Assembly (NCBI RefSeq): GCF_001636055.1 | Contig: NZ_CP011789.1 | Coordinates: 682,001 to 746,000, forward strand | Direction of reading: 5' to 3' | DNA length: 64,000 nt | Origin: Pseudomonas putida | GTDB taxonomy: Bacteria > Pseudomonadota > Gammaproteobacteria > Pseudomonadales > Pseudomonadaceae | Made by a program: the position numbers and the translations under genes | Part shown: piece after piece, positions 1 to 64,000 of the stretch | Layout: every line of letters starts with the position of its first letter | How positions within the stretch are numbered: the stretch's first letter is position 1 | Notes under the pieces: model-generated | What the model saw: only the letters and a program-made list of their open reading frames with translations | What the model was told of the DNA's origin: nothing | Databases searched by the model: none

Positions 1-1149
1 GTAAAAAAGAGTGCCGAGTATTCACTGCCCGATGACTTAGATTCTGCGCTAACGGCGTCCATAGCACCGTCAGCATTACCGTTAGTGCAAAAAATAAAAG
101 AAATGAGAAAGCGGATGAATGCAGAGCTTGGGAACGTAATCGCTACATATCATGAATTAGACGCCATCGTAAAAAAATGCACCGCGGATAAAATAGCACA
201 GGAAGATGTTGCGAGGCAGTTGAGGATCGAGATTGAGGGTGTGCAATCTGGTTCAGGCGCAGTTCTAAGAAAAGGGCAAGAGCTTAGAGAGAATATCGCT
301 AAGCTGGAGTCTATAACTGCCTACCTGACTCAGCGCAAAGATATGCTGAAGGCTCTGATAGATAGAAGAGCAATCGCCTTGGATCAGCTTGACACAATAC
401 GCTCTGCTCGTTTCCAAGCCAGGCAAGAGGCAGCGAATTGGCTGAATAAGTTAGTGGGCCCAAATATAAGAGTTTCGATTTATAGAAACGGGCAAGTAAA
501 AAAATTCTCAGCTTCTATTTCTGAGAGTTTGAGGGGGAGTGGGCTGCGGTACGCTGAAGTTGCTGACGATATCGCTGAAAATTTAAGCCCGAGGGCGCTG
601 ATGGAAGCAGTTGATAATTTTGATACTGAGGCCATAGCTGACGCAGCTAATATTACATTGGATCGCGCTTCGAGAATCCTCTCGCATCTGAAGGGCTGCG
701 ATTTGGGGGAGCTGTGTACTATAAATATTGAAGACGAAGTTTCGCTTCAGCTTTTAGATGGTACCGACTATAAAGATATATCGGAGCTATCTACTGGGCA
801 GCGGTGTACAGTTGTATTGCCCCTCATCCTTTCCCACATGAACCGAATGTTGATTGTAGATCAGCCTGAAGATCATATTGACAACGCGTTTATTGCAGAA
901 ACACTGATAAAGGTTATCGTTTCAAGAGGGGGGAAGGGGCAAATAATATTTTCTACTCATAATCCCAACATTCCGGTATTAGGGAATGCTGATATGGTAC
1001 TACACCTAGGATCTGACGGTCGTCGTGGATTTAGGATGTCAGCTGGACCGCTTCAAGAGCAAGATATAGTATCGGCTATCAGTACCGTTATGGAAGGAGG
1101 CGCAGCAGCCTTCTCCAAACGTGCGGAATTCTACAACGGGAATTCTTGA
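1..1149 (+). CDS. SMC/ABC-like ATPase, C-terminal part (5' end outside window)
   Basis: The frame is open from base 1, so the gene begins upstream; GTG at 85 is only an internal codon. The visible part starts with a coiled-coil stretch (to about residue 110 counting from 85) rich in K/E/R/L. The ABC half follows: a signature-like LSTGQR at about 765-810, a Walker B MLIVDQPEDHID near 850-885, and an H-loop-like STHNPNIP near 955-975. The Walker A motif must be to the left. The architecture recalls AAA/SMC-like ATPases of the TrlF type often found in mobile islands, where a PHP-type phosphoesterase can sit at the N-terminus; that part cannot be seen. The next gene starts one base after its stop, so the three cargo genes are probably one operon. 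The function is unknown. Confidence 0.7.
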   Translation, partial: VKKSAEYSLPDDLDSALTASIAPSALPLVQKIKEMRKRMNAELGNVIATYHELDAIVKKCTADKIAQEDVARQLRIEIEGVQSGSGAVLRKGQELRENIAKLESITAYLTQRKDMLKALIDRRAIALDQLDTIRSARFQARQEAANWLNKLVGPNIRVSIYRNGQVKKFSASISESLRGSGLRYAEVADDIAENLSPRALMEAVDNFDTEAIADAANITLDRASRILSHLKGCDLGELCTINIEDEVSLQLLDGTDYKDISELSTGQRCTVVLPLILSHMNRMLIVDQPEDHIDNAFIAETLIKVIVSRGGKGQIIFSTHNPNIPVLGNADMVLHLGSDGRRGFRMSAGPLQEQDIVSAISTVMEGGAAAFSKRAEFYNGNS

Positions 1150-1150
1150 G

Positions 1151-2038
1151 ATGACTCGTGAAGAAGCCCTTTATGCGATAGCTAACGGAACATCACATAG
1201 CAGGTTTACCGCTTTAGGGGTTTTGGAACGAGTTGCCCTCCCTACAGATATAGAGTTGCTGATGAAGCTTCAGACGACCGAGGCTGACTTGTACGTTAAA
1301 AAACGTATCGAGAGAGTCGTATCGAAACTTCACAAAAATTTGCCTGAGAAAACTGAAGTAGATGACGATATAGTACCTGCTGAGGTGAAAAGAAAGGTAA
1401 GAGCGGACGCAATTGAGTGGGTGGCAGGACTATTGCTCCATGAGATAGGTTCAAAGCTAGGGCTTTTGGCGAGCGAAATTTCACAGGATGTTCCAAATTT
1501 TGAAAGCTCCAACTCAATGCGACGAATTGAACAGCTGCAGGATACATTCGATGGAATTGAGCAGTTAAAAAAGGCAACCTCATCTCCTAAACCAATAGAA
1601 ATGGATCTTTCCGAGTTCATTCGTGATTCGGTTGAAGTGGAGCGAATTGGTAGAGATGTGGAGGCGTCCTATGTTGGGATTTCACCACTTATTATATTCT
1701 GCGACCGAGGTTTATTAGGCCTTGCGTTGTGCAATGGTATAAAAAATGCCATGGAGGCTGCAATGTCAGTGCGTTCTGAGGTTCGTGCTCCGATGATTGT
1801 GGTTAGCTGGGGGCAGACCGACAAAGACAACTGGATAACAATTATTGACAATGGTCCTGGGTTACCTAGTAGCTCAGCTAGATCGTTTGTTCTTGGAGAG
1901 TCTTCTAAGTCTGGGCATTTAGGCTTTGGTCTCGGAATTGCCAGGCAGGCAATTGAAACACTTCACGGCTCTGTCGAACTCCGAAACTCTGGGGCTGATG
2001 GTGCCGCATATGAGCTAAGATGGAGCTTAACTAATTGA
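1151..2038 (+). CDS. Soluble histidine kinase with HEAT-like N-terminus
   Basis: This 295-aa protein has no signal peptide or membrane segment. Residues 1-65 look like HEAT-type helical repeats. A DHp-like helix carries the probable phospho-accepting His97 in LLLHEIGSKLG. A HATPase domain follows, with an N-box (CNGIKNAMEA), a G1 box (IIDNGPGLP) and a glycine-rich lid (GHLGFGLGIARQ). ATG at 1151 was chosen because it follows the upstream stop by one base; the in-frame GTG at 1121 would overlap that gene and lacks a ribosome site. Its stop overlaps the TTG of the receiver gene, so the two are translationally coupled and probably form a cognate pair. The input is likely cytoplasmic, perhaps sensed through the HEAT part or the adjacent ATPase; this is inference. 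Confidence 0.8.
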   Translation: MTREEALYAIANGTSHSRFTALGVLERVALPTDIELLMKLQTTEADLYVKKRIERVVSKLHKNLPEKTEVDDDIVPAEVKRKVRADAIEWVAGLLLHEIGSKLGLLASEISQDVPNFESSNSMRRIEQLQDTFDGIEQLKKATSSPKPIEMDLSEFIRDSVEVERIGRDVEASYVGISPLIIFCDRGLLGLALCNGIKNAMEAAMSVRSEVRAPMIVVSWGQTDKDNWITIIDNGPGLPSSSARSFVLGESSKSGHLGFGLGIARQAIETLHGSVELRNSGADGAAYELRWSLTN

Positions 2039-3444
2039 ATATACTTATTATTGAGGATGAGCAGGACTTTGTAGAGGAAATAATAAGGATAGTTTCCTCA
2101 ATATGTCGAGAGCCTATTTATACGATCGCATCGTCTATAGAGGCAGCCTCCGACAGGTTACAAAACGGTTTTTTTGATCTCATTTTTCTCGACCTCAAGT
2201 TGCCCACGGTTGATGGCGCGATGGATAGTGATCCTCAGCATGGTCGGGACTTATTAGATATGGCCAGATCTGTTGCACCTGGGACACCGATATTTATGCT
2301 AACCGGCTCTTCAGCAGAGCAGTTTTTGCCAGAGATGATAGCATTGAATCATCAAGTAGATATCTGGGGGCAAGGTAGAGCTCTTTCTCTAATAGGATTT
2401 CAGCCAAAACATAGGATCAACAATCTCCATAAGCTGATTGAACCATATGTGAGTTCCTGTGACGCCGTATGCGATGTAGAAATTAGCACTGATATTGAAA
2501 TAGATTTGCGGGTTGCGCGACTAGTCCGGATATTCACAGCGTCAGTTGGTGGCGTTTTTTGTGAGGTGCGGAAAATTGGAGGTGGTCTTTCAGGCGCATT
2601 AGTCCTCAACTTAGTAGTTAAAGATGGAGATGGAGCAAAAATCCATAACTCTGTAGCAAAGATAGGGGCGCCTGACGATATCCGGGATGAAGTTGAACGA
2701 CATGATAGGTACATTTTAAGATTAGATCCAAGTTCTACGCCAAGGAAGGTAGCGGTTCTGAGCCATGGGGCAAAAGATACATCCGGGGTGTTCTACAGTT
2801 TGGCATCAGCTTCGGATTCTACAGGGTTCTCGATAATTCATGGCAATGCGAGCGTTGTAGTAAAAGGAATTATGGGGTCTCTGCAGCGATGGACTGATGC
2901 TGTTACCCAGAGACGTATCTCAATTGAGAGTATACGGCAAGCGTTTATCAGTGATGAGCAGTTTGGGTCGATTCGTCACTTAGTTCAGCACGACTGGATT
3001 GATAGATTCGAACAAAGTCCAGTGTTCGCTAACTGCGTTTGCGTTCATGGCGATTTACATGGTATGAACGTTTTGCTTACAGGTAACATGGTCCCAGTAA
3101 TTATTGACTATGGAGATGTTGGAGAAGGCGTTGCCAGCAGAGATCCTATAACTTTCGAGCTAAGCGTCTTTTTTCATCCTGAGGGACCTCTTAAGGATAG
3201 CCCTTGGCCGGATGAAAGAGAGGCGTTGCTTTGGGGTCAGTCGAATTTTGTAACTGACAGTTGTCCCGCGGCTGAATTTTTTAATAGCTGCAGAGAATGG
3301 GCGGAATCAGTAGCCGCTGGTAAGCGAGAGCGTGCGGCAGTGGCATACGGGTATTTGGTTCGACAGCTGAAGTATCCTGGCTGCAATGTCGCTCGAGTTA
3401 ACTCGTTGCTGGGAGGAGTTAAGCGACTATACGATTCAGCTTGA
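2035..3444 (+). CDS. Response-regulator receiver fused to APH-like phosphotransferase
   Basis: This 469-aa protein starts at TTG, overlapping the kinase stop by four bases (TTGA). Residues 1-130 are a CheY-like receiver with the acidic pair E7/D8 and the phospho-acceptor Asp53 in LIFLDLKLP. The rest resembles the aminoglycoside/choline phosphotransferase fold: a Brenner-type motif VHGDLHGMNVLL with H338, D340 and N345, followed by a metal-binding D358 in IIDYGDVGEG. There is no DNA-binding domain, so the output is probably phosphorylation of a small molecule or protein, switched by the upstream kinase. APH-like domains act on drugs, sugars, nucleosides or proteins, and the substrate here cannot be told. 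The codon use is AT-rich compared with the core genes. Confidence 0.75.
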   Translation: MNILIIEDEQDFVEEIIRIVSSICREPIYTIASSIEAASDRLQNGFFDLIFLDLKLPTVDGAMDSDPQHGRDLLDMARSVAPGTPIFMLTGSSAEQFLPEMIALNHQVDIWGQGRALSLIGFQPKHRINNLHKLIEPYVSSCDAVCDVEISTDIEIDLRVARLVRIFTASVGGVFCEVRKIGGGLSGALVLNLVVKDGDGAKIHNSVAKIGAPDDIRDEVERHDRYILRLDPSSTPRKVAVLSHGAKDTSGVFYSLASASDSTGFSIIHGNASVVVKGIMGSLQRWTDAVTQRRISIESIRQAFISDEQFGSIRHLVQHDWIDRFEQSPVFANCVCVHGDLHGMNVLLTGNMVPVIIDYGDVGEGVASRDPITFELSVFFHPEGPLKDSPWPDEREALLWGQSNFVTDSCPAAEFFNSCREWAESVAAGKRERAAVAYGYLVRQLKYPGCNVARVNSLLGGVKRLYDSA

Positions 3445-3492
3445 TTGAAGCCAGGCTTAGAATTGCTCCGTTTTCCGAAGAATCATTGTAAT

Positions 3493-3527
3493 TATGCTGG
3501 TTGATGCGCTTGACATAAACCAGCATA
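3493..3527. terminator. Perfect 10-bp inverted repeat between convergent cargo and gin operons
   Basis: Arms TATGCTGGTT (3493-3502) and AACCAGCATA (3518-3527) are separated by 15 bases. The repeat lies in the 167-bp gap between the convergent ends of the phosphotransferase gene and ginD. There is no long T-run, so a terminator role is only one option; a recombinase- or regulator-binding site is another. Confidence 0.45.
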
Positions 3528-3611
3528 TTTCACCCTGGTTTCAATCCCTGAAGTGTTAGCTCTGATGGTGAGTCTGGAGGTGGTCATCCAGTAACGTAAT
3601 TATAGCGTTTC

Positions 3612-4058
3612 TCAAGTTTTTAGATTTCTTATGTCGTTAATAGTTGAGTGGTTTAGCAAAGCCTGTAAGCGCTTATTTTCAATAGTCAGCTCGAGAATCT
3701 TGGCATCTGCTTCGACAAGTAACGAGGCCGCGTTGTCACGCTGTAATTTTAGGTCTCTGATAGTTTGCTTGAGTGATCGGTTTTTTCTACGATGAGCGAG
3801 TGTGCTCTGTCTAGTCGACGGCGCAGATTCAAGGTTGTGCTCGTTGATCCAATGTTGAATTTCTAGGATAAGTGCAGGGTACCGTGATTTTTTTAGGGCA
3901 GACGGATCATTTCCAGCCTCCCTGGCTACGTTATTCTGCGTCACAGGAGCACCCTCCGGGAGACGCTCGGGCTTACCTAACTTCAAACGCCCAAAAGCTT
4001 CACGGAATGCTTTTTCCGCCCGACCTACAACTGGCGAGGTGTCTATGAGAGATGACAT
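3612..4058 (-). CDS. ginD: Small coiled-coil accessory protein of the integrase module (GinD-like)
   Basis: The protein has 148 aa. Its N-terminal half holds a short helical region containing NNVAREAGNDPSALKKSRYP, which resembles a small DNA-binding helix-turn-helix. The C-terminal half (about residues 85-140) is a strong coiled coil rich in K, R, L and E. In GInt islands the fourth gene encodes such a small helical protein and is needed for integration and excision together with the three recombinases. The gene overlaps the end of ginC by 59 bases. ATG at 4058 was preferred because GGAG lies ten bases upstream; ATG at 4067 is possible. A similar role is played by the small TnpC of Tn554-type elements. 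Confidence 0.7.
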   Translation of the reverse strand: MSSLIDTSPVVGRAEKAFREAFGRLKLGKPERLPEGAPVTQNNVAREAGNDPSALKKSRYPALILEIQHWINEHNLESAPSTRQSTLAHRRKNRSLKQTIRDLKLQRDNAASLLVEADAKILELTIENKRLQALLNHSTINDIRNLKT

Positions 4059-6099
4059 TGAGGGCATTCTCCACTGCGCGTTGTTGAGCAAGTAAAGAGT
4101 CACGATATGGTGAATCTATAGGTGCGTCCAATAAACGAGATTTGATCTGTTCTGCTAATTGCTGAATGTTTTGCTTTCTATCTCGGTCAAACAAAGCATC
4201 CGCGCACGGTCTTAGGTGATCTCCGCCGCCGCAACGGATAATGTTATCCACACCACCATATTCACAAGGGCCTCGCTTGGTGCATCCACCTAGCATAGTT
4301 TGACGCCATGAGACCTGTCCTAACTTTGCTGATTTGCTAAGCTTCTTCATGTCGCTAGCGTCAACAAGCCTCAGGATTTCCGCTTTTCGATCATCTCCAT
4401 ATGGGCTAACAAATCTTTCTGAGAATAATAGTGCTATTTCTTTACTCAGAATCTCGTACATTGTCCGAACATAATGGGTGCAAGCATCGCTGTTGACTTT
4501 TAGTTGCGATCGGCCTTGGCCGTAGTAAAGCGACATAGCTCGAGTGGCATGCTTCAATTGGTATTGGACTGAGGCATCTGATACCAGTCCAGAGGCAAGC
4601 ATATTTACTGCGCCAGTGCGTCGAAGTTGGTGCCAGGCCAACGGCCATAATTCACCTACTTTGAACGCTTCGTCGTCCAATGTTGTAGTAACAAGTCTGG
4701 CGGTGATTAAGTCGGATTCAGTAATTTTGAGGTGTTTAGGGTCGAACAAATTAGGGTACGAGTCAATAACGGCTTGGTAGCTGGGATACATTGGGCGGAT
4801 ATGGAGAGGAGTGTCTGTGTTTTTGGCATTAGCCCATGGCTCATAAGAACGCAGTACAAGATGATGAGACTGAATATCCTCTAAAGTAGTGGGGACGCGA
4901 GGATTGGCTTCAGCGCAGACTACTCTTAACCGAGCTATGTATCTCATGGCATCAACAGCAAGTTTGGTAGAGGGAGATGTGATCCATCGCGCATCGTCGT
5001 CTTCTACGGTTTTTGTTGTAACCCCTCGGAGGGTGTAGATTTTTCCAAGTTTTTCATCAGTCTCAACTTCTAAACAATTAGTCCGGAGTGCCCATGCCTC
5101 GTCGATTCGCATCATTGAGAAGTTCAGAATATAGGCGGTACCTACTTTACCAACCATCGTAAAATAACTTGATAGTGCTGAGATGCTGTAGTCCACACTG
5201 GCAATTGATTGGTCGGGCTGCAATATCCATTTCTGTAGCAGACCATCTATACCATAGCGTCGCGCTATTGAAGGAAATTTTCCGTCAAACTCGAGTTTCT
5301 CAGTTGCTTGATGACTTCTTACACTGAATGGTGAGGGGCGATTCTTGGCCAGATGTTTTGAGCGACTACAGGCCTCCCCTAAAGATCCATAGTATGTTGT
5401 ATATTTTTCAAGGCAGTATCTATAGCATTTTTCGATGTTGTCTCGGTGACTGTGGAAGTCTTCTAGGAAATTACGTAAGCGACCAACCTGATAAGTCCAA
5501 ATTCGAGGTGGGATATATGGCGTTTGCTTAACCTGATGTACTGGCATGGAAGCCTGGAATCTGCGCAGTCCCTCTCTGTCAAGGATTGTAAATCCGAGTT
5601 TTTCACGTTGTTCAAACAATGCGTGTAGGTGGTGGAGCGCTTCAGAGGCTTTCGAGGGAGGAATGAATGTTAGTAATTTATCGGCGACTCTTGGGAACTT
5701 CCATAGGTCAGACGCGGCGATAGATTCATTAGAGCATAGTACGAATAGTGGAAACAAACAGACGAATCGTGCTTTCAGAGAAACTGCGCTAGTTACAGCA
5801 TGGGGGCCCCATAGCCACCATGCCGCCACTAGGCGCGCTAGTTTGGCATTTACGGAGGTTGTGACAGGATCGTCTTTGCGCTGTGGCTTATCACCGAAAT
5901 TTAATCTTAGACACTGCTTGGCCCACGGCATAAGGTTCCAGAATGAGTCGCCGTAAAAGCTAACGACTCTTCCGGCGGAGTCTATAACAACAGGGAAATC
6001 GTCAGGCGGTGGCCAGCTAGGGAGACGATAGTTTTCAGATTGAGGCAATATTAATGGTGAGTCGATAGCTAGGCGCCAAGAAGAAGCCGTTAAACTCAT
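4000..6099 (-). CDS. ginC: Large tyrosine recombinase (GinC-like)
   Basis: This 699-aa protein is far longer than the usual 300-400 aa of phage-type integrases. The catalytic half includes an arginine in FSMMRIDEAW, a box-II-like WHQLRRTGAVNML, a histidine in LKHATRAMS and a tyrosine in LYYGQG, so the R/H/R/H/Y set looks present. Near the C-terminus a cysteine cluster (GGCTKRGPC, IIRCGGG, RPCAD) suggests a metal-binding finger. ATG at 6099 overlaps the ginB stop by four bases (ATGA) and has GAGG seven bases upstream; the longer in-frame GTG at 6135 lacks this. The tight overlaps with ginB and ginD indicate one co-translated operon. Confidence 0.8.
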   Translation of the reverse strand: MSLTASSWRLAIDSPLILPQSENYRLPSWPPPDDFPVVIDSAGRVVSFYGDSFWNLMPWAKQCLRLNFGDKPQRKDDPVTTSVNAKLARLVAAWWLWGPHAVTSAVSLKARFVCLFPLFVLCSNESIAASDLWKFPRVADKLLTFIPPSKASEALHHLHALFEQREKLGFTILDREGLRRFQASMPVHQVKQTPYIPPRIWTYQVGRLRNFLEDFHSHRDNIEKCYRYCLEKYTTYYGSLGEACSRSKHLAKNRPSPFSVRSHQATEKLEFDGKFPSIARRYGIDGLLQKWILQPDQSIASVDYSISALSSYFTMVGKVGTAYILNFSMMRIDEAWALRTNCLEVETDEKLGKIYTLRGVTTKTVEDDDARWITSPSTKLAVDAMRYIARLRVVCAEANPRVPTTLEDIQSHHLVLRSYEPWANAKNTDTPLHIRPMYPSYQAVIDSYPNLFDPKHLKITESDLITARLVTTTLDDEAFKVGELWPLAWHQLRRTGAVNMLASGLVSDASVQYQLKHATRAMSLYYGQGRSQLKVNSDACTHYVRTMYEILSKEIALLFSERFVSPYGDDRKAEILRLVDASDMKKLSKSAKLGQVSWRQTMLGGCTKRGPCEYGGVDNIIRCGGGDHLRPCADALFDRDRKQNIQQLAEQIKSRLLDAPIDSPYRDSLLAQQRAVENALNVISHRHLASCRSGGKSIP

Positions 6100-7820
6100 G
6101 AACACACCTCTATCAGCTGAATGAAGCCAGACCACTTTGGATGGTAATAGCCTTCTTCAATACGATCTAACGCCTCAATCACCCAGAGTGCGCGTACGGA
6201 GCTACTTAACTTAAACGCGTTCAATTTTTCGGTGAGACGTTCGATAGTCAACATTGCTGGACTATCACTCGAATCCATAACTAGAGCTCTACTCCATGTC
6301 AGCTCTAGGGATTTATAATGTCGGTAACTTGCAAGTGACCATACATGGTCCGCGTCATCTAGATCCCGATGATGGGCGCAGAAAATACATCCGGCAGCGC
6401 TTAGGCAATTCGGCGCCGGAGATAGAGGCGGCGAATTATTCTGAGGGCTGGGGGTCGGATTGATACATGTCCCAGGACCTGGAGGTTCATATGTTTTTTC
6501 GGTAAAAGCATGAAATTTACTAATCTCAGAAACAGCGCACTGGTGGTGCGGCTGGTCGTAAACTTGAAGAAGTGTCTGCTGAGTATGCTGTGCGATTTCT
6601 GAGGTTAAGGATACGTCTTTAGATGTTCTAATAAGCCAGTTTACTCTCGTCTTTCGAAGCTCTCTTGGTGAGATGTAGCGAACATTCAGTTTCTTACATA
6701 TTCTTCTAATCGCCTGAAATTTTGGAGCGATATCTTTAGATCTTTTTTGAGGTGACGACTCAGGAAATAAGAGGTCATAGTAATTATCAGGGAAGAAGTC
6801 ATTTCGCCACCTTAAGTATCTTTCAAAAACCTCTCGGTACTCACTGAATATTTCGAATTCTATTTCTCCCTGCCTGCGTCCCTTATAGACACGGCGGACT
6901 TGGTATCCGCCTAGAAAGCTTTGGAATGTACATTTTTCTATTTTTAGTTTGTGTGCTTGCGACAAGTTCATGCCGGTTTGCGAAATAAAAATTAGCAACT
7001 CTGCCTGTATTCGTAGATTGATTAGTGGGAAGCGAGTGCGCCATGAGGCATCTTTCTCCCAGCGCTCGCGAGCTTCTCGCACTTTTTTTCTATCCACAGA
7101 GCTCCCGTGCCCAGGAAGTAGATATTTAACAGTGTCTGCCGGCCTTAGTCCGGACCACTCGTCAAGAAATCTGCCGTTGCGAAAGTTGATGCGCACTGGG
7201 AGTGATCCGCGAATTGCCTCACTTGATAATGCGTTGACAATGTCTAGTAGGCAGGTTCCAAAATCAAAAGATTCACTCAGCTTTGTTTTGTCTGCGTTAG
7301 TGCCTAGCACTTTTTTCTTGTTGTATTTTTTTGGTATACGTGTACTGCGGTAAAGTCCAATTTTCAGGTCTAAAGCCTGATCAAGTAATGAGCTTACTAT
7401 CGTTGCCTTTCCTGCGATAGTCACTGTCTTCAGCGTCTTGTCTCTGCGTTGCCGAGATAGCAAATGATCCGTCCACGCTATGAAAGTGTCATCTATGGAA
7501 CTTAATGAAAGGGGAAGTCTTGCTTGCTCAGCCCAAGAATAAAATTGTCTAAGGCAATGTATGCTGGTTTTCGCCGTGAACCGACTGCCACCTGCTGTAA
7601 TAGTCGTCTGTATGACGCTGTGAATTCTTACCAGTAAGGGTAGGCGTTCAAAAAGCGGTGGTCCAAATTTTCCTTTCGAAAGAAAGTCCTCGAATTTACG
7701 AATGTCGGTGGCTGCTCCTCCATAATAAAGTAGTATTTTTAGATCTAGAGGTGTTTCCCTGATTCCATAGGCTACACCTGTAAACTTTAAGTTTGGTACT
7801 GGCACGTCTAGTTTATACAT
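6096..7820 (-). CDS. ginB: Tyrosine recombinase with altered active site (GinB-like)
   Basis: This 574-aa protein sits in the middle of the integrase trio. The C-terminal half has the integrase shape, but the box-I arginine position reads GMNLSQ with Asn285, and the usual HxxR is RELR (386-389). His412 and a candidate nucleophile Tyr421 in LLQVYDQ remain. Past the catalytic core a Cys/His cluster (GCIFCAHH) resembles the zinc-finger tail of Tn554 TnpB-type recombinases. If the substitutions are real it may have a structural or strand-selective role, with chemistry supplied by the neighbours. It starts four bases after the ginA stop codon. Confidence 0.78.
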   Translation of the reverse strand: MYKLDVPVPNLKFTGVAYGIRETPLDLKILLYYGGAATDIRKFEDFLSKGKFGPPLFERLPLLVRIHSVIQTTITAGGSRFTAKTSIHCLRQFYSWAEQARLPLSLSSIDDTFIAWTDHLLSRQRRDKTLKTVTIAGKATIVSSLLDQALDLKIGLYRSTRIPKKYNKKKVLGTNADKTKLSESFDFGTCLLDIVNALSSEAIRGSLPVRINFRNGRFLDEWSGLRPADTVKYLLPGHGSSVDRKKVREARERWEKDASWRTRFPLINLRIQAELLIFISQTGMNLSQAHKLKIEKCTFQSFLGGYQVRRVYKGRRQGEIEFEIFSEYREVFERYLRWRNDFFPDNYYDLLFPESSPQKRSKDIAPKFQAIRRICKKLNVRYISPRELRKTRVNWLIRTSKDVSLTSEIAQHTQQTLLQVYDQPHHQCAVSEISKFHAFTEKTYEPPGPGTCINPTPSPQNNSPPLSPAPNCLSAAGCIFCAHHRDLDDADHVWSLASYRHYKSLELTWSRALVMDSSDSPAMLTIERLTEKLNAFKLSSSVRALWVIEALDRIEEGYYHPKWSGFIQLIEVCS

Positions 7821-7823
7821 ATA

Positions 7824-9095
7824 TCAGTGCTTTCCCGAGATAATTCCAAGAAAGGCTTTGGTGAACGAGTTTGCTAGCTCTCGCTTTATCGGAGTTTTTT
7901 CTACAAATTTGATGTATTTAAGTGCTGTTGATTCGTTCTTGTGTAGGAGAGCTTCTTTCACTATCGCTACTGCGTGAAGTCCGCCACCAAAGCTGATTGC
8001 AAGTCGTGCTAGCTCAGTGGCAAAGGTGCAGCGAGTTTGATGGAACCGAAAATTTCGCATGCTTTGGATTCCGTTAGCTAATGCAATCTTTCTAAATCCA
8101 TGCATCTCTACATTTATTGCTGCAGATTTATTTGATCCTCGCTGCGCATATGGATTGCCAAAGCGAGTCAAAAACACGAGATCCTTATGGTCTGGCGATG
8201 CTTTTATCTCTCGCTTCAGGCGACGTTCGCTATGAGAGTAACGGAGAAGCTTCTCTAATAACTCCCTTGTGATCCAAACTTGCCCTGTAACGTCGAATTT
8301 TGTAGCCACGGAGGGAGATGCTGCTGGGCCTACGTTTATTCGGTATAAATTCGGATCGCAAGGGTCAGGTGTTGCGTTAGATAGCGTTTTGACTTTTAGG
8401 TCTGTTAATGTTTGAATTCTCATGCCCGTAAAGAAGCCGGTGATTAATAGAAGAAAAAGCTCTTCAGACGCTTGGCTTTGAGCGAAGTCTAAAATTTGAT
8501 TTCGATCAGATGCAGATACGGGAAGTAACCCGCTTTCTAGTCGTTCACCTGGTCGCGCTCTATTAGGTATGGCCAGATCAGTGGTGGTTATCGCAAGGGT
8601 GCGCTTAAAGCCAAAAGGGTTAGATAAATGCACACCTACCGTTCGCTCCTTCCACATGGGCCAGGCAGGTGAAAGAAGGTTCGTAGCTGCGAGCCAGCGA
8701 TAGAAGCTGACAACTACTCGCATTCGTTGAGAAACTGTCGAAGAGGATAGTTCTGAGTTGTCTCTGGCCGCTACAAGAGCGCCTCGGTAGCGAACTAGAC
8801 ACCGATTCTCCTTTCTAGCAGGGAAGTCCCACCACTTGTTGTCTGACGTTTCCAACCAATTCGCATAGGTATGCAAGCATGTCGCTTTAGCTTGAACCGT
8901 CTTCAGATCGACTTCTTGGTTGCAGGCACCTTCCATTAGCCACAGGTTTGCTTCACGCCATGGTTTTCCGTCTGCCCAGAATAATTGTGGGAGCCCTTTA
9001 ATCATGCGTCCGTCTACAACCCTCTCCCAGTTTAAGCGGTCTTCATGGGCCTCTGAGCGGTAGGGTGTGTGATCAATCGACTCAAGTCGGGCCAT
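7824..9095 (-). CDS. ginA: Tyrosine recombinase (GinA-like), first gene of the integrase operon
   Basis: This 423-aa protein has an N-terminal SAM-like core-binding region (about residues 65-140) followed by a complete catalytic domain: R226 in GMRIQTL, H352 and R355 in FHQTRCTF, H385 in LLHKNES, and Y394 in ALKYIKF. It is the most canonical of the three recombinases. It lies nearest the island-chromosome junction and is transcribed away from it. The 140-bp upstream space must hold the operon promoter and the attachment-site arm. Only a weak GGGA precedes the ATG at 9095. In GInt islands all four gin genes are reported essential for movement. Confidence 0.82.
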   Translation of the reverse strand: MARLESIDHTPYRSEAHEDRLNWERVVDGRMIKGLPQLFWADGKPWREANLWLMEGACNQEVDLKTVQAKATCLHTYANWLETSDNKWWDFPARKENRCLVRYRGALVAARDNSELSSSTVSQRMRVVVSFYRWLAATNLLSPAWPMWKERTVGVHLSNPFGFKRTLAITTTDLAIPNRARPGERLESGLLPVSASDRNQILDFAQSQASEELFLLLITGFFTGMRIQTLTDLKVKTLSNATPDPCDPNLYRINVGPAASPSVATKFDVTGQVWITRELLEKLLRYSHSERRLKREIKASPDHKDLVFLTRFGNPYAQRGSNKSAAINVEMHGFRKIALANGIQSMRNFRFHQTRCTFATELARLAISFGGGLHAVAIVKEALLHKNESTALKYIKFVEKTPIKRELANSFTKAFLGIISGKH

Positions 9096-9240
9096 GGGTA
9101 TGTTCCCGTCAGAAAAGCCAACGAACGAGCGTGGGCTTCAAATATATGCTTTACGAGAAGCGTAGCTTGGAGCTCGAAAACGTCCATAGGTGTATTAAGT
9201 ACTATGTGACGTCCATGACTTTATCTAACCTGTGCCCGCC
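9096..9240. other. Island end: gin promoter region and attachment site
   Basis: This AT-richer stretch joins ginA to the comM remnant. It contains the direct repeat ACGTCCAT at 9180-9187 and 9209-9216, 29 bases apart, close to the junction. Such repeats suit recombinase-binding arms. The switch from comM codons to foreign sequence occurs around 9237, after the codons for LPKDGG. Confidence 0.5.
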
Positions 9241-9471
9241 ATCCTTGGGCAGGTCGGCGGGGGCGAGACTCTGGGTGATGCGTCGGGCCGGGTAGTCGAG
9301 GCCGGAATTGACGATGGCACTGCGTACCCGGTCCTTGCTTTCCTTGACCGTGGCCTCGGGCAGGCCGACCAGGGTGAGGTTGGGCAGGCCGTTGGCCAGG
9401 TGGGTTTCGACGCTGACAGCGGGCGCCAGCACCCCGACCTGGGCGCGGCTGTGGACGAGGGCGAGGGACAT
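9237..9471 (-). pseudogene. comM: comM (yifB) 5' fragment, interrupted by the island
   Basis: The first ~78 codons of the Mg-chelatase-like AAA+ helicase ComM/YifB are present. The protein starts MSLALVHSRAQVGV and runs through the conserved LPNLTLVGLPEATVKESK and NSGLDYP to LAPADLPKDGG, where the match ends. A few foreign codons follow, with a stop at 9202. The start at 9471 has AAGGAG seven bases upstream; a longer in-frame extension to 9618 has no support. ComM drives branch migration during natural transformation in other bacteria. It is expected to be inactive here unless the island re-creates the gene, which cannot be seen. comM is a known insertion hotspot in other genera. Confidence 0.9.
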
Positions 9472-9836
9472 GGACACTCCTTGGTCACTGGGGATGCCGC
9501 GTCCTGCGGCAGGGGCAAGGATAGCCAGGGGCGTGGGCAGTGGGGGGTGAAGAGTGCGACGAGATTTTGCCAAGGCATGGCGTTTTTTTGTTGAGTGGAC
9601 ACAGTCCGTCAGGCCCACCGTGGCGCAGCAGCGTGAAGATACTTTTTATGTCATATGGCAAGTATTCACTAAGAAAATTGATTTCTCAGCAATTTTAAAA
9701 AACATAACCCTGTTTCTGGGTAAACAGAACGCAATCCAGACTAAGCGCTTTCAGCATAAATTGGATCCAATATTAGATATACGCTCACCTCATCCAGCGC
9801 CAGCACGATCGCTTACAGGCCAAGGAAAACGCCACC
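9472..9836. promoter_or_regulatory. leuA: Divergent intergenic region comM / leuA
   Basis: The space holds both promoters. The half nearer leuA (about 9640-9780) is markedly AT-rich and has no convincing ORF. AAGGAA at 9822-9827 is the probable ribosome site for the leuA ATG at 9837. No classical leucine leader peptide was recognised. Confidence 0.4.
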
Positions 9837-11534
9837 ATGATGTTGAAGAACCCTTCCACTAAATACCGCCATTTCAACGTGGTTGATCTGCCGGACCGCA
9901 CCTGGCCTGGCCAGGTACAGAAAGCCGCACCGGTCTGGTGCAGCGTTGATATGCGCGACGGCAACCAGGCCCTGATAGAACCGATGAACGCCGAGCGCAA
10001 GCGTCGCTTCTTCGATCTGCTGGTCAAGGTCGGGTTCAAGGAGATCGAGGTAGGTTTTCCGGCGGCATCGCAGACTGATTTCGATTACGTCCGTGAGCTT
10101 ATCGAAAGCGGCGCAATCCCTGACGATGTCACCATCCAGGTCATGACTCAGGCGCGTACTCACCTGATCGAGCGCACCTTCGAGGCGCTCAAGGGCGTGC
10201 CGCGGGCCATTGTGCATGTCTACAACGCCACGGCCCCTGTGTTCCGCGAAGTCGTGTTCGGTGTCGACCGCGCTGGCTGTATCGATATTGCCACCCAGGC
10301 CACCCGTGAGATCAAGGCGTTGATGCAGGCCAATCCGCAAACCCAGTGGACCTACCAGTATTCGCCGGAAACGTTCTGCTTCACCGAGTTGGACTTCGGC
10401 CTGGAAATCTGCGACGCGGTCATCGCCGAGTTCCAGCCAACGCCGTCCAACAAGATGATTCTCAATCTGCCCACAACCGTCGAGGTGTCGACGGCCAACG
10501 TGTTCGCCGACCAGATCGAATGGTTCTGCAGGCATGTGAGCCAGCGAGACAGCGTGATCATCAGCGTGCACCCACACAATGACCGCGGCACCGGGGTGTC
10601 AACTGCCGAGCAGGCGTGCCTGGCGGGTGCCGAACGGGTCGAGGGGACGCTGTTCGGCAATGGCGAGCGCACCGGCAACGTCGATATCCTGACCTTGGCC
10701 ATGAATCTGTATACCAGCGGCATCAGCCCTGAACTGGACTTCTCGGACATCACCCACGTTCAGCGTGAGGTCGAGTACTGCAACCAGTTACCTACCCATC
10801 CTCGTCATCCCTATGCCGGTGAGTTGGTGTTCACTGCGTTCTCCGGCTCTCATCAGGACGCGATCAAGAAAGGCTTTGCGCGCCGCCGCGCAAACCCTCA
10901 CGGTTATTGGGAAATCCCCTACCTGCCGATCGACCCTGCCGACATGGGGCGCAGCTATGAGGCGGTGATCCGGGTCAACAGCCAGTCGGGCAAGGGAGGC
11001 GTGGCGTATCTGCTGGAGCAGCAGGGCATCATGCTGCCGCGGCGTCTGCAAATGGAGTTCAGCGGCGTAGTCCAGCGGGTTGCCGATGCCGAAGGCCGGG
11101 AAGTAACCAGCGATATGATCCTGTCCTGCTTCACTGAAACCTATCTGCAGCAGGGCAGGCCCTACACCCTGACCCAGCCCATGCTCACCAGTGACCAAGC
11201 AAGCACCTACGTGAATGCTCAACTGCTCGTTGACGGTGGCCGCCTGCCATTGACCGGGAAGGGCAACGGGCCGCTCGCCGCGCTGGTCAACGCCTTTGCC
11301 GCACTTGGCCTGAATTTCGACATCGCCGACTACCATGAGCATGCGGTACGTGATGGCGCCCAGGCCGAGGCGATCGCCTATGTGGAAATTCGCGTCAACA
11401 ACCAGCTGCTTTTCGGTGTTGGTAAAGACAGCAGCATTCTCCAGGCTTCGCTGCAGGCTTTGGTCAGTGCCGTGTGCAGGGCCACTCGCCAGGGCCTGCT
11501 CGAGCCCTTGGGCAATACCATCGTCACGGCCTGA
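9837..11534 (+). CDS. leuA: 2-isopropylmalate synthase
   Basis: This 565-aa enzyme condenses acetyl-CoA with 2-oxoisovalerate, the first committed step of leucine synthesis, in the cytoplasm. The catalytic TIM barrel begins with the family motif [11 protein letters not shown] and includes the metal-binding [13 protein letters not shown]. The C-terminal third is the LeuA regulatory domain ([17 protein letters not shown]), where leucine feedback acts in the family. Length and content match the LeuA type 2 group common in Pseudomonas. It stands alone, divergent from comM and convergent with the exporter operon. Whether it is the only leuA of the genome cannot be told here. Confidence 0.95.
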
Positions 11535-11711
11535 GGCGATATCGGCATTGGAAGCCTTGGGAACAGACTGCGGGCATGGTGCGGTGGTGGCCAGCCACGA
11601 GGTCCGCATGGAAGGCGATGTATACATGCGGACCTTGCAGCTCAGTTCACGCATTGAACACTGTCAGATCACCCTGGTTTCCGGATTTTGGTCTTCGGAC
11701 GTGGCAGTTCT

Positions 11712-12971
11712 TCAGTCAGGCGTGCGCGCCTGCACCTCCACCAGCCCAGCCTCCAGCCCCCGCACCATCACGCCCTCGGGCACCGCTGCACCGGTCGTCA
11801 CCGGAATCTGCTCGACCGAAGCCTGTGGCGTCGCTCGATACACCACGTAGCGTCCCCCCTGCCCATCATCGCGCAATGCGTGCGGGGGAATGGCGATACC
11901 CTGTTCGTCACGCTGCAGAATGATCGACAGGCGTGCGCTCATCCCCGCGCGCATGGGGTGCTGCAAGGGCTGTGCTGGCAGGTCGATCGACACCTTCACT
12001 GGGTACTGGGCTCCGGCGCCTTGCGTATCAGCCGTCTCGCTCTGGATACCGATGGCGGTCAGGCGGCCGCTCAGTTCACCGGAAAAGCCGTCGCCACTGA
12101 TCTGCACCGGCATGCCTTCGTGGAGTAGGCGCAGGTCGGTCTCTTCCACCCGGCTCAAGGCCTGGAAGCGCTCCTGGCCTATCACGCCGAGCAGCGGTAC
12201 CCCCTGGGTAACGGCGACACCCGTTTGCAGGGGAACGGATTTTCCGCCCTCTTGAGGGGCCGGGCGAACCACATACCCGGCCAGCGGAGCGAGCAGTTCG
12301 CGTCGTGCATACAACTGCTCGAGGGCCTGATGGCGCGCTTGGGCGTTGGCCAGTTCCATTGCCGCGATGCTGAGCTCCTCGCCGTGGCCGTGCGCAAGTG
12401 TTGTAAGCAGATCCTCGTTGGCGGCGGTCAGGTCCTGGCGCTGGGTGTTCACTTGCTGAGCCAGGCTTTCGACCTCCATTCGCGCGACGATGCCGCGCTC
12501 GAACAGCGCCTGGGTATCGCGCAGGCTATTCTCGCTGCGGGACAGGTTCTGGTTCGCGGCCGCCACTGCGCGCCGTGCGCGGGCGACTTCCGGGCTGGAG
12601 CTCCAACGTTCCAGGCGTTGCGCCTCTCGACGGGCCTTGAGCAGCTCAGCCTGTGCCTGGCGCAATTGCACTTGCAACTGCGCAGGGTCCAGCGTCACCA
12701 GCACCTGGCCTTTCTCGACGTGCTGGCCCTCCTGTACGCGCACGTCGGCGATCAGCCCATCGAAAGGTGCAGCGAGGGTGATGTGGTCCATTGACTGCAG
12801 GTGGCCTACCAGGCCCAGGCGATTTTCCAGCAGGCGCGGTGCTACCTGCACCCACTGCGCTTGCGGGGAAGCGCCCGGCTGCTCATCCGCATCGCCGTAG
12901 CAGCCCGGCAGATTGGCGAGGGCCAGCACCAGTAGCGCGCGGCCGCCAGTGATCGAGCAAAACCTAGTCAT
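11712..12971 (-). CDS. HlyD/MacA-type periplasmic adaptor lipoprotein
   Basis: This 419-aa adaptor has an N-terminal lipobox (ANLPGC, Cys24), so it is probably anchored in the inner membrane by lipid. It has a lipoyl-like half (FDGLIADVRVQEGQHVEKG), a long coiled-coil hairpin (about residues 95-200), the second lipoyl half and C-terminal beta-barrel segments. It should link the MacB-type transporter to the TolC-type channel. It is the last gene of the four-gene exporter operon and overlaps the channel gene by eight bases. The cargo is unknown. Such tripartite ABC pumps export peptides, siderophores, lipopeptides or macrolides. Confidence 0.85.
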   Translation of the reverse strand: MTRFCSITGGRALLVLALANLPGCYGDADEQPGASPQAQWVQVAPRLLENRLGLVGHLQSMDHITLAAPFDGLIADVRVQEGQHVEKGQVLVTLDPAQLQVQLRQAQAELLKARREAQRLERWSSSPEVARARRAVAAANQNLSRSENSLRDTQALFERGIVARMEVESLAQQVNTQRQDLTAANEDLLTTLAHGHGEELSIAAMELANAQARHQALEQLYARRELLAPLAGYVVRPAPQEGGKSVPLQTGVAVTQGVPLLGVIGQERFQALSRVEETDLRLLHEGMPVQISGDGFSGELSGRLTAIGIQSETADTQGAGAQYPVKVSIDLPAQPLQHPMRAGMSARLSIILQRDEQGIAIPPHALRDDGQGGRYVVYRATPQASVEQIPVTTGAAVPEGVMVRGLEAGLVEVQARTPD

Positions 12972-14442
12972 TCAGTGCAATGTCCCAACTGTCCAGCGTG
13001 GTGCCCAGGGTCTGGTCCAGTTCGGCCTGGGCGTTCATGTAGCTGATGAGCGCACCCAGGCGCGTATTCTGCGCCGTGCGCAGGTCGTTCTCGAAACTCA
13101 GAACCTGGAAGTTGCTCGATCGGCCGACGGTGAGTTTTTCTCGTTCGATCGCTAGTTTGCGTTGCGACAATTCCTGCGCGCGCAGGGCAATCTGGTACTG
13201 GCGCCAGCGCACGCCGATGTCGCGCACGGCATTGGTCACGTCCCGCTGGAGTTGCTGACGTGCTTCCTGCAACCGGACTTCCTGGGTTTCCACCCCGACA
13301 CGCGCATGTACTTCAGCCTGACGGGTACTCAGGTCACCGATCGGAATTTCCACTTGAACACCCACATAATTCTCCCAACTGCGCGCGCTGCCGTTGAGGT
13401 TGTTGCGTTCACGTACCTGGGCGCCACCACCGACCAGAGAGACGTCCCACAGGCGCTCGTTACGCGCCACCGTCAGGTTGATCGTTGCTTGCTCGCCGGC
13501 AATCAGTTCGATGAGGTAGGTCGGTTGCAGGGCCTGAGCCTGTTGAAGGGCCAAGGAGGTGTCGACATCGATCGCGTCTGCATGGACCGTGTCGCTGGCG
13601 ACGATGGGGGTATCGAGATCCAGCGCCAGCATCTGCAACAGAGCCAGGCGCGCGGCTTGCTGTTGATTGCGGGCGTCTTCCAGTCCGAGCTCCTGGGTGG
13701 CGACTTCGGCTTCGGTCTGGACTATCTCGAAGGCTGCCATGCGACCGGCAGCAATCATTGCCTGGTTCACCTCGAGCAATTGATTGGCCCGCTGCAGGGC
13801 GTCGCGGGCAATCTGCAACTGCTCCTGGGTCTGCAGCAGAGTGTGATAACCGATGATGATTCGGGTGATGGTCTGCGCCACGGTGTCTTTCAACGCCAGC
13901 CGGTTGACCTGCTCGCCCAGGCGGGCCAGTTGCACCGGTGCCGTGGCGACATCCCTGCCGGCACCGCGCAGCAGCGGCTGGATGACCGTGATGTTGGCGC
14001 CGTCGTTACGGGTCAGCCCGGCCAGATCGGCCTCGGTGTGACGATAGGTCCAGCCCAGGCTCAGGCGGGTGCCGTAAGGAGTCAGCAGGGTCGTAGTGGG
14101 TGTGATATCCCCTTGGCGATAGCGGTCGGCCTGGTTGTGATTGGACAGGTAGTTGCCGCGGATGAGCAGCTTGGGGCTGAAACGATCCTCGGCCACCCGC
14201 AGGTCGAACTTCTGAGCAATTCGATCCAGATAGGCGCTGCGGATCCCGCGGTTGTCGCGCAGACCGAGGTAGATCGCGTCGCTTAGGCTCAAATCAATGC
14301 GCTGTGCCTTCAGCGAGAGGCTGGAAACGGCTGGCGAAGGTGCGCTCGACCGGGTCGCCTGGGAAGGCGCGAGCGCCAGGCTGGCCAGGGCAGGCCCGGT
14401 GCTCATGATCAGCAGTAGCAAGGCCAGGCAGCGCTCAATCAT
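12964..14442 (-). CDS. TolC-family outer-membrane channel
   Basis: This 492-aa protein has an N-terminal signal peptide (MIERCLALLLLIMSTGPALA) and the duplicated helical OEP layout: two long helical repeats around residues 180-270 and 370-470, with beta segments between. It provides the outer-membrane exit duct for the adjacent ABC pump. It overlaps the permease gene by eight bases at its start and the adaptor gene at its end, so the three products are co-translated. Confidence 0.87.
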   Translation of the reverse strand: MIERCLALLLLIMSTGPALASLALAPSQATRSSAPSPAVSSLSLKAQRIDLSLSDAIYLGLRDNRGIRSAYLDRIAQKFDLRVAEDRFSPKLLIRGNYLSNHNQADRYRQGDITPTTTLLTPYGTRLSLGWTYRHTEADLAGLTRNDGANITVIQPLLRGAGRDVATAPVQLARLGEQVNRLALKDTVAQTITRIIIGYHTLLQTQEQLQIARDALQRANQLLEVNQAMIAAGRMAAFEIVQTEAEVATQELGLEDARNQQQAARLALLQMLALDLDTPIVASDTVHADAIDVDTSLALQQAQALQPTYLIELIAGEQATINLTVARNERLWDVSLVGGGAQVRERNNLNGSARSWENYVGVQVEIPIGDLSTRQAEVHARVGVETQEVRLQEARQQLQRDVTNAVRDIGVRWRQYQIALRAQELSQRKLAIEREKLTVGRSSNFQVLSFENDLRTAQNTRLGALISYMNAQAELDQTLGTTLDSWDIALND

Positions 14443-15649
14443 CGCGCAACGCCTGTACCGGTTGCAGGCGGGCGGCAGACAGCGCCGGGCTCAAGCCGAA
14501 GAACAGCCCGGTGAGGACTGCGCCTCCGATGCCAAGTGGCAACGACAGGGGGGCGAGGCTGAAGTCGGCCCAGCCAGACAGCAAAGTAAACAGCCACCCC
14601 GCGCCCACGCCCAGCACTGCACCGCAAGCTGCGCCGGTCACGGCCAGTACCACCGCTTCGAGGAGAAACAGCCAGGCGATATCTTGCGGGCGGGCGCCTA
14701 GTGCCATGCGCACGCCGATCTCGCGGCGGCGTTCGGAGACGTTCATCAGCATCACGTTCATCACCCCGACACCGCCCACCAGCAGGGCAATGCCGCCCAG
14801 CCCTGCCAGCAGCCAGGAGAACAGCCGCGACTGCTGGGCGATACCGGCGAGCAACTGCTGGGGAGCCTGGACATCGATCGTGCGACCGGGCAGTGCGGTC
14901 TGCAACCGCGCCTGCAGGCGAGGGGCGACGGCAAGTGGGTCGGCACCGTCGGCAGTGCGCGCCAGAACGGTACCCACCTGAGGTGCGCTGACCAGCCGTC
15001 GCATACCTTCGAGCGGGATCAGCAAGCTGTCGTCGATCGACAGCGGCAGCAGTGGGTTTTGTCCGATGCCGTGCAATACGCCGATCACCTGGAACACGTA
15101 GCCTGCGATCTGTAGCTGTGCGCCAGGCATGACCGGCATGCCCTGTGCGGCCAGATCGGCGGCAAGGCGCTCGCCCAGTACCGCATGGGTGCTGCGGCTG
15201 TCGTAAGGGCTGATGAAACGCCCCTCTATCAATCTCAGGTCGAGTACTTCGGCCAGTTGCGGATCTACCCCGGCTAGCAGCGCGTCGTGTGTTCGTCCGT
15301 GCAGACTCACGCGTACCGACGACAGGCTCAGCGGACTGATTGCACGCAGTCCCGGCTCGGCTTCGCGCACGGCTTGGGCGTCGAAGGGCTGCGTTGCCTG
15401 TGCCGACAAGTGGGCGCCTGCAGGCCATTGCACGTCGGCGACCAGCAGGTCACTGCCCATGCCCTTGAACACCGCCATCGCCTGGCGCTGGGCGTTGTGC
15501 CCAATGTTCAGCAGCGCAACCACGGCTGCGCAGCCGACTGCGATACCGAGCAACGCCAGAATGGCCCGGCGTCCCAGGCGCTGGAGGCTATCGAATGGTT
15601 CAGAAAGGCGCTGAGCGAGGGATGGGCCGTAGGCTCGCGTGCTAACCAT
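14435..15649 (-). CDS. MacB-like ABC transporter permease (FtsX domain)
   Basis: This 404-aa permease has one N-terminal membrane helix (about residues 28-50), a large periplasmic MacB-PCD-like domain to about residue 270, and three C-terminal helices with the FtsX signature, including VGGVGVMNVMLMNVSERRRE. Unlike E. coli MacB the ATPase is a separate upstream protein. ATG at 15649 overlaps the ATPase stop by eight bases. The MacB mechanism is mechanotransmission: the substrate is taken from the periplasm and pushed through TolC. Confidence 0.88.
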   Translation of the reverse strand: MVSTRAYGPSLAQRLSEPFDSLQRLGRRAILALLGIAVGCAAVVALLNIGHNAQRQAMAVFKGMGSDLLVADVQWPAGAHLSAQATQPFDAQAVREAEPGLRAISPLSLSSVRVSLHGRTHDALLAGVDPQLAEVLDLRLIEGRFISPYDSRSTHAVLGERLAADLAAQGMPVMPGAQLQIAGYVFQVIGVLHGIGQNPLLPLSIDDSLLIPLEGMRRLVSAPQVGTVLARTADGADPLAVAPRLQARLQTALPGRTIDVQAPQQLLAGIAQQSRLFSWLLAGLGGIALLVGGVGVMNVMLMNVSERRREIGVRMALGARPQDIAWLFLLEAVVLAVTGAACGAVLGVGAGWLFTLLSGWADFSLAPLSLPLGIGGAVLTGLFFGLSPALSAARLQPVQALRDD

Positions 15650-16343
15650 GCACGACCTCGCGTATGCAGCCCTCGACAACCTGCAGGCAGCGTTGCAGAC
15701 GACGGGCAATCCCCAGGTCATGGGTGACGATGACCAGGGTGACGCCCTGCTCACGGTTGAGAGCCAGCAGCAGTTCGATGATGTCTTGTGCAGTCTGGCC
15801 ATCGAGGTTGCCGGTGGGCTCGTCGGCGAGCAGCAGTTGGGGCTCACCGACGAGGGCGCGGGCAATGGCCACTCGCTGGCGTTGGCCCCCGGAGAGCTCT
15901 GCCGGGCGGTGGTGCAGCCGTTCGCCGAGGCCTACCCGCCGCAACTGCTGGCGCGCCGCCTCCCGTGCCGAGTTGCGTGGCTCGCCACGGTAAAGCAGCG
16001 GCAAGGCGACATTGTCGAGGGCATCCAGACGCGGCAGCAGGTTGAAGCCCTGAAAAACGAAGCCGATGTGCTGGTTGCGCATCACTGCGCGGGCGCCATC
16101 GGTTGCCAGGGTCATGTCGCGGCCTGCCAGGTGGAGGTGTCCTTGGGTGGGCTGGTCGAGCAGACCGATCAGGCTGAGCAAGGTGCTCTTGCCCGAGCCC
16201 GAGGCGCCAACGATGGCGCAACTTTGGCCGGCCTCGACCGACAACGAGACATCACGCAGCACGGGCCGCGCGGCGCTATGGGAGCTGTACGCATGCGTCA
16301 CGCCTTGCAGGCGAATCAGCGTCTGGTTGGGTGACTCAGGCAT
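15642..16343 (-). CDS. ABC transporter ATP-binding protein (MacB/LolD type)
   Basis: This 233-aa ATPase has Walker A GASGSGKST, Q-loop FVFQGFN, signature LSGGQRQRVA, Walker B LLLADEPTGNLD and the H-loop histidine in VTHDLG. The LADEPTGNLD form is typical of the MacB/LolD branch. The start is uncertain: ATG at 16343 gives the usual family length, while an in-frame GTG at 16400 would add 19 residues; neither has a strong ribosome site. It energises the adjacent FtsX-type permease. Confidence 0.87.
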   Translation of the reverse strand: MPESPNQTLIRLQGVTHAYSSHSAARPVLRDVSLSVEAGQSCAIVGASGSGKSTLLSLIGLLDQPTQGHLHLAGRDMTLATDGARAVMRNQHIGFVFQGFNLLPRLDALDNVALPLLYRGEPRNSAREAARQQLRRVGLGERLHHRPAELSGGQRQRVAIARALVGEPQLLLADEPTGNLDGQTAQDIIELLLALNREQGVTLVIVTHDLGIARRLQRCLQVVEGCIREVVHG

Positions 16344-16414
16344 CCATTGCCCACGATCCTTGGGAATCTGTCCAGGTATCCCACTCAACACGATGGGCAC
16401 CTGGTTGAATAAAT

Positions 16415-17185
16415 TCAGGTGTCTTGCGTTACTGTCTTGTCGGTGTATTCAAGGCGTTTTGCCAAGACCAGATCGAGCAGCGATTGCAGTTGATCCTTGC
16501 TGTGCGATTGTTCTTTTTCGGCGTACTGGATGAGTTTGTTCAAATCGTGTTCGTAGTTGTCGGGAAGCTGGGCTTCCATGATCGGCGGCAGGCCCTTGTA
16601 ATAATCCAGGATGCCTTGAAGGGTTTTAGGTGACATGTGCCCGTCGCGGTTGTACTCGTCCATCAACTTCTGCGAAACCGCCCTGGACCAAGCCTCTTCT
16701 TGTGCACCGGTCTCCACCAGCGCTGCGCGCCGTTCGTTGACTGTAAATGCACCGCTGTCGTCATGCACGATCAGAGAAAGTTGTTCCATGGACATGCCCG
16801 CGAACGGGTTGGAACCTTTGTTGTTCAGGAAGGCGGTTGCCTGACGTGCTTGCTCGAGGCGCTGTGGGTCGTCCGAAGCGGGCGTTTCGGCATCGCGTTC
16901 GACCTTGGACTGCTCGAACGCCGGGCTGTGAATAGCGCGGGTTACCTGCTCGGCGATGGCTTTCAGGCCGCTACGGTCAGTGCTGGCGTCGCGCTTTGCC
17001 GCCCGTGCTGCTGCGTCGCTGAGCAACTGCGCCAGTGGCGAGATGCTGGCGTTATCCGAGCTGCCCGTTTTCTGGGGCGACGCGACCGAGGCCGTGGCGT
17101 CAGGCTTTTCATCTGGCTTGCCAGTGCCTTGAGTTGCGTTGAGGGTTTTTACCTGTGACGCCGGCAGGCTGTTGACACCATCCAT
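16415..17185 (-). CDS. Unknown 256-aa hydrophilic protein upstream of exporter
   Basis: I do not recognise a family. The protein has no signal peptide and no membrane segment. The first ~75 residues are low-complexity (S, T, K, D, P, A rich), followed by a helical part with MDEYNRDGHMSPKTLQGILD and a C-terminal helix rich in K, L and Q. That make-up (disordered N-terminus, helical body) is common among secreted effectors and anti-sigma-like proteins. The ATG at 17185 has GGAG eight bases upstream. It lies 71 bases before the ATPase at its ATG start, in the same direction, so it may be a substrate or partner of the pump. Confidence 0.6.
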   Translation of the reverse strand: MDGVNSLPASQVKTLNATQGTGKPDEKPDATASVASPQKTGSSDNASISPLAQLLSDAAARAAKRDASTDRSGLKAIAEQVTRAIHSPAFEQSKVERDAETPASDDPQRLEQARQATAFLNNKGSNPFAGMSMEQLSLIVHDDSGAFTVNERRAALVETGAQEEAWSRAVSQKLMDEYNRDGHMSPKTLQGILDYYKGLPPIMEAQLPDNYEHDLNKLIQYAEKEQSHSKDQLQSLLDLVLAKRLEYTDKTVTQDT

Positions 17186-17237
17186 GATCGTCTCCGTATC
17201 TCTCTGGGCAGCGGGGATGCTGCGTCTACTTTGGACC

Positions 17238-17269
17238 CGTTCTGCCCCGGATCGCTCCGGGGCAGAACG
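17238..17269 (-). terminator. Perfect 14-bp hairpin after the secreted-protein gene
   Basis: Arms at 17238-17251 and 17256-17269 pair perfectly around a 4-base loop. The hairpin lies nine bases past the stop of the small secreted protein. There is no T-run, so it may protect the 3' end of that mRNA or reduce read-through into the 256-aa gene rather than act as a classical terminator. Confidence 0.55.
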
Positions 17270-17278
17270 TTCAGCGAC

Positions 17279-17743
17279 TTACTTGATCGTGAATTCGACG
17301 TTCCACGAATAGTTCGACAGGCTGGTCGAGGTGATGGTTGCGGTGCAGCGAGCGCCGCCGCTGGCATCGGCATCCTTGGTCCATTTCGGGATCTTGGTGA
17401 TGGTGCCACCCAGCCCGCCCGGGGCAATCGTGTTGACGAACGAGGTACGGAACACGCAGGACTTGCCGCCGATGGCGTAGCGCACGAAGGCGGTGGTGAT
17501 GTCTGGGCTCAGGGGGCCGGTCACGACGAAGGTGAAGGCCTGGTTCGGCAGGATCGAATCCTTGGGCTTGGGCGTTGCGCTGGCGTTGGTCAGGGCTTCG
17601 TTGTTGCCGATCATCGAGTACTTGGCTTCGGCAGTGCCCAGATTCTTGACGGTGATCTGCACGGGAGGGCCTGCATGCGCTGCACCGGCAGCGAACAGGG
17701 AGGTAACGGCCAGGGCCGCGAAGATCCGTTTCTTGAATTGCAT
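17279..17743 (-). CDS. Small secreted protein with one probable disulfide
   Basis: The 154-aa precursor has a clear signal peptide, MQFKKRIFAALAVTSLFAAG, with a likely cut after AAHA. The mature ~130 residues are beta-rich (alternating V/T/F segments), carry only two cysteines (in KSCVFRT and ARCTATI) that probably pair, and end in WNVEFTIK. No family was recognised; a beta-sandwich toxin, lectin or adhesin-like fold is conceivable but not shown. It is transcribed in the same direction as the exporter operon and precedes it, separated by a strong hairpin. Confidence 0.65.
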   Translation of the reverse strand: MQFKKRIFAALAVTSLFAAGAAHAGPPVQITVKNLGTAEAKYSMIGNNEALTNASATPKPKDSILPNQAFTFVVTGPLSPDITTAFVRYAIGGKSCVFRTSFVNTIAPGGLGGTITKIPKWTKDADASGGARCTATITSTSLSNYSWNVEFTIK

Positions 17744-18056
17744 AGCGTATTTTCCATGTGTTGACATTTTCGTATGTCGCACGACGGACAACAGTCCGCC
17801 TTGCCCGGTCTGCAGCGTTACGGCAGCTGCATGTCCTTTCCGGTCACTTTGCATCGGTGCCTTCCATGGGTTAGCTCGACTTACGCAAAGTCCAGCTAAA
17901 TAAATCCTTCCAGTTGAGGCAGTTAACGGCACAGGGAGGGAATACTTTAGTGACGGATTCTTGCGCGGCCTGAGACTTCAGCTCATTGAAGCGTGCTCGT
18001 GCAGCATTTGCCTGGGCCTCGATGCCGAGGCGGTATCGAGGATTGCTCGTGAGGTT
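17744..18056. other. Intergenic region upstream of the secreted-protein gene
   Basis: This 313-bp stretch probably carries the promoter of the secreted-protein gene. No ORF or RNA gene could be supported in it. Confidence 0.35.
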
Positions 18057-18308
18057 TCAGACGCCAGCGTTGCGGCTGACTTCAAGATCATTCAACAACG
18101 CCTTGGCCAGGGCGCTGAGGTAGTGCAGGGCGGTGATTGCCGCAGGGTTTGCCTCCCCTGTGAACTGATCGCTCAGATCACGTGTACAGCCCACCAGCAC
18201 TGAGATTTCTTCGATGGCGCGCTCATAGGGGATACCGGGCTGTACGCGAAACATCTCGAGAAAGGTGGCAACACCTGCGGTGGTGCGACCGGATTGGTTA
18301 CCGCTCAT
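18057..18308 (-). CDS. DUF3077 family protein, copy 1
   Basis: This small soluble 83-aa protein contains TTAGVATFLEMFRVQPGI and ALHYLSALAKALLNDLE. It is closely similar along its whole length to the gene at 54741-54986. ATG at 18308 was chosen because AAGGAG lies eight bases before it. It follows the DUF6124 gene by 27 bases. These pairs are frequent in Pseudomonas; their function is not known to me. Predicted mostly helical. Confidence 0.8.
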   Translation of the reverse strand: MSGNQSGRTTAGVATFLEMFRVQPGIPYERAIEEISVLVGCTRDLSDQFTGEANPAAITALHYLSALAKALLNDLEVSRNAGV

Positions 18309-18335
18309 GTTCATCACTCCTTGACGGGCTCAGGG

Positions 18336-18584
18336 TCACATCCGGTTCAGCGCATGTTCGATCAGCGCGCGAGCCGTTTCGGCGGAGTGCGCGGCGTTCG
18401 ACAGCATGTGCAGGCCGGGTACACCGGCATAGGTGCGGCAGTGTTCGTCGATGGTTTCGGCAACACCGCGCAACAGCTCGCTGGCGTGGGCCAGGGCGTC
18501 GGGAGGGGTCATGTCGGTGTGGATGGAGAAGTAGGGGTTGTTGATGAGCTTGAGGCGGGGTGGGTCGGGGACGAGTTTCTTCAT
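18336..18584 (-). CDS. DUF6124 family protein, copy 1
   Basis: This 82-aa protein starts MKKLVPDPPRL, with the helical core ALAHASELLRGVAETIDEH and the end ARALIEHALNRM. It is about three-quarters identical to the gene at 54997-55245, and in both places a DUF3077 gene follows. The paired arrangement and the conserved structured leader suggest a functional unit under post-transcriptional control. No catalytic motif is visible. Confidence 0.82.
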   Translation of the reverse strand: MKKLVPDPPRLKLINNPYFSIHTDMTPPDALAHASELLRGVAETIDEHCRTYAGVPGLHMLSNAAHSAETARALIEHALNRM

Positions 18585-18604
18585 GGTTCAACTCCTGGAC
18601 GACA

Positions 18605-18780
18605 TCTGGAGCTGCCATCAGAACCCTTCTCACGGATTAGGGTGGCAGCCGTGCACGAGGTGAGAAGTCCGTGGTCCAGGGACACGGCCAGGTCGAAACC
18701 TGCTCGCGCACGGCTACCATGACGGGAAGCCATTCCTGAAACACTTGGGCTTCTCACACCCAGTCGCCAATGTGGGCGAC
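18605..18780 (-). ncRNA. Structured leader RNA of the DUF6124-DUF3077 pair, copy 1
   Basis: Read on the minus strand, a hairpin (GTCGCC/GGCGAC) is followed by word 1 GTGAGAAG (18750-18757), a stem arm S (18703-18717), a TTCG hairpin (18689-18702), word 2 CTTCTCAC (18660-18667), arm S' (18645-18659), word 3 GTGAGAAG (18626-18633), then GGCAGC (18611-18616), and the ribosome site. Word 2 can pair with word 1 or word 3. S pairs with S' over 15 bases with one wobble, and the GCTGCC inside S' could instead pair with GGCAGC beside the ribosome site. The same plan recurs at 55265-55465 with different sequences. Confidence 0.65.
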
Positions 18781-18920
18781 CCAGCGAAGTTATCCCTGAG
18801 GTATTTCCCCGACAATTAAGAGGCTTCCGCAAAGCGCGTAGGATACTTCCCAAGGTTTACGGATCGAAGGCTCCTGCTAGAGGTTTCAGAACTTTCGTAC
18901 GTTGGCGGCCGCTGCGCGCC

Positions 18921-19008
18921 CGATCGCGGGACGAGCCCGCTCCCACAGGGGGGGCACAGGCACCGGAGTCGGTGCAGCACTTGTGGGAGCGGGCTTGCCC
19001 GCGAAGCA
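18921..19008. repeat. Inverted pair of REP elements
   Basis: Two copies of the Pseudomonas REP core (variants of GCGGGCAAGCCCGCTCCCACA) face each other at about 18922-18948 and 18982-19006. This BIME-like unit sits between the leader of the DUF6124 gene and the small membrane gene. Confidence 0.85.
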
Positions 19009-19074
19009 GACACCGTGGTGGTTGGCACCGGCAGTGCCGGCGTTCGCGGCGCCCCACAAGCCTGTTGCGGCGCA

Positions 19075-19242
19075 TCATCCAGACAACCGCGCCTCGACCC
19101 CAAACAACACTACCAACACCCCACTCAACACCAAGGTCACGATCACAAACAGCACATTGCGCCGCGCCGCCCGGGCCTGGGCGGGTGGCAGGTCGTGGGT
19201 GAGCGAGAAACGGGCTCTCTCATCAGGCTTTTCAGGCGTCAT
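19075..19242 (-). CDS. Small single-pass membrane protein
   Basis: The product has 55 aa: a hydrophilic N-terminal half (MTPEKPDERARFSLTHDLPP) followed by RNVLFVIVTLVLSGVLVVLF, a single membrane helix, and a short tail. Its ATG (19242) lies inside the last codons of the SLOG-domain gene (stop 19232-19234), so the two are translationally coupled. It is too short for most gene finders. Function unknown. Confidence 0.6.
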   Translation of the reverse strand: MTPEKPDERARFSLTHDLPPAQARAARRNVLFVIVTLVLSGVLVVLFGVEARLSG

Positions 19243-19618
19243 GGCAATGCTCCTCTCGCTCGGGTTGTCGTGGTTGCCTGCCGCAGATCACCTGCACACC
19301 CGCGCCGCGGGCCCTGGCCAGCAGCTCCTCGGTGTCGTCGCCCCCGGGCAGGGCGAGCAACAGCTCGGGGCGGCTGTCGGTGAACATGAACAGGTTGCGC
19401 AGGCGTTCGGCCTGCTTGCCGTGCAGCTGCCAGTTGGGCGGGTAGCGCACCAGGTCGGCGCCGTGCTCGCGTGCCCAGCTTTCGATCTCGCCACCAAGGA
19501 ACTGGCTGCCGCCGTGGATCAACACCCGGATCGGCCGCTGGCGCTGGACATCGTCCAGGGCCTGGCGGCAGCGCCGGGTGTCGGCGTAGTTGCGTCCCGC
19601 ACAGATCAGTACGCGCAT
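19232..19618 (-). CDS. SLOG-domain protein (DUF2493/YspA type)
   Basis: The 128-aa product begins MRVLICAGRNYAD, with the glycine-rich nucleotide-binding loop of the SLOG superfamily, and continues IRVLIHGGSQFLGGEI and LLLALPGGDDTEELLARA. SLOG proteins bind or process nucleotide-derived ligands and are frequent in conflict and signalling systems; some are stand-alone housekeeping proteins. The start at 19618 follows the mgtA-side gene start region closely: the Mg ATPase ends at 19639, so this gene is probably read from the same transcript. Confidence 0.75.
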   Translation of the reverse strand: MRVLICAGRNYADTRRCRQALDDVQRQRPIRVLIHGGSQFLGGEIESWAREHGADLVRYPPNWQLHGKQAERLRNLFMFTDSRPELLLALPGGDDTEELLARARGAGVQVICGRQPRQPEREEHCHDA

Positions 19619-19638
19619 GGTCTGCTCTCCCTGCAGGC

Positions 19639-22353
19639 TCAGAACCACTGTCCGAAGCGGCGGATGTAGAGGGTCTTCATGGTCTGTGCGACCACGCAGT
19701 AGCCCAGCAGGGTGGCGACCAGCCAAGGGAAGTATTCCCACGGCAGCGGCACCAGACCGACCATAGCGCCCACCGGCGAGAACGGGATGTAGATGCCCAG
19801 CGCCATCACCAGGCCCGTGGCCAGGATCACCGGCAGCGCTGCAGTGCTCTGGAAGAACGGCACCTTGCGCGTACGCAGCATGTGCACCACCAGGGTTTGC
19901 GACAGCAGGCCTTCGATGAACCAGCCAGACTGGAACAGCGCCTGCATCTCGACACTGTTGGCGGCGAACACGTACCACATCAGGGCAAAGGTGGTGATGT
20001 CGAAGATCGAGGAGGTCGGGCCGATCCACAGCATGAAGCGGCCGATGTTGCGGGCATCCCACTTGCGCGGTTCGCTGAGGAATTCCTTGTCCATGCGGTC
20101 CCACGGCAGCGACAGCTGGGAGAAGTCGTACATCAGGTTCTGCAGCAGCAGGTGGATCGCCAGCATCGGCAGGAAGGGAATGAACGCACTGGCCACCAGC
20201 ACCGAGAACACGTTGCCGAAGTTGGAGCTGGCGGTCATGCACAGGTACTTCATGATGTTGCCGAAGGTTTCGCGACCTTTGAGCACGCCCTCTTCGAGCA
20301 CCATCAGGCTTTTTTCCAGCAGGATGATGTCTGCCGATTCCTTGGCGATATCGGTGCCGCTGTCTACCGAGATACCGACGTCGGCGTCGCGTAGGGCGGC
20401 AGCGTCGTTGATGCCGTCGCCAAGGAAGCCCACGGTGTGACCGTTGGCCTGCAGCGCCTTGAGCACGCGGGACTTCTGCAGCGGGGTGAGCTTGGCGAAA
20501 ACGGTGCGTTCCTCGACCTGAATCTTCAGGGTGGTGTCGTCCATGCGCTCGATGTCCTGGCCGAGCAGCGGCAGGCCGGGCTCCAGGCCGACTTCACGGC
20601 ACACCTTGCAGGTGACCACCGGGTTGTCGCCGGTCAGCACCTTGACCCGCACGCCCATCTCACGCAGGGCGGCAATGGCTGGGCCGGCGGTTTCCTTGGG
20701 CGGGTCGAGGAAGGTCAGGAAGCCCTGGATCACCAGGTCGCGCTCGTCGTCGGTGTGATACTGCGCCTTGCCTTCGCTTGCCGGAATGTCGCGGGTGGCG
20801 ACCACCAGCACGCGGAAGCCGTCGCGGTTGAAGGCATCGGCGCTGGCCAGCAGGCGCTGGCGCCGACGCTCATCGAGGGCCACGACGCTGTCGCCTTCCT
20901 GCACATGGGTGGCGATGGCGAGCATTTCCTCCACGGCGCCCTTGCTCACCATCAGGTGATCGCCCAGGGCGTTCTTCACCACCACCGACAGGCGACGGCG
21001 AATGAAGTCGAACGGCAACTCGTCGACCTTGGCGTAGGCGTAGGGCGCCTGGAATTCACGCTCCTGACCTGCGAAGTGGAGCACGGCCTGGTCCATCAGG
21101 TTGCGCACGCCGCTCTGGTGGTGGCTGTTGAGCCAGGCCAGTTCCAGCACGCGTCTGTCGCGCTCACCGTCGATGCGCACATGGTGCTCGAGGATGATCC
21201 GGTCCTGGGTGAGGGTGCCGGTCTTGTCGGTGCACAGCACATCCATCGAACCGAGGTTCTGGATGGCGTTCAGGCGCTTGACCACCACTTTGCGCCGGGC
21301 CATGGCCACGGCGCCCTTGGCCAGGTTGGCGCTGACGATCATCGGCAGCATTTCCGGGGTCAGGCCCACGGCCACGGCGAGGGCGAAGAGGAAGGCATCG
21401 CCCCAGTCGCCCTTGACCAGGCCGTTGATCATGAACACCACCGGTACCATCACCAGCATGAAGCGGATCAGCAGGCTGCTGACGCTGTTCACGCCGCGGT
21501 CGAAGGCGGTCTGGCTGCGCGAGCCGGCGATGGCTTTGGCCAGGGAGCCGAAGTAGGTGCGCCGGCCGGTGGCGACCACCACGGCGCGGGCGCGGCCGCT
21601 GACCACGTTGGTGCCCATGAAGCAGATGTTCGGCAACTCGAGCAGGTTGTCCTGGTTGCCGCTGTCATCGGTGGCGGACTTCTGCGCGACATTGCCCAGG
21701 GTGTCGTACTTCTCGACCGGCAGTGCCTCGCCGGTGAGCACCGCCTGGCTGATGAACAGGTCGCGTGATTCGAGCAGGCGGATGTCGGCGGGAATCATGT
21801 CGCCCGCCGAAAGCTGCACGATGTCGCCGGCCACCAGTTCGTCCATGGGCACTTCGCGCAGGCGCGGCGGCTGGCCGAACTGTTCGCGGCGCAGCACGGT
21901 GGCGGTGGTGCGCACCATCGCCTTGAGGGCGTCGGCGGCCTTGTTCGAGCGGTACTCCTGCCAGAAGCGCAGCAGGCTGCTGAGGCTGACCATGGTCATG
22001 ATGATGATGACCTTGGTCAGGTCGGCGTCGTCCGCTTCACCTGCGCTGATCGGCATCCAGTAGTCGGTGACGAAACTGATCACGGCCAGGGTCAGCAGGA
22101 CGTAGATGAAGGGGTTGTGCAGGGCCTTGAGCAGTTGCACCAGGGCGTGTGGTTGCTGGTCGTGGGCGACCTGGTTGGCGCCGTCGCGCTGCAGGCGCTT
22201 GGCGGCTTCGTGTTCGGTCAGGCCATGCTCGCTGGCATCGAGGTTGGCGAGGGTGACGGACAGGCCATTGCGCGCTTCACGGGCGGCGCGGGTGGACAGG
22301 CGGGTTTCGCGTTCGGCCTTGGCCGGTGCGGTGTTGCGGTGTTTGACGGTCAT
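19639..22353 (-). CDS. mgtA: Magnesium-translocating P-type ATPase
   Basis: This 904-aa P3B-type ATPase imports Mg2+ across the inner membrane. It contains the phosphorylation motif DKTGTLTQD, the TGES-like segment TGEALPVEK, the hinge GDGINDAAALRDADVG and about ten membrane helices. Length and motifs match MgtA/MgtB. ATG at 22353 has GGAG nine bases upstream; the 16 additional in-frame residues up to 22401 are unlikely to be translated. A leader ORF and a palindrome lie upstream, suggesting control at both RNA and DNA level. No MgtC-type partner is next to it. Confidence 0.93.
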   Translation of the reverse strand: MTVKHRNTAPAKAERETRLSTRAAREARNGLSVTLANLDASEHGLTEHEAAKRLQRDGANQVAHDQQPHALVQLLKALHNPFIYVLLTLAVISFVTDYWMPISAGEADDADLTKVIIIMTMVSLSSLLRFWQEYRSNKAADALKAMVRTTATVLRREQFGQPPRLREVPMDELVAGDIVQLSAGDMIPADIRLLESRDLFISQAVLTGEALPVEKYDTLGNVAQKSATDDSGNQDNLLELPNICFMGTNVVSGRARAVVVATGRRTYFGSLAKAIAGSRSQTAFDRGVNSVSSLLIRFMLVMVPVVFMINGLVKGDWGDAFLFALAVAVGLTPEMLPMIVSANLAKGAVAMARRKVVVKRLNAIQNLGSMDVLCTDKTGTLTQDRIILEHHVRIDGERDRRVLELAWLNSHHQSGVRNLMDQAVLHFAGQEREFQAPYAYAKVDELPFDFIRRRLSVVVKNALGDHLMVSKGAVEEMLAIATHVQEGDSVVALDERRRQRLLASADAFNRDGFRVLVVATRDIPASEGKAQYHTDDERDLVIQGFLTFLDPPKETAGPAIAALREMGVRVKVLTGDNPVVTCKVCREVGLEPGLPLLGQDIERMDDTTLKIQVEERTVFAKLTPLQKSRVLKALQANGHTVGFLGDGINDAAALRDADVGISVDSGTDIAKESADIILLEKSLMVLEEGVLKGRETFGNIMKYLCMTASSNFGNVFSVLVASAFIPFLPMLAIHLLLQNLMYDFSQLSLPWDRMDKEFLSEPRKWDARNIGRFMLWIGPTSSIFDITTFALMWYVFAANSVEMQALFQSGWFIEGLLSQTLVVHMLRTRKVPFFQSTAALPVILATGLVMALGIYIPFSPVGAMVGLVPLPWEYFPWLVATLLGYCVVAQTMKTLYIRRFGQWF

Positions 22354-22397
22354 GTTGCTGTGCTCCTGCCGCTGCGGCGGCACGACACACAGACGTT

Positions 22398-22523
22398 TCA
22401 CTCAGGGGGTGAACGAAGGCATGTCGGGTCGCAGAAAAAAGCTTGGTTTTTCCGACAGTTGTCTGTCCGCTGCCGAGAGTCGGAAGTTGTTTCGGCAGCG
22501 AACTTTCTACTCGCGCAGTCCAT
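22398..22523 (-). CDS. Putative leader peptide upstream of mgtA
   Basis: A 41-codon ORF (MDCASRKFAAETTSDSR...) has GAGGA eight bases before its ATG at 22523 and stops 44 bases before the mgtA start. It ends in SPPE, and proline or acid-proline codons near a leader's end are the feature by which mgtL-type leaders sense Mg2+ or proline in enterics. There is no similarity to mgtL beyond this. Translation is plausible but not proven. Confidence 0.4.
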   Translation of the reverse strand: MDCASRKFAAETTSDSRQRTDNCRKNQAFFCDPTCLRSPPE

Positions 22524-22566
22524 GTTTGTATTCCTCGTTGATAAATAATGGGCAATAACGGTCCGG

Positions 22567-22590
22567 CGAACTTTCAATGTTGAAAGTTCG
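22567..22590. promoter_or_regulatory. 24-bp palindrome upstream of the mgtA leader
   Basis: Arms CGAACTTTCAA (22567-22577) and TTGAAAGTTCG (22580-22590) flank a 2-base centre. It lies 44 bases before the leader ORF start. A related GAACTTTC/GAAAGTTC word recurs at about 22501 inside the leader. It is a likely operator; the regulator is unknown. Confidence 0.55.
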
Positions 22591-22619
22591 ATAAAAAGTT
22601 ACTGTTCAATATCAGTCGT

Positions 22620-22892
22620 TCAGTGGAGCGTGTGGGGTCTCAGGCGAGCGCAAACGCGTGCCAGCGGCCCCCGTCTACCTGGAGGGTCCTGGCTGTCTTC
22701 ATGGTGCCAGTGCAGGCGCAACTGGAGTTTTCCGTGGCAGGGGTGTGCCTGCCATACGGCACGCAACTGCGGGCCGCGCACGGCGGCCGAGGGCTGGGCT
22801 GGAGCGCACGGGCCACGGGGCGGCCAGGCGCTGGCCTGCAAACGCGCCAGGCAGGCGTGCAGGCGATGTGAAACGAATGACGTGAGGTTCAT
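22620..22892 (-). CDS. Hypothetical basic 90-aa protein
   Basis: The ATG at 22892 has a strong GGAGG six bases upstream. The product (MNLTSFVSHRLHACLARLQA...) is rich in R, H, W and P and has no signal peptide or membrane segment. I do not recognise a family. Competing frames are also open here because of high GC, so support rests mainly on the ribosome site. Confidence 0.4.
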   Translation of the reverse strand: MNLTSFVSHRLHACLARLQASAWPPRGPCAPAQPSAAVRGPQLRAVWQAHPCHGKLQLRLHWHHEDSQDPPGRRGPLARVCARLRPHTLH

Positions 22893-23253
22893 GAGCTTGC
22901 CTCCAACCGGCGGACACCGGCTGTGGCAAGTCACGGCGGAGCATCAGGCTCTGGCGCGGCTTGCCCGACCAGGGTGTCGGGACCGGTGTTCCGGTTCAAG
23001 TGCCTGACCGGGCCGTACGGCGGTGGTCAGGCAGCGACTAGATACTGTGTCCATTGAATTCTTCAGTGAATGGAAAAAAGGCCCCTTTTCTCAGGGCGAG
23101 CGAACTTTATTCAAGGGTAGTATCGAAGTCAACCGGGGAGGTGAACTTTAAATAAGTTTCATCTTGTTTGAATGCTCCCTGGTGTTTGTAGGAAGCGTTT
23201 GAAGTTTGCGGCCGACCTCTGCGCGGAGGCAGGCCGTATATCCCTCAGGGGGG
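22893..23253. other. Intergenic region between ubiK and the 90-aa ORF
   Basis: The central part (about 23040-23170) is AT-rich and may hold a promoter. GAACTTTA words at about 23102 and 23144 resemble half of the 22567-22590 palindrome. No convincing gene was seen. Confidence 0.3.
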
Positions 23254-23517
23254 CTAGTCCTGGGCCGGTGGCGCCAGGCGCGCTTCCAGCTCGGCCACTT
23301 GCTTCTCCAGGGCTTCGAGGCGCGCGCGGGTGCGCGCCAGGACCACCATCTGGCTGTCGAATTCTTCCCGGCTGACCAGGTCCAGCTTGCTGAACGCGCT
23401 CTGCATCAGGATCTTGAACTGGCTTTCGAGTTCGGCGCGCGGCTGCGCGGTGTCGCCGCTGAACAGGCGCGAGGCTTGGTCGCTCAGGGCGTCGAGAAGG
23501 GCTTTGGGCGCGAGCAT
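23254..23517 (-). CDS. ubiK: Ubiquinone biosynthesis accessory factor UbiK (YqiC/BMFP family)
   Basis: The product has 87 aa. An N-terminal amphipathic helix (LLDALSDQASRLFSG) is followed by the conserved KLDLVSREEFDSQ and a C-terminal coiled coil (about residues 55-80) that trimerises in the family. UbiK helps aerobic ubiquinone synthesis with the lipid-binding UbiJ. Its position divergent from glnK is conserved in Pseudomonas. Confidence 0.88.
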   Translation of the reverse strand: MLAPKALLDALSDQASRLFSGDTAQPRAELESQFKILMQSAFSKLDLVSREEFDSQMVVLARTRARLEALEKQVAELEARLAPPAQD

Positions 23518-23708
23518 GGGTCAGGCTGTTCCGTGGCGTGTGAAAGGTGGGCAGTGTAGCACGGCGCATTTCGACGGTCGGGCGCACACTTTTTGAGCAG
23601 CTGCTGGTGGCTCGATGCACCAGAATCGAGCAGCTTTCAGCGTACTGGCCATGGGCTAATCCCGAGCATTGTGCGCAACTACTTGTTTTCTGGCCCTTTG
23701 CCGGATCT

Positions 23709-23722
23709 GGCAAGGTTTCTGC
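23709..23722 (+). promoter_or_regulatory. glnK: Sigma-54-type promoter of glnK-amtB
   Basis: TGGCAAGGTTTCTGCA has GG at 23709-23710 and GC at 23721-23722 with the required 10-base spacing, close to the TGGCAC-N5-TTGC consensus. It implies RpoN/NtrC control by nitrogen limitation, as is usual for glnK-amtB, and a leader of about 195 bases. No clear NtrC site was identified upstream in the 411-bp gap to ubiK. Confidence 0.65.
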
Positions 23723-23763
23723 AAAGGCCTCTGTGCGCCATGCACTGATGCAGTCCCTTGTGA

Positions 23764-24267
<504 letters not shown>

Positions 24268-24314
24268 GCGACACAACAAGCCTCACCAAACCCAAACGCC
24301 CCAGGAGAAAACAA

Positions 24315-25649
24315 ATGACTCTGCGCAAGATCGCAGGGCTAGGAGCCCTATTGTCCCTCGTAATGCCTGGCCTGGCCCTGGCAGAGGAAGCAGCCGCCCC
24401 GGTACTGAACTCCGGCGACACCGCCTGGATGCTCACGGCCACGGCGCTGGTACTGTTCATGACCATCCCGGGCCTGGCCCTGTTCTACGGTGGCATGGTG
24501 CGCTCCAAGAACCTGCTGTCGGTGATGATGCAGTGCTTCGCCATCACCGGTCTGATCAGCATCCTGTGGGTCATCTACGGCTACAGCATCGCCTTCGATA
24601 CCACCGGTATGGAAAAGGGCGTGCTCAACTTCAACTCGTTCATCGGCGGCTTCTCCAAAGCCTTCCTCGCTGGTGTGACGCCGTCTGGCCTGACCTCGGC
24701 CACCGCGCTGTTCCCTGAGGCGGTGTTCATCACCTTCCAGATGACCTTCGCCATCATCACCCCGGCACTGATCGTCGGTGCCTTTGCCGAACGCATGAAG
24801 TTCTCCGCCATGCTGGTGTTCATGGGCGTTTGGTTCACCCTGGTCTATGCGCCGATCGCGCACATGGTCTGGAGCGGTGACGGCGCACTGATGTGGGACT
24901 GGGGCGTACTGGACTTCGCGGGCGGCACCGTGGTGCACATCAACGCCGGTATCGCAGGCCTGGTGGCGTGCCTGGTACTGGGCAAGCGCAAAGGCTACCC
25001 GACCACGCCGATGGCTCCGCACAACCTCGGCTACACCCTGGTCGGCGCTGCCATGCTGTGGATCGGCTGGTTCGGCTTCAACGCAGGTTCCGCTGCAGCG
25101 GCCAACGGCACTGCCGGCATGGCCATGCTGGTGACCCAGATCGCCACCGCCGCCGCCGCGCTGGGCTGGATGTTCGCCGAGTGGATCGGCCACGGCAAAC
25201 CTAGTGCCCTGGGCATCGCTTCGGGTGTGGTCGCCGGCCTGGTCGCCATCACTCCGGCTGCCGGCACCGTCGGCCCGATGGGCGCCCTGGTAATCGGCCT
25301 GGCGTCGGGTGTTATCTGCTACTTCTGCGCCACCAGCCTCAAGCGCAAGCTGGGTTACGACGACTCGCTGGATGCCTTCGGTGTGCATGGTATCGGCGGT
25401 ATCGTCGGCGCGATTCTCACCGGTGTGTTCGCAGCACCGGCCCTGGGCGGCTTCGGCGCGGTCACCGATATCGGTGCGCAGGTCTGGGTCCAGGCCAAGG
25501 GCGTGATCTTCACCGTGGCCTACACCGCCATCGTCACCTACGTGATCCTCAAGGTGCTGGACGTGGTAATGGGCCTGCGGGTCAACGAAGAAGAAGAGTC
25601 GGTCGGCCTCGACCTGGCTCAGCACAACGAGCGCGGCTACAACCTGTAA
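24315..25649 (+). CDS. amtB: Ammonium transporter
   Basis: This 444-aa inner-membrane channel has a signal peptide (ending GLALA) and eleven predicted helices. The signature DFAGGTVVHINAGIAG and the pore histidine in FGVHGIGGIVG are present. The C-terminal cytosolic tail (RVNEEEESVGLDLAQHNE) is the GlnK-docking region. It is co-transcribed with glnK, so ammonium uptake and its inhibitor are made together. The gene ends in a good terminator. Confidence 0.96.
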   Translation: MTLRKIAGLGALLSLVMPGLALAEEAAAPVLNSGDTAWMLTATALVLFMTIPGLALFYGGMVRSKNLLSVMMQCFAITGLISILWVIYGYSIAFDTTGMEKGVLNFNSFIGGFSKAFLAGVTPSGLTSATALFPEAVFITFQMTFAIITPALIVGAFAERMKFSAMLVFMGVWFTLVYAPIAHMVWSGDGALMWDWGVLDFAGGTVVHINAGIAGLVACLVLGKRKGYPTTPMAPHNLGYTLVGAAMLWIGWFGFNAGSAAAANGTAGMAMLVTQIATAAAALGWMFAEWIGHGKPSALGIASGVVAGLVAITPAAGTVGPMGALVIGLASGVICYFCATSLKRKLGYDDSLDAFGVHGIGGIVGAILTGVFAAPALGGFGAVTDIGAQVWVQAKGVIFTVAYTAIVTYVILKVLDVVMGLRVNEEEESVGLDLAQHNERGYNL

Positions 25650-25670
25650 CCGCCCTGCAGTAAAAAACTT

Positions 25671-25695
25671 GCCCGGCTTGTCCGGGCATTTTTTT
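25671..25695 (+). terminator. Rho-independent terminator of glnK-amtB
   Basis: GCCCGG/CCGGGC stem with a 5-base loop followed by ATTTTTTT, 22 bases past the amtB stop. Confidence 0.9.
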
Positions 25696-26087
25696 GCCTG
25701 ATTTTTACCGTTTCGCCGGTAGGCAAACGGTTTATCCGGCACGTTCGTGACGCAGGCAGAAAACTTACAGAAAAGCGGGTACTGATGGAGCTTTGTTTTT
25801 TCTCCCGGCGCGCTAGAATGCGCGCCCGAAGGGTGTTTGCAGTGCCTTCCACACACTTCGCCACGCTTTGCTAGGCTTGCCAATAGCGCAAGGCCAGCAG
25901 CGGTGGCTCAAGGATTTCGTCAGATCCCGCCAGGAGCTGGGATCTGCTGGGTGAAACGCCCTCACCAGGGGCCGTACATCCAAGGCAGTGGCCAACCCAC
26001 GGCCAGTTGAATTTTCACTGGTGGCTGCCGGTCTACGGCATCACTGGTCTATAACTAACCTGCTTTTCGCAAGTCATGAGGTAGAAC
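25696..26087. promoter_or_regulatory. sutA: Long region upstream of sutA, possible leader or small RNA
   Basis: These 390 bases contain no convincing ORF. A perfect hairpin CAGATCCC/GGGATCTG occurs at 25921-25946, and other complementary segments (for example around 25995-26030) suggest structure. It could be the sutA 5' UTR or an independent small RNA. Confidence 0.35.
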
Positions 26088-26417
26088 ATGAGCGACGACG
26101 ATCTGGAAAATGATGACCTCGAAGTAGGCGACGAAGACGAGGGTGATGAGGCCCTTGAAGCGGCATCCGACGACGGCGCGGAAGACGCCGGCGACGACGA
26201 CAGCAGCCCTGCACCTGCCGCCAAAGGCAAGTCCAAGGCGGCAGTCTCGGTAGACGAGATGCCGAGCATGGAAGCCAAGCAGAAGGAACGCGACGCGCTG
26301 GCGCGCGCCATGGAAGAGTTCCTGGCACGCGGTGGCAAGGTCCAGGAAGTCGAGGCCAACGTGGTCGCCGATCCGCCCAAGAAGCCGGACAACAAGTACG
26401 GCAGCCGCCCTATCTGA
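26088..26417 (+). CDS. sutA: Transcriptional regulator SutA
   Basis: The product has 109 aa. A long acidic, disordered N-terminus rich in D and E is followed by the conserved helical core MEAKQKERDALARAMEEFL and the C-terminal tail PPKKPDNKYGSRPI. It matches P. aeruginosa SutA, an RNA-polymerase-binding protein that helps transcription during slow growth. It is monocistronic, with its own terminator. Confidence 0.92.
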   Translation: MSDDDLENDDLEVGDEDEGDEALEAASDDGAEDAGDDDSSPAPAAKGKSKAAVSVDEMPSMEAKQKERDALARAMEEFLARGGKVQEVEANVVADPPKKPDNKYGSRPI

Positions 26418-26429
26418 GTGGCTGGATAC

Positions 26430-26460
26430 AAAAAAGCCCGCGGTCGCTGCGGGCTTTTTT
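26430..26460. terminator. Bidirectional Rho-independent terminator after sutA
   Basis: Perfect AAAAAAGCCCGC/GCGGGCTTTTTT arms at 26430-26441 and 26449-26460; it can serve sutA and the opposite strand. Confidence 0.92.
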
Positions 26461-26508
26461 GTGGTTGGAATTTGGGTGTTCGTGCGGGCTTAGCCCGCGA
26501 TAGGGCCG

Positions 26509-27204
26509 TCAGCGCCAGCGTGCCAGCACCTCGGGCAACTGCGACAGGCGCTGGATCTCGGCATCGGGCGCCTGCTCGCCGGCCCAGGCCTTGCCCTGGG
26601 GGTTGAACCAGACTGCGCGTAAGCCGGCGCGTTGGGCCCCGGCGATGTCGTCCCCCGGATGATCGCCGACATGCACTGCGGCACTGGCCTCCACTTCACC
26701 GCGCTTGAGGGCTTCGCGGAAGGGCGCAGGGTCGGGCTTGCCGATCCCCAGGTCCTCGGCGCACAGGGCGAAGCGGAAGTAGTCCGAAATCCCCAGCCGC
26801 CGCACATCGGCATTGCCGTTGGTCACGACGCCCAGCACATAGTGATGGCGCAGGATCTGCAGCACCGGCTGCACTTCGGGAAACACCTCGACCTGATGCC
26901 GGGCATGCAGGAACACCTCGAAGGCCTCATTGGCGAGCGACTGGGCTTGTTGCTCGCTGTAGCCGACCTCGGACAGTGCGTGGAACAGCACGCGCCGGCG
27001 CAGGGCGCTGATGCGGTGCTTGAGGCCCGGTTCGGCCTGCACCAGGCGTTCGCGGATGGCATACAGGTGCTCGACCGGCACACCGCCCAGGGTTGGGGCA
27101 TTGGCGGCAAGCCAGTCGCGCAGGACGGTTTCGGCACTGGTGATCACCGGTGCGGTGTCCCACAGGGTGTCGTCCAGGTCGAAGGTGATCAGCTTGATAC
27201 TCAT
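26509..27204 (-). CDS. yigB: HAD-superfamily phosphatase, YigB type
   Basis: This 231-aa HAD hydrolase has motif [10 protein letters not shown], motif II VVTNGN, motif III lysine in IGKPDPAPF and motif [10 protein letters not shown]. coli YigB, in the same place after xerC, dephosphorylates FMN in flavin metabolism; that activity is inferred from context. Its ATG overlaps the xerC stop (ATGA). It is the last gene of the lptM-lysA-dapF-DUF484-xerC operon. Confidence 0.88.
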
Positions 27205-28100
27205 GAGTCGCTGCCTTTGCTGCGTTTGGCTCGGGGATGGGCGCTGTCGTAGACGGCGGCCAGGTGCTGGAAGTCCAGGTGGGTGTAGATCTGCGTGGTG
27301 CTGATGTCGGCGTGACCGAGCATCTCCTGTACCGCGCGCAGGTCCTGGGACGATTCGAGCAGGTGGCTGGCGAAGGAGTGGCGGAGCATGTGGGGGTGCA
27401 GGTGCTGGCCCAGTTCGCGTTCTCCGGCGACCTTGACCCGCAACTGGATGGCCCGTGGTCCCAGGCGCTTGCCTTGGCGGGTGACGAACATCGCACCGTC
27501 GCGTGGCGCGCTGATCCCGCGCAGTTTCAGCCACGCCTGCAGCGCCTCGCGCGCCTTGCGCCCGACCGGCAGGACGCGGGCCTTGCCACCCTTGCCCTGC
27601 ACCTGGACCAGGCCGCCGGCCAGGTCCAGTTGTTCGAGGTCGAGGTTGGTCAGTTCCGACAGGCGCAGGCCCGAGGAGTAGAACAGTTCGAGAATGGCCT
27701 GGTCGCGACGGGCGATGAAGTCGTCGTCGACGCCGCCGTCGAGCAGTTGCAGGGCGCGGTCGGTGTCGAGGGTCTTGGGCAGGCGACGCTCACCCTTGGG
27801 CGGGGTCAGGCCGTTGGCCGGATCGTGCTGGCACAGCCCCTCACGGTTGAGGTAGCGATACAGGCCGCGCACCGCCGAGAGCAGGCGCGCCAGGCTGCGC
27901 GATGACTGGCCGTGGTGGTGCAGGCGTGCGATCAACTGGCGCAGTTGCTGGATCTGCAGGGCCTGCCAGCTGGCGATGCCCTGGGTGTTGCAGAATTCGA
28001 CCACTTTCTCCAGGTCGCGGCGGTAGGCCAGCTGGGTGTGCTCGGACACTTGGCGCTCGTTGCGCAGGTGCGCGCAATAAGCTTCCAGCTGGCGTTCCAT
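27201..28100 (-). CDS. xerC: Tyrosine recombinase XerC
   Basis: This 299-aa recombinase resolves chromosome dimers at dif with XerD and FtsK. The core-binding N-domain spans residues 1-95. Catalytic residues include the arginine in [21 protein letters not shown] (His and Arg), the histidine in [10 protein letters not shown] and the tyrosine in IYTHLD. Length and operon position are those of the housekeeping gene, not of the island integrases at the left of the window. Its start codon overlaps the end of the DUF484 gene. Confidence 0.96.
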
Positions 28101-28810
28101 CAGCGTACCGAGCGCAGCGTCTGGGTGAAGCGCGGAACCACGCGACCGAGGACTTCGGCGATGTAGGTGAGGAACAGGGTGCCGACGCTGCTCTTGTAGT
28201 GCTGCGGGTCGCGGCTGCCAATGGCCAGCACGCCGTGCAGGCCCTGATGCTCCAGCGAGGCGACGGCACTGGAGCCGACGTCCTTGCGCTGGTCTTCGCC
28301 GAACAGGAATGCCAGCTCATGCTCGCGCAGGTTGCCGCTGACCGTCTTGCCACTGCCCAGCAGGCCACCGATGGTTTGTTGCGCCTCGGCACCGCTGACC
28401 CAGCGGCCGACCGGCGCGGCGTTTTCACCGAACAGGATCAGGCTGACGAAGGGCACCTGGAACTCCTGGCGCAAGCTGTCTTCGACCGCCATCACCACTT
28501 CCTCCAGGCTGCTGGCGTCGAGCAGGTCGAGGATGAGGCGGCGGGTCTTGTCGAACAGTCGGTCGTTGTCGCGGGCCACATCCATCAATTGCGACAGGCG
28601 ATGGCGCATTTCGATGTTGCGGTCACGCAGCAGCTTGAGCTGACGTTCCACCAGCGACACGCTGTCGCCGCGCTGGTGGGGGATGCGCTGCTCGATGAGC
28701 AGTTCGTCATGTTCGGAGAAGAAGGTTGGGTGGGCACGCAGGTAGGCGACCACCGCCTCGGCGTCGAGGTCGGCGGCTTGCTCGGGTACAACCTGTGGCT
28801 GATCGGTCAT
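28100..28810 (-). CDS. DUF484 (YigA-like) GAF-type protein
   Basis: This 236-aa cytosolic protein has an N-terminal helical part ([19 protein letters not shown]) and coiled coil to about residue 100, then a GAF-like domain. It is conserved between dapF and xerC in gammaproteobacteria, and in E. coli the position is occupied by yigA. The biochemical role is unknown. It ends at the first base of the xerC start codon. Confidence 0.88.
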
Positions 28811-28823
28811 GGCGGATACTCGC

Positions 28824-29654
28824 TTAGAGACGAACCTGTCCTTCGTAGACGCGTACGGCTGGGCCGGTCATCAATACCGGTTTGCCGGGGCCAGCCCATT
28901 CGATGCTCAGGCGCCCGCCCGGCAGGTCGATGGACACGGGAGAGTCCATCCAGCCCTGGGCGATGGCTGCCACGGCGGCGGCGCAGGCGCCGGTACCGCA
29001 GGCCTGTGTTTCGCCGGCACCGCGCTCCCAGACCCGCAGGTTGGCACGGTGGCGGTCGACGACCTGGATGAAGCCGGCGTTGACCCGCTGCGGGAAGCGC
29101 GGGTGGTGCTCGATCTTAGGGCCCAGCTCATGCACGGGGGCACTGCGCACGTCATCGACGCGCAGCACCGAATGCGGGTTGCCCATGGACACGGCGGCGA
29201 TCGAGTGAACCTGGCCATCGACTTCCAGTGGATAGCTCAGCGCCTGCTGGTCGGCAACGAAGGGGATATCGGCCGGGTTGAAGCGCGGCGGGCCCATGTC
29301 GACACAGACCTGGCCGTCGTTCTGCACATCAAGCTCGATGACACCGCCTTTGGTTTCGACGCGGATACGCTTCTTCGCGGTCAGGCGCTTGTCCAGCACG
29401 AAACGGGCAAAGCAGCGCGCGCCGTTGCCGCACTGTTCGACTTCGGAGCCATCGGCATTGAAGATCCGGTAGCGGAAATCCACTTCCGGATTGCTCGGTG
29501 CCTCGACGATCAGCAGCTGGTCGAAGCCGATGCCGGTGTGGCGATCACCCCACTGCTTGGCATGCTTGGGCTGGATGTGCGCGTGCTGGCTGACCAGGTC
29601 CAGGACCATGAAGTCGTTGCCCAGCCCGTGCATCTTGGTGAAACGCAGCAGCAT
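28824..29654 (-). CDS. dapF: Diaminopimelate epimerase
   Basis: This 276-aa cytoplasmic enzyme converts LL- to meso-diaminopimelate for lysine and peptidoglycan. Both catalytic cysteines are seen, in EQCGNGARC and in [16 protein letters not shown] at 29654 gives the family start [15 protein letters not shown]; four bases separate it from the lysA stop. Together with lysA it forms the end of the lysine pathway. Confidence 0.96.
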
Positions 29655-29658
29655 GGGT

Positions 29659-30906
29659 TCACTCCGGCAGCAGGCTTTCGCCGGCGAACAGTTCGGCAAT
29701 GGTCTCGCGGCGGCGGACTTCGAAGGCCTGGTCGCCATCGACCAGGATTTCGGCGCAACGGCCACGGGTGTTGTAGTTCGAGCTCATGACGAAACCATAG
29801 GCGCCCGCGGAGTGCACGGCCAGCAGATCGCCTTCGGCCAGGTTCAGCTGGCGATCCTTGGCGAGGAAGTCACCGGTTTCGCAGATCGGGCCGACCAGAT
29901 CGTAGGCACGGCCTTCGCCTTCACGTGGCTTGACCGCGCTGACGCCCATCCAGGCCTGGTACAGCGCCGGACGGATCAGGTCGTTCATCGCCGCATCGAT
30001 GATGGCGAAGTCCTTGTGCTCGGTGTGCTTGAGGTATTCGACGCGGGTCAGCAGTACGCCGCCGTTGGCGACGATGTAGCGGCCCGGCTCGAACACCAGG
30101 GCCAGGTCGCGTGCGCCGACGCGTTCACGGATGGCCTTGATGTAGTCGGCCACCAACGGTGGTTGTTCGTCGCGATAGCGCACGCCGACGCCACCGCCCA
30201 GGTCGAGGTGACGCAGATGAATACCGCAGTCGGCAAGGCGGTCGACCAGGTCGAGCAGGCGGTCGAGGGCGTCAAGGAACGGGTCGACGGTGGTCAGCTG
30301 CGAGCCGATGTGGCAGTCGACACCGACCACGTCCAGGTTGGGCAACTGTGCGGCGCGCACGTAGATGGCTTCGGCATCGGCGATGGCGACGCCGAACTTG
30401 TTCTCTTTGAGGCCGGTGGAGATGTACGGATGGGTGCCGGCATCGACGTCCGGATTGACCCGCAGCGAGACCGGGGCGACCTTGCCCATCTCGGCGGCTA
30501 CCACTTGCAGGCGCTCGAGTTCGTCGGTGGATTCGACGTTGAAGCAGTGCACGCCGACTTCCAGCGCGCGGCGCATGTCTTCACGGGTCTTGCCGACGCC
30601 GGAGAACACCACGCGGTCGGCCCGGCCGCCGGCGGCCAGCACACGCTCCAGTTCGCCACCGGAAACGATGTCGAAGCCCGCGCCCAGCCGTGCAAGCAGG
30701 TTCAGCACACCGAGGTTGGAGTTGGCCTTGACCGCGAAGCACACCAGGTGCTCGACCCCTTGCAGGGCGTCGGTGTAGCTACGGTACTGGGCCTCGATGT
30801 GGGCGCGCGAGTAGACGTAGGTGGGGGTGCCGAAACGTTCGGCGATGGCCGACAGGGCCACGCCTTCCGCGAACAGTTCACCGTCGCGGTAGTTGAATGC
30901 GTCCAT
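29659..30906 (-). CDS. lysA: Diaminopimelate decarboxylase
   Basis: This 415-aa PLP enzyme makes lysine from meso-diaminopimelate. The PLP lysine lies in [13 protein letters not shown], the glycine-rich phosphate loop in [10 protein letters not shown], and the C-terminal active-site segment is [10 protein letters not shown]. It follows lptM by nine bases and is co-directional with dapF. Confidence 0.96.
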
Positions 30907-30915
30907 TGGATTTCC

Positions 30916-31119
30916 TTACTGCTCTGGCGACTGCTCGGGCAGCGATTCTTCGTCTTGCGGGGCGGCCTTGGCCGGCTGCGCGTGCTGGTGCGACGACTTG
31001 CGTGCGCTCTTGCCGTCCTTGCCGTCTTCAGGCAGGTACAGGGGGCCTTTCTGACCGCAGGCCGAAACGAGGCAGGCTACAGCGACCAGCGCCGCAATGG
31101 AGGAAATCAGGCGCTTCAT
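30916..31119 (-). CDS. lptM: LPS translocon maturation chaperone LptM (small lipoprotein)
   Basis: The 67-aa precursor has a signal peptide and lipobox LVSAC, then the invariant CGQKGPLYLP motif of the LptM/YifL family, followed by a charged tail. In E. coli LptM helps LptD oxidation and assembly at the outer membrane. ATG at 31119 is the only start that gives a proper signal peptide. First gene of the operon running to yigB. Confidence 0.9.
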   Translation of the reverse strand: MKRLISSIAALVAVACLVSACGQKGPLYLPEDGKDGKSARKSSHQHAQPAKAAPQDEESLPEQSPEQ

Positions 31120-31330
31120 GGGTGAAATCCTTTGAAATAAGCAGTATTGCGCCCGAGTATACCGAGCGACCGGCGGATTGCCTATGCAAGGGCCGGTCCG
31201 TCGGGCGGGCCAGGCTTGCTCGTTGTGAGGGTTGGGCTCGGTGCTGCCGGTCGCTAGTCTTTGCAATCAGCGCCCAGCGGTCGTATCGTGCCCGGCTTGC
31301 GTGTGTGCAGCCATTTTCGAGGTTCCTGCA

Positions 31331-31663
31331 ATGAGTTTGAGCGAAGCGCGTTTCCACGACCTGGTCGACGCGACCCAACAGGCCCTGGAGGATCTGTTCG
31401 ATGAGACCGACCTGGACCTGGACATGGAAAACTCCGCCGGTGTCCTGACGATCAAGTTCGACAACGGCAGCCAACTGATCTTCAGCCGCCAGGAGCCGCT
31501 GCGTCAGCTGTGGCTGGCCGACCGCTCGGGCGGTTTCCACTTCGACTATGACGAAGAGAGTGGCAAGTGGGTCTGCGAGAAGAGCGAAGAACTGCTCGGT
31601 GAGATGCTCGAGCGCATCGTCTGGGAGCGAGTCGGCGAGAAGCTGGACTTCGACGAGATCTGA
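31331..31663 (+). CDS. cyaY: Iron-sulfur cluster assembly regulator CyaY (frataxin)
   Basis: This 110-aa frataxin fold has an acidic first helix (LEDLFDETDLDLDMEN) that binds iron and a beta sheet with LTIKFDNGSQLIFSRQEPLRQ and WLADRSGGFHF. It modulates IscS activity. It is divergent from lptM, a common arrangement. ATG at 31331 gives the family start MSLSEARFHDLV. Confidence 0.95.
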   Translation: MSLSEARFHDLVDATQQALEDLFDETDLDLDMENSAGVLTIKFDNGSQLIFSRQEPLRQLWLADRSGGFHFDYDEESGKWVCEKSEELLGEMLERIVWERVGEKLDFDEI

Positions 31664-31664
31664 G

Positions 31665-31886
31665 ATGAGCGAGCAACCGCGGCCGCCCAAGCCGCTCTAC
31701 AGCAACGTCAGCCCGGCCGTGCCTTCGCCGTGCATCAGCGTCTGCCGACTCGACGAGCGTCGGGTCTGCACCGGATGCATGCGGCATGTGGAGCATATCC
31801 GTGAATGGCGTTCGGCCGATGACGAACGGCGGCGGCAGATCTGCCGCGAGGCCGACGCGCTGAGGGCTTCGACGCCACAGGCTTGA
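31665..31886 (+). CDS. DUF1289 protein
   Basis: This 73-aa protein has a four-cysteine pattern: C in PSPCISVCRLD and in RVCTGCMRHVEHI, probably binding a metal. The start lies one base after the cyaY stop, so it is co-translated with frataxin. The family is widespread in proteobacteria; the function is unknown. A link with iron-sulfur chemistry is inference from context. Confidence 0.85.
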   Translation: MSEQPRPPKPLYSNVSPAVPSPCISVCRLDERRVCTGCMRHVEHIREWRSADDERRRQICREADALRASTPQA

Positions 31887-31943
31887 GTATTTGCCCGGCT
31901 GTGGTAGTGTCAATCCGGTACTGGCCGCGCCAGAAGCATTCTC

Positions 31944-31968
31944 AAACCCCGCCCTTGGGCGGGGTTTT
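31944..31968. terminator. Rho-independent terminator after cyaY-DUF1289
   Basis: AAACCCCGCCC/GGGCGGGGTTT stem with a two-base centre, followed by one more T. Confidence 0.88.
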
Positions 31969-32017
31969 GCTTTATCTACAGCTTGAAATACTTCGTTGAA
32001 AGGAGTCTGACTGGACC

Positions 32018-32428
32018 ATGAGCACCAAGCCTTCCCTCATCCTCACCCGACTGGACGTGCAGCGTCTTGAGCGTCTGCTCGACAGCCTCGACGAAAGCAC
32101 GCCGGGTGTGCTCGCCCTGCAGGACGAGCTGGACCGCGCCGAACAGGTGGTCGGCCACGAGGAGGTCCCGGCGGGCGTGGTGACTATGAACTCGCGCGTG
32201 CACTGCCGCGAGGAAGCCACCGGCAAGGATTATCACCTGACCCTGGTCTACCCGAAGGACGCAGGCGTGGAAGGCAACGTCTCGATCCTGGCGCCGATCG
32301 GCTGTGCGCTGCTGGGGTTGTCGGTGGGCGACCAGATCGACTGGCCGGCGCCGGGTGGCAAGACGCTGAAGCTCAAGCTGCTCGAGGTGGAATACCAGCC
32401 TGAAGCGGCGGGTGATTTCGACCTCTGA
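32018..32428 (+). CDS. rnk: Regulator of nucleoside diphosphate kinase Rnk
   Basis: The product has 136 aa. Its N-terminal coiled coil (LTRLDVQRLERLLDSLD) is followed by a GreA/GreB C-terminal-like FKBP-fold domain containing VVTMNSRVHCRE and ILAPIGCALLGLSVGDQIDW. Rnk proteins bind RNA polymerase and influence Ndk levels; in Pseudomonas rnk is linked to alginate and catabolite regulation. It is convergent with cyaA, ten bases apart. Confidence 0.92.
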   Translation: MSTKPSLILTRLDVQRLERLLDSLDESTPGVLALQDELDRAEQVVGHEEVPAGVVTMNSRVHCREEATGKDYHLTLVYPKDAGVEGNVSILAPIGCALLGLSVGDQIDWPAPGGKTLKLKLLEVEYQPEAAGDFDL

Positions 32429-32438
32429 ACGGCATCAC

Positions 32439-35297
32439 CTACAAACCAGCCTGTAGCTGCTCCAGCCCATCATTGAGCGACTGCTCCAGTTCGCGCTTGT
32501 AGCGCAGGAACAGCACCGTCGAGCCCTGTTCGTCCTCAAGCAGTTCGGACAGATCCAGGTCGGTGATGTAGCAGCGGTAGTTCCCGGCGCTGCGGCGCTG
32601 GCGGAGAATCTGCCGGGCGACCACGGCATACAGCTGGTCGCCGTGATCGAGCTGGGAAAACTCCTGCTGGTCGCAATACAGCGTGACATGCACGTCATCC
32701 CCCGCGCCTGCCTGGAGAATCGCCTGCACTTCGTAGTACGGCTGGCCGCCCGCGACCTGTGGCGCGGGCCGAGGCTCCAGGGCACGGCATTTGCCTGGGC
32801 CGTTGGGCAGTAGCTGGTAGTAGAGGATGTCCAGCGCGGCCTGTTGCAGGCTGTCGAGCGGCAGTTGGGCATCGCGGCGTACCACGACCGACTGCAGAAA
32901 GCGTTGCAGGGGCAGCAGCAGGTGGCTTTCGTCCTGCAGTGGCAGCCGCTGCTGCCAGAGTGCGTTGTACTCATCGAGTACGTAGAGTTCGGCCCAGCCT
33001 TCGTGCAGGCGATAGAACACCTGGATGCAACCCGGCTGGCCCTGCTCCAGCACCAGCGGCAGGTCGTGGTCCTGCAGGGCGTTGGCGTCGAGGTACAGCG
33101 GGCTGTACTGGCTGCGCTCCTCGCCGAGGTGGGCGAGCACGGCATCCTGGTCGTCCAGGGTGGTCAGGCTGACCTGGCCGGGCACCAGGTCCAGCACATG
33201 GGTGTGCTGCGCCACCTGCAGCAGGTAGCGGTGGTTCAGGCCCTGATCCAGCAGCGACTGCACGGTCTCGAAGATGTCCTCGACGCGCTGGGCGATCGCT
33301 TGCGCGCGGTTGTGGCAGAAACAGCGCACCCGTAACCGCGGACGCTGCGTGCGTGGGCCTTGGCTGTTGAGAAAATCACGCAGGCAGCGCATCAGCGCGT
33401 GCTCGCCGTCGTAGCGCTGCACCAGCACTTCGTTCCAGCTGTTCAGGGTGATCTGGTCGAAGGTCAGCACCAGGTTTTCGCGCACCCCGGCATAGCTCAG
33501 CGAGTCGGTGCGCTCGGTGGTCATCAGGATGTTCAGGTCGCGGTGATGACGCAGCGGGTCGATGCCAACGTTGACCAGCAGCAGGATTTCGTCGGCCACG
33601 CTTGGTTGCAGCAGGCGGATTTCGCTGACGGTTTCCAGCGGTAGCGCGATGGTCTGCTGCAGGCTGCCGAGCAGGTTGAACAGCTCGAATTCGCTCAGGT
33701 CGCTGACACCAGGGTGCAGAGCCAGGCGGGTGCTGCTGTCGATGACGCCGTTGCGGTGCGCCCAGGTCAGCAGTTCGAGCAGTTCGCGGCAGCGTTTGAT
33801 CGGGCTGAAATGTTCCCACTCGTGCACGCCCAGGTTGCCGTTGTACAGGCCCCAGTGGTGGGTGCCCGGCTCCTTGCGGTTGGGCGACTGGACGAGGGTG
33901 AGCGTGTCTTCGGCGACGTCCGGGGCGATGCCCGGGTTGATGACCTCGATCTTGCCGGCGCGGCGCTCGAAGGCTGCGTACAGGCGCCGACCCAGTACGT
34001 TGAGGTCGCGTTGATCAGCGCGGCTGCTGGCGTTCTGGTCGCGGGCGAACTGGCTGAGGAAGCGGTAGCTGTAGTTCAGCTCGGCAACCAGCTCGCGACG
34101 CTCGACCGCCACCTGGCGGACCTTCCACTGGCTGCGGCTGTCGAGCAGGGCCAGTTGGCGCTCGTCCCAGCCCCACTCCTCGGTCAGGCGCTCCAGGAGC
34201 TGGCGCTGCCAGCCGGTGCTGCGTGTGCGAGCCAGGGCGCTGAGCTTCTTGTTGACCTTCAGGTAGAGGCTGCGTCGCACCAGCTCCAGGCGCGCGTGCT
34301 CGCCGCGGCGCTGCAGGTACTGCTCGATCCGCCGGTAGACCATGACATAAGGGTCCAGCTCGTCGAGGTCCAGGCGGTTGGCGAACACCGCAGTTTTGTA
34401 GTCCAGGCTCAGGCAGCGCACTTCGGGGTGCTCGCTGGCGTAGACCTCGGTCAGCAGCAGCTTGAGCAGCGATTTGTAGGGCGAGTCGATGCCCTTGAAC
34501 AGTTGCCACAGTCCGGCGCCGACGAACTCACCGGGGGGGATGTGCGCGAGGTGGCCCAGGTCGAGGTCGTCTTGGGCGCGAATGAAGCGCTTGGACAGCA
34601 GCGTCTGGGTGTAGGCCTGGTAGTTGTGCTCTTCGTAGACCGGCACCAGCCACCACAGCGGCGTGCGCCCGGCCAGCCAGATCGCCGTGCGATAGAACTC
34701 GTCGAGCAGCAGGTAATGCTGGGTGGTGCCGCAGTCGTCGGAGCTGAGCTGGCTGTCGCGTTCGCCCTGGACAAAGCCCTGGGGCTCGATCAGGAAGAAA
34801 TGCGCCTCGGCGCCCTGGGTAGCGGCCCAGGCCTCGAGCAACTGGCATTTGCGCCGCAGCTCGGCCAGGGCGCCCTCGCCAATCCCCGGCGCATGGCAGA
34901 CCCACAGGTCCATGTCGCTTTGCTCGGCCTGGGCCAGGGTGCCGAGGCTGCCCATGAGGAACAGGCCGTGAATCGGCCGTGGCGGGTTGCCGTGGCGGGC
35001 CTTGTAGGTGAAGGAGCGGGTCAGGCGCTGGGCCTCGGCCAACAGATCGGCGTCCGGCTCGAAGCCCGAGACGCCCGCTGGCGTGCTGCCCGACACATAG
35101 CCCGGCAGCAGCGGATGATTGACGTGGAAGAACAGCGGCAGCAGCGTCAGTACCTGCTGCTGGCGGCTGGACAGTCCTTCCATGGCCCGCTCGAGGCGCC
35201 CCTGGTTCAGCTGGAGAAAGCGCCCGCGCAGGGTCGACAGCACCTTGCGGTCGATACCGTCGTGCAGATCGGGGCGAATTTCATGGGGGTGGTTCAT
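32439..35297 (-). CDS. cyaA: Class I adenylate cyclase
   Basis: This 952-aa cytosolic cyclase makes cAMP. The N-terminal catalytic half has the nucleotidyltransferase motif GLFLMGSLGTLAQAEQSDMDLWVC with the catalytic aspartates, and the C-terminal half is regulatory. Length matches enterobacterial-type CyaA with a Pseudomonas extension. The ATG at 35297 follows a short leader region with an REP pair upstream. Confidence 0.95.
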   Translation of the reverse strand: MNHPHEIRPDLHDGIDRKVLSTLRGRFLQLNQGRLERAMEGLSSRQQQVLTLLPLFFHVNHPLLPGYVSGSTPAGVSGFEPDADLLAEAQRLTRSFTYKARHGNPPRPIHGLFLMGSLGTLAQAEQSDMDLWVCHAPGIGEGALAELRRKCQLLEAWAATQGAEAHFFLIEPQGFVQGERDSQLSSDDCGTTQHYLLLDEFYRTAIWLAGRTPLWWLVPVYEEHNYQAYTQTLLSKRFIRAQDDLDLGHLAHIPPGEFVGAGLWQLFKGIDSPYKSLLKLLLTEVYASEHPEVRCLSLDYKTAVFANRLDLDELDPYVMVYRRIEQYLQRRGEHARLELVRRSLYLKVNKKLSALARTRSTGWQRQLLERLTEEWGWDERQLALLDSRSQWKVRQVAVERRELVAELNYSYRFLSQFARDQNASSRADQRDLNVLGRRLYAAFERRAGKIEVINPGIAPDVAEDTLTLVQSPNRKEPGTHHWGLYNGNLGVHEWEHFSPIKRCRELLELLTWAHRNGVIDSSTRLALHPGVSDLSEFELFNLLGSLQQTIALPLETVSEIRLLQPSVADEILLLVNVGIDPLRHHRDLNILMTTERTDSLSYAGVRENLVLTFDQITLNSWNEVLVQRYDGEHALMRCLRDFLNSQGPRTQRPRLRVRCFCHNRAQAIAQRVEDIFETVQSLLDQGLNHRYLLQVAQHTHVLDLVPGQVSLTTLDDQDAVLAHLGEERSQYSPLYLDANALQDHDLPLVLEQGQPGCIQVFYRLHEGWAELYVLDEYNALWQQRLPLQDESHLLLPLQRFLQSVVVRRDAQLPLDSLQQAALDILYYQLLPNGPGKCRALEPRPAPQVAGGQPYYEVQAILQAGAGDDVHVTLYCDQQEFSQLDHGDQLYAVVARQILRQRRSAGNYRCYITDLDLSELLEDEQGSTVLFLRYKRELEQSLNDGLEQLQAGL

Positions 35298-35420
35298 GAC
35301 GCACTCAGACAGGCCGGGGGAGCACCGGCGAGTTTAGCCTGAGTGGCGAGGTCGGATAAGAGGGTGAGTGGCATTTTGACGCCATTTTTCCAGCGCCCAA
35401 GAAAGTGCGGTGTCTTTGCG

Positions 35421-35517
35421 GGCCTCATCGCGGGACAAGCCCGCTCCCACAGATCCAACCAGACCCTTGAAAACGGTGCTGCACCTGTGGGAGCGGGCTT
35501 GTCCCGCGATGAGGCCG
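35421..35517. repeat. Inverted pair of REP elements
   Basis: GCCTCATCGCGGGACAAGCC... at 35422-35452 and its reverse complement at 35484-35515 face each other; the arms match over about 30 bases. Located between cyaA and the TIGR02647 gene. Confidence 0.88.
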
Positions 35518-35523
35518 GTGCAG

Positions 35524-35769
35524 TTATGCAGGCTGTGGGGTCTTCAGAACATTCAGCAGCAACTGCACGCTCTCCACCGCATCGTGTCCCAGGCTGGTCA
35601 GGTAACCGCCGTCTGGCTGATCGGTCAGTTGCTTGTCATGCAGGCGTTTGGCCGCAGCGACCAGGGCTGGCGAGGCATTGGCGTGAATCTTGATCCCTTC
35701 CTGGCTGCTGTCGAGGTTGAACAGCGCAAGGACTTCCAGTTCGGCGACCAATTCGGGGGTAAAGGACAT
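35524..35769 (-). CDS. TIGR02647 family protein
   Basis: This 81-aa soluble protein begins MSFTPELVAELEVLALFN, with a central ALVAAAKRLHDKQLTDQPDGGYLT and a helical end. The family is found mainly in Pseudomonas and relatives, and its function is unknown. The small helical fold may bind nucleic acid, but no motif proves it. Confidence 0.75.
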   Translation of the reverse strand: MSFTPELVAELEVLALFNLDSSQEGIKIHANASPALVAAAKRLHDKQLTDQPDGGYLTSLGHDAVESVQLLLNVLKTPQPA

Positions 35770-35816
35770 GGGGCGACTCCTGACTTCTCAGACGAGGATG
35801 GAAGTCAGGAGTGTAG

Positions 35817-36122
35817 TCAGGCTTCGTCGTCGTCGCCTTGATTTGCCTCAGGTGGCAATTCGGGCAGGGCACGCAGGGCATTTTCGTACCACTCGGTATC
35901 GAATGCGCGGTCCTCGGTGAGCAGCGCGTCGATCTCGATGGCCAGCACGTGGGCCATGAGGTTGAGGATGTCTTCGCGTTCGTAGCCGACCAGGGTCAGC
36001 TTGTTGAAGGTGGCCTTGGCCGCAGGCGGATTGCCGCTCTCGATCTGGTTCTCGATGGCCTGGGTCAGCGTCGCCTCGGCGAATTCTTCGTCGTCGTTTT
36101 CGATGTCGGTGGGTTCGCTCAT
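35817..36122 (-). CDS. Conserved acidic hypothetical protein
   Basis: This 101-aa protein has acidic ends (DIENDDEEFAEA; EANQGDDDEA) and a helical core with LTLVGYEREDILNLMAHVLA. ATG at 36122 has AGGAG eight bases upstream. No family name recalled. It precedes the TIGR02647 gene by 47 bases and may share its transcript. Confidence 0.7.
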   Translation of the reverse strand: MSEPTDIENDDEEFAEATLTQAIENQIESGNPPAAKATFNKLTLVGYEREDILNLMAHVLAIEIDALLTEDRAFDTEWYENALRALPELPPEANQGDDDEA

Positions 36123-36268
36123 GGCGCTACTCCTGTGATGAAAGCGACAGTGTGCCATGCCTGTGTCGGCAATGCCCGGTCATCGACGCGCGCCATGATG
36201 CTGGTCAGGGGGTGGCCAGGCGGCTATAACAGCCAGGCCAACCCCTTACGGCCTGGAGGCTGTCGTTC

Positions 36269-36928
36269 ATGCTCAAGCTCTACGGATTCGCGGTCAGCAA
36301 CTACTACAACATGGTCAAGCTGGCCCTGCTGGAAAAAGGCGTGCCCTTCGAGGAAGTGCCGTTCGTTTCCGGGCAGACGCCCGAGGTGCTGGCCATCAGC
36401 CCGCGTGGCAAGGTTCCGGTGCTGGGAACCGAACACGGCTTTCTCAGTGAGACAAACGTGATCCTCGACTACATCGAGCAGACCCACCCCGAGCATCCGC
36501 TGCTGCCCAGTGATGCATTCGGGCAGGCCAAGGTGCGTGAGCTGCTCAAGGAGATCGAGCTGTACATCGAACTGCCTGCACGTACCTGCTACGCCGAAGC
36601 GTTCTTCGGTACGGCGGTGGAGCCGCTGATCAAGGAGCGGGCGCGCAGCGAGCTGCTGGCAGGTTTTGCCACGCTCAAGCGCAACGGCAAGTTCGCGCCT
36701 TATGTCGCTGGCGAAAAGCTGACCCTGGCTGACCTGATGTTCTGCTTCTCGGTCGACCTGGCGTGTGCGGTAGGCAAGAAGGTGCTGGGGATCGATTTCC
36801 TGGCGGACTACCCACAGGCAGCGGCGCTGTTGGGGAAGCTGCGCGAGCATCCGCACATGGCGCGGATCGTGGCGGACAAGGAGGCGGCGATGCCAAGGTT
36901 CATGGAGATGGTGCAGAACAAGCGGTGA
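36269..36928 (+). CDS. Glutathione S-transferase family protein
   Basis: The product has 219 aa. Its N-terminal thioredoxin-like domain has the cis-proline and GSH-contact region GKVPVLGTEHGFLSETNVILDYIE. A helical C-terminal domain contains VAGEKLTLADLMFCF with the capping-box S/T-x-x-D. The catalytic tyrosine/serine near residues 9-14 is likely SNYYN. The substrate is unknown; cytosolic. Confidence 0.85.
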   Translation: MLKLYGFAVSNYYNMVKLALLEKGVPFEEVPFVSGQTPEVLAISPRGKVPVLGTEHGFLSETNVILDYIEQTHPEHPLLPSDAFGQAKVRELLKEIELYIELPARTCYAEAFFGTAVEPLIKERARSELLAGFATLKRNGKFAPYVAGEKLTLADLMFCFSVDLACAVGKKVLGIDFLADYPQAAALLGKLREHPHMARIVADKEAAMPRFMEMVQNKR

Positions 36929-36953
36929 TGGGAAGAAGGGCCGCTGTGCGGCC

Positions 36954-37019
36954 CATCACGGCACAAGGCCGCTTCCACAGGGTTCGAGGTGTCCTGTGGC
37001 AGCGGCCTTGTGTGGTGAT
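36954..37019. repeat. Inverted repeat between GST gene and argH
   Basis: CATCACGGCACAAGGCCGC... (from 36954) and its near-complement ending at 37019 form a long imperfect hairpin. It resembles a REP-like palindrome family of P. putida and lies between convergent genes, where it may help end transcription. Confidence 0.6.
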
Positions 37020-37045
37020 TCGAGGGCGCGGCCCTCGGTACGCGC

Positions 37046-38440
37046 CTAGCGGGAAGCCAGCAGCGCCTTGCCGCGCGCCACCGCTGCACGCACTTGTGCC
37101 GGCGCGGTGCCGCCGATGTGGTTGCGCGCGTTCACCGAGCCTTCCAGGGTGAGTACGGCAAACACATCCTGCTCGATCTGGTCGCTGAACTGACGCAGCT
37201 CGTCCAGGCTCATCTCGGCCAGGTCCTTGCCGGTGTCGACGCCGTACTTCACGGCGTGCCCGACAATCTCGTGGCAGTCGCGGAATGGCAGGCCGCGGCG
37301 CACCAGGTAGTCGGCAAGGTCGGTGGCGGTGGAGAAACCACGCAGCGCCGCTTCACGCATGATTGCGTGCTTGGGCTTGATCGCCGGGATCATGTCGGCA
37401 AAGGCACGCAGCGAGTCGCGCAGGGTGTCGGCGGCGTCGAACAGCGGTTCCTTGTCTTCCTGGTTATCCTTGTTGTAGGCCAGCGGCTGGCCTTTCATCA
37501 GCGTGAGCAGGCCGGTCAGGGCGCCGAACACGCGGCCGGTCTTGCCACGCACCAGCTCCGGGACGTCCGGGTTCTTCTTCTGCGGCATGATCGAGCTACC
37601 GGTGCAGAAGCGATCAGGCAGGTCGATGAACTGGAACTGCGCACTGGTCCACAGCACCAGCTCTTCGGAGAAGCGCGACAGGTGCATCATCGCCACGCTG
37701 GCGGCCGCACAGAATTCGATGGCGAAGTCACGGTCCGAGACGCCGTCCAGCGAGTTGCCGGCCACGGCTTCGAAGCCCAGCAGCTTGCAGGTCAGCTCAC
37801 GGTCGATCGGGTAGGTGGTGCCGGCCAGCGCCGCGCTGCCCAGCGGCATGCGGTTGGCGCGCTTGCGGCAGTCGACCAGGCGCTCGTAGTCGCGGCTGAG
37901 CATTTCGAACCAGGCCAGCAGATGGTGGCCGAAGGTCACCGGCTGGGCGGTCTGCAGGTGGGTGAAGCCGGGCATGACGGTTTCGGCTTCGCGCTCGGCC
38001 TGCTCCAGCAGACCCTGTTGCAGGCGGGTGATCTCGTCCAGGATCAGGTCGATCTCGTCACGCAGCCACAGGCGGATGTCGGTGGCGACCTGGTCGTTGC
38101 GGCTACGGCCGGTGTGCAGTTTCTTGCCAGTGATACCGATGCGGTCGGTCAGGCGCGCCTCGATGTTCATGTGCACGTCTTCGAGGTCGACACGCCAGTC
38201 GAACTGACCCGCTTCGATTTCACCCTGGATGGTTTGCAGGCCATCGATGATGGTGTCGCGCTCGGCGTCGGAGAGTACGCCGACCTGCGCCAGCATGGTG
38301 GCGTGGGCGATCGAACCCATGATGTCGTGACGGTACAGGCGCTTGTCGAAATCGACCGAGGCGGTGAAACGGGCGACGAAGGCGTCGACGGGCTCACTGA
38401 AGCGGCCGCCCCAGGACTGGTTGGTCTTGTCGGTGCTCAT
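37046..38440 (-). CDS. argH: Argininosuccinate lyase
   Basis: This 464-aa cytosolic enzyme splits argininosuccinate into arginine and fumarate. The fumarase/aspartase signature [10 protein letters not shown] and the early [13 protein letters not shown] are present. ATG at 38440 gives [14 protein letters not shown], the family start; ATG at 38452 is possible but lacks a ribosome site. Divergent from algR, as in other Pseudomonas, except that algZ is missing between them. Confidence 0.95.
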
Positions 38441-38750
38441 GGATCCACTCATAGAAGGCGTGAATGAAAAAGTGGCGCCGATCATAGCAGGGTTGGGCTT
38501 CGCTAAGCAGGGCGCCGGTCGCGAGAAAATTGCCGGTCTACACCGGGTGGCGGGCGCCACAGGATATTCAACGATTGAACGGCAGTGTTCCACGGACCGT
38601 CTACAGTTGGACAGAGGACTGGCAGCGATTCTGCCAGACCAGTGAATCTTTGGCCTTCGCATGGGTCTGTAGCGTGACCGTTACAACGGTCACCGACTCC
38701 TGTCTACGCTTGTACCCACTGCGAGACTCACTCAGGAATCCAGCGCAATT
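38441..38750. promoter_or_regulatory. argH / algR divergent region with 20-bp palindrome
   Basis: A perfect inverted repeat GTGACCGT-TACA-ACGGTCAC lies at 38674-38693, 57 bases before algR. No ORF for the sensor AlgZ is found here. The region must carry both promoters. Confidence 0.6.
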
Positions 38751-39491
38751 ATGAATGTCCTGATCGTTGATGATGAACCCCAGGCCCGCGAGCGCCTGAG
38801 CCGACTGCTTGGTGAGCTCGAGGGCTATACGGTGCTTGAGCCCAGTGCCACCAATGGCGAGGAGGCCCTGGCGCTGATCGATAGCCTCAAACCCGATGTC
38901 GTCCTGCTGGACACCCGCATGCCGGGCCTCGATGGCCTGCAGGTGGCGGCGCGTCTGTGCGAACGCGAGGCGCCACCGGCGCTGGTGTTCTGCCTCGATG
39001 ACGACGAGCAGGAGGCATTCAGCCAGAGCGCCCTCAGCCATGTAGGTCGCACGACCCAGCCCCAGGCCCTGCGCGATGCCCTGCGCAAGGCAGAAAAACC
39101 CAACCGCACCCAGCTCGCCGCCCTGACCCGCCCGTCCACCGAAAGCGGAGGCGGCCCGCGCAGTCATATCAGTGCGCGAACGCGCAAGGGTATCGAGCTG
39201 ATTCCCCTGCCCCAGGTGATCTACTTCATTGCCGACCACAAGTACGTGACCTTGCGCCACGAGTCTGGCGAAGTGCTGCTGGACGAGCCGCTGAAATCGC
39301 TGGAAGACGAATTCGGCGAGCGCTTCGTGCGTATCCATCGCAACGCCCTGGTGGCCCGCGAGCGTATCGAGCGCCTGCAGCGCACACCGCTGGGGCATTT
39401 CCAGCTGTTTCTCAAAGGCCTCGACGGCGATGCCCTGACTGTCAGCCGCCGGCATGTGGCCGGTGTGCGCAAGATGATGCAGACGCTCTGA
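38751..39491 (+). CDS. algR: LytTR-type response regulator AlgR
   Basis: The product has 246 aa. The receiver has D7/D8 and the phospho-acceptor Asp54 in VVLLDTRMPG; the C-terminal LytTR DNA-binding domain (about residues 140-246) includes ARTRKGIELIPLPQVIYF and FVRIHRNALVARE. AlgR controls alginate, motility and virulence traits in P. aeruginosa. The cognate sensor algZ/fimS, which usually sits just upstream, is absent, so phosphorylation must come from elsewhere or not be required. hemC follows by 115 bases. Confidence 0.94.
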   Translation: MNVLIVDDEPQARERLSRLLGELEGYTVLEPSATNGEEALALIDSLKPDVVLLDTRMPGLDGLQVAARLCEREAPPALVFCLDDDEQEAFSQSALSHVGRTTQPQALRDALRKAEKPNRTQLAALTRPSTESGGGPRSHISARTRKGIELIPLPQVIYFIADHKYVTLRHESGEVLLDEPLKSLEDEFGERFVRIHRNALVARERIERLQRTPLGHFQLFLKGLDGDALTVSRRHVAGVRKMMQTL

Positions 39492-39606
39492 CCGAGGTGA
39501 ATGCCGGCCGCTGCCAGGGATGGCGGGCCAGGTGATGACCTGGATCTGCTAGCGAGGCTGGCGGAGCTGTTATCATCGGCGGCATTTCTCTGCTTCGGGG
39601 CGTTAC

Positions 39607-40548
39607 ATGTCCACTCGCGAAATCCGCATTGCTACCCGTAAAAGTGCCCTGGCCCTGTGGCAGGCCGACTATGTCAAAGCTCGCCTTGAGCAGGCCCATC
39701 CGGGCCTGGTCGTGACCCTGGTGCCGATGGTCAGCCGCGGCGACAAGCTGCTCGACTCGCCCCTGGCGAAAATCGGCGGCAAGGGCCTGTTCGTCAAGGA
39801 ACTGGAAACCGCCCTGCTCGACAACGAAGCCGATATCGCCGTGCATTCGATGAAGGATGTGCCCATGGACTTCCCCGAAGGCCTGGGGCTGTACTGCATC
39901 TGCGAGCGCGAAGACCCGCGCGACGCCTTCGTTTCCAACACGTTCGACAGCCTTGAGGCGCTGCCGGCCGGCAGCGTCGTCGGCACCTCCAGCCTGCGCC
40001 GCCAGGCCCAGTTGCTGGCGCGCCGCCCTGATCTGGAAATCCGCTTTCTGCGCGGCAACGTCAATACCCGCCTGGCCAAGCTCGACGCCGGTGAGTACGA
40101 CGCCATCATCCTGGCTGCCGCAGGCTTGATCCGCCTGGGCTTCGAAGACCGCATCACCTCCAGCATCAGTGTCGATGACAGCCTGCCGGCCGGTGGCCAG
40201 GGGGCTGTCGGTATCGAGTGTCGCAGCGCCGACAGCGAGATCCACGCCCTGCTGGCGCCGCTCAACCACCCCGATACCGCTGACCGCGTGAAGGCCGAGC
40301 GGGCGATGAACAAGCACCTCAACGGTGGCTGCCAGGTGCCGATCGCCTGCTATGCCGTGCTTGAAGGCGATCAATTGTGGCTGCGTGGCCTGGTCGGCCA
40401 GCCCAGTGGCGGGACGTTACTGGTGGCAGATGCCCGCGCTCCGCGTGCCGACGCCGAAACCCTGGGCGTGCAGGTGGCCGAAGACCTGCTGGGGCAGGGC
40501 GCCGAGGCGATCCTCAAGGAAGTCTACGGCGAGGCCGGCCATCCGTGA
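39607..40548 (+). CDS. hemC: Hydroxymethylbilane synthase
   Basis: This 313-aa enzyme polymerises porphobilinogen to hydroxymethylbilane in tetrapyrrole synthesis. The dipyrromethane cofactor cysteine lies in [15 protein letters not shown]; the family start [14 protein letters not shown] is seen. Its stop overlaps the GTG start of hemD by four bases (GTGA). Confidence 0.96.
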
Positions 40549-41312
40549 GCGGCTGGCGCCTGCTGCTGACCCGCCCCGAAGAGGAGTGCGCGGCTTTGGC
40601 GCAGAGCCTGGCTGCTGTCGGAATCGCCAGCAGCCGCTTGCCCTTGCTGGCGATCGACCCGCTGACCCTGGATCAAACGGCCCAGGCGCGACTGGCCGAC
40701 ATCGGCCAGTACCAGGCGATCATCGTGGTGAGCAAGCCTGCGGCGCGCCTGCTGCTCGAGCGGCTTGCCGACGAGGGCATCGCGGCGCCGCTCCAGGGCT
40801 GGTTCACTGTGGGGGAGGCGACGGCACGCATTCTCCAGGCTGCCGATCTGCAGGTGACGTTCCCTACAGCGGGTGATGACAGCGAGGCCTTGCTCGGTCT
40901 ATCTGTCCTGCGAGAGGCTGTCGCAGTTCCTACAGCACGCGTCCTGATTGTCCGTGGTGTCGGTGGTCGTGAATGGCTGGCCGAGCGTCTTGGTGAGCAA
41001 GGTGCTAGTGTCGATTATCTGGAACTGTATGAACGTCGCCTGCCGGATTATCCCCCAGGCAGCCTGATGCGCCGGATCCAAGCGGAACGCCTGAACGGGC
41101 TGGTGGTCAGCAGTGGGCAGGGTTTCGAACACCTGCTCCAGCTGGCCGGTGCGGATTGGCCGCGTCTGGCGGGGCTTGCGCTGTTCGTGCCAAGCCCGCG
41201 CGTGGCCGAACAGGCCAGGGCGGCAGGCGCCCAACAGGTTGTGGATTGCCGTGGCGCGAGCGCCGCGGCCTTGCTGGCAGCCGTGCAGCGCAGCGCTGCA
41301 CCTGCCTCCTAA
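40545..41312 (+). CDS. hemD: Uroporphyrinogen-III synthase
   Basis: This 255-aa two-lobed enzyme cyclises hydroxymethylbilane to uroporphyrinogen III. Low sequence conservation is normal, but [29 protein letters not shown] and LVVSSGQG fit. The GTG at 40545 overlaps the hemC stop. Part of hemC-hemD-hemX-hemY. Confidence 0.93.
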
Positions 41313-41358
41313 GGCGTCGAGCGGATTGCGACGACGCCCCCATGCAAAGGATGGATAC

Positions 41359-42459
41359 GTGAGCGAGACTGTCTTGTCCAACAACGAACAACCTTCGGCG
41401 ATCGATGCGCCGCAGACTCCCGTCGAGCAGCCGGCCAAGCGTGCCGGCAATGGCCTGGCCCTGCTGGCGCTGTTGATCGGCGCCGCCGGTGTGGCCGTCG
41501 GTGGTTGGGGCGCATGGCAGGTGCGCCAACTGCAAGGCAGCGAGCAGGGGCAGGGCGAGCATATCGAGGCGCTGAACCAGCGCGCCGAAGCGCTGCAACA
41601 ACGCCAGCAGCAATTCGGCTCGCAACTCGCGACCTTGCCCGCAGCCAGCGAACTCGAAGACCGCCGCCGCCTGGTGGCACAGTTGCAGAGTGACCAGCAA
41701 AGGCTCAGCCAGCGCCTGGAAACCGTGCTTGGCGAAAGCCGCAAGGAGTGGCGTCTGGCCGAGGCCGAGCATCTGTTGCGCCTGGCCACCCTGCGCCTGT
41801 CGGCGCTGCAGGATATCGCCAGTGCCAAGGCGCTGGTCGAAGGTGCCGACGAGATCCTGCGCGAGCAGAGCGACCCGGGCGCCTTCGCGGCGCGCGAGCA
41901 ACTGGCGCGCAGCCTGGCGACGCTCAACAGCACCCAGCAACCCGACCGTACCGGATTGTTCCTCAAGCTCGCCGCCCAGCGCGAGCAGGTACAGCAACTG
42001 AGTGCCCAGTCGCCTGAATTCAACAGCGATGCCGATGCTCTTGGTGCGCTGACCGCCGACGGCGATGGTGCAAGCCGCCTGTCCCGGTGGTGGGCAGAGA
42101 TTTCCAAGTACTTCCAGATCGATTTCGACGCCGACCAGAACGTACGTCCATTGCTGGCCGGGCAATCGCTCAACCAGCTGCGCCTCGCATTGAGCCTCAC
42201 CATCGAGCAGGCCCAGTGGGCGGCGCTCAATGGCCAGGCCAAGGTTTACAGCCAGGCGCTGGACGATGCGCGCAGCGTGCTATTGGCCAACTTCAACCCG
42301 GACAACCCGCAAAGCAAGGCCATGCTCGACAGCCTCAACGCACTGGCCGAGCAGCCCGTCTCGGTGGTCGTGCCTGACCTGAGCGAAAGCCTCGCCGCTG
42401 TGCAGGCCTATATCCAGCGGCGCCAGCTGCCGGCCGAAGGCGAAGGGGGCAAGCCATGA
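41359..42459 (+). CDS. hemX: HemX family membrane protein
   Basis: The product has 366 aa. A cytosolic N-terminus is followed by one membrane helix (GLALLALLIGAAGVAVGGWG), a coiled coil to about residue 115, and a helical periplasmic domain. Called a uroporphyrinogen methyltransferase in old annotation, but it lacks methyltransferase motifs. The start is GTG at 41359 with AAAGGA upstream. It overlaps hemY by four bases. Confidence 0.88.
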   Translation: MSETVLSNNEQPSAIDAPQTPVEQPAKRAGNGLALLALLIGAAGVAVGGWGAWQVRQLQGSEQGQGEHIEALNQRAEALQQRQQQFGSQLATLPAASELEDRRRLVAQLQSDQQRLSQRLETVLGESRKEWRLAEAEHLLRLATLRLSALQDIASAKALVEGADEILREQSDPGAFAAREQLARSLATLNSTQQPDRTGLFLKLAAQREQVQQLSAQSPEFNSDADALGALTADGDGASRLSRWWAEISKYFQIDFDADQNVRPLLAGQSLNQLRLALSLTIEQAQWAALNGQAKVYSQALDDARSVLLANFNPDNPQSKAMLDSLNALAEQPVSVVVPDLSESLAAVQAYIQRRQLPAEGEGGKP

Positions 42460-43697
42460 AGCGTGTCTACCTGCTGGCGGTGGTGGCGATCGTCATCGCC
42501 GCGGCCTTGGGCGTCGCCATCGCCAAGCACAGTGGCTATGTTCTGATCGCCTATGGCGGCTTCCGTTACCAGTCAGGGCTGTGGGCGGCGCTCGCGGCAC
42601 TGGTGGTGCTGGTGCTGGCGCTGCTGTTGCTGCGTTACCTGGTCGGCCTGGTGCTGGCCTCCAGCGGGGTGGTCAACCCTTGGTCGCGACGCAATCGCAG
42701 CCGACGTGTGCGTATCGCCATCGAGCAGGGCCAACTGGACCTCGCCGAAGGTCGTTGGGCCAGCGCTCAGCGCCACCTGCACCGCGCCGCCGAAGCCGAG
42801 CGTCAACCCTTGCTCTACTATCTCGGCGCCGCCCGCGCGGCCAACGAGCAGGGGCGCACCGAAGACAGCGACAACCTGCTCGAGCGCGCCTTGGAGCGTC
42901 AGCCCCAGGCGGAGCTGGGTATCGCCCTGACCCATGCGCAGCTGCAGATGGACCGCGGCGACAGTGACGGTGCCTTGGAAACCCTGCTGGCGATGCAGGC
43001 ACGGCATCCGCACAACGCCCAGGTGCTGCGTTTGCTGCAGCGGTTGCACCGCGAGCGCGGTGACTGGCCGGCGTTGATCCGCCTGCTGCCGGACCTGCGC
43101 AAGGGCAAGGTGCTGCCGGGCAACGAGCTGGCCGAGCTGGAGCAGCGTGCCTGGGGCCAGAACCTGACGCTGGCCGCAACCCGGGGCGAGGACTCTCAAG
43201 CCGCCCGCCAGTCGCTGGAGCGCGCCTGGCAACAGCTCACCTCGGCCCAGCGCCAGGAGCCGCAACTGGTGCTGGCCTATGCCGAGCAACTGCGCCAGGT
43301 CGGCGCCCAGGGTGAAGCCGAGCAGGTGCTGCGTACCGCGCTGAAGCGTCAGTTCGAAAGCCACCTGGCGCGCCTTTATGGCCTGGTGCGCGGCGATGAC
43401 CCGGCGCGCCAATTGCAGACCGCCGAAAGCTGGCTCAAGGATCATCCCCAAGACCCCAGCTTGCTGCTTACCCTGGGTCGCCTGAGCCTGCAGAACCGCC
43501 TATGGGGCAAGGCGCGCGACTACCTCGAAAGCAGCCTGCGCATGGAGCGCAACCCGGAAACCTGCGCCGAGCTTGCGCGGTTGTTGGCTGGGTTGGGCGA
43601 GACCGAGCGCAGCAACCAGCTGTTCCAGGAGGGCCTTGGCCTACTGGACGAGCGCTTGCTGGCCTTGCCGTTGCCTGAGGGTGTGCACGCTTCCTGA
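42456..43697 (+). CDS. hemY: HemY-type TPR protein (heme biosynthesis operon)
   Basis: This 413-aa protein has two N-terminal membrane helices (about residues 5-25 and 42-65) and a long TPR-like helical part (about residues 90-400). It is not the protoporphyrinogen oxidase of the same name in Bacillus. Its role in porphyrin metabolism is inferred from its operon. ATG overlaps the hemX stop. Confidence 0.9.
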   Translation: MKRVYLLAVVAIVIAAALGVAIAKHSGYVLIAYGGFRYQSGLWAALAALVVLVLALLLLRYLVGLVLASSGVVNPWSRRNRSRRVRIAIEQGQLDLAEGRWASAQRHLHRAAEAERQPLLYYLGAARAANEQGRTEDSDNLLERALERQPQAELGIALTHAQLQMDRGDSDGALETLLAMQARHPHNAQVLRLLQRLHRERGDWPALIRLLPDLRKGKVLPGNELAELEQRAWGQNLTLAATRGEDSQAARQSLERAWQQLTSAQRQEPQLVLAYAEQLRQVGAQGEAEQVLRTALKRQFESHLARLYGLVRGDDPARQLQTAESWLKDHPQDPSLLLTLGRLSLQNRLWGKARDYLESSLRMERNPETCAELARLLAGLGETERSNQLFQEGLGLLDERLLALPLPEGVHAS

Positions 43698-43718
43698 GCT
43701 CGCCTGGGCCATTGCGTA

Positions 43719-43768
43719 GCCCGATCGCAACACAAGGCAGCACCTGCTGCCTGGTGTTGCGATCGGGC
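43719..43768. terminator. Long near-perfect hairpin after hemY
   Basis: Outer arms GCCCGATCGCAACAC/GTGTTGCGATCGGGC (43719-43733, 43754-43768) and inner arms AGGCAG/CTGCCT form one extended stem. No T-run follows, so it may be an REP-like or mRNA-end structure rather than a classical terminator. Confidence 0.65.
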
Positions 43769-43964
43769 ACATTCAATGGGCTATTTCCCGTGGCAGTGGT
43801 AGGACGGTATCTGCCCAGTGGCGAAGCTTCGGATATCTCCTACCAAGATCCGTAAACTTTCCCTTTGAATCAGCGACTTGTCCCAGCTGTAGTAACTTGA
43901 AACAGTGATCCTCTTTCCTCTACCGTTTCAAGCCCCTACTGCTCTTCCGGGATTTCCATCACTC

Positions 43965-44465
43965 ATGTCGCTGGCTCGCTCGCGCTCCTTGTTCTTTGCA
44001 GCCTTCTTCGCCTCGCTCGCCACCTTGAGCGGGGCGAGTTTGCTTGAGAACTGGCTCGGCCTGGTTCCATGCCCCCTGTGCCTGACCCAGCGCCTGTTGC
44101 TGGGGCTCTACGCCCTGGTCTGCCTGTGCGCCATGCTGCATGCCCCGGGTGCATCCGGCATGCGTGTCTATGCGTGGCTGGCAGGTGGTTTTGCCTGTGC
44201 CGGTGTCGCCCTGGCGTCACGACAGGTGTGGCTGCAAGGTGAGTGGCTTGCGGTTACCCCCGAACCTTTAGCGCAGACACTCCAGCGCTCCTGGCCAGAG
44301 GCGTTGGAGCGTCTGCTGATCGGCGGCTCCGAATGCGTTTCGATCAGCTGGAGCTTCCTCGACCTCACGCTCCCCGAATGGAGCCTGATGGCCTTCCTGC
44401 TGCTGGCCGCGCTGCCCTTGTACTACCTGCTGGCGTATCGTTTCCGCAACCCTGGCGGCAGTTGA
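43965..44465 (+). CDS. dsbH: DsbB-like disulfide bond formation protein
   Basis: This 166-aa membrane protein has four predicted helices. The first periplasmic loop has the redox pair CPLC. The second loop, which in DsbB carries two more cysteines, has only the one in GGSEC: the usual PxC(x)P position reads TPEPL. ATG at 43965 was chosen over 43905 because it gives the normal N-terminal helix. In P. aeruginosa the gene at this place is called dsbH. It should pass electrons from a DsbA to quinone, but the lost cysteine makes a standard relay doubtful. Confidence 0.82.
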   Translation: MSLARSRSLFFAAFFASLATLSGASLLENWLGLVPCPLCLTQRLLLGLYALVCLCAMLHAPGASGMRVYAWLAGGFACAGVALASRQVWLQGEWLAVTPEPLAQTLQRSWPEALERLLIGGSECVSISWSFLDLTLPEWSLMAFLLLAALPLYYLLAYRFRNPGGS

Positions 44466-44686
44466 CCCAGCGCAATTGCGCGACCAATGGTCCCGTGCAT
44501 GGGCATCAAACGCTTGTATGAACTTAGTCCACTGCGTACCTTGATGGTCAGCACGCGCGGGAATAATCTCCCCTGCACGCACATTGAAAACATACGGTTC
44601 GATGCCGCTCTGCGGATGTCACCTTTGTGTCGCGTAGTTGTGACGCGAGGTGCAGCGGCATCTGCCCAGCTAGGGATGAGACTGCC

Positions 44687-45157
44687 ATGCTCGATAGTTG
44701 CCAGAACGCCCAGGAACGATGGGGCGGGGTTCACAAGCTGATCGACCGTTGGCTGAAGGAGCGTCATGAACTGGTGCAGGCCTTCCGCGCACTGCGCGAT
44801 GCCAAGCCAGCCTTCGCCGACAAGGACAAGAACCGCGACTTCTGCGCGGTCCTGGTCGACTACGTGTCGGCCTGGCATTTCGAGGTCAGCGAGCAGTTGG
44901 TCACTGAAGCCAAGGCTTTCGGCGACGAGCAGGCGCTCAAGCTGGCCGAGGAAATCAACCCCCGGATCAATGACATCACCCAGATCGCTCTGGCTTTCAA
45001 TGACCATTGCGAGAAAGGCGAGTGCACGGATACCGAGCGTTTCGCCGATAAGCTCGGCAAGCTGGGCAGCCTGTTGCACGAACGCTTCGAGCTCGAAGAC
45101 TGCCTGATCGAAGTGCTGCACAACGCGCACAAGGAAGAGGATGCGGTACAGGCCTGA
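44687..45157 (+). CDS. algQ: Anti-sigma-70 factor Rsd/AlgQ
   Basis: This 156-aa all-helical protein contains LDSCQNAQERWGGVHKLIDRWL and ERFELEDCLIEVLHNAH, as in Rsd/AlgQ. The family binds region 4 of sigma-70 and, in Pseudomonas, influences alginate and siderophore genes. ATG at 44687 gives the family start. Convergent with the FKBP gene, nine bases apart. Confidence 0.93.
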   Translation: MLDSCQNAQERWGGVHKLIDRWLKERHELVQAFRALRDAKPAFADKDKNRDFCAVLVDYVSAWHFEVSEQLVTEAKAFGDEQALKLAEEINPRINDITQIALAFNDHCEKGECTDTERFADKLGKLGSLLHERFELEDCLIEVLHNAHKEEDAVQA

Positions 45158-45166
45158 CGGCCTGTC

Positions 45167-45832
45167 TCAGTCGCCAACTGCCAGCAGTTCGATTTCGAAC
45201 ACCAGCGGGGTATAGGGCGCGATCAGGTCGCCCGCCCCATCGGCACCATAAGCCTGCGCCGACGGAATCACCAGTCGCCACTTGGCGCCTGCCTTCATGT
45301 GTGGCAATGCCACCTGCCATCCTTCGATCACCGAGCCCAGGCTGAACCACTGCGGTTGCTGGCCCTGGTCGAACACCGAGCCGTCCGGCAGCTTGCCGAC
45401 ATACCGAACCTGCACTTTCCCACCCGCCTTGGGTTGCGCGCCGCTGCCGCTGGCCAGCTCGCTGTAGAGCACACCCTCGGGCAGTTCGTGCACGCCGCTG
45501 CGGGCGCGCTCGTTGGCCATGAAGCGTTTCTCTGCCACCAGCAGCTTGTCGACCTGCGCCTGCTGTGCGGCAGCGTTCGCCTGCTCGTCATGCTGTTGGA
45601 GGATCGCCTGCATGCGCGTCTTGTCGATGCGCGGCGGCTGGCCTTGGTAGGCCTGGCGCAGACCTTCGACCAGCGCATCGAGCTGCAGGTCGGGCATCTC
45701 CTGGCGCAGGCGTTCTCCAAGGCTTGCGCCCAGGCTGTAGGCCAGGTCCTGGTCATTGGCGGGGGGCGTTTGAGGGGCGGCCAGGGCAGAGGCTGCCAAC
45801 AGGCTCAAGCCGAGAATCAGATAACGAGGCAC
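45167..45832 (-). CDS. FKBP-type peptidyl-prolyl isomerase, periplasmic (Mip/FkpA-like)
   Basis: The product has 221 aa. It has a signal peptide ending ASALAA, an N-terminal helical dimerisation part (about residues 25-110), and a C-terminal FKBP domain with VQVRYVGKLPDGSVFD and VIPSAQAYGADGAG. The start is GTG at 45832 with AGGAG six bases upstream. It acts as a folding helper in the periplasm. Confidence 0.9.
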   Translation of the reverse strand: MPRYLILGLSLLAASALAAPQTPPANDQDLAYSLGASLGERLRQEMPDLQLDALVEGLRQAYQGQPPRIDKTRMQAILQQHDEQANAAAQQAQVDKLLVAEKRFMANERARSGVHELPEGVLYSELASGSGAQPKAGGKVQVRYVGKLPDGSVFDQGQQPQWFSLGSVIEGWQVALPHMKAGAKWRLVIPSAQAYGADGAGDLIAPYTPLVFEIELLAVGD

Positions 45833-46057
45833 GGGCAACTCCTGCGGCGATGAAGGCGAAGTATGCCAGCCTTTGTTGTCGGCCAATGTGTAAATGTCAG
45901 CAATCATTTAATCGACTACTACACTTGCACCGAGCTGCAAGATAACAACTTTGCCCAGGCATGCAACGCGGCGCAAACAATACTGTCAACATGCCCTAGC
46001 GGCGGTAGCAGCAGAAGCATAGTATGAGCCGCAATCTCGTCAGCCAGGAGGTAAGCC

Positions 46058-47164
46058 ATGTCGGCCAAAAAGAAGCCCGTCAGTACGCCGTTGCATCTGC
46101 TCCAGCAACTTTCCGGTAGCCTGCTCGAACATCTGGAAGAGGCTTGCTCGCAAGCGCTGGCGGATGCAGAGAAACTGCTCGCCAAGTTGGAAAAACAACG
46201 CGGCAAGGCGCAGGAGAAACTGCACAATGCCCGCCTGAAGTTGCAGGACTCTGCCAAGGCCGGCAAGGCCAAGGCACAAAGCAAGGCCCAAGGGGCAGTC
46301 GGTGAACTTGAAGCACTTCTCGATTCGCTGAAAGATCGCCAGACCCAGACGCGTACCTATATTCAGCAACTCAAGCGTGATGCCCAGGAGAGCCTGAAAC
46401 TGGCCCAGGGTGTTGGCAAGGTGCGTGAAGCCGCTGGCAAGGCACTCGGCCTGCGTGCGGCAGCCAAGCCTGCGACCAAGGCTGCTGCAAAACCTGCCAC
46501 CAAGGTCGCGGCCGCCAAGCCTGCCACCAAGGCTCCTGCCACCAAGGCTCCTGCTGCCAAGCCCGCCGCCAAGGCACCCGTGAAAACCGCCGCTGCCAAG
46601 CCTGCTGCTAAAGCCGCCGCCAAACCGGCCGCTGCCAAGGCTCCGGCCAAAGCGGTAGCCGCCAAGCCTGCTGCGAAAACCGCTGCGGCCAAACCTGCTG
46701 CTGCCAAATCCGCTGCCAAACCTGCGGCTGCCAAGGCCCCGGCCAAGCCAGCAGCCAAAGCAGCTGCGGCCAAACCTGCGACCAAGCCAGCTGCTGCCAA
46801 ACCGGTTGCCGCCAAACCAGCAGCCGCTAAACCTGCTGCCAAGCCCGCTGCTGCCAAAGCTCCAGCCAAAGCCGCCGCCAAGCCGGTTGCAGCCAAGCCT
46901 GCAGCGGCTGCCAAACCAGCAGCTAAACCAGCAGCCAAGCCAGCGGCAGCCAAACCTGCCGTGAAGCCAGCAGCGGCAAAACCGGCTGCGAAACCGGCAG
47001 CCAAACCCGCTGCGAAACCTGCCGCCAAGCCAGCTGCCACCAAGGCTCCTGCCAAGCCTGTCGAAGCCAAGCCCGCAGCTCCTGCTGCCAGCAGCACTCC
47101 GGCCTCTCCAGCGCCATCGGCTCCGGCCAGCACCCCGGCTCAGTCGCCGTCTTCGGCGTCCTGA
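46058..47164 (+). CDS. algP: Histone-like protein AlgP
   Basis: This 368-aa protein has a helical coiled-coil N-terminus (about residues 1-130: HLLQQLSGSLLEHLEEACSQ), then about 200 residues of K/A/P-rich tandem repeats of the type KPAAKPAA, then an alanine/proline/serine tail. It resembles eukaryotic H1-like tails and binds DNA; in P. aeruginosa it affects algD transcription. ATG at 46058 has AGGAGG upstream. The 3' end overlaps the convergent TIGR02444 gene by 25 bases. Confidence 0.9.
   Translation: MSAKKKPVSTPLHLLQQLSGSLLEHLEEACSQALADAEKLLAKLEKQRGKAQEKLHNARLKLQDSAKAGKAKAQSKAQGAVGELEALLDSLKDRQTQTRTYIQQLKRDAQESLKLAQGVGKVREAAGKALGLRAAAKPATKAAAKPATKVAAAKPATKAPATKAPAAKPAAKAPVKTAAAKPAAKAAAKPAAAKAPAKAVAAKPAAKTAAAKPAAAKSAAKPAAAKAPAKPAAKAAAAKPATKPAAAKPVAAKPAAAKPAAKPAAAKAPAKAAAKPVAAKPAAAAKPAAKPAAKPAAAKPAVKPAAAKPAAKPAAKPAAKPAAKPAATKAPAKPVEAKPAAPAASSTPASPAPSAPASTPAQSPSSAS
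46450..47085 (+). repeat. Tandem KPAA-type coding repeats in algP
   Basis: Repeated 12-24-base units encode K-P-A-A, K-A-P and K-P-V-A variants. Such tracts can expand or contract by slippage or recombination, giving length variation between strains. Confidence 0.85.
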
Positions 47165-47622
47165 AGCGCTCTGGCCGCGGCGCGCAGCTGATGCAGCGCG
47201 TCGTGGTCACGGGCCTGGTCCGGCGCTAGCCGCTCCAGCCAATCGTCGGCGTGTCCGTCCGGGCTCGCCGACCACTTTGCGGCGCACGTCTGCAACCGCG
47301 TCAGCAAGGTTCGTTCCGCCTCTAGTTCCAACCCTTTCACCTGCTCCCGTAATGCCGCCAGGTGCGGATCGCCTTGTGCCTGTGCACGCCACGCCTGACG
47401 CAGCGTGCGCAAGGGTGTAACCACCTCTTGCTGCCAGGGGCCGGCCAGTTGCCGTAGAGCTTCCACCCGCCGCGCATCGGGGGCTACCCGCCGTGCCTGC
47501 AGCCAGGTGCCGCACAGCAGGAGGCAGACATCGCCGCCCAAGGCCTGCAAGGTCAGGCAGGCATTCTCGACCCCTGGACGGCCGTAGAGGGCCAGGGCGT
47601 GGTTCCACAATTCGCTGTGCAT
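47140..47622 (-). CDS. TIGR02444 family protein
   Basis: This 160-aa soluble helical protein starts MHSELWNHALALYGRPGVE, with CLTLQALGGDVCLLLCGTWL. The family is found in gammaproteobacteria next to the yheS-type ABC-F gene, and the function is unknown. ATG at 47622 is 70 bases from the divergent ABC-F start. Confidence 0.85.
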   Translation of the reverse strand: MHSELWNHALALYGRPGVENACLTLQALGGDVCLLLCGTWLQARRVAPDARRVEALRQLAGPWQQEVVTPLRTLRQAWRAQAQGDPHLAALREQVKGLELEAERTLLTRLQTCAAKWSASPDGHADDWLERLAPDQARDHDALHQLRAAARALQDAEDGD

Positions 47623-47692
47623 GATTCGACTCGCGCCAATGATCGAGTGGCCTGTGTGGGCCACCCGGAAGCTGATAGACTCCGCGACCATC

Positions 47693-49603
47693 ATGATCAG
47701 ACTATCCAACCTCACTTTACAGCGTGGTCCTCAGCGCTTGCTAGAAGGCGCCGAGATGACCCTGCACACCGGTCACAAGGCCGGCCTCATCGGCGCCAAC
47801 GGCGCCGGCAAATCCAGCCTGTTCGCCCTGCTGCGCGGTGAGTTGTCGCCCGACGCCGGCGATTGCCAGATCCCCGCCGATTGGCGCATCGCTCACATGC
47901 GCCAGGAGGTCGACACCCTTGATCGCCTGGCGGTGGACTATGTGCTCGACGGCGACCTGCGCCTGCGCAAGGTTCAGGCTGACCTGGCTGCTGCCGAGCA
48001 GGCCCATGACGGCACGGCGCTGGCGCGCCTGCACAGTGAGCTGGACAGCGCCGACGGTTACACCGCCGACGCCCGCGCCCGCAAGCTGCTGGCCGGGCTG
48101 GGCTTCACCGCCGAGCAGATGGACCGCCGCGTCGGCGACTTCTCCGGTGGCTGGCGGATGCGCCTGAACCTGGCCCAGGCGCTGATGTGCCCGTCCGACC
48201 TGCTGTTGCTCGACGAGCCCACCAACCACCTGGACCTCGACGCGATCCTCTGGCTCGAAGACTGGCTCAAGGGTTATCCGGGCACGCTGCTGCTGATCTC
48301 CCACGACCGCGACTTCCTCGATGCCGTGGTCGACCATGTGCTGCATGTCGAACAGCGCAAGCTCAATCTCTACAAGGGCGGCTACAGCGCCTTCGAGCGC
48401 ACCCGCGCCGAGCGTCTGGCGCAGCAGCAACAGGCTTACGAGAAGCAGCAGGCGCAGCGCGCGCACATGGAAAAGTACATCGCCCGCTTCAAGGCCCAGG
48501 CCACCAAGGCCCGCCAGGCGCAGAGCCGGATCAAGGCCCTGGAGCGCATGGAGGAGCTGTCGGCGGCGCATGTCGACTCGCCGTTCGACTTCGTCTTCCG
48601 CGAAGCCCACAAGATCTCCAGCCCCCTGCTTGATCTCGCCGAGGGACGCCTGGGTTATGGCGACAAGACCATTCTCGAGAAGGTCAAGCTGCAACTCACC
48701 CCCGGTGCGCGCATCGGCCTGCTCGGCCCGAATGGTGCCGGCAAGTCCACCTTGATCAAGAACCTGGCCGGCGAACTCGAACCGCTGTCCGGGCGCCTGG
48801 CGCGTGGCGAGAACCTCGCTGTCGGCTACTTCGCCCAGCATCAGCTCGACTCGCTGGACGACAAGGCCAGCCCGCTGCTGCATCTGCAGCGCCTCGCCCC
48901 GGCAGAGCGCGAGCAGACCCTGCGCGACTTCCTCGGCGGCTTCGACTTCCGTGGCGATCGCATCGACGAGCCGGTGGTCAACTTCTCCGGTGGCGAGAAG
49001 GCCCGCCTGGCCCTGGCACTGATCGCCTGGGAGCGGCCGAACCTGCTGCTGCTCGACGAACCGACCAACCACCTCGATCTGGAGATGCGCCTGGCCCTGA
49101 CCATGGCGTTGCAGGAGTTCGCCGGTGCCGTGGTGGTCGTGTCCCACGACCGTCACCTGCTCAAGAGCACCACCAACGACTTCCTGCTGGTGGCCGATGG
49201 CAAGGTCGACACCTTCGATGGCGACCTGGACGACTACAGCCGCTGGCTGATCGACTACCGCCAGCGCACGGCCCCGGTCAGCAACACGCCGGTCAACCCG
49301 GACAAGACCGACAAGAAGGCCCAGCGCCAGGCCGCCGCCGCCCTGCGTCAGCAACTGGCACCGCACAAGAAGGCGGCCGACAAGCTGGAGACCGAACTGG
49401 GCCAGGTGCACGCGCAACTGGCCGAGATCGAGACCGCGCTGGGCGACAGTGGCCTCTACGACGCCGCCCGCAAGGATGAGCTGCGCGACCTGCTGGCTCG
49501 CCAGACCAAGCTCAAGCAGCGCGAAGGCGAGCTTGAAGAGGCCTGGATGGAGGCGCTGGAAACGCTGGAAAGCATGCAGGCCGAGCTGGAGGCGCTGTCC
49601 TGA
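47693..49603 (+). CDS. yheS: ABC-F family ATPase (YheS type)
   Basis: This 636-aa soluble protein has two ABC domains: Walker A GANGAGKSS and GPNGAGKST, signatures FSGGWRMRLNLAQ and FSGGEKARLALAL, and Walker B LLLDEPTNHLD in both. An interdomain linker (about residues 240-310) with AHMEKYIARFKAQATKARQ is the P-site tRNA motif. Family members bind the ribosome E-site and relieve stalled translation. The stop overlaps the next gene start by one base. Confidence 0.92.
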   Translation: MIRLSNLTLQRGPQRLLEGAEMTLHTGHKAGLIGANGAGKSSLFALLRGELSPDAGDCQIPADWRIAHMRQEVDTLDRLAVDYVLDGDLRLRKVQADLAAAEQAHDGTALARLHSELDSADGYTADARARKLLAGLGFTAEQMDRRVGDFSGGWRMRLNLAQALMCPSDLLLLDEPTNHLDLDAILWLEDWLKGYPGTLLLISHDRDFLDAVVDHVLHVEQRKLNLYKGGYSAFERTRAERLAQQQQAYEKQQAQRAHMEKYIARFKAQATKARQAQSRIKALERMEELSAAHVDSPFDFVFREAHKISSPLLDLAEGRLGYGDKTILEKVKLQLTPGARIGLLGPNGAGKSTLIKNLAGELEPLSGRLARGENLAVGYFAQHQLDSLDDKASPLLHLQRLAPAEREQTLRDFLGGFDFRGDRIDEPVVNFSGGEKARLALALIAWERPNLLLLDEPTNHLDLEMRLALTMALQEFAGAVVVVSHDRHLLKSTTNDFLLVADGKVDTFDGDLDDYSRWLIDYRQRTAPVSNTPVNPDKTDKKAQRQAAAALRQQLAPHKKAADKLETELGQVHAQLAEIETALGDSGLYDAARKDELRDLLARQTKLKQREGELEEAWMEALETLESMQAELEALS

Positions 49604-50190
49604 TGGAGGCGCTGCGCTCGCTGTTGCCGGGGCAATGGATGGATGCGTTCTGGCTGGGCTTGCAGATCCTGCTGATCCTGGCGCTGGCCTTCGTGCTGCA
49701 GCGCGTTGTCGCCCGCACCTTGAGCCGTCTCGGCCAGCGCTACCCGCTGCCGCCGGAGCTGCTGGTGCCGGTGCGCGGCGGTTTACGCTGGCTGATCATG
49801 GGCAGTGCGCTGCTGTTCGTGCTGGAGCGCATGGGCGTGTCGGCCACGGTGTTGTGGACGGCGCTGTCGGGCTTCGTCGCGGTGGCGGCGGTGGCGTTCT
49901 TCGCGATCTGGAGCGTGCTGTCGAACCTGCTGTGCGCGGTGCTGATATTCACCGTCGGGCCGTTTCGCATTGGCGACGTGGTCGAGCTGGTCGATACCCT
50001 CGACAAGCCGGGAGTGAAGGGACGGGTGATCGCTATCAACCTGCTGTACACCACGCTGATGGAAACGCCGGAGGCGGGTGGGGCACTGGTGCAGGTGCCC
50101 AACAGTCAGTTCTTCCAGAAGTCGGTGCGGCGCTGGCGGGGGACTGAGGTGCAGGGCGCCAACAACGGTACATCGGCCGAGACTGATTGA
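49603..50190 (+). CDS. Mechanosensitive-channel family (MscS-like) membrane protein
   Basis: This 195-aa protein has three to four helices, with the pore-like segment ALSGFVAVAAVAFFAIWSVLSNLLCAVLIF and the beta domain FRIGDVVELVDTLDKPGVKGRV. It is shorter than E. coli MscS (286 aa), lacking most of the C-terminal cage. It shares its start with the ABC-F stop, so the two are co-translated, as often seen in Pseudomonas. Confidence 0.82.
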   Translation: MEALRSLLPGQWMDAFWLGLQILLILALAFVLQRVVARTLSRLGQRYPLPPELLVPVRGGLRWLIMGSALLFVLERMGVSATVLWTALSGFVAVAAVAFFAIWSVLSNLLCAVLIFTVGPFRIGDVVELVDTLDKPGVKGRVIAINLLYTTLMETPEAGGALVQVPNSQFFQKSVRRWRGTEVQGANNGTSAETD

Positions 50191-50323
50191 ACCTCTGCCG
50201 ACCCTGTCGCGGGGCCGGCCAAGGCACAGAAAAAACCAGGGCCTCGCGACAAATTCCACTGGTTATTTTTTCACCAAAACCTTAGCTTAACGTTTTGCAA
50301 CATTCGTTCGAGCGAGGTGTGTG

Positions 50324-50956
50324 ATGTCGATGGAAACCTGGTTGGCCTTCTTTGCCGCGTGCTGGGTCATCAGCCTGTCGCCGGGGGCCGGGGCCATCGC
50401 CTCGATGTCCAGCGGCCTGCAATACGGTTTCTGGCGTGGCTACTGGAACGCCCTGGGCCTGCAACTGGGCCTGATCGTGCAGATCGCCATCATCGCCGCC
50501 GGTGTCGGCGCGATCCTCGCCGCATCGGCTACTGCCTTCCAGATCATCAAGTGGTTCGGTGTCGCCTACCTCGTGTACCTGGCGTACCGGCAATGGCGTG
50601 CGCTGCCGATGGACATGAGCGAAGAGTCTGCCGTGCGCCCCATCGGCAAGCCATTGAGCCTGGTGTTCCGGGGCTTTCTGGTCAACGTCAGCAACCCCAA
50701 GGCGCTGGTGTTCATGCTTGCGGTGTTGCCGCAGTTCATCGACCCGCACCAGCCACTGCTGGCGCAATACCTGGCGATCACCGCGACCATGATCAGCGTC
50801 GACATGCTGGTGATGGCAGGTTACACCGGCTTGGCCTCGCGGGTGCTGCGCCTGTTGCGCACGCCGAAACAGCAGAAGCGCCTGAACCGTACCTTCGCGG
50901 GGCTGTTCATCGGTGCGGCGACCTTCCTCGCCACCTTGCGTCGCGCGCCGATCTGA
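50324..50956 (+). CDS. LysE/RhtB family amino-acid exporter
   Basis: This 210-aa protein has six predicted helices and begins with the family motif AACWVISLSPGAGAIASMSSGLQYG; GFLVNVSNPKALVFMLAVLPQF is the second conserved block. It probably exports an amino acid or homoserine lactone-like metabolite. ATG at 50324 has GAGG six bases upstream. A terminator follows. Confidence 0.9.
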   Translation: MSMETWLAFFAACWVISLSPGAGAIASMSSGLQYGFWRGYWNALGLQLGLIVQIAIIAAGVGAILAASATAFQIIKWFGVAYLVYLAYRQWRALPMDMSEESAVRPIGKPLSLVFRGFLVNVSNPKALVFMLAVLPQFIDPHQPLLAQYLAITATMISVDMLVMAGYTGLASRVLRLLRTPKQQKRLNRTFAGLFIGAATFLATLRRAPI

Positions 50957-50974
50957 TCGTACGGTCAGGCCATG

Positions 50975-51000
50975 AAGGGGCCCACAGCGGCCCCTTTTTT
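50975..51000. terminator. Rho-independent terminator after the LysE-family gene
   Basis: AAGGGGCC/GGCCCCTT stem, 6-base loop and six T residues. Confidence 0.92.
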
Positions 51001-51089
51001 CATGGTGCAGCGCATTCGATCGAGTCAGGGTGGGGTCTACGCTGTCTAGTGGTAGGCAATCAAACCAGGCCAAGCCGGAGGCATGCACC

Positions 51090-51332
51090 ATGGACGCACC
51101 GATTCATCCGTTCTCTGAAATCTTCAAGCAACTGGGCCTTGATGACGACCCGGTCGAGATCGACCGTTTCATCACTACCCACTCGCCGCTGGACGATGGC
51201 GTGAAACTGGTGGATGCGCCGTTCTGGAACGATTCCCAGCGCGCGTTCCTCAAGGAAAACTACATCGCCGATTCCGATTGGATAGTCATGATCGATCAAC
51301 TGAACGAGGCGCTGCACCCACGCAAGCAATAA
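51090..51332 (+). CDS. DUF2789 protein
   Basis: This 80-aa protein begins MDAPIHPFSEIFKQLGLDDD and ends WIVMIDQLNEALHPRKQ, as in the DUF2789 family of gammaproteobacteria. Soluble, helical, of unknown role. ATG at 51090 was chosen because the family starts there. Confidence 0.82.
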   Translation: MDAPIHPFSEIFKQLGLDDDPVEIDRFITTHSPLDDGVKLVDAPFWNDSQRAFLKENYIADSDWIVMIDQLNEALHPRKQ

Positions 51333-51402
51333 AGCGCCGAGCGGCACCTGATGGTTGATTTCAGCGTTGCTATGCTCAGGAAAACAAAAAGGGGATAGCG
51401 CG

Positions 51403-52041
51403 ATGAAAGATCCCTACGCACCAGGCTTCTGGTGCACCGTGATGATCCTGGGCACCCTGACGGCTGGCTACTTCTACGGTATCCGGCACACCCATCAGAT
51501 GAACCAGGCGGTGCAGTTCCTGTATGCCGCCGCTGCGGTCACCGCGGCGGTGGCCCTCTGCGGCCTGGCGTGGATCGCCTGGCAGCAGTTGCATCTGAAC
51601 AAGCGTGAAGTGGCCCAGGGCCGAACGCTGGTTGCCATCTGGAACACCAAGGTCGCCCTGCGTCGGGTCGAGACGGTGTTCGACCGCTATTTCTGGGGCA
51701 GCTACTGGCATTCCGGACGCACCTTCGAGGAGGTCATGGGCGAGCTCAAGGGCACGCCGCTGGACCAGTGCCTGGATGCGCTCAAGCGCCAGTGCCGAGC
51801 GCTGGACCGGGAGGTGCACGATCACCATCATCACTGGCTGGCCAATGCCCGTGACCTGTCTAGCGTGGCCACGGCCATGGCGCGTGAGCGGTATCAGCTC
51901 GACCTGTGCGACCCGCAGGGGCGTGACGGTGGTAATACCGCGGTGCTCAATCGTGACCTGGAGGTGTTGGTGTACACCTGGTCGGCGCGTCTGCGCAGCT
52001 TCGATCATCAGCTGGACGAGCTGGAGCGCGCCTACCACTGA
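51403..52041 (+). CDS. Hypothetical membrane protein
   Basis: The product has 212 aa. Two N-terminal membrane helices (about residues 9-27 and 38-60) are followed by a cytosolic helical domain containing REVAQGRTLVAIWNTKVALR and a histidine run VHDHHHHW. I do not recognise a family. Convergent with the CBS gene, nine bases apart. Confidence 0.72.
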   Translation: MKDPYAPGFWCTVMILGTLTAGYFYGIRHTHQMNQAVQFLYAAAAVTAAVALCGLAWIAWQQLHLNKREVAQGRTLVAIWNTKVALRRVETVFDRYFWGSYWHSGRTFEEVMGELKGTPLDQCLDALKRQCRALDREVHDHHHHWLANARDLSSVATAMARERYQLDLCDPQGRDGGNTAVLNRDLEVLVYTWSARLRSFDHQLDELERAYH

Positions 52042-52050
52042 ACCGGCGGC

Positions 52051-52488
52051 TCATTCGCCGCGGATGTACTGTTCCAGTTGCAGGATCAGGTTGGCCTGTT
52101 CGGCAATGGTTTCCTTGACCAGGTCGCCGATCGACAGCAGGCCCAGCAGTTGGCCATTGTCGACCACCGGCAGGTGGCGCAGGTGACGGTTGGTCATCAG
52201 GTTCATGCAGTACTCGAGGTTCTGCTTGGGATCGACGGTGACCACCGGCGAACTCATGATCTCGCGTACGGGCGTGGCTGCCGACGATCGGCCCTTGAGC
52301 ACCAGCTTGCGCGCATAGTCGCGTTCGCTGACGATGCCCACCACTTGTTTGTTCTCCACCACGGGCAGCGCGCCGATGTTCTTTTCTGCCAGCAGCTTCA
52401 GCGCCTCGAGCACCGAGTCGTCAGGCCCGATGGTGTAGACGGTCTGGTGCTGGGACTTGGTCTTGAGTATCTGTTCGACGTTCTTCAT
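52051..52488 (-). CDS. Tandem CBS-domain protein
   Basis: This 145-aa protein contains two CBS motifs: EKNIGALPVVENKQVVGIVSERDYARK and NRHLRHLPVVDNGQLLGLLSIGDLVK. CBS pairs bind adenine nucleotides and act as energy sensors. It stands alone; the regulated partner is unknown. Confidence 0.9.
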   Translation of the reverse strand: MKNVEQILKTKSQHQTVYTIGPDDSVLEALKLLAEKNIGALPVVENKQVVGIVSERDYARKLVLKGRSSAATPVREIMSSPVVTVDPKQNLEYCMNLMTNRHLRHLPVVDNGQLLGLLSIGDLVKETIAEQANLILQLEQYIRGE

Positions 52489-52644
52489 GAGGGCCTCGTG
52501 GGTGGAAAAAGCGCTGTCCTGGAATAAATAAAGCATCCGGGACCGCGCTCTGCACGGCAATGCAGGAAACGGCATCGAGGCGATTGAAAAACGTCATTGG
52601 TCGCGGCGCACGAGGGCCGACGGGCGGCCCTCGCCGGGATTCGC

Positions 52645-54387
52645 TCAGAGCTTGGGCATCTGCCCGATCCGCGCGACCATCTCGCTGATCACCTGCAGGT
52701 CGAGCATGAACTGCTCCACGGTCTTGAACTCGTTGTCGTTGTGGCCGGTGTACTTCACGCCGGGCATCGACAGGCCGAACTGTACGCCGTTGGGCAAGTC
52801 GTGCACCGAGGTGGCGCCAGCAGAGGTGCCGAACTCATGGGGCAGGCCGAGGTTCTCGGTGGCCACATCCAGCAGCGCCTTCACCCACTCGCCTTCGGGG
52901 TTGCGGTACATCGGCTCGTCCAGGGTGTACTCGAAGGCCACCGAGGTGTGGCTGGTACGCGCCCAATCACCGAGCTTGTCAGCCAATTCGTCCTTGATCG
53001 TGTCGATCGGCTTGCCTTTCGGGATGCGCAGGTTCACCGCCAGCTTCAGGGCTTTCTGGTCCAGGCCGACGTAGGTCAGCGAGGCGGTCAGCGGCCCCAT
53101 GAAATCGTCCTTGAAACCGACCCCCAGTTTGGTGCCCAGGTAGTCCAGCCCCCAGTTGTCGGCGGCGTAGCGTGCGGCATCGGTGATGTGGTTGTGCTTG
53201 AGCGGCACGCGATCGCCCAGGCCGTTGAGGAAGTCGAGCATGCGTGCCACCGGGTTGACCCCTGACTGTGGCGAGGAGGAGTGCGCGGAGACGCCGGTCA
53301 CGGTCAGGATCACCTGCTTGCCGGAGACCACGGTGTCGATCTTGAAGTCCTTGCCGTTGGCCTTGCGGTACTCGTTGCCAGCCTTTTTCAGACGCCGGGC
53401 CAGATCGGCCGGATGGTCACCGATCAGCGTCGCCACCGAGGTGGTGGGGATCTGGTTGGTGGCCAGGCCGCCTGTGAGGTTGATCACCTCGGCGCCCTTG
53501 CCTTCACCCGCGCGCTTGCTGAAGCTGGCCATGACGGTGCCATAGCCCTTCTCGGCGATCACCACCGGGTAGCCGCCATCCAGCGCCAGGTTGTAGTCCG
53601 GCGTGGCGTTGCGGGCGAAGTAGTAGGGAATGGCGTCGCCGGAGGTTTCTTCGGTGGTATCCACCAACAGCTTGAACTGACGCGCCAGTGGCAGCTTCTC
53701 GTCCTTGGCGACCTTCAGTGCGTAGAGCGCGACGACGATGCCGTTCTTGTCATCCTCGGTGCCACGGCCGTACATGCGATCACCCACCAGGGTGACCTTG
53801 AACGGATCGAGGCGCGTGCCGTCCTCCAGCTTCCAGTTGTCCGGATTGACCGGCACCACGTCGGCGTGAGCATGGATGCCAATCACTTCCTTGCCTTCGC
53901 CGAGGGTGATCTCGTAGACGCGGTTGTCGATGTTGCGGAACTCGAGGCCGAAGCTTTCGGCGAGTGCCTTGATCTTGTCGGCGATCTTGTGGAATTCAGG
54001 GTTCTCGTGCTGTGGCAGGCCCTCGACCTGGAAGGTCGGGATCTCTACCAGCTCGCGCAGGGTCTCGGTGGCGGCCTTGCCGTACTTGATGCGGGTGTAC
54101 AGGCCCAGCAGGCGGTTGATTTCGTTCTGCTGCTCGGCGGCGAGCGGTTTGCCAGCGAGATAGGCCTTGAGGGTTTCGTCGAGCTTGTCGGCCCTGGCCA
54201 GTTCGCTGTTGGCCAGCTTGTCGATGAATTGCTTGAAGTCGGCCGGGTCGCTGCCATCGTAGGCCTTGAGGATGGCGGCAGACTGTTGCGGGTTGAGGTT
54301 GGCGTGGGCTGGGATGGCGAACAGCGCAAGGCTGGCGAGCATTACGGAGACGGCAGAAAGCTTGGGCAAGGGCATGGGTAAGCGCAT
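52645..54387 (-). CDS. Secreted M20-family dipeptidase
   Basis: This 580-aa protein has a signal peptide ending IPAHA. The zinc site begins with HAHADVVP and the catalytic acidic pair follows in TTEETSGD. The dimerisation insert and the second metal-binding part ([25 protein letters not shown]) match PepV-like dipeptidases. It probably degrades small peptides in the periplasm. Confidence 0.9.
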
Positions 54388-54498
54388 TCCTTCGCGAAGG
54401 GTTTAAAAGGGATGTCCATTGGTAGGAAACATGCCCACGCTAACACCAATGGGCGGTGTCGGGGGAGGGGCGGGAACGCGACGTGGCGCACAAACGAA

Positions 54499-54526
54499 AA
54501 AGCCCCGGGAGATTTCCCGGGGCTTT
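54499..54526 (-). terminator. Rho-independent terminator downstream of tRNA-Arg
   Basis: AAAGCCCCGGGA/TCCCGGGGCTTT arms with a 4-base loop; on the minus strand the stem ends in a T-run directly after the tRNA gene. Confidence 0.88.
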
Positions 54527-54532
54527 CGGAGA

Positions 54533-54609
54533 TGGCGCACTCGGCGGGATTCGAACCCACGACCCCTGCCTTCGGAGGGCAGTACTCTATCCAGCTGAGC
54601 TACGAGTGC
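54533..54609 (-). tRNA. tRNA-Arg(CCG)
   Basis: The minus strand reads GCACTCGTAGCTCAGCTGGA... with a normal D arm, anticodon loop CTCCGAA (anticodon CCG, reading CGG), T arm GGTTCGAATCC and a CCA end encoded. 77 bases; acceptor stem GCACTCG pairs with CGAGTGC. Confidence 0.96.
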
Positions 54610-54695
54610 AACGCGGCGCAATGATACCCATCTGCGCCGGTGGCGTCCATCGCCTTGATCTGTGGCTGTTTTTCCCGGGGGACCGGCGCTGCCTG

Positions 54696-54717
54696 CTTCG
54701 CGGGCAAACCCGCGAAG
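54696..54717. repeat. Single REP-like palindrome
   Basis: CTTCGCGGG and CCCGCGAAG flank CAAA, forming a perfect hairpin between the DUF3077 gene and tRNA-Arg. Confidence 0.7.
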
Positions 54718-54740
54718 AGGTCACCAGAGTACTGGATGGC

Positions 54741-54986
54741 TCAATGCACGCTGTTGCGCGCAATCTCCAGATCATTCATCAACCCTTTGGCCAGGGCGCT
54801 GAGGTAGTGCAGTGCCGTTACTGCGGCAGGGCGCGCGTCTTCCTGGTCGCTCAGGTCACGGATGCAGCCGAGCACGACCGAGACTTCCTCCAGCACCCGC
54901 TCCAGCGGTACGCCGGGCTGCACCCTGAATATATCCAGGAATGTGGCGATGCCGGCAGTGGTGTAGTGGTTCGATTGATCGTCCAT
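54741..54986 (-). CDS. DUF3077 family protein, copy 2
   Basis: This 81-aa protein with TTAGIATFLDIFRVQPGV and ALHYLSALAKGLMNDLE is paralogous to the gene at 18057. ATG at 54986 has GAGG eight bases upstream; the ATG at 54992 sits inside the ribosome site. It follows its DUF6124 partner by ten bases, tighter than in copy 1. Confidence 0.82.
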   Translation of the reverse strand: MDDQSNHYTTAGIATFLDIFRVQPGVPLERVLEEVSVVLGCIRDLSDQEDARPAAVTALHYLSALAKGLMNDLEIARNSVH

Positions 54987-54996
54987 GGACATTCCC

Positions 54997-55245
54997 TCAG
55001 ATCCGGTTCAAGGCATGTTCAACCAGTGCCCGCGCGGTTTCGGCGCTTTGGGCAGCGTTGGCCAGCATGTTCAGGCCGGGCGCTCCGGCGCAGGAGCGGC
55101 AGTGTTCGTCGATGGTCTCGGCAACGCCGAGCAGCAGTGCGCTGGCGTGGGCCAGGGCGTCGGGGGCGATCATGTCGGTTTGGATGGAGAAGGCGGGATT
55201 GGTGATGAGGGTGAGGCGGGGTGGGTCGGGGACGCGTTTTTTCAT
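54997..55245 (-). CDS. DUF6124 family protein, copy 2
   Basis: This 82-aa protein starts MKKRVPDPPRLTLITNPAF, with the same length as copy 1 and the same ending ARALVEHALNRI. The pair and leader are preserved although flanks differ, which points to a mobile or duplicated unit. Function unknown. Confidence 0.84.
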   Translation of the reverse strand: MKKRVPDPPRLTLITNPAFSIQTDMIAPDALAHASALLLGVAETIDEHCRSCAGAPGLNMLANAAQSAETARALVEHALNRI

Positions 55246-55257
55246 GGCTACAGCTCC

Positions 55258-55465
55258 GTCTTGTTAGAGCTGCCGCAGATCCGTGGCTAAACGAATAGGT
55301 GGCAGCTGTACGCGGGTTAGCCAACCGGGAAGACGGCACCCGGCGCACCCGAAGGTGCCCCACGCACAGCCGCCATGAAGCACCAGAGCAATACTCTGGA
55401 ATAGTGGAGGCGAGGTGCGACCGTCTTTGATCCGAGTGGCTAAACCCGATCGTTGATTTGGCAAC
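55258..55465 (-). ncRNA. Structured leader RNA of the DUF6124-DUF3077 pair, copy 2
   Basis: On the minus strand the order repeats that of copy 1: a hairpin (CGTTG/CAACG), word 1 GTTTAGCCAC (55436-55445), a stem arm GGCGGCTGTGCG, a TTCG hairpin (55345-55358), word 2 GTTGGCTAAC (55316-55325), the complementary arm CGCGTACAGCTGCC, word 3 GTTTAGCCAC (55283-55292) and GGCAGC (55269-55274) near the ribosome site. Words differ from copy 1, but the complementarity is kept. Confidence 0.65.
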
Positions 55466-55700
55466 GAGCGGGCGAGCCTAGAGCGCGCCGCAGGCCTCTC
55501 GCAATGGCTTGAGTGCGGCAAAAGTGTCTTTGGGAAATGGACTACGCGCAATGGGGAAAATCTGATGTAGGACTTGCCCAGGGCCAGGCTTCATTGTCGA
55601 AAAATGCAAAAGAAAGCTCGAAATTCCTTCTCGGATGACCGATTATCGCAGTACTACTCAGCCTCGTACGCAGCGATTAAGTTCGCTGGCCGTTGAGGTG

Positions 55701-55727
55701 AAAAAACCGGCCTCGAGCCGGTTTTTT
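55701..55727. terminator. Bidirectional Rho-independent terminator
   Basis: AAAAAACCGGC/GCCGGTTTTTT arms at 55701-55711 and 55717-55727. No annotated plus-strand gene precedes it, so a small RNA may end here. Confidence 0.85.
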
Positions 55728-55841
55728 CGTTTCTGGGGTGGAAATTTTCGTGAGTCTTTCCAGCACATCACGATCCAAACTATCCATATGCCATATCGAT
55801 ATTTCCCCCAACCCCGCTTATACCCCTATCCTCTGGTCACA

Positions 55842-55857
55842 ACTTGTTATAACAAGT
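55842..55857. promoter_or_regulatory. Probable GntR operator
   Basis: Perfect 16-bp palindrome ACTTGTTATAACAAGT 22 bases before the gntR ATG. HutC-type GntR proteins bind such ATAAC-centred repeats; autoregulation of the whole operon is inferred. Confidence 0.75.
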
Positions 55858-55879
55858 CAGCCAACTAGCGAAGAGACCC

Positions 55880-56629
55880 ATGGCCGAACTGCTCCCCCTG
55901 TCCCCGGTACCGCTCTACACCCAGCTCAAGGAACTGCTGCGCGAGCGCATCCTCGATGGCACTTACCCGCCGCACAGCCGCATGCCGTCGGAAAGCGAGC
56001 TGGGCAAGGCGTTCGAGGTCAGTCGTATCACCGTGCGCCAGGCGCTGGGTGATCTGCAGAAAGAGGGGCTGATCTTCAAGATCCATGGCAAGGGCACCTT
56101 CGTCGCCAAGCCCAAGGCGTTCCAGAACGTCAGCACCCTGCAGGGCCTGGCCGAGTCGATGACGCAGATGGGCTACGAAGTGCTCAACCGCCTGCGCAGC
56201 TTTCGCCATGTGCCGGCCACTGCGCTGGTGGCGGCGCGCTTGCAGGTCGAGGAGGGCAGCCTGGTCACCGAGATTCGCCGGGTGCGGCTGATCAACCGCG
56301 AGCCGATCTCGCTGGAGCTGACCTGGCTGCCCAAGCATGTCGGCGAGAAGCTGGAAAAGGCCGACCTGGTCACCCGCGACATCTTCCTGCTGCTGGAAAA
56401 CGACTGTGGAATCGCCCTGGGCCATGCCGACCTTGCCATCGACGCGGTACTCGCCGACAGCGACCTGACCCAGGCGCTGGAAGTGGAAGAGGGCTCGCCG
56501 ATCATGCGCATCGAGCGCCTGACCCACGCCGCCGACGGCACGCCGCTGGACTTCGAACACCTCTATTACCGCGGCGATGCCTTCCAGTACCGCCTGCGCA
56601 TCGACCGCCAGAAAGGGGGCAAGGCATGA
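55880..56629 (+). CDS. HutC-family GntR transcriptional regulator
   Basis: This 249-aa regulator has an N-terminal winged helix (about residues 10-75: LYTQLKELLRERILDG, RMPSESELGKAFEVSRITVRQAL) and a UTRA ligand-binding domain to the end (PISLELTWLP, FEHLYYRGDAFQYRL). It is the first gene of the operon and overlaps the flavoprotein start (ATGA), so it probably controls the downstream genes through its own promoter. The ligand may be the transported compound. Confidence 0.92.
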   Translation: MAELLPLSPVPLYTQLKELLRERILDGTYPPHSRMPSESELGKAFEVSRITVRQALGDLQKEGLIFKIHGKGTFVAKPKAFQNVSTLQGLAESMTQMGYEVLNRLRSFRHVPATALVAARLQVEEGSLVTEIRRVRLINREPISLELTWLPKHVGEKLEKADLVTRDIFLLLENDCGIALGHADLAIDAVLADSDLTQALEVEEGSPIMRIERLTHAADGTPLDFEHLYYRGDAFQYRLRIDRQKGGKA

Positions 56630-58350
56630 GCATCCAGACCCAGGACTACGACATCATCGTCATCGGCGGCGGCACCGCCGGGCCGATGGCGGCGATCAAG
56701 GCCAAGGAGCACGACAAGCGCTTGCGCGTGCTGTTGCTCGACAAGGCCAACGTCAAGCGCAGTGGCGCCATCAGCATGGGCATGGATGGCCTGAACAACG
56801 CGATCATCCCCGGCCACGCCACCCCTGAGCAGTACACCAAGGAAATCACCGTCGCCAACGATGGCATCGTCAACCAGGCCACGGTGCACGCCTATGCCAC
56901 CAAGAGCTTCGAGACCATCGAGCAGCTCGACCGCTGGGGCGTGAAGTTCGAGAAGGACGAGACCGGCGACTACGCGGTGAAGAAGGTCCACCACATGGGC
57001 GCCTACGTGCTGCCAATGCCCGAAGGCCACGACATCAAGAAGGTGCTGTACCGCCAGCTCAAGCGCGCACGTGTGGAGATCAGCAACCGCATGGTCTGCA
57101 CCCGCGTGCTGCTTGACGCTGAAGGCGCTGCGGCCGGGGTGCTGGGCTTCGATTGCCGCAGCGGTGAATTCCGCGTGGTCCGTGCCAAGGCGGTGATCCT
57201 CGCCTGCGGCGCGGCCGGGCGCCTCGGCCTGCCCTCGTCGGGCTACCTGATGGGCACCTACGAGAACCCGACCAACGCCGGCGACGGCTATGCCATGGCC
57301 TATCACGCCGGTGCTGAGCTGGCGAATCTCGAGTGCTTCCAGATCAACCCGCTGATCAAGGACTACAACGGCCCGGCCTGCGCCTACGTCACCGGCCCCC
57401 TGGGCGGCTACACCGCCAACAGCAAGGGCGAGCGCTTCATCGAGTGCGACTACTGGAGCGGGCAGATGATGTGGGAGTTCCACCAGGAGCTCGAGGGTGG
57501 TAACGGCCCGGTGTTCCTCAAGCTCGATCACCTGGCCGAGGAAACCATCCAGAACATCGAAGAGATCCTGCACAGCAACGAGCGCCCCAGCCGTGGCCAG
57601 TTCCACGCCGGGCGCGGCACCGACTATCGCCAGCACATGGTCGAGATGCACATCTCCGAAATCGGTTTCTGCTCCGGGCATTCGGCCTCGGGGGTGTGGG
57701 TCAACGAGAAGGCCGAGACCAGCGTCAAGGGCCTGTATGCTGCCGGTGACATGGCAGCGGTGCCGCACAACTACATGCTCGGTGCCTTCACCTACGGCTG
57801 GTTCGCCGGGATCAATGCCGCGCGTTACGTCGCCGGGCGCGAGCTGGCCGAGGTCGATGTGGCCCAGGTCGAGCGCGAGCAGGCGCGGGTGTTCGCGCCG
57901 CTGCAGCGCGAGCACGGCCTGCCGCCGGCGCAGGTCGAGTACAAGCTGCGGCGCATGGTCAACGACTACCTGCAGCCGCCGAAAGTGACCAAGAAAATGG
58001 AGATCGGCCTGACCCGTTTCGCCGAGATCGAGCGCGACCTCGAGCAGATGAAGGCCAGCAACCCCCATGAACTGATGCGAGCCATGGAAGTAAGCGTGAT
58101 CCGCGACTGCGCCGAGATGGCGGCACGGGCCTCGTTGTTCCGCCAGGAGAGCCGCTGGGGACTGTACCACCACCGGGTCGATTTCCCCGAGCGCAACGAT
58201 GCCGAGTGGTTCTGCCACTGCCATCTGAAGAAGGGTGAGGACGGCGAGATGACCAGCTTCAAGAAGCCGGTGGAGCCGTACCTGATTGCCCTGGATGCCG
58301 AGGAGCAGAGTGCCTACGACCGACTGCGGGTGAAGGCCGACGCCGCTTAG
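56626..58350 (+). CDS. AprA/FrdA-like flavoprotein
   Basis: This 574-aa FAD protein has the dinucleotide fold DYDIIVIGGGTAGPMAA, a second FAD block GLYAAGDMAAVPHNYMLGAF, and a C-terminal helical domain as in succinate dehydrogenase, fumarate reductase and adenylylsulfate reductase. Together with the downstream two-cluster ferredoxin it resembles AprA-AprB. The reaction is not known here: adenylylsulfate reduction is not proven, and an analogous two-electron step on a sulfur or nitrogen compound is equally possible. A long antisense frame (56566-58224) is judged not to be a gene. Confidence 0.85.
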   Translation: MSIQTQDYDIIVIGGGTAGPMAAIKAKEHDKRLRVLLLDKANVKRSGAISMGMDGLNNAIIPGHATPEQYTKEITVANDGIVNQATVHAYATKSFETIEQLDRWGVKFEKDETGDYAVKKVHHMGAYVLPMPEGHDIKKVLYRQLKRARVEISNRMVCTRVLLDAEGAAAGVLGFDCRSGEFRVVRAKAVILACGAAGRLGLPSSGYLMGTYENPTNAGDGYAMAYHAGAELANLECFQINPLIKDYNGPACAYVTGPLGGYTANSKGERFIECDYWSGQMMWEFHQELEGGNGPVFLKLDHLAEETIQNIEEILHSNERPSRGQFHAGRGTDYRQHMVEMHISEIGFCSGHSASGVWVNEKAETSVKGLYAAGDMAAVPHNYMLGAFTYGWFAGINAARYVAGRELAEVDVAQVEREQARVFAPLQREHGLPPAQVEYKLRRMVNDYLQPPKVTKKMEIGLTRFAEIERDLEQMKASNPHELMRAMEVSVIRDCAEMAARASLFRQESRWGLYHHRVDFPERNDAEWFCHCHLKKGEDGEMTSFKKPVEPYLIALDAEEQSAYDRLRVKADAA

Positions 58351-58361
58351 AGCGCCGCAAG

Positions 58362-58451
58362 CCCTGTGGGAGCGGGCTTGCCCGCGAACCAGGGCGAAGC
58401 CCTGGCCATACCCGCAGTGACTTCTTCGCGGGCAAGCCCGCTCCTACAGGG
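58362..58451. repeat. Inverted pair of REP elements inside the operon
   Basis: TGTGGGAGCGGGCTTGCCCGCG... (from 58364) faces its complement ending at about 58449. It lies between the flavoprotein and ferredoxin genes and may adjust their relative expression. Confidence 0.88.
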
Positions 58452-58506
58452 GGCCGTGGACACCGTTACAGAGATAGAGGGCCAAAGGCCCCGAGGACCC
58501 CGTGAA

Positions 58507-58752
58507 ATGGCCTACCAACCCCAGGAAATCTTCTTTCGCAGCAGCGCCCCGGTCACCATCGACGAAGACAAGTGCATCGCCGAAAAAGGCTGCACCGTCT
58601 GCGTCGAGGTGTGCCCGATGGACCTCTTGGCCATCAACCCAGCCACGCAGAAGGCCTACATGGCCTTCGACGAGTGCTGGTACTGCATGCCCTGCGAAAA
58701 AGACTGCCCGACCGGCGCCGTGAAGGTGGATATCCCCTACCTGCTGCGCTGA
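58507..58752 (+). CDS. Ferredoxin with two 4Fe-4S clusters (AprB-like)
   Basis: This 81-aa protein has cysteine motifs CIAEKGCTVCVEVCP and CWYCMPCEKDCP, each closing a 4Fe-4S cluster with the other's last cysteine. The arrangement is that of AprB N-terminal ferredoxins. It should feed electrons to the flavoprotein. ATG at 58507 gives the conserved start MAYQPQEIFFRS. Confidence 0.9.
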   Translation: MAYQPQEIFFRSSAPVTIDEDKCIAEKGCTVCVEVCPMDLLAINPATQKAYMAFDECWYCMPCEKDCPTGAVKVDIPYLLR

Positions 58753-58872
58753 AAACACCCCCGCCATCCGGCGAACCACCGGACGCCCACACCGCAAGCC
58801 CCTCGTTTCCCACCACCCAAGCCTGGTGGCGGAGACGATTCCAATACCTAGACGATTCGAGGGGAAACACCC

Positions 58873-60279
58873 ATGCGCCTTGCAGCAACCGTGGCCGGCC
58901 TCGCGCTGGCGATCACTGGCCTGAACGCCAGCGCCGAAACCATCCGTGTGGCCATCGGCACCCAGGACACCACCATCAACTGCGCCACTGGCGGCCTGCT
59001 GATCCGTGAGCTGGGCCTGTTGGAGAAGTACCTGCCCCACGACGGCAAGTACAAGGACGCGACCTACCAGGTCGAGTGGAAGAACTTCACCAGCGGCGCG
59101 CCGCTGACCAACGAAATGGTCGCCGGCAAGCTCGACTTCGGCGCCATGGCCGACTTCCCCGGCTCGTTCAACGGTGTCGCCCACCTCGATGCCGGCAAGC
59201 GCAGCCTGTTCATCAGCGTGCTGTCGGGCAGCGTGCATGGCAGCGGCAACGGCATCGTGGTACCCGCCGCCTCCAGCGTGCAGTCGCTGGCCGAACTCAA
59301 GGGCCAGACCATCTCCGTGCCCTTCGCCTCCACCGCCCACGGCATGCTGCTGCGCGCCATCGCCGCCCAGGGCTGGGACCCGCAGAAGGATGTGCGGATC
59401 ATCGCCCAGGCCCCGGAAATTGCAGGTTCTGCCCTGCGCAGCAACCGCATTGAAGCCCACGCCGATTTCGTGCCCTTTGCCGAGCTGTTCCCCAACCGTG
59501 GCTTCGCTCGCAAGATCTACGACGGCTCCCAGGCCAACGCGCCGACCTTCCACGGCGCACTGGTCGATGCGGACTATGCGAAGAAATACCCGGAGGTGGT
59601 CACCGCCTACCTGCGCGCCAGCCTTGAAGCCGATCGCCTGATCGCGGCCGAACCTGAAAAGTACAGCGAGCTGATCGAGAAGGTCACCGGCATCGAGGCC
59701 GAGGTCAATTACCTGTTCCACGGCCCCCTCGGCCTGCAGACCCGTGACCTGACCTGGAAGCCCGAGTATCGCCAGGCCGTCGCCACCTCGATCGACACCC
59801 TCAAGCTGCTGAAAAAGACCGATCGCGGCCTGGATACCGACCGCTTCATCGACGACCAGTACCTCCGCGCCGCTTTCAAGCAGGCTGGCCTGGACTACGA
59901 CAAGGCACTCAAGAACTATGCCCCATCGCCGCTGAATGCCAATGACGCCTTGACCGGCAAGCCGATCACCGACTTCAGCCGCCTGGCGCAGATCTGGGTG
60001 CGCGGCGAGGACAAGGTCCGTCATTACGCCTCGCCGGAAGCCGCCCTTACCGCCCTCGCCCAGCTCGAGCAGGAGGGCAAGGATATCCGCGCGATCTACG
60101 CCCAGGCCGCCGACAGCGGCATCAAGCTGCTGGCCAACCAGGCGTGGTTCGTGCGCAACGCCAAGGGCGAGCTGTCAGCCTTCCTGCTCAAGGACCAGGC
60201 CGAGCAGTACGCCAAGGCCCACGGCGGCGAAGCGCTGGACTTCGGTGACGCCAACCGCAAGCTCATCGCTCAGCGCTGA
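58873..60279 (+). CDS. ABC substrate-binding protein with NosL-like C-terminal extension
   Basis: The 468-aa precursor has a signal peptide ending LNASA. Residues 24-360 form an SsuA/TauA/NMT1-like binding domain (VEWKNFTSGAPLTNEM; LDFGAMADFPG). The last ~100 residues (VRHYASPEAALTAL ... AYAQA ... WFVRNAKGEL ... HGGEALDFGDAN) resemble the copper-binding NosL fold, though the metal-ligand Cys/Met motif of NosL is absent. The domain order and the substrate are unknown from any family I recall. It is probably the periplasmic receptor of the following permease/ATPase. Confidence 0.82.
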   Translation: MRLAATVAGLALAITGLNASAETIRVAIGTQDTTINCATGGLLIRELGLLEKYLPHDGKYKDATYQVEWKNFTSGAPLTNEMVAGKLDFGAMADFPGSFNGVAHLDAGKRSLFISVLSGSVHGSGNGIVVPAASSVQSLAELKGQTISVPFASTAHGMLLRAIAAQGWDPQKDVRIIAQAPEIAGSALRSNRIEAHADFVPFAELFPNRGFARKIYDGSQANAPTFHGALVDADYAKKYPEVVTAYLRASLEADRLIAAEPEKYSELIEKVTGIEAEVNYLFHGPLGLQTRDLTWKPEYRQAVATSIDTLKLLKKTDRGLDTDRFIDDQYLRAAFKQAGLDYDKALKNYAPSPLNANDALTGKPITDFSRLAQIWVRGEDKVRHYASPEAALTALAQLEQEGKDIRAIYAQAADSGIKLLANQAWFVRNAKGELSAFLLKDQAEQYAKAHGGEALDFGDANRKLIAQR

Positions 60280-60303
60280 GTGAATGGAGCCGGGAGAATC
60301 CAC

Positions 60304-61086
60304 ATGAGCCGTTCCTTCGCGCGCTGGCCGTTGCGCCTGGCTTCGTTGCTGGCCTGCCTGCTGTTCTGGCAGGTGGCGGCCAGCCACAAGCTGAACTTCG
60401 GCCTGTTCACCTTCACCTATGTGCCGACGCCCGGCGCGGTGCTCGATGCGGCCTGGCAGCTGCTGGCCTCCAATGCGCTGCTGGCGCACCTGGGCAGCAG
60501 CCTGTCGCGGGTATTCGCCGGCTATCTGGCCGCAGCAGTGCTGGGGGTGGTGTTGGGGCTGTTGATCGGTCGCTCGAAATGGGCCGAAGACACCCTGTTG
60601 CCGCCGCTGGAAGTGCTGCGGCCGATCCCGGCGGTGGCGTGGATTCCCCTGGCGATCCTGATGCTTCCGTCCTCGGAGCTGTCGATGGTGTTCATCACCT
60701 TCACCGGCGCGTTGTTCCCGATCCTGCTCAACACCGTGCATGGCGTCGAGGCGGTCGACCCACGGCTGGTCGCCTCGGCGCGCAGCCTGGGAGCAGGGCG
60801 CTGGGCGATCCTGCGGGAAGTGGTGCTGCCTGGTGCATTGCCAAGCATCGTCACGGGCCTGGCCATCGGCATGGGCACCTCGTGGTTCTGCCTGGTGACC
60901 GCCGAGATGATCTCCGGGCAGTTCGGCATTGGCTACTACACCTGGGAGTCCTACACCTTGCAGAACTACCCGGACATCATCGTCGGGATGTTGCTGATCG
61001 GCCTGTTGGGCATGGGCAGTAGTGCCCTGGTCAAGCGCCTCGGTGCGCTGGCCACGCCCTGGTACCGCGCGCGGAGGAGTTCGTGA
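60304..61086 (+). CDS. ABC transporter permease (SsuC/TauC type)
   Basis: This 260-aa permease has six predicted helices. The EAA-like cytosolic loop is VDPRLVASARSLGAGRWAILREVVLPGALP. It belongs to the taurine/nitrate/sulfonate permease branch. ATG at 60304 follows the SBP stop closely; its stop overlaps the next ATG. Confidence 0.9.
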   Translation: MSRSFARWPLRLASLLACLLFWQVAASHKLNFGLFTFTYVPTPGAVLDAAWQLLASNALLAHLGSSLSRVFAGYLAAAVLGVVLGLLIGRSKWAEDTLLPPLEVLRPIPAVAWIPLAILMLPSSELSMVFITFTGALFPILLNTVHGVEAVDPRLVASARSLGAGRWAILREVVLPGALPSIVTGLAIGMGTSWFCLVTAEMISGQFGIGYYTWESYTLQNYPDIIVGMLLIGLLGMGSSALVKRLGALATPWYRARRSS

Positions 61087-61943
61087 TGGGCCGTTATCAA
61101 CAGGCGCCAACGCCGGGGCGTATCGAGGCGCAGGGCGTGTCGATACGTCTGGGGCAGGGCCGCGAGGCGTTCGAGGCCGTGCAGGCGCTGGATTTTGCCA
61201 TCGCCCCGGGCGAATTCGTGTGCATCCTTGGCCCCTCCGGGTGTGGCAAGTCTACTCTGCTCGGTGCCCTGGCCGGCCACCTGATGCCGGCCGGCGGCCA
61301 GTTGCACGTCGATGGCCAGCCCATCGACGGCCCGTCGCCCGAGCGCGGCATGGTGTTCCAGCACCACACCCTGCTGCCCTGGCGCAGCGTGCTCGACAAC
61401 GTCGCTTTCGGTCTGAAGATGCAGGGGGTGGCCAAGCCCGAACGCCAGCGCCGCGCCCATGAAATGCTTCAACTCGTGGGGCTTGCCGACTTCGCCGAGC
61501 GTTGGCCCAGCCAGTTGTCTGGCGGCATGCAGCAACGGGCCGAGATTGCCCGGGTGCTGATCAACCATCCGCGCCTGCTGTTGATGGACGAACCCTTCGG
61601 TGCCCTCGACGCACAGACCCGCTCGCGCATGCAGGAGTTGCTGCTGGATATCTGGACGCGCATCCGCACCACCGTGGTGTTCGTTACCCACGATATCGAC
61701 GAAGCGCTGTTCCTGGCCGACCGCATCCTGGTGATGAGCCCGCGCCCTGGGCGCTTCATCGAAGACCTGCGGCTGGACTTCGCCCGCCCGCGTCGCGCGA
61801 GCCTGCTGACCAGCCCGGCGTTCACCCACCTCAAGCGTCACTGCCTGGCGCTGCTGCGCCATGAAGAAGGCCGCGAACTGCCGCGCCTGACACCGTTGGG
61901 CCTGCCCGACACCGACCCTCCTGCGCTACGGATCGCCCTATGA
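61086..61943 (+). CDS. ABC transporter ATP-binding protein (SsuB/TauB type)
   Basis: This 285-aa ATPase has Walker A GPSGCGKST, signature LSGGMQQRAEIAR, Walker B LLLMDEPFGALD and H-loop VTHDIDEA. It has an N-terminal extension with MGRYQQAPTPGRIEA not usual for the family. It overlaps the permease and HEAT genes by one and four bases. Confidence 0.92.
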   Translation: MGRYQQAPTPGRIEAQGVSIRLGQGREAFEAVQALDFAIAPGEFVCILGPSGCGKSTLLGALAGHLMPAGGQLHVDGQPIDGPSPERGMVFQHHTLLPWRSVLDNVAFGLKMQGVAKPERQRRAHEMLQLVGLADFAERWPSQLSGGMQQRAEIARVLINHPRLLLMDEPFGALDAQTRSRMQELLLDIWTRIRTTVVFVTHDIDEALFLADRILVMSPRPGRFIEDLRLDFARPRRASLLTSPAFTHLKRHCLALLRHEEGRELPRLTPLGLPDTDPPALRIAL

Positions 61944-62905
61944 CTGATCGAATCACCGACAACCCCGATATCCTCGACCTGCTGCCACGCTTGGGCGATG
62001 GCGACGCTGGCGTACGGCGCATCGCGCTGATCGAGCTGGCCGATCTCGAAGACCCCGAAAGCCTGCCTTGGCTGACTGATGCGCTGCTGGTCGACACCCA
62101 CGCCGAAGTGCGCGCCGAGGCCGCGCGCCTGCTGGAGGCCTGGGAGGAACCCGAAGTGGTGCAGGCCCTGTGTGCGGCGTTGGCCGATGCCGCCGAACCC
62201 GTGCGCCTGGCGGCGGCCCAGAGCTTGAGTGAGCTTAAGAGCTTGGAGGCAGGGCTGTTGATCTTGCCGTGGGTCAACCACGCCGAGCCTTTCGTGCGTG
62301 CCAGTGCCCTGCGCGCCCTGCGCGAGTTGCGCCTGGAAGAAGCCGCCGCACCTGCGTTGCTGGCGCTGGGCGACAGCGAGGCAGCGGTGCGCCGTGAGGC
62401 GGTGGGGATTCTTGGCTGGCTCAAGCATGAGCCGGCCTTGCCGGCCTTGGCACGGCTGGCTGGTGAAGAGGTGGATACCGACGTGCGCCGCGCGGCCATC
62501 GGCGCACTGGGCCTGGCCCGTGACGGCAGTGTATTGCCGGCGTTGATTGCCGCGCTGGGCGACCCCGCCTGGCAGGTGCGCGAAGAAGCCGCCACGACCT
62601 TGGGCAAGGTGGGCGAGGCGGAGGCGGGCAATGCACTGATTGCCGCGTTGAATGACAGCTATTGGCAAGTGCGTCTGCGGGCCGCCCGGGCGCTTGGCCG
62701 CCTGCGCCACCGCCCAGCGCTGGACGGCTTGGCCGTGCTGCTCGGCCATGGCATCGCCAACCTGCGCAAGGAGGCAGCCCTGGCCCTGGGCGAGCTGGGC
62801 GATGCGCGGGCTTTGGCGGTGCTGCGGGGGGGCGAAGACGACAGCGACCCCGAAGTGCGCAAGGCAATACGTATCGCCCTGGCGCAGTTGCAGGGTGTGG
62901 CGTGA
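61940..62905 (+). CDS. HEAT-repeat protein
   Basis: The 321-aa product is made of about nine PBS-lyase-type HEAT repeats with the pattern DPxWQVREEAATTLGKVG. It lacks a signal peptide, so it is cytosolic. HEAT proteins of this kind can bind cofactors or act as chaperones/lyases (CpcE/NblB) or as scaffolds. Next to a flavoprotein and ferredoxin it may help deliver or insert a cofactor; this is inference. Confidence 0.85.
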   Translation: MTDRITDNPDILDLLPRLGDGDAGVRRIALIELADLEDPESLPWLTDALLVDTHAEVRAEAARLLEAWEEPEVVQALCAALADAAEPVRLAAAQSLSELKSLEAGLLILPWVNHAEPFVRASALRALRELRLEEAAAPALLALGDSEAAVRREAVGILGWLKHEPALPALARLAGEEVDTDVRRAAIGALGLARDGSVLPALIAALGDPAWQVREEAATTLGKVGEAEAGNALIAALNDSYWQVRLRAARALGRLRHRPALDGLAVLLGHGIANLRKEAALALGELGDARALAVLRGGEDDSDPEVRKAIRIALAQLQGVA

Positions 62906-63180
62906 TGGATGTGCCCAGTGGCGTGTCGAACCAGCGCAGCGAGGGCGAGCTGGCGCTGCAATGGGGCGAGGTGCGCCAGGTGATCAGCCATGCTCGCCTG
63001 CGCGGTGCCTGCCCTTGCTCGCAGTGCCGTGCGGCGCGATTGCGCGGGGGTATCAGCCTGGTGGCGGAAGGTGTGCGGATAGAGCGCATCGAGCTGCAGG
63101 GATATGGCCTGCAACTGATGTTCAGCGATGGGCATGATCGAGGGATCTATCCCTGGGCGTATTTGCGCGAGCTGCAGTGA
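62905..63180 (+). CDS. DUF971 protein
   Basis: This 91-aa protein has the DUF971 core WGEVRQVISHARLRGACPCSQCR and IELQGYGLQLMFSDGHDRGIYPWAYLREL. CPCSQC may bind a metal or Fe-S cluster; DUF971 proteins are often fused to or near iron-sulfur carriers. It overlaps the HEAT gene (TGATG) and ends the operon. Confidence 0.88.
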   Translation: MDVPSGVSNQRSEGELALQWGEVRQVISHARLRGACPCSQCRAARLRGGISLVAEGVRIERIELQGYGLQLMFSDGHDRGIYPWAYLRELQ

Positions 63181-63192
63181 CCGGGCAGGCTC

Positions 63193-63266
63193 CTTCCCGG
63201 GCAAGCCCGCTCCCACACAAGTTGCACGCGAACCCAAGCCTCCAAGAGCAGGCTTACCCGCGAAGC
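63193..63266. repeat. REP elements between convergent genes
   Basis: CCCGGGCAAGCCCGCTCCCAC at 63197-63217 and a degenerate inverted copy around 63245-63266 form an imperfect pair. Confidence 0.7.
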
Positions 63267-63268
63267 AC

Positions 63269-64000
63269 TCACAGTGCAATCAGCTCCGGCCGCAACCCCT
63301 CCACCCGGCTCGGCGCGGGTCTCAGATGGTCACCCGCCCCGGTGATCTGCTGCAGCACCTTTTCGCGCAGGCCGTGCAAGGCCACGCCCGTGCGCAAGCG
63401 CGGATGCGGCAGCTCGATCTCGACCACCGCCTTGATCCGCCCTGGCCGTGGCTCCAGCACCACCACTCGGTCGGCCAGATACGTGGCTTCTTCGGCATCA
63501 TGGGTGACCAGCAAGATGGTCACCCCCGACCGTTCGCGAATCGCCAGCAATTCGTCCTGCAACTGCTGCCGGGTCAAGGCATCCAGTGCGCCGAAGGGCT
63601 CGTCCAGCAGCAGGATGCGCGGGCTTGCCACCAGCCCGCGGGCGATCGCCACGCGCTGTGCCATGCCTCCGGATAGCTGGTGCGGATAGGCCGACTCGAA
63701 CCCCGTCAGCCCCACCAGTTGCACGAACTCATGCACCTTGCGCGCTCGCTCGCCCTGGGTGAGCGGGTCGTTGACCAGGCCCAGGGCGATGTTTTGCTCG
63801 ACCGTCAGCCAAGGGAACAGGCGATGCTCCTGGAACACGATGCCGCGTTCGCCGCCGATGCCGGTCACCGGCTTGCCGTCGATGCGGATGCTGCCGTTGA
63901 AGTCGGTGTCCAGCCCCACCAGCAGGCGCAACAGGGTGGACTTGCCACAGCCCGAGGCGCCCACGATGGCGATGAATTCACCTTCGTTGATCGACAGGTC
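63269..64000 (-). CDS. ABC transporter ATP-binding protein, 5' end beyond window
   Basis: At least 243 codons are open to the right edge. Walker A GASGCGKST, signature LSGGMAQRVAIAR, Walker B LLLDEPFGALD, H-loop VTHDAEEA: it belongs to the SsuB/TauB group. It is transcribed toward the preceding operon on the opposite strand, so it belongs to another importer to the right, most likely a sulfonate/taurine-type system. The GTG giving MGASG is an internal codon, not the start. Confidence 0.88.
   Translation of the reverse strand, partial: DLSINEGEFIAIVGASGCGKSTLLRLLVGLDTDFNGSIRIDGKPVTGIGGERGIVFQEHRLFPWLTVEQNIALGLVNDPLTQGERARKVHEFVQLVGLTGFESAYPHQLSGGMAQRVAIARGLVASPRILLLDEPFGALDALTRQQLQDELLAIRERSGVTILLVTHDAEEATYLADRVVVLEPRPGRIKAVVEIELPHPRLRTGVALHGLREKVLQQITGAGDHLRPAPSRVEGLRPELIAL

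Follow-up and report, generated by a model that had tools for sequence, protein, structure and literature searches.

C4-family antisense RNAs in the leaders of two small-gene operons of Pseudomonas putida, and their probable action on the operons that carry them

What kind of RNA repeats one short word on either side of its reverse complement, in front of a pair of small genes, and does so again elsewhere in the same chromosome with different letters? The question is raised by two leaders on the minus strand of a 64,000-nucleotide stretch of Pseudomonas putida (NZ_CP011789.1, positions 682,001 to 746,000), which we call the window and within which all coordinates below are given. Behind the two leaders lie the following genes:

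18336..18584, minus strand: first gene of locus 1, an 82-aa Pseudomonas hypothetical protein; DUF6124 at 15.4 bits, below the cut-off of 27
18057..18317, minus strand: second gene of locus 1, DUF3077 (PF11275, 30.7 bits, cut-off 21)
54997..55245, minus strand: first gene of locus 2, an 82-aa Pseudomonas hypothetical protein; no DUF6124 match
54741..54992, minus strand: second gene of locus 2, DUF3077 (PF11275, 33.1 bits, cut-off 21)

A first-pass annotation, made from the letters of the window, had named the gene downstream as DUF6124, but both first genes miss the PF19619 cut-off of 27 (15.4 bits at locus 1, no match at locus 2), and the label is weak for both. The first genes of locus 1, locus 2 and their relatives align with one another, and that of locus 2 belongs to a large DUF6124/DUF3077 similarity cluster. 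The two products of locus 2 are modelled as small all-helical proteins, with a mean pLDDT of 84.0 for the first gene and 72.1 for the second. PHROG 36471 matches both second genes, and the DUF3077 protein of locus 2 found no tblastn match in the phage or plasmid sets. Our literature search, which covered open-licence papers, met DUF6124 nowhere by name and DUF3077 in a single paper. In a furfural-tolerant P. putida line, a one-base insertion is said to reopen a DUF3077 pseudogene (PMC9630843).

Both leaders contain a domain that Rfam assigns to the C4 antisense RNA family, preceded by an element resembling a second, associated family:

18638..18724, minus strand: C4 antisense RNA domain of locus 1 (Rfam RF01695, 63.8 bits, cut-off 45)
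55295..55380, minus strand: C4 antisense RNA domain of locus 2 (Rfam RF01695, 81 bits, cut-off 45)
18742..18793, minus strand: c4-a1b1 element of locus 1 (RF03163, aligned at full length, 31.6 bits, E 2.8e-6; below the cut-off of 46.7)
55429..55481, minus strand: c4-a1b1 element of locus 2 (RF03163, aligned at full length, 46.0 bits, E 1.1e-10; just below the cut-off of 46.7)

The C4 domains fold at -46 kcal/mol (z -5.15) at locus 1 and -52.6 kcal/mol (z -5.83) at locus 2, in both cases as a three-way junction closed by a 17-pair stem with the word a' left unpaired. The c4-a1b1 RNA, named in a table of Weinberg 2010 (PMC2864571), is described by Rfam as 'a1, b1 targets of C4 antisense RNA', and its upstream a1/b1 hairpins align over their full length here. 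Its score reaches the cut-off of 46.7 at neither window locus, which counts against reading these leaders as C4 brakes on their own operons, the interpretation that we develop below; the complementarity itself is present, a1 matching a' at 7 or more of 8 positions in all 11 C4 loci of the genome. The first-pass annotation knew of no described RNA with such a plan. There is one, since C4 with its a1/b1 and a2/b2 targets is on record (RF01695, RF03163 and the annotation of phage P1), and this known plan explains the striking covariation that had drawn attention to the leaders.

The words can now be laid out in full. At locus 1 the minus strand carries a1, GTGAGAAG, at 18750-18757, then a', CTTCTCAC, at 18660-18667, and a2, again GTGAGAAG, at 18626-18633, so that a1 is an exact copy of a2 and complementary to a'. 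These positions and letters are just as first reported. At locus 2, also on the minus strand, GTTTAGCCAC stands at 55436-55445 and 55283-55292, and GTTGGCTAAC at 55316-55325; the three words are in the places claimed for them, but the complementarity of the 10-mers is only partial and holds for a 7-nt core (TTAGCCA/TGGCTAA). The three words originally noticed correspond to a1, a' and a2 of C4, which has a further set of three, b1, b' and b2, that had been missed:

18750..18757, minus strand: word a1 of locus 1, exact copy of a2 and complementary to a'
18735..18740, minus strand: word b1 of locus 1, weak (6 pairs, one of them G-U; read from the sequence)
18674..18680, minus strand: word b' of locus 1, in C4 hairpin 2; CCTGGAC, complementary to b2
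18660..18667, minus strand: word a' of locus 1, in the unpaired joining strand of C4
18626..18633, minus strand: word a2 of locus 1, in the loop of a short hairpin directly 3' of C4
18594..18600, minus strand: word b2 of locus 1, GTCCAGG, overlapping the Shine-Dalgarno AGGAG (18592-18596)
55437..55443, minus strand: word a1 of locus 2, TTAGCCA
55421..55427, minus strand: word b1 of locus 2, AAGACGG, clear
55330..55336, minus strand: word b' of locus 2, CCGTCTT
55317..55323, minus strand: word a' of locus 2, TGGCTAA
55284..55290, minus strand: word a2 of locus 2, most of it looped out by a weak hairpin
55256..55262, minus strand: word b2 of locus 2, at the ribosome site of the first gene

The order within one unit is thus a1, b1, C4 (which contains b' and a'), a2, b2 together with the Shine-Dalgarno, and the small genes. 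That the last word would lie near the ribosome site was anticipated correctly, as the last word set is found there and b2 overlaps the Shine-Dalgarno at locus 1; the middle word, on the other hand, is not in the loop of a stem as had been proposed, since a' occupies the unpaired joining strand of a stem-closed junction. At both loci a' and b' are complementary to the downstream a2 and b2, and the exact a2 and b2 words of each window locus, 15-35 nt apart, occur jointly a single time in the 5.8 Mb genome, in front of their own operon (a reversed control gave one match for the locus-1 pattern and none for the locus-2 pattern).

How much weight can such a pattern bear? Exact 8-mer triplets of word, anti-word and word within 176 nt occur four times on the minus strand of the window, against 14 in total over 30 first-order Markov sequences of the same length, and one such pattern taken alone is weak evidence. 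Its strength comes from the homologues, the single-window count being weak. We therefore oriented 217 C4 loci (11 from this genome, 55 from genome G049, 42 from G019, 41 from G036, 39 from G005, one from each of 25 other genomes, and 4 from phages) and kept 213 after removing four below 45 bits. The a1 loop was placed blindly, by the letters of its stem alone; eight loci with a stem score below 8 were removed and duplicates were merged, leaving 181 distinct sets. Pairs of columns at least 4 columns apart, among columns of a1, the C4 tail and the bases after C4 with less than 25% gaps, were then ranked by corrected mutual information. All of the top 19 pairs fall on the a1-a', a'-a2 and a1-a2 diagonals; their a1-a' and a'-a2 positions are paired in 88-97% of sets and their a1-a2 positions identical in 83-94%. 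The twentieth pair belongs to the hairpin around a2 and scores 0.234, after 0.339 at place 19. Kinship of the sequences inflates such scores, yet it would not select these diagonals, and the covariation of the a words, first proposed from two loci, is very strong. The words also differ between paralogous loci, as had been claimed: there are 8 distinct a' words among the 11 loci of this genome and 35 among the 55 of G049.

If each C4 acts on the operon that carries it, its words should fit its own leader better than the leaders of its paralogues. The combined a'-a2 and b'-b2 pairing is -22.3 to -24.5 kcal/mol with the own leader, as opposed to -13.8 to -14.8 kcal/mol with others of the same genome. 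In each of five genomes (11, 39, 41, 41 and 52 loci) none of 10,000 permutations reached the excess for the own leader; this test used 184 of 188 C4 loci, four below 45 bits being omitted and three more below-cut-off matches in G005 lying outside the set. Counting ties as best, the own leader is the best target for 10 of 11, 25 of 39, 31 of 41, 31 of 41 and 33 of 52 loci, and these counts fall when either word set is used alone. Wider segments, which include stem strands, were noisy: for a'-a2 they gave no significant result in this genome (2993 of 10,000 permutations) or in 27 single loci (1497 of 10,000), with 7 of 10,000 in G049 and 2 of 10,000 in G019. Loop-only segments were used instead for this reason, and it is these that gave no permutation at all. 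Of 213 loci examined, 179 have a recognised start, and in 161 of them the b2 duplex overlaps an SD-like tetramer, compared with 58-63% for shuffled partners. Several results pull the other way. In G049 the own leader is not the best target for 19 of 52 loci, which counts against C4 as a brake on its own operon. So do the non-significant results with wider segments, the weak b1 of locus 1 and the lower specificity of the upstream a1+b1 pairing, for which the own leader is best in 7 of 11 loci (this genome), 13 of 41 (G019) and 18 of 52 (G049), a poorer record than that of a2+b2.

The closest known systems are the C4 RNAs of phages P1 and P7. The P1 record (NC_005856) is annotated a1, b1, c4, a2, b2, icd, the order seen at the window loci, and the spacing is close without being identical: with the last base of the Rfam C4 match as reference, a2 begins after 0 bases in P1 and after 4 at each locus of the window; the start codon follows after 47 bases in P1, 53 at locus 1 and 49 at locus 2. 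The RNA fold and the position of b2 at the ribosome site are likewise shared. In P1 and P7, C4 undergoes processing and binds the target mRNA through its a' and b' loops, and a few changed bases between the two phages stop cross-reaction (PMC5320573). Unlike the c4-icd-ant operons of these phages, the window loci are chromosomal, have several paralogues and carry DUF6124-like and DUF3077 genes without icd or ant; a P1-type immI arrangement, with icd and ant after C4, was looked for at both window loci and not found there, and this too counts against the brake. P1 and the P. aeruginosa phages PAJU2 and Phipami28 score above the cut-offs for C4 and for c4-a1b1, and phiAH14b for C4 alone; in PAJU2 the next annotated gene after C4 is the anti-repressor Ant. 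Multiplication within a genome has its own precedent in the C4-like Group 1 sRNAs of A. baumannii, present in 21 copies with varied a' in one genome and with processing inferred from RNA-seq coverage (PMC5320573). The account of them in that paper leaves their targets open, while each Pseudomonas C4 has its own a1/b1, a2/b2 and gene. The isrK/STnc1160/orf45-anrP region of Gifsy-1 and the P4 CI RNA with seqA/seqC (PMC4825925) likewise unite an upstream copy, its complement and a downstream start-site segment in one transcript, although isrK has a terminator and the short IsrK activates, which sets it apart from the window loci. The RNA family, the arrangement of its targets, specificity by word changes and multiplication within one genome are thus known in print, and the window loci themselves are additional C4 members. 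What is newer is the scale in the genus and the association with DUF6124/DUF3077 genes; the same search of open-licence papers turned up no report linking C4 to these genes in Pseudomonas.

With stricter filters, 53 of the 59 genomes surveyed in the genus, this one included, have C4 above the cut-off, with 997 matches in total and a maximum of 54 in one genome (a separate run on that genome gave 55 matches, 52 of them over the cut-off). Counts of C4 and of DUF6124 rise together over the 59 genomes (Spearman 0.88). In a class-wide draw under the same stricter filters, only 6 of 143 genomes have C4, again including this one, and the other five have 1 to 3 each. Among the first 135 C4 loci, four of them below 45 bits, a reading frame of the DUF6124/DUF3077 cluster accompanies 104, a second cluster 17, a 53-aa family 12 and a fourth cluster 8, with overlaps between clusters possible. 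Ten cargo representatives compared with Pfam gave two DUF6124, one DUF3077 and one Bro-N over the cut-off and six without any; the Bro-N representative has matches in phage anti-repressor families as well. In host genomes, C4 is followed directly at 8 of the 135 loci, for example G049_6667340+ and G019_6396084+, by a gene of the cluster to which this antirepressor-like Bro-N representative belongs. This Bro-N-type cluster after C4 is a bridge to the phage ant operons.

Taken as a whole, the family match, the layout of the words and their fit to the own leader make it very probable that each of the two leaders contains an antisense RNA of the C4 family acting as a brake on the operon behind it. 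By analogy with P1 and P7, the leader would be transcribed and C4 cut out of it (by RNase P in those phages), after which the free C4 would pair a' with a2 and b' with b2 on the mRNA of its own operon, masking the ribosome site and blocking translation. Pairing of C4 with a1 and b1 would sequester C4 or act on the nascent leader. One observation sits awkwardly with this: a promoter scan of both window leaders gave no sigma-70-like site, which counts against the brake. A different role for the upstream words would be antisense-induced termination, in which the growing leader transcript would tend to end ahead of C4 once a C4 RNA has bound its a1/b1. In P1 and PAJU2 a stem followed by a T run does stand between b1 and C4, and such termination is discussed for P4 CI RNA and STnc1160 (PMC4825925). 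Among loci with a clear a1 (6 of the 213 lacked one and were omitted), our terminator test detected one in all 4 from phages, in 2 of 11 from this genome, in 12 of 24 single loci and, for four other genomes, in 6 of 37, 2 of 40, 3 of 40 and 6 of 51. By the same test, however, most paralogues lack a terminator, and so do both window loci, where the one match lies upstream of the leader. Since no intrinsic terminator separates b1 from C4 there, translational repression is the likelier main effect, and we consider termination unlikely.

The first-pass annotation had suggested a two-state pseudoknot switch acting in cis, in which a' stays in the leader and pairs with either the first or the last copy, so that folding alone sets translation. 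The word a' can indeed pair with both a1 and a2, the isrK leader of Gifsy-1 has two experimentally supported conformations (PMC4825925), and isrK (RF01394) weakly matches locus 2. That match, at 21.4 bits, is far below the cut-off of 50, and locus 1 is not listed at all. C4 is very stable on its own with a' unpaired, as befits a separable antisense domain, and in P1 and P7 it is a processed antisense RNA, according to PMC5320573 and the annotation of the P1 record, whose a' and b' loops bind the target mRNA. The switch is left without support by these comparisons; it is less likely than a C4 antisense brake, and we regard it as rather improbable. The leaders might also be relics, kept by descent from a phage after regulation was lost. 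A phage origin is likely and the products of the window operons are uncharacterised, but at many loci the three word sites have changed together, as those of decaying copies would not, and C4 counts track DUF6124 counts over the genus, which makes a relic very hard to believe in.

If C4 does restrain its own operon, are the words of paralogues kept apart by selection? The first-pass annotation had suggested that diversified words prevent cross-talk, and the part of this that stands is that the own leader is usually the best target; tests for selection gave a mixed picture. When non-cognate pairing was compared within and between G019 (41 loci) and G049 (52 loci), of 131 loci, the fraction of units less than 0.3 similar that pair at -20 kcal/mol or lower was 0.050 within versus 0.070 between for G019 and 0.035 versus 0.029 for G049, an inconsistent result. 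A second test on 184 loci, matched on the similarity of the downstream DNA, gave, for four bins of increasing similarity, one-sided p values of 0.81, 0.036, 0.93 and 0.002; in the last bin (0.6 or more), one b word could stand in for the other in 13% of 86 pairs from the same genome versus 33% of 149 pairs from different genomes, though the pairs are non-independent, the between-genome pairs include likely orthologues and gene conversion could mimic the result. Split more finely, the p values are 0.025, 0.21, 0.052 and 0.11. The evidence for selection against cross-talk between paralogues is at most suggestive. Two tandem units of G005 have an identical b'.

Many of these operons also have a common element upstream:

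18836..18851, minus strand: upstream element GGGAANTNNNCTACGC of locus 1
55532..55547, plus strand: upstream element GGGAANTNNNCTACGC of locus 2, in the orientation opposite to the operon

The genome has six exact sites of GGGAANTNNNCTACGC, all beside C4 loci, that of locus 2 being inverted. With one mismatch allowed there are 25 sites against 16 in a reversed control, so that only the exact sites stand out. In G019 and G049 a near-invariant element of 24 bases is found 94-128 nt upstream of C4 on the same strand in 40 of 40 matches (at most 3 mismatches), with 0 matches for the reversed pattern in the same two genomes; it is absent from the genome of the window. As these patterns were derived from the C4 loci themselves, their absence elsewhere is what counts, and the 24-base element suggests a common regulator in G019 and G049.

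A wider picture can be sketched, although we hold it tentatively and lean slightly towards doubt. In Pseudomonas, C4 may have passed from phage brake to host regulatory network, with at most about 50 dispersed operons for related small helical proteins. Many of these would have a common upstream element, probably under one regulator, and each would be silenced by an antisense RNA of its own through a private a+b address; the b word would diversify more quickly than the coding sequence, allowing new paralogues to come under separate control. Were this true, a single cell would contain antisense brakes of the same family by the dozen, each tied to the target it probably acts on, and the genus-wide set would be natural material for measuring how many base pairs specificity needs. 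Targeting of the own operon would be a concrete answer to the question of chromosomal C4 targets, which the account of Acinetobacter in PMC5320573 leaves open, and the network would offer a starting point for finding out what DUF6124/DUF3077 genes do.

A few smaller observations are recorded here. The C4 leaders of G030 (L020) and of phage phiAH14b (L138) look identical by eye over the stretches compared, and some C4 loci may therefore sit in mobile elements. Tandem C4 operons lie within a few kb of one another at G019:C1:1820921-1827285 and G005:C1:3628832-3630617; in the former, a' is exactly common to two of four units and the three b' loops compared differ, and in the latter, b' is common to two of three. 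Within the window, a tRNA (54536-54609, minus strand) stands beside the locus-2 operon, and a Pseudomonas rnk leader (RF01772) is found at 31873-31976 on the plus strand.
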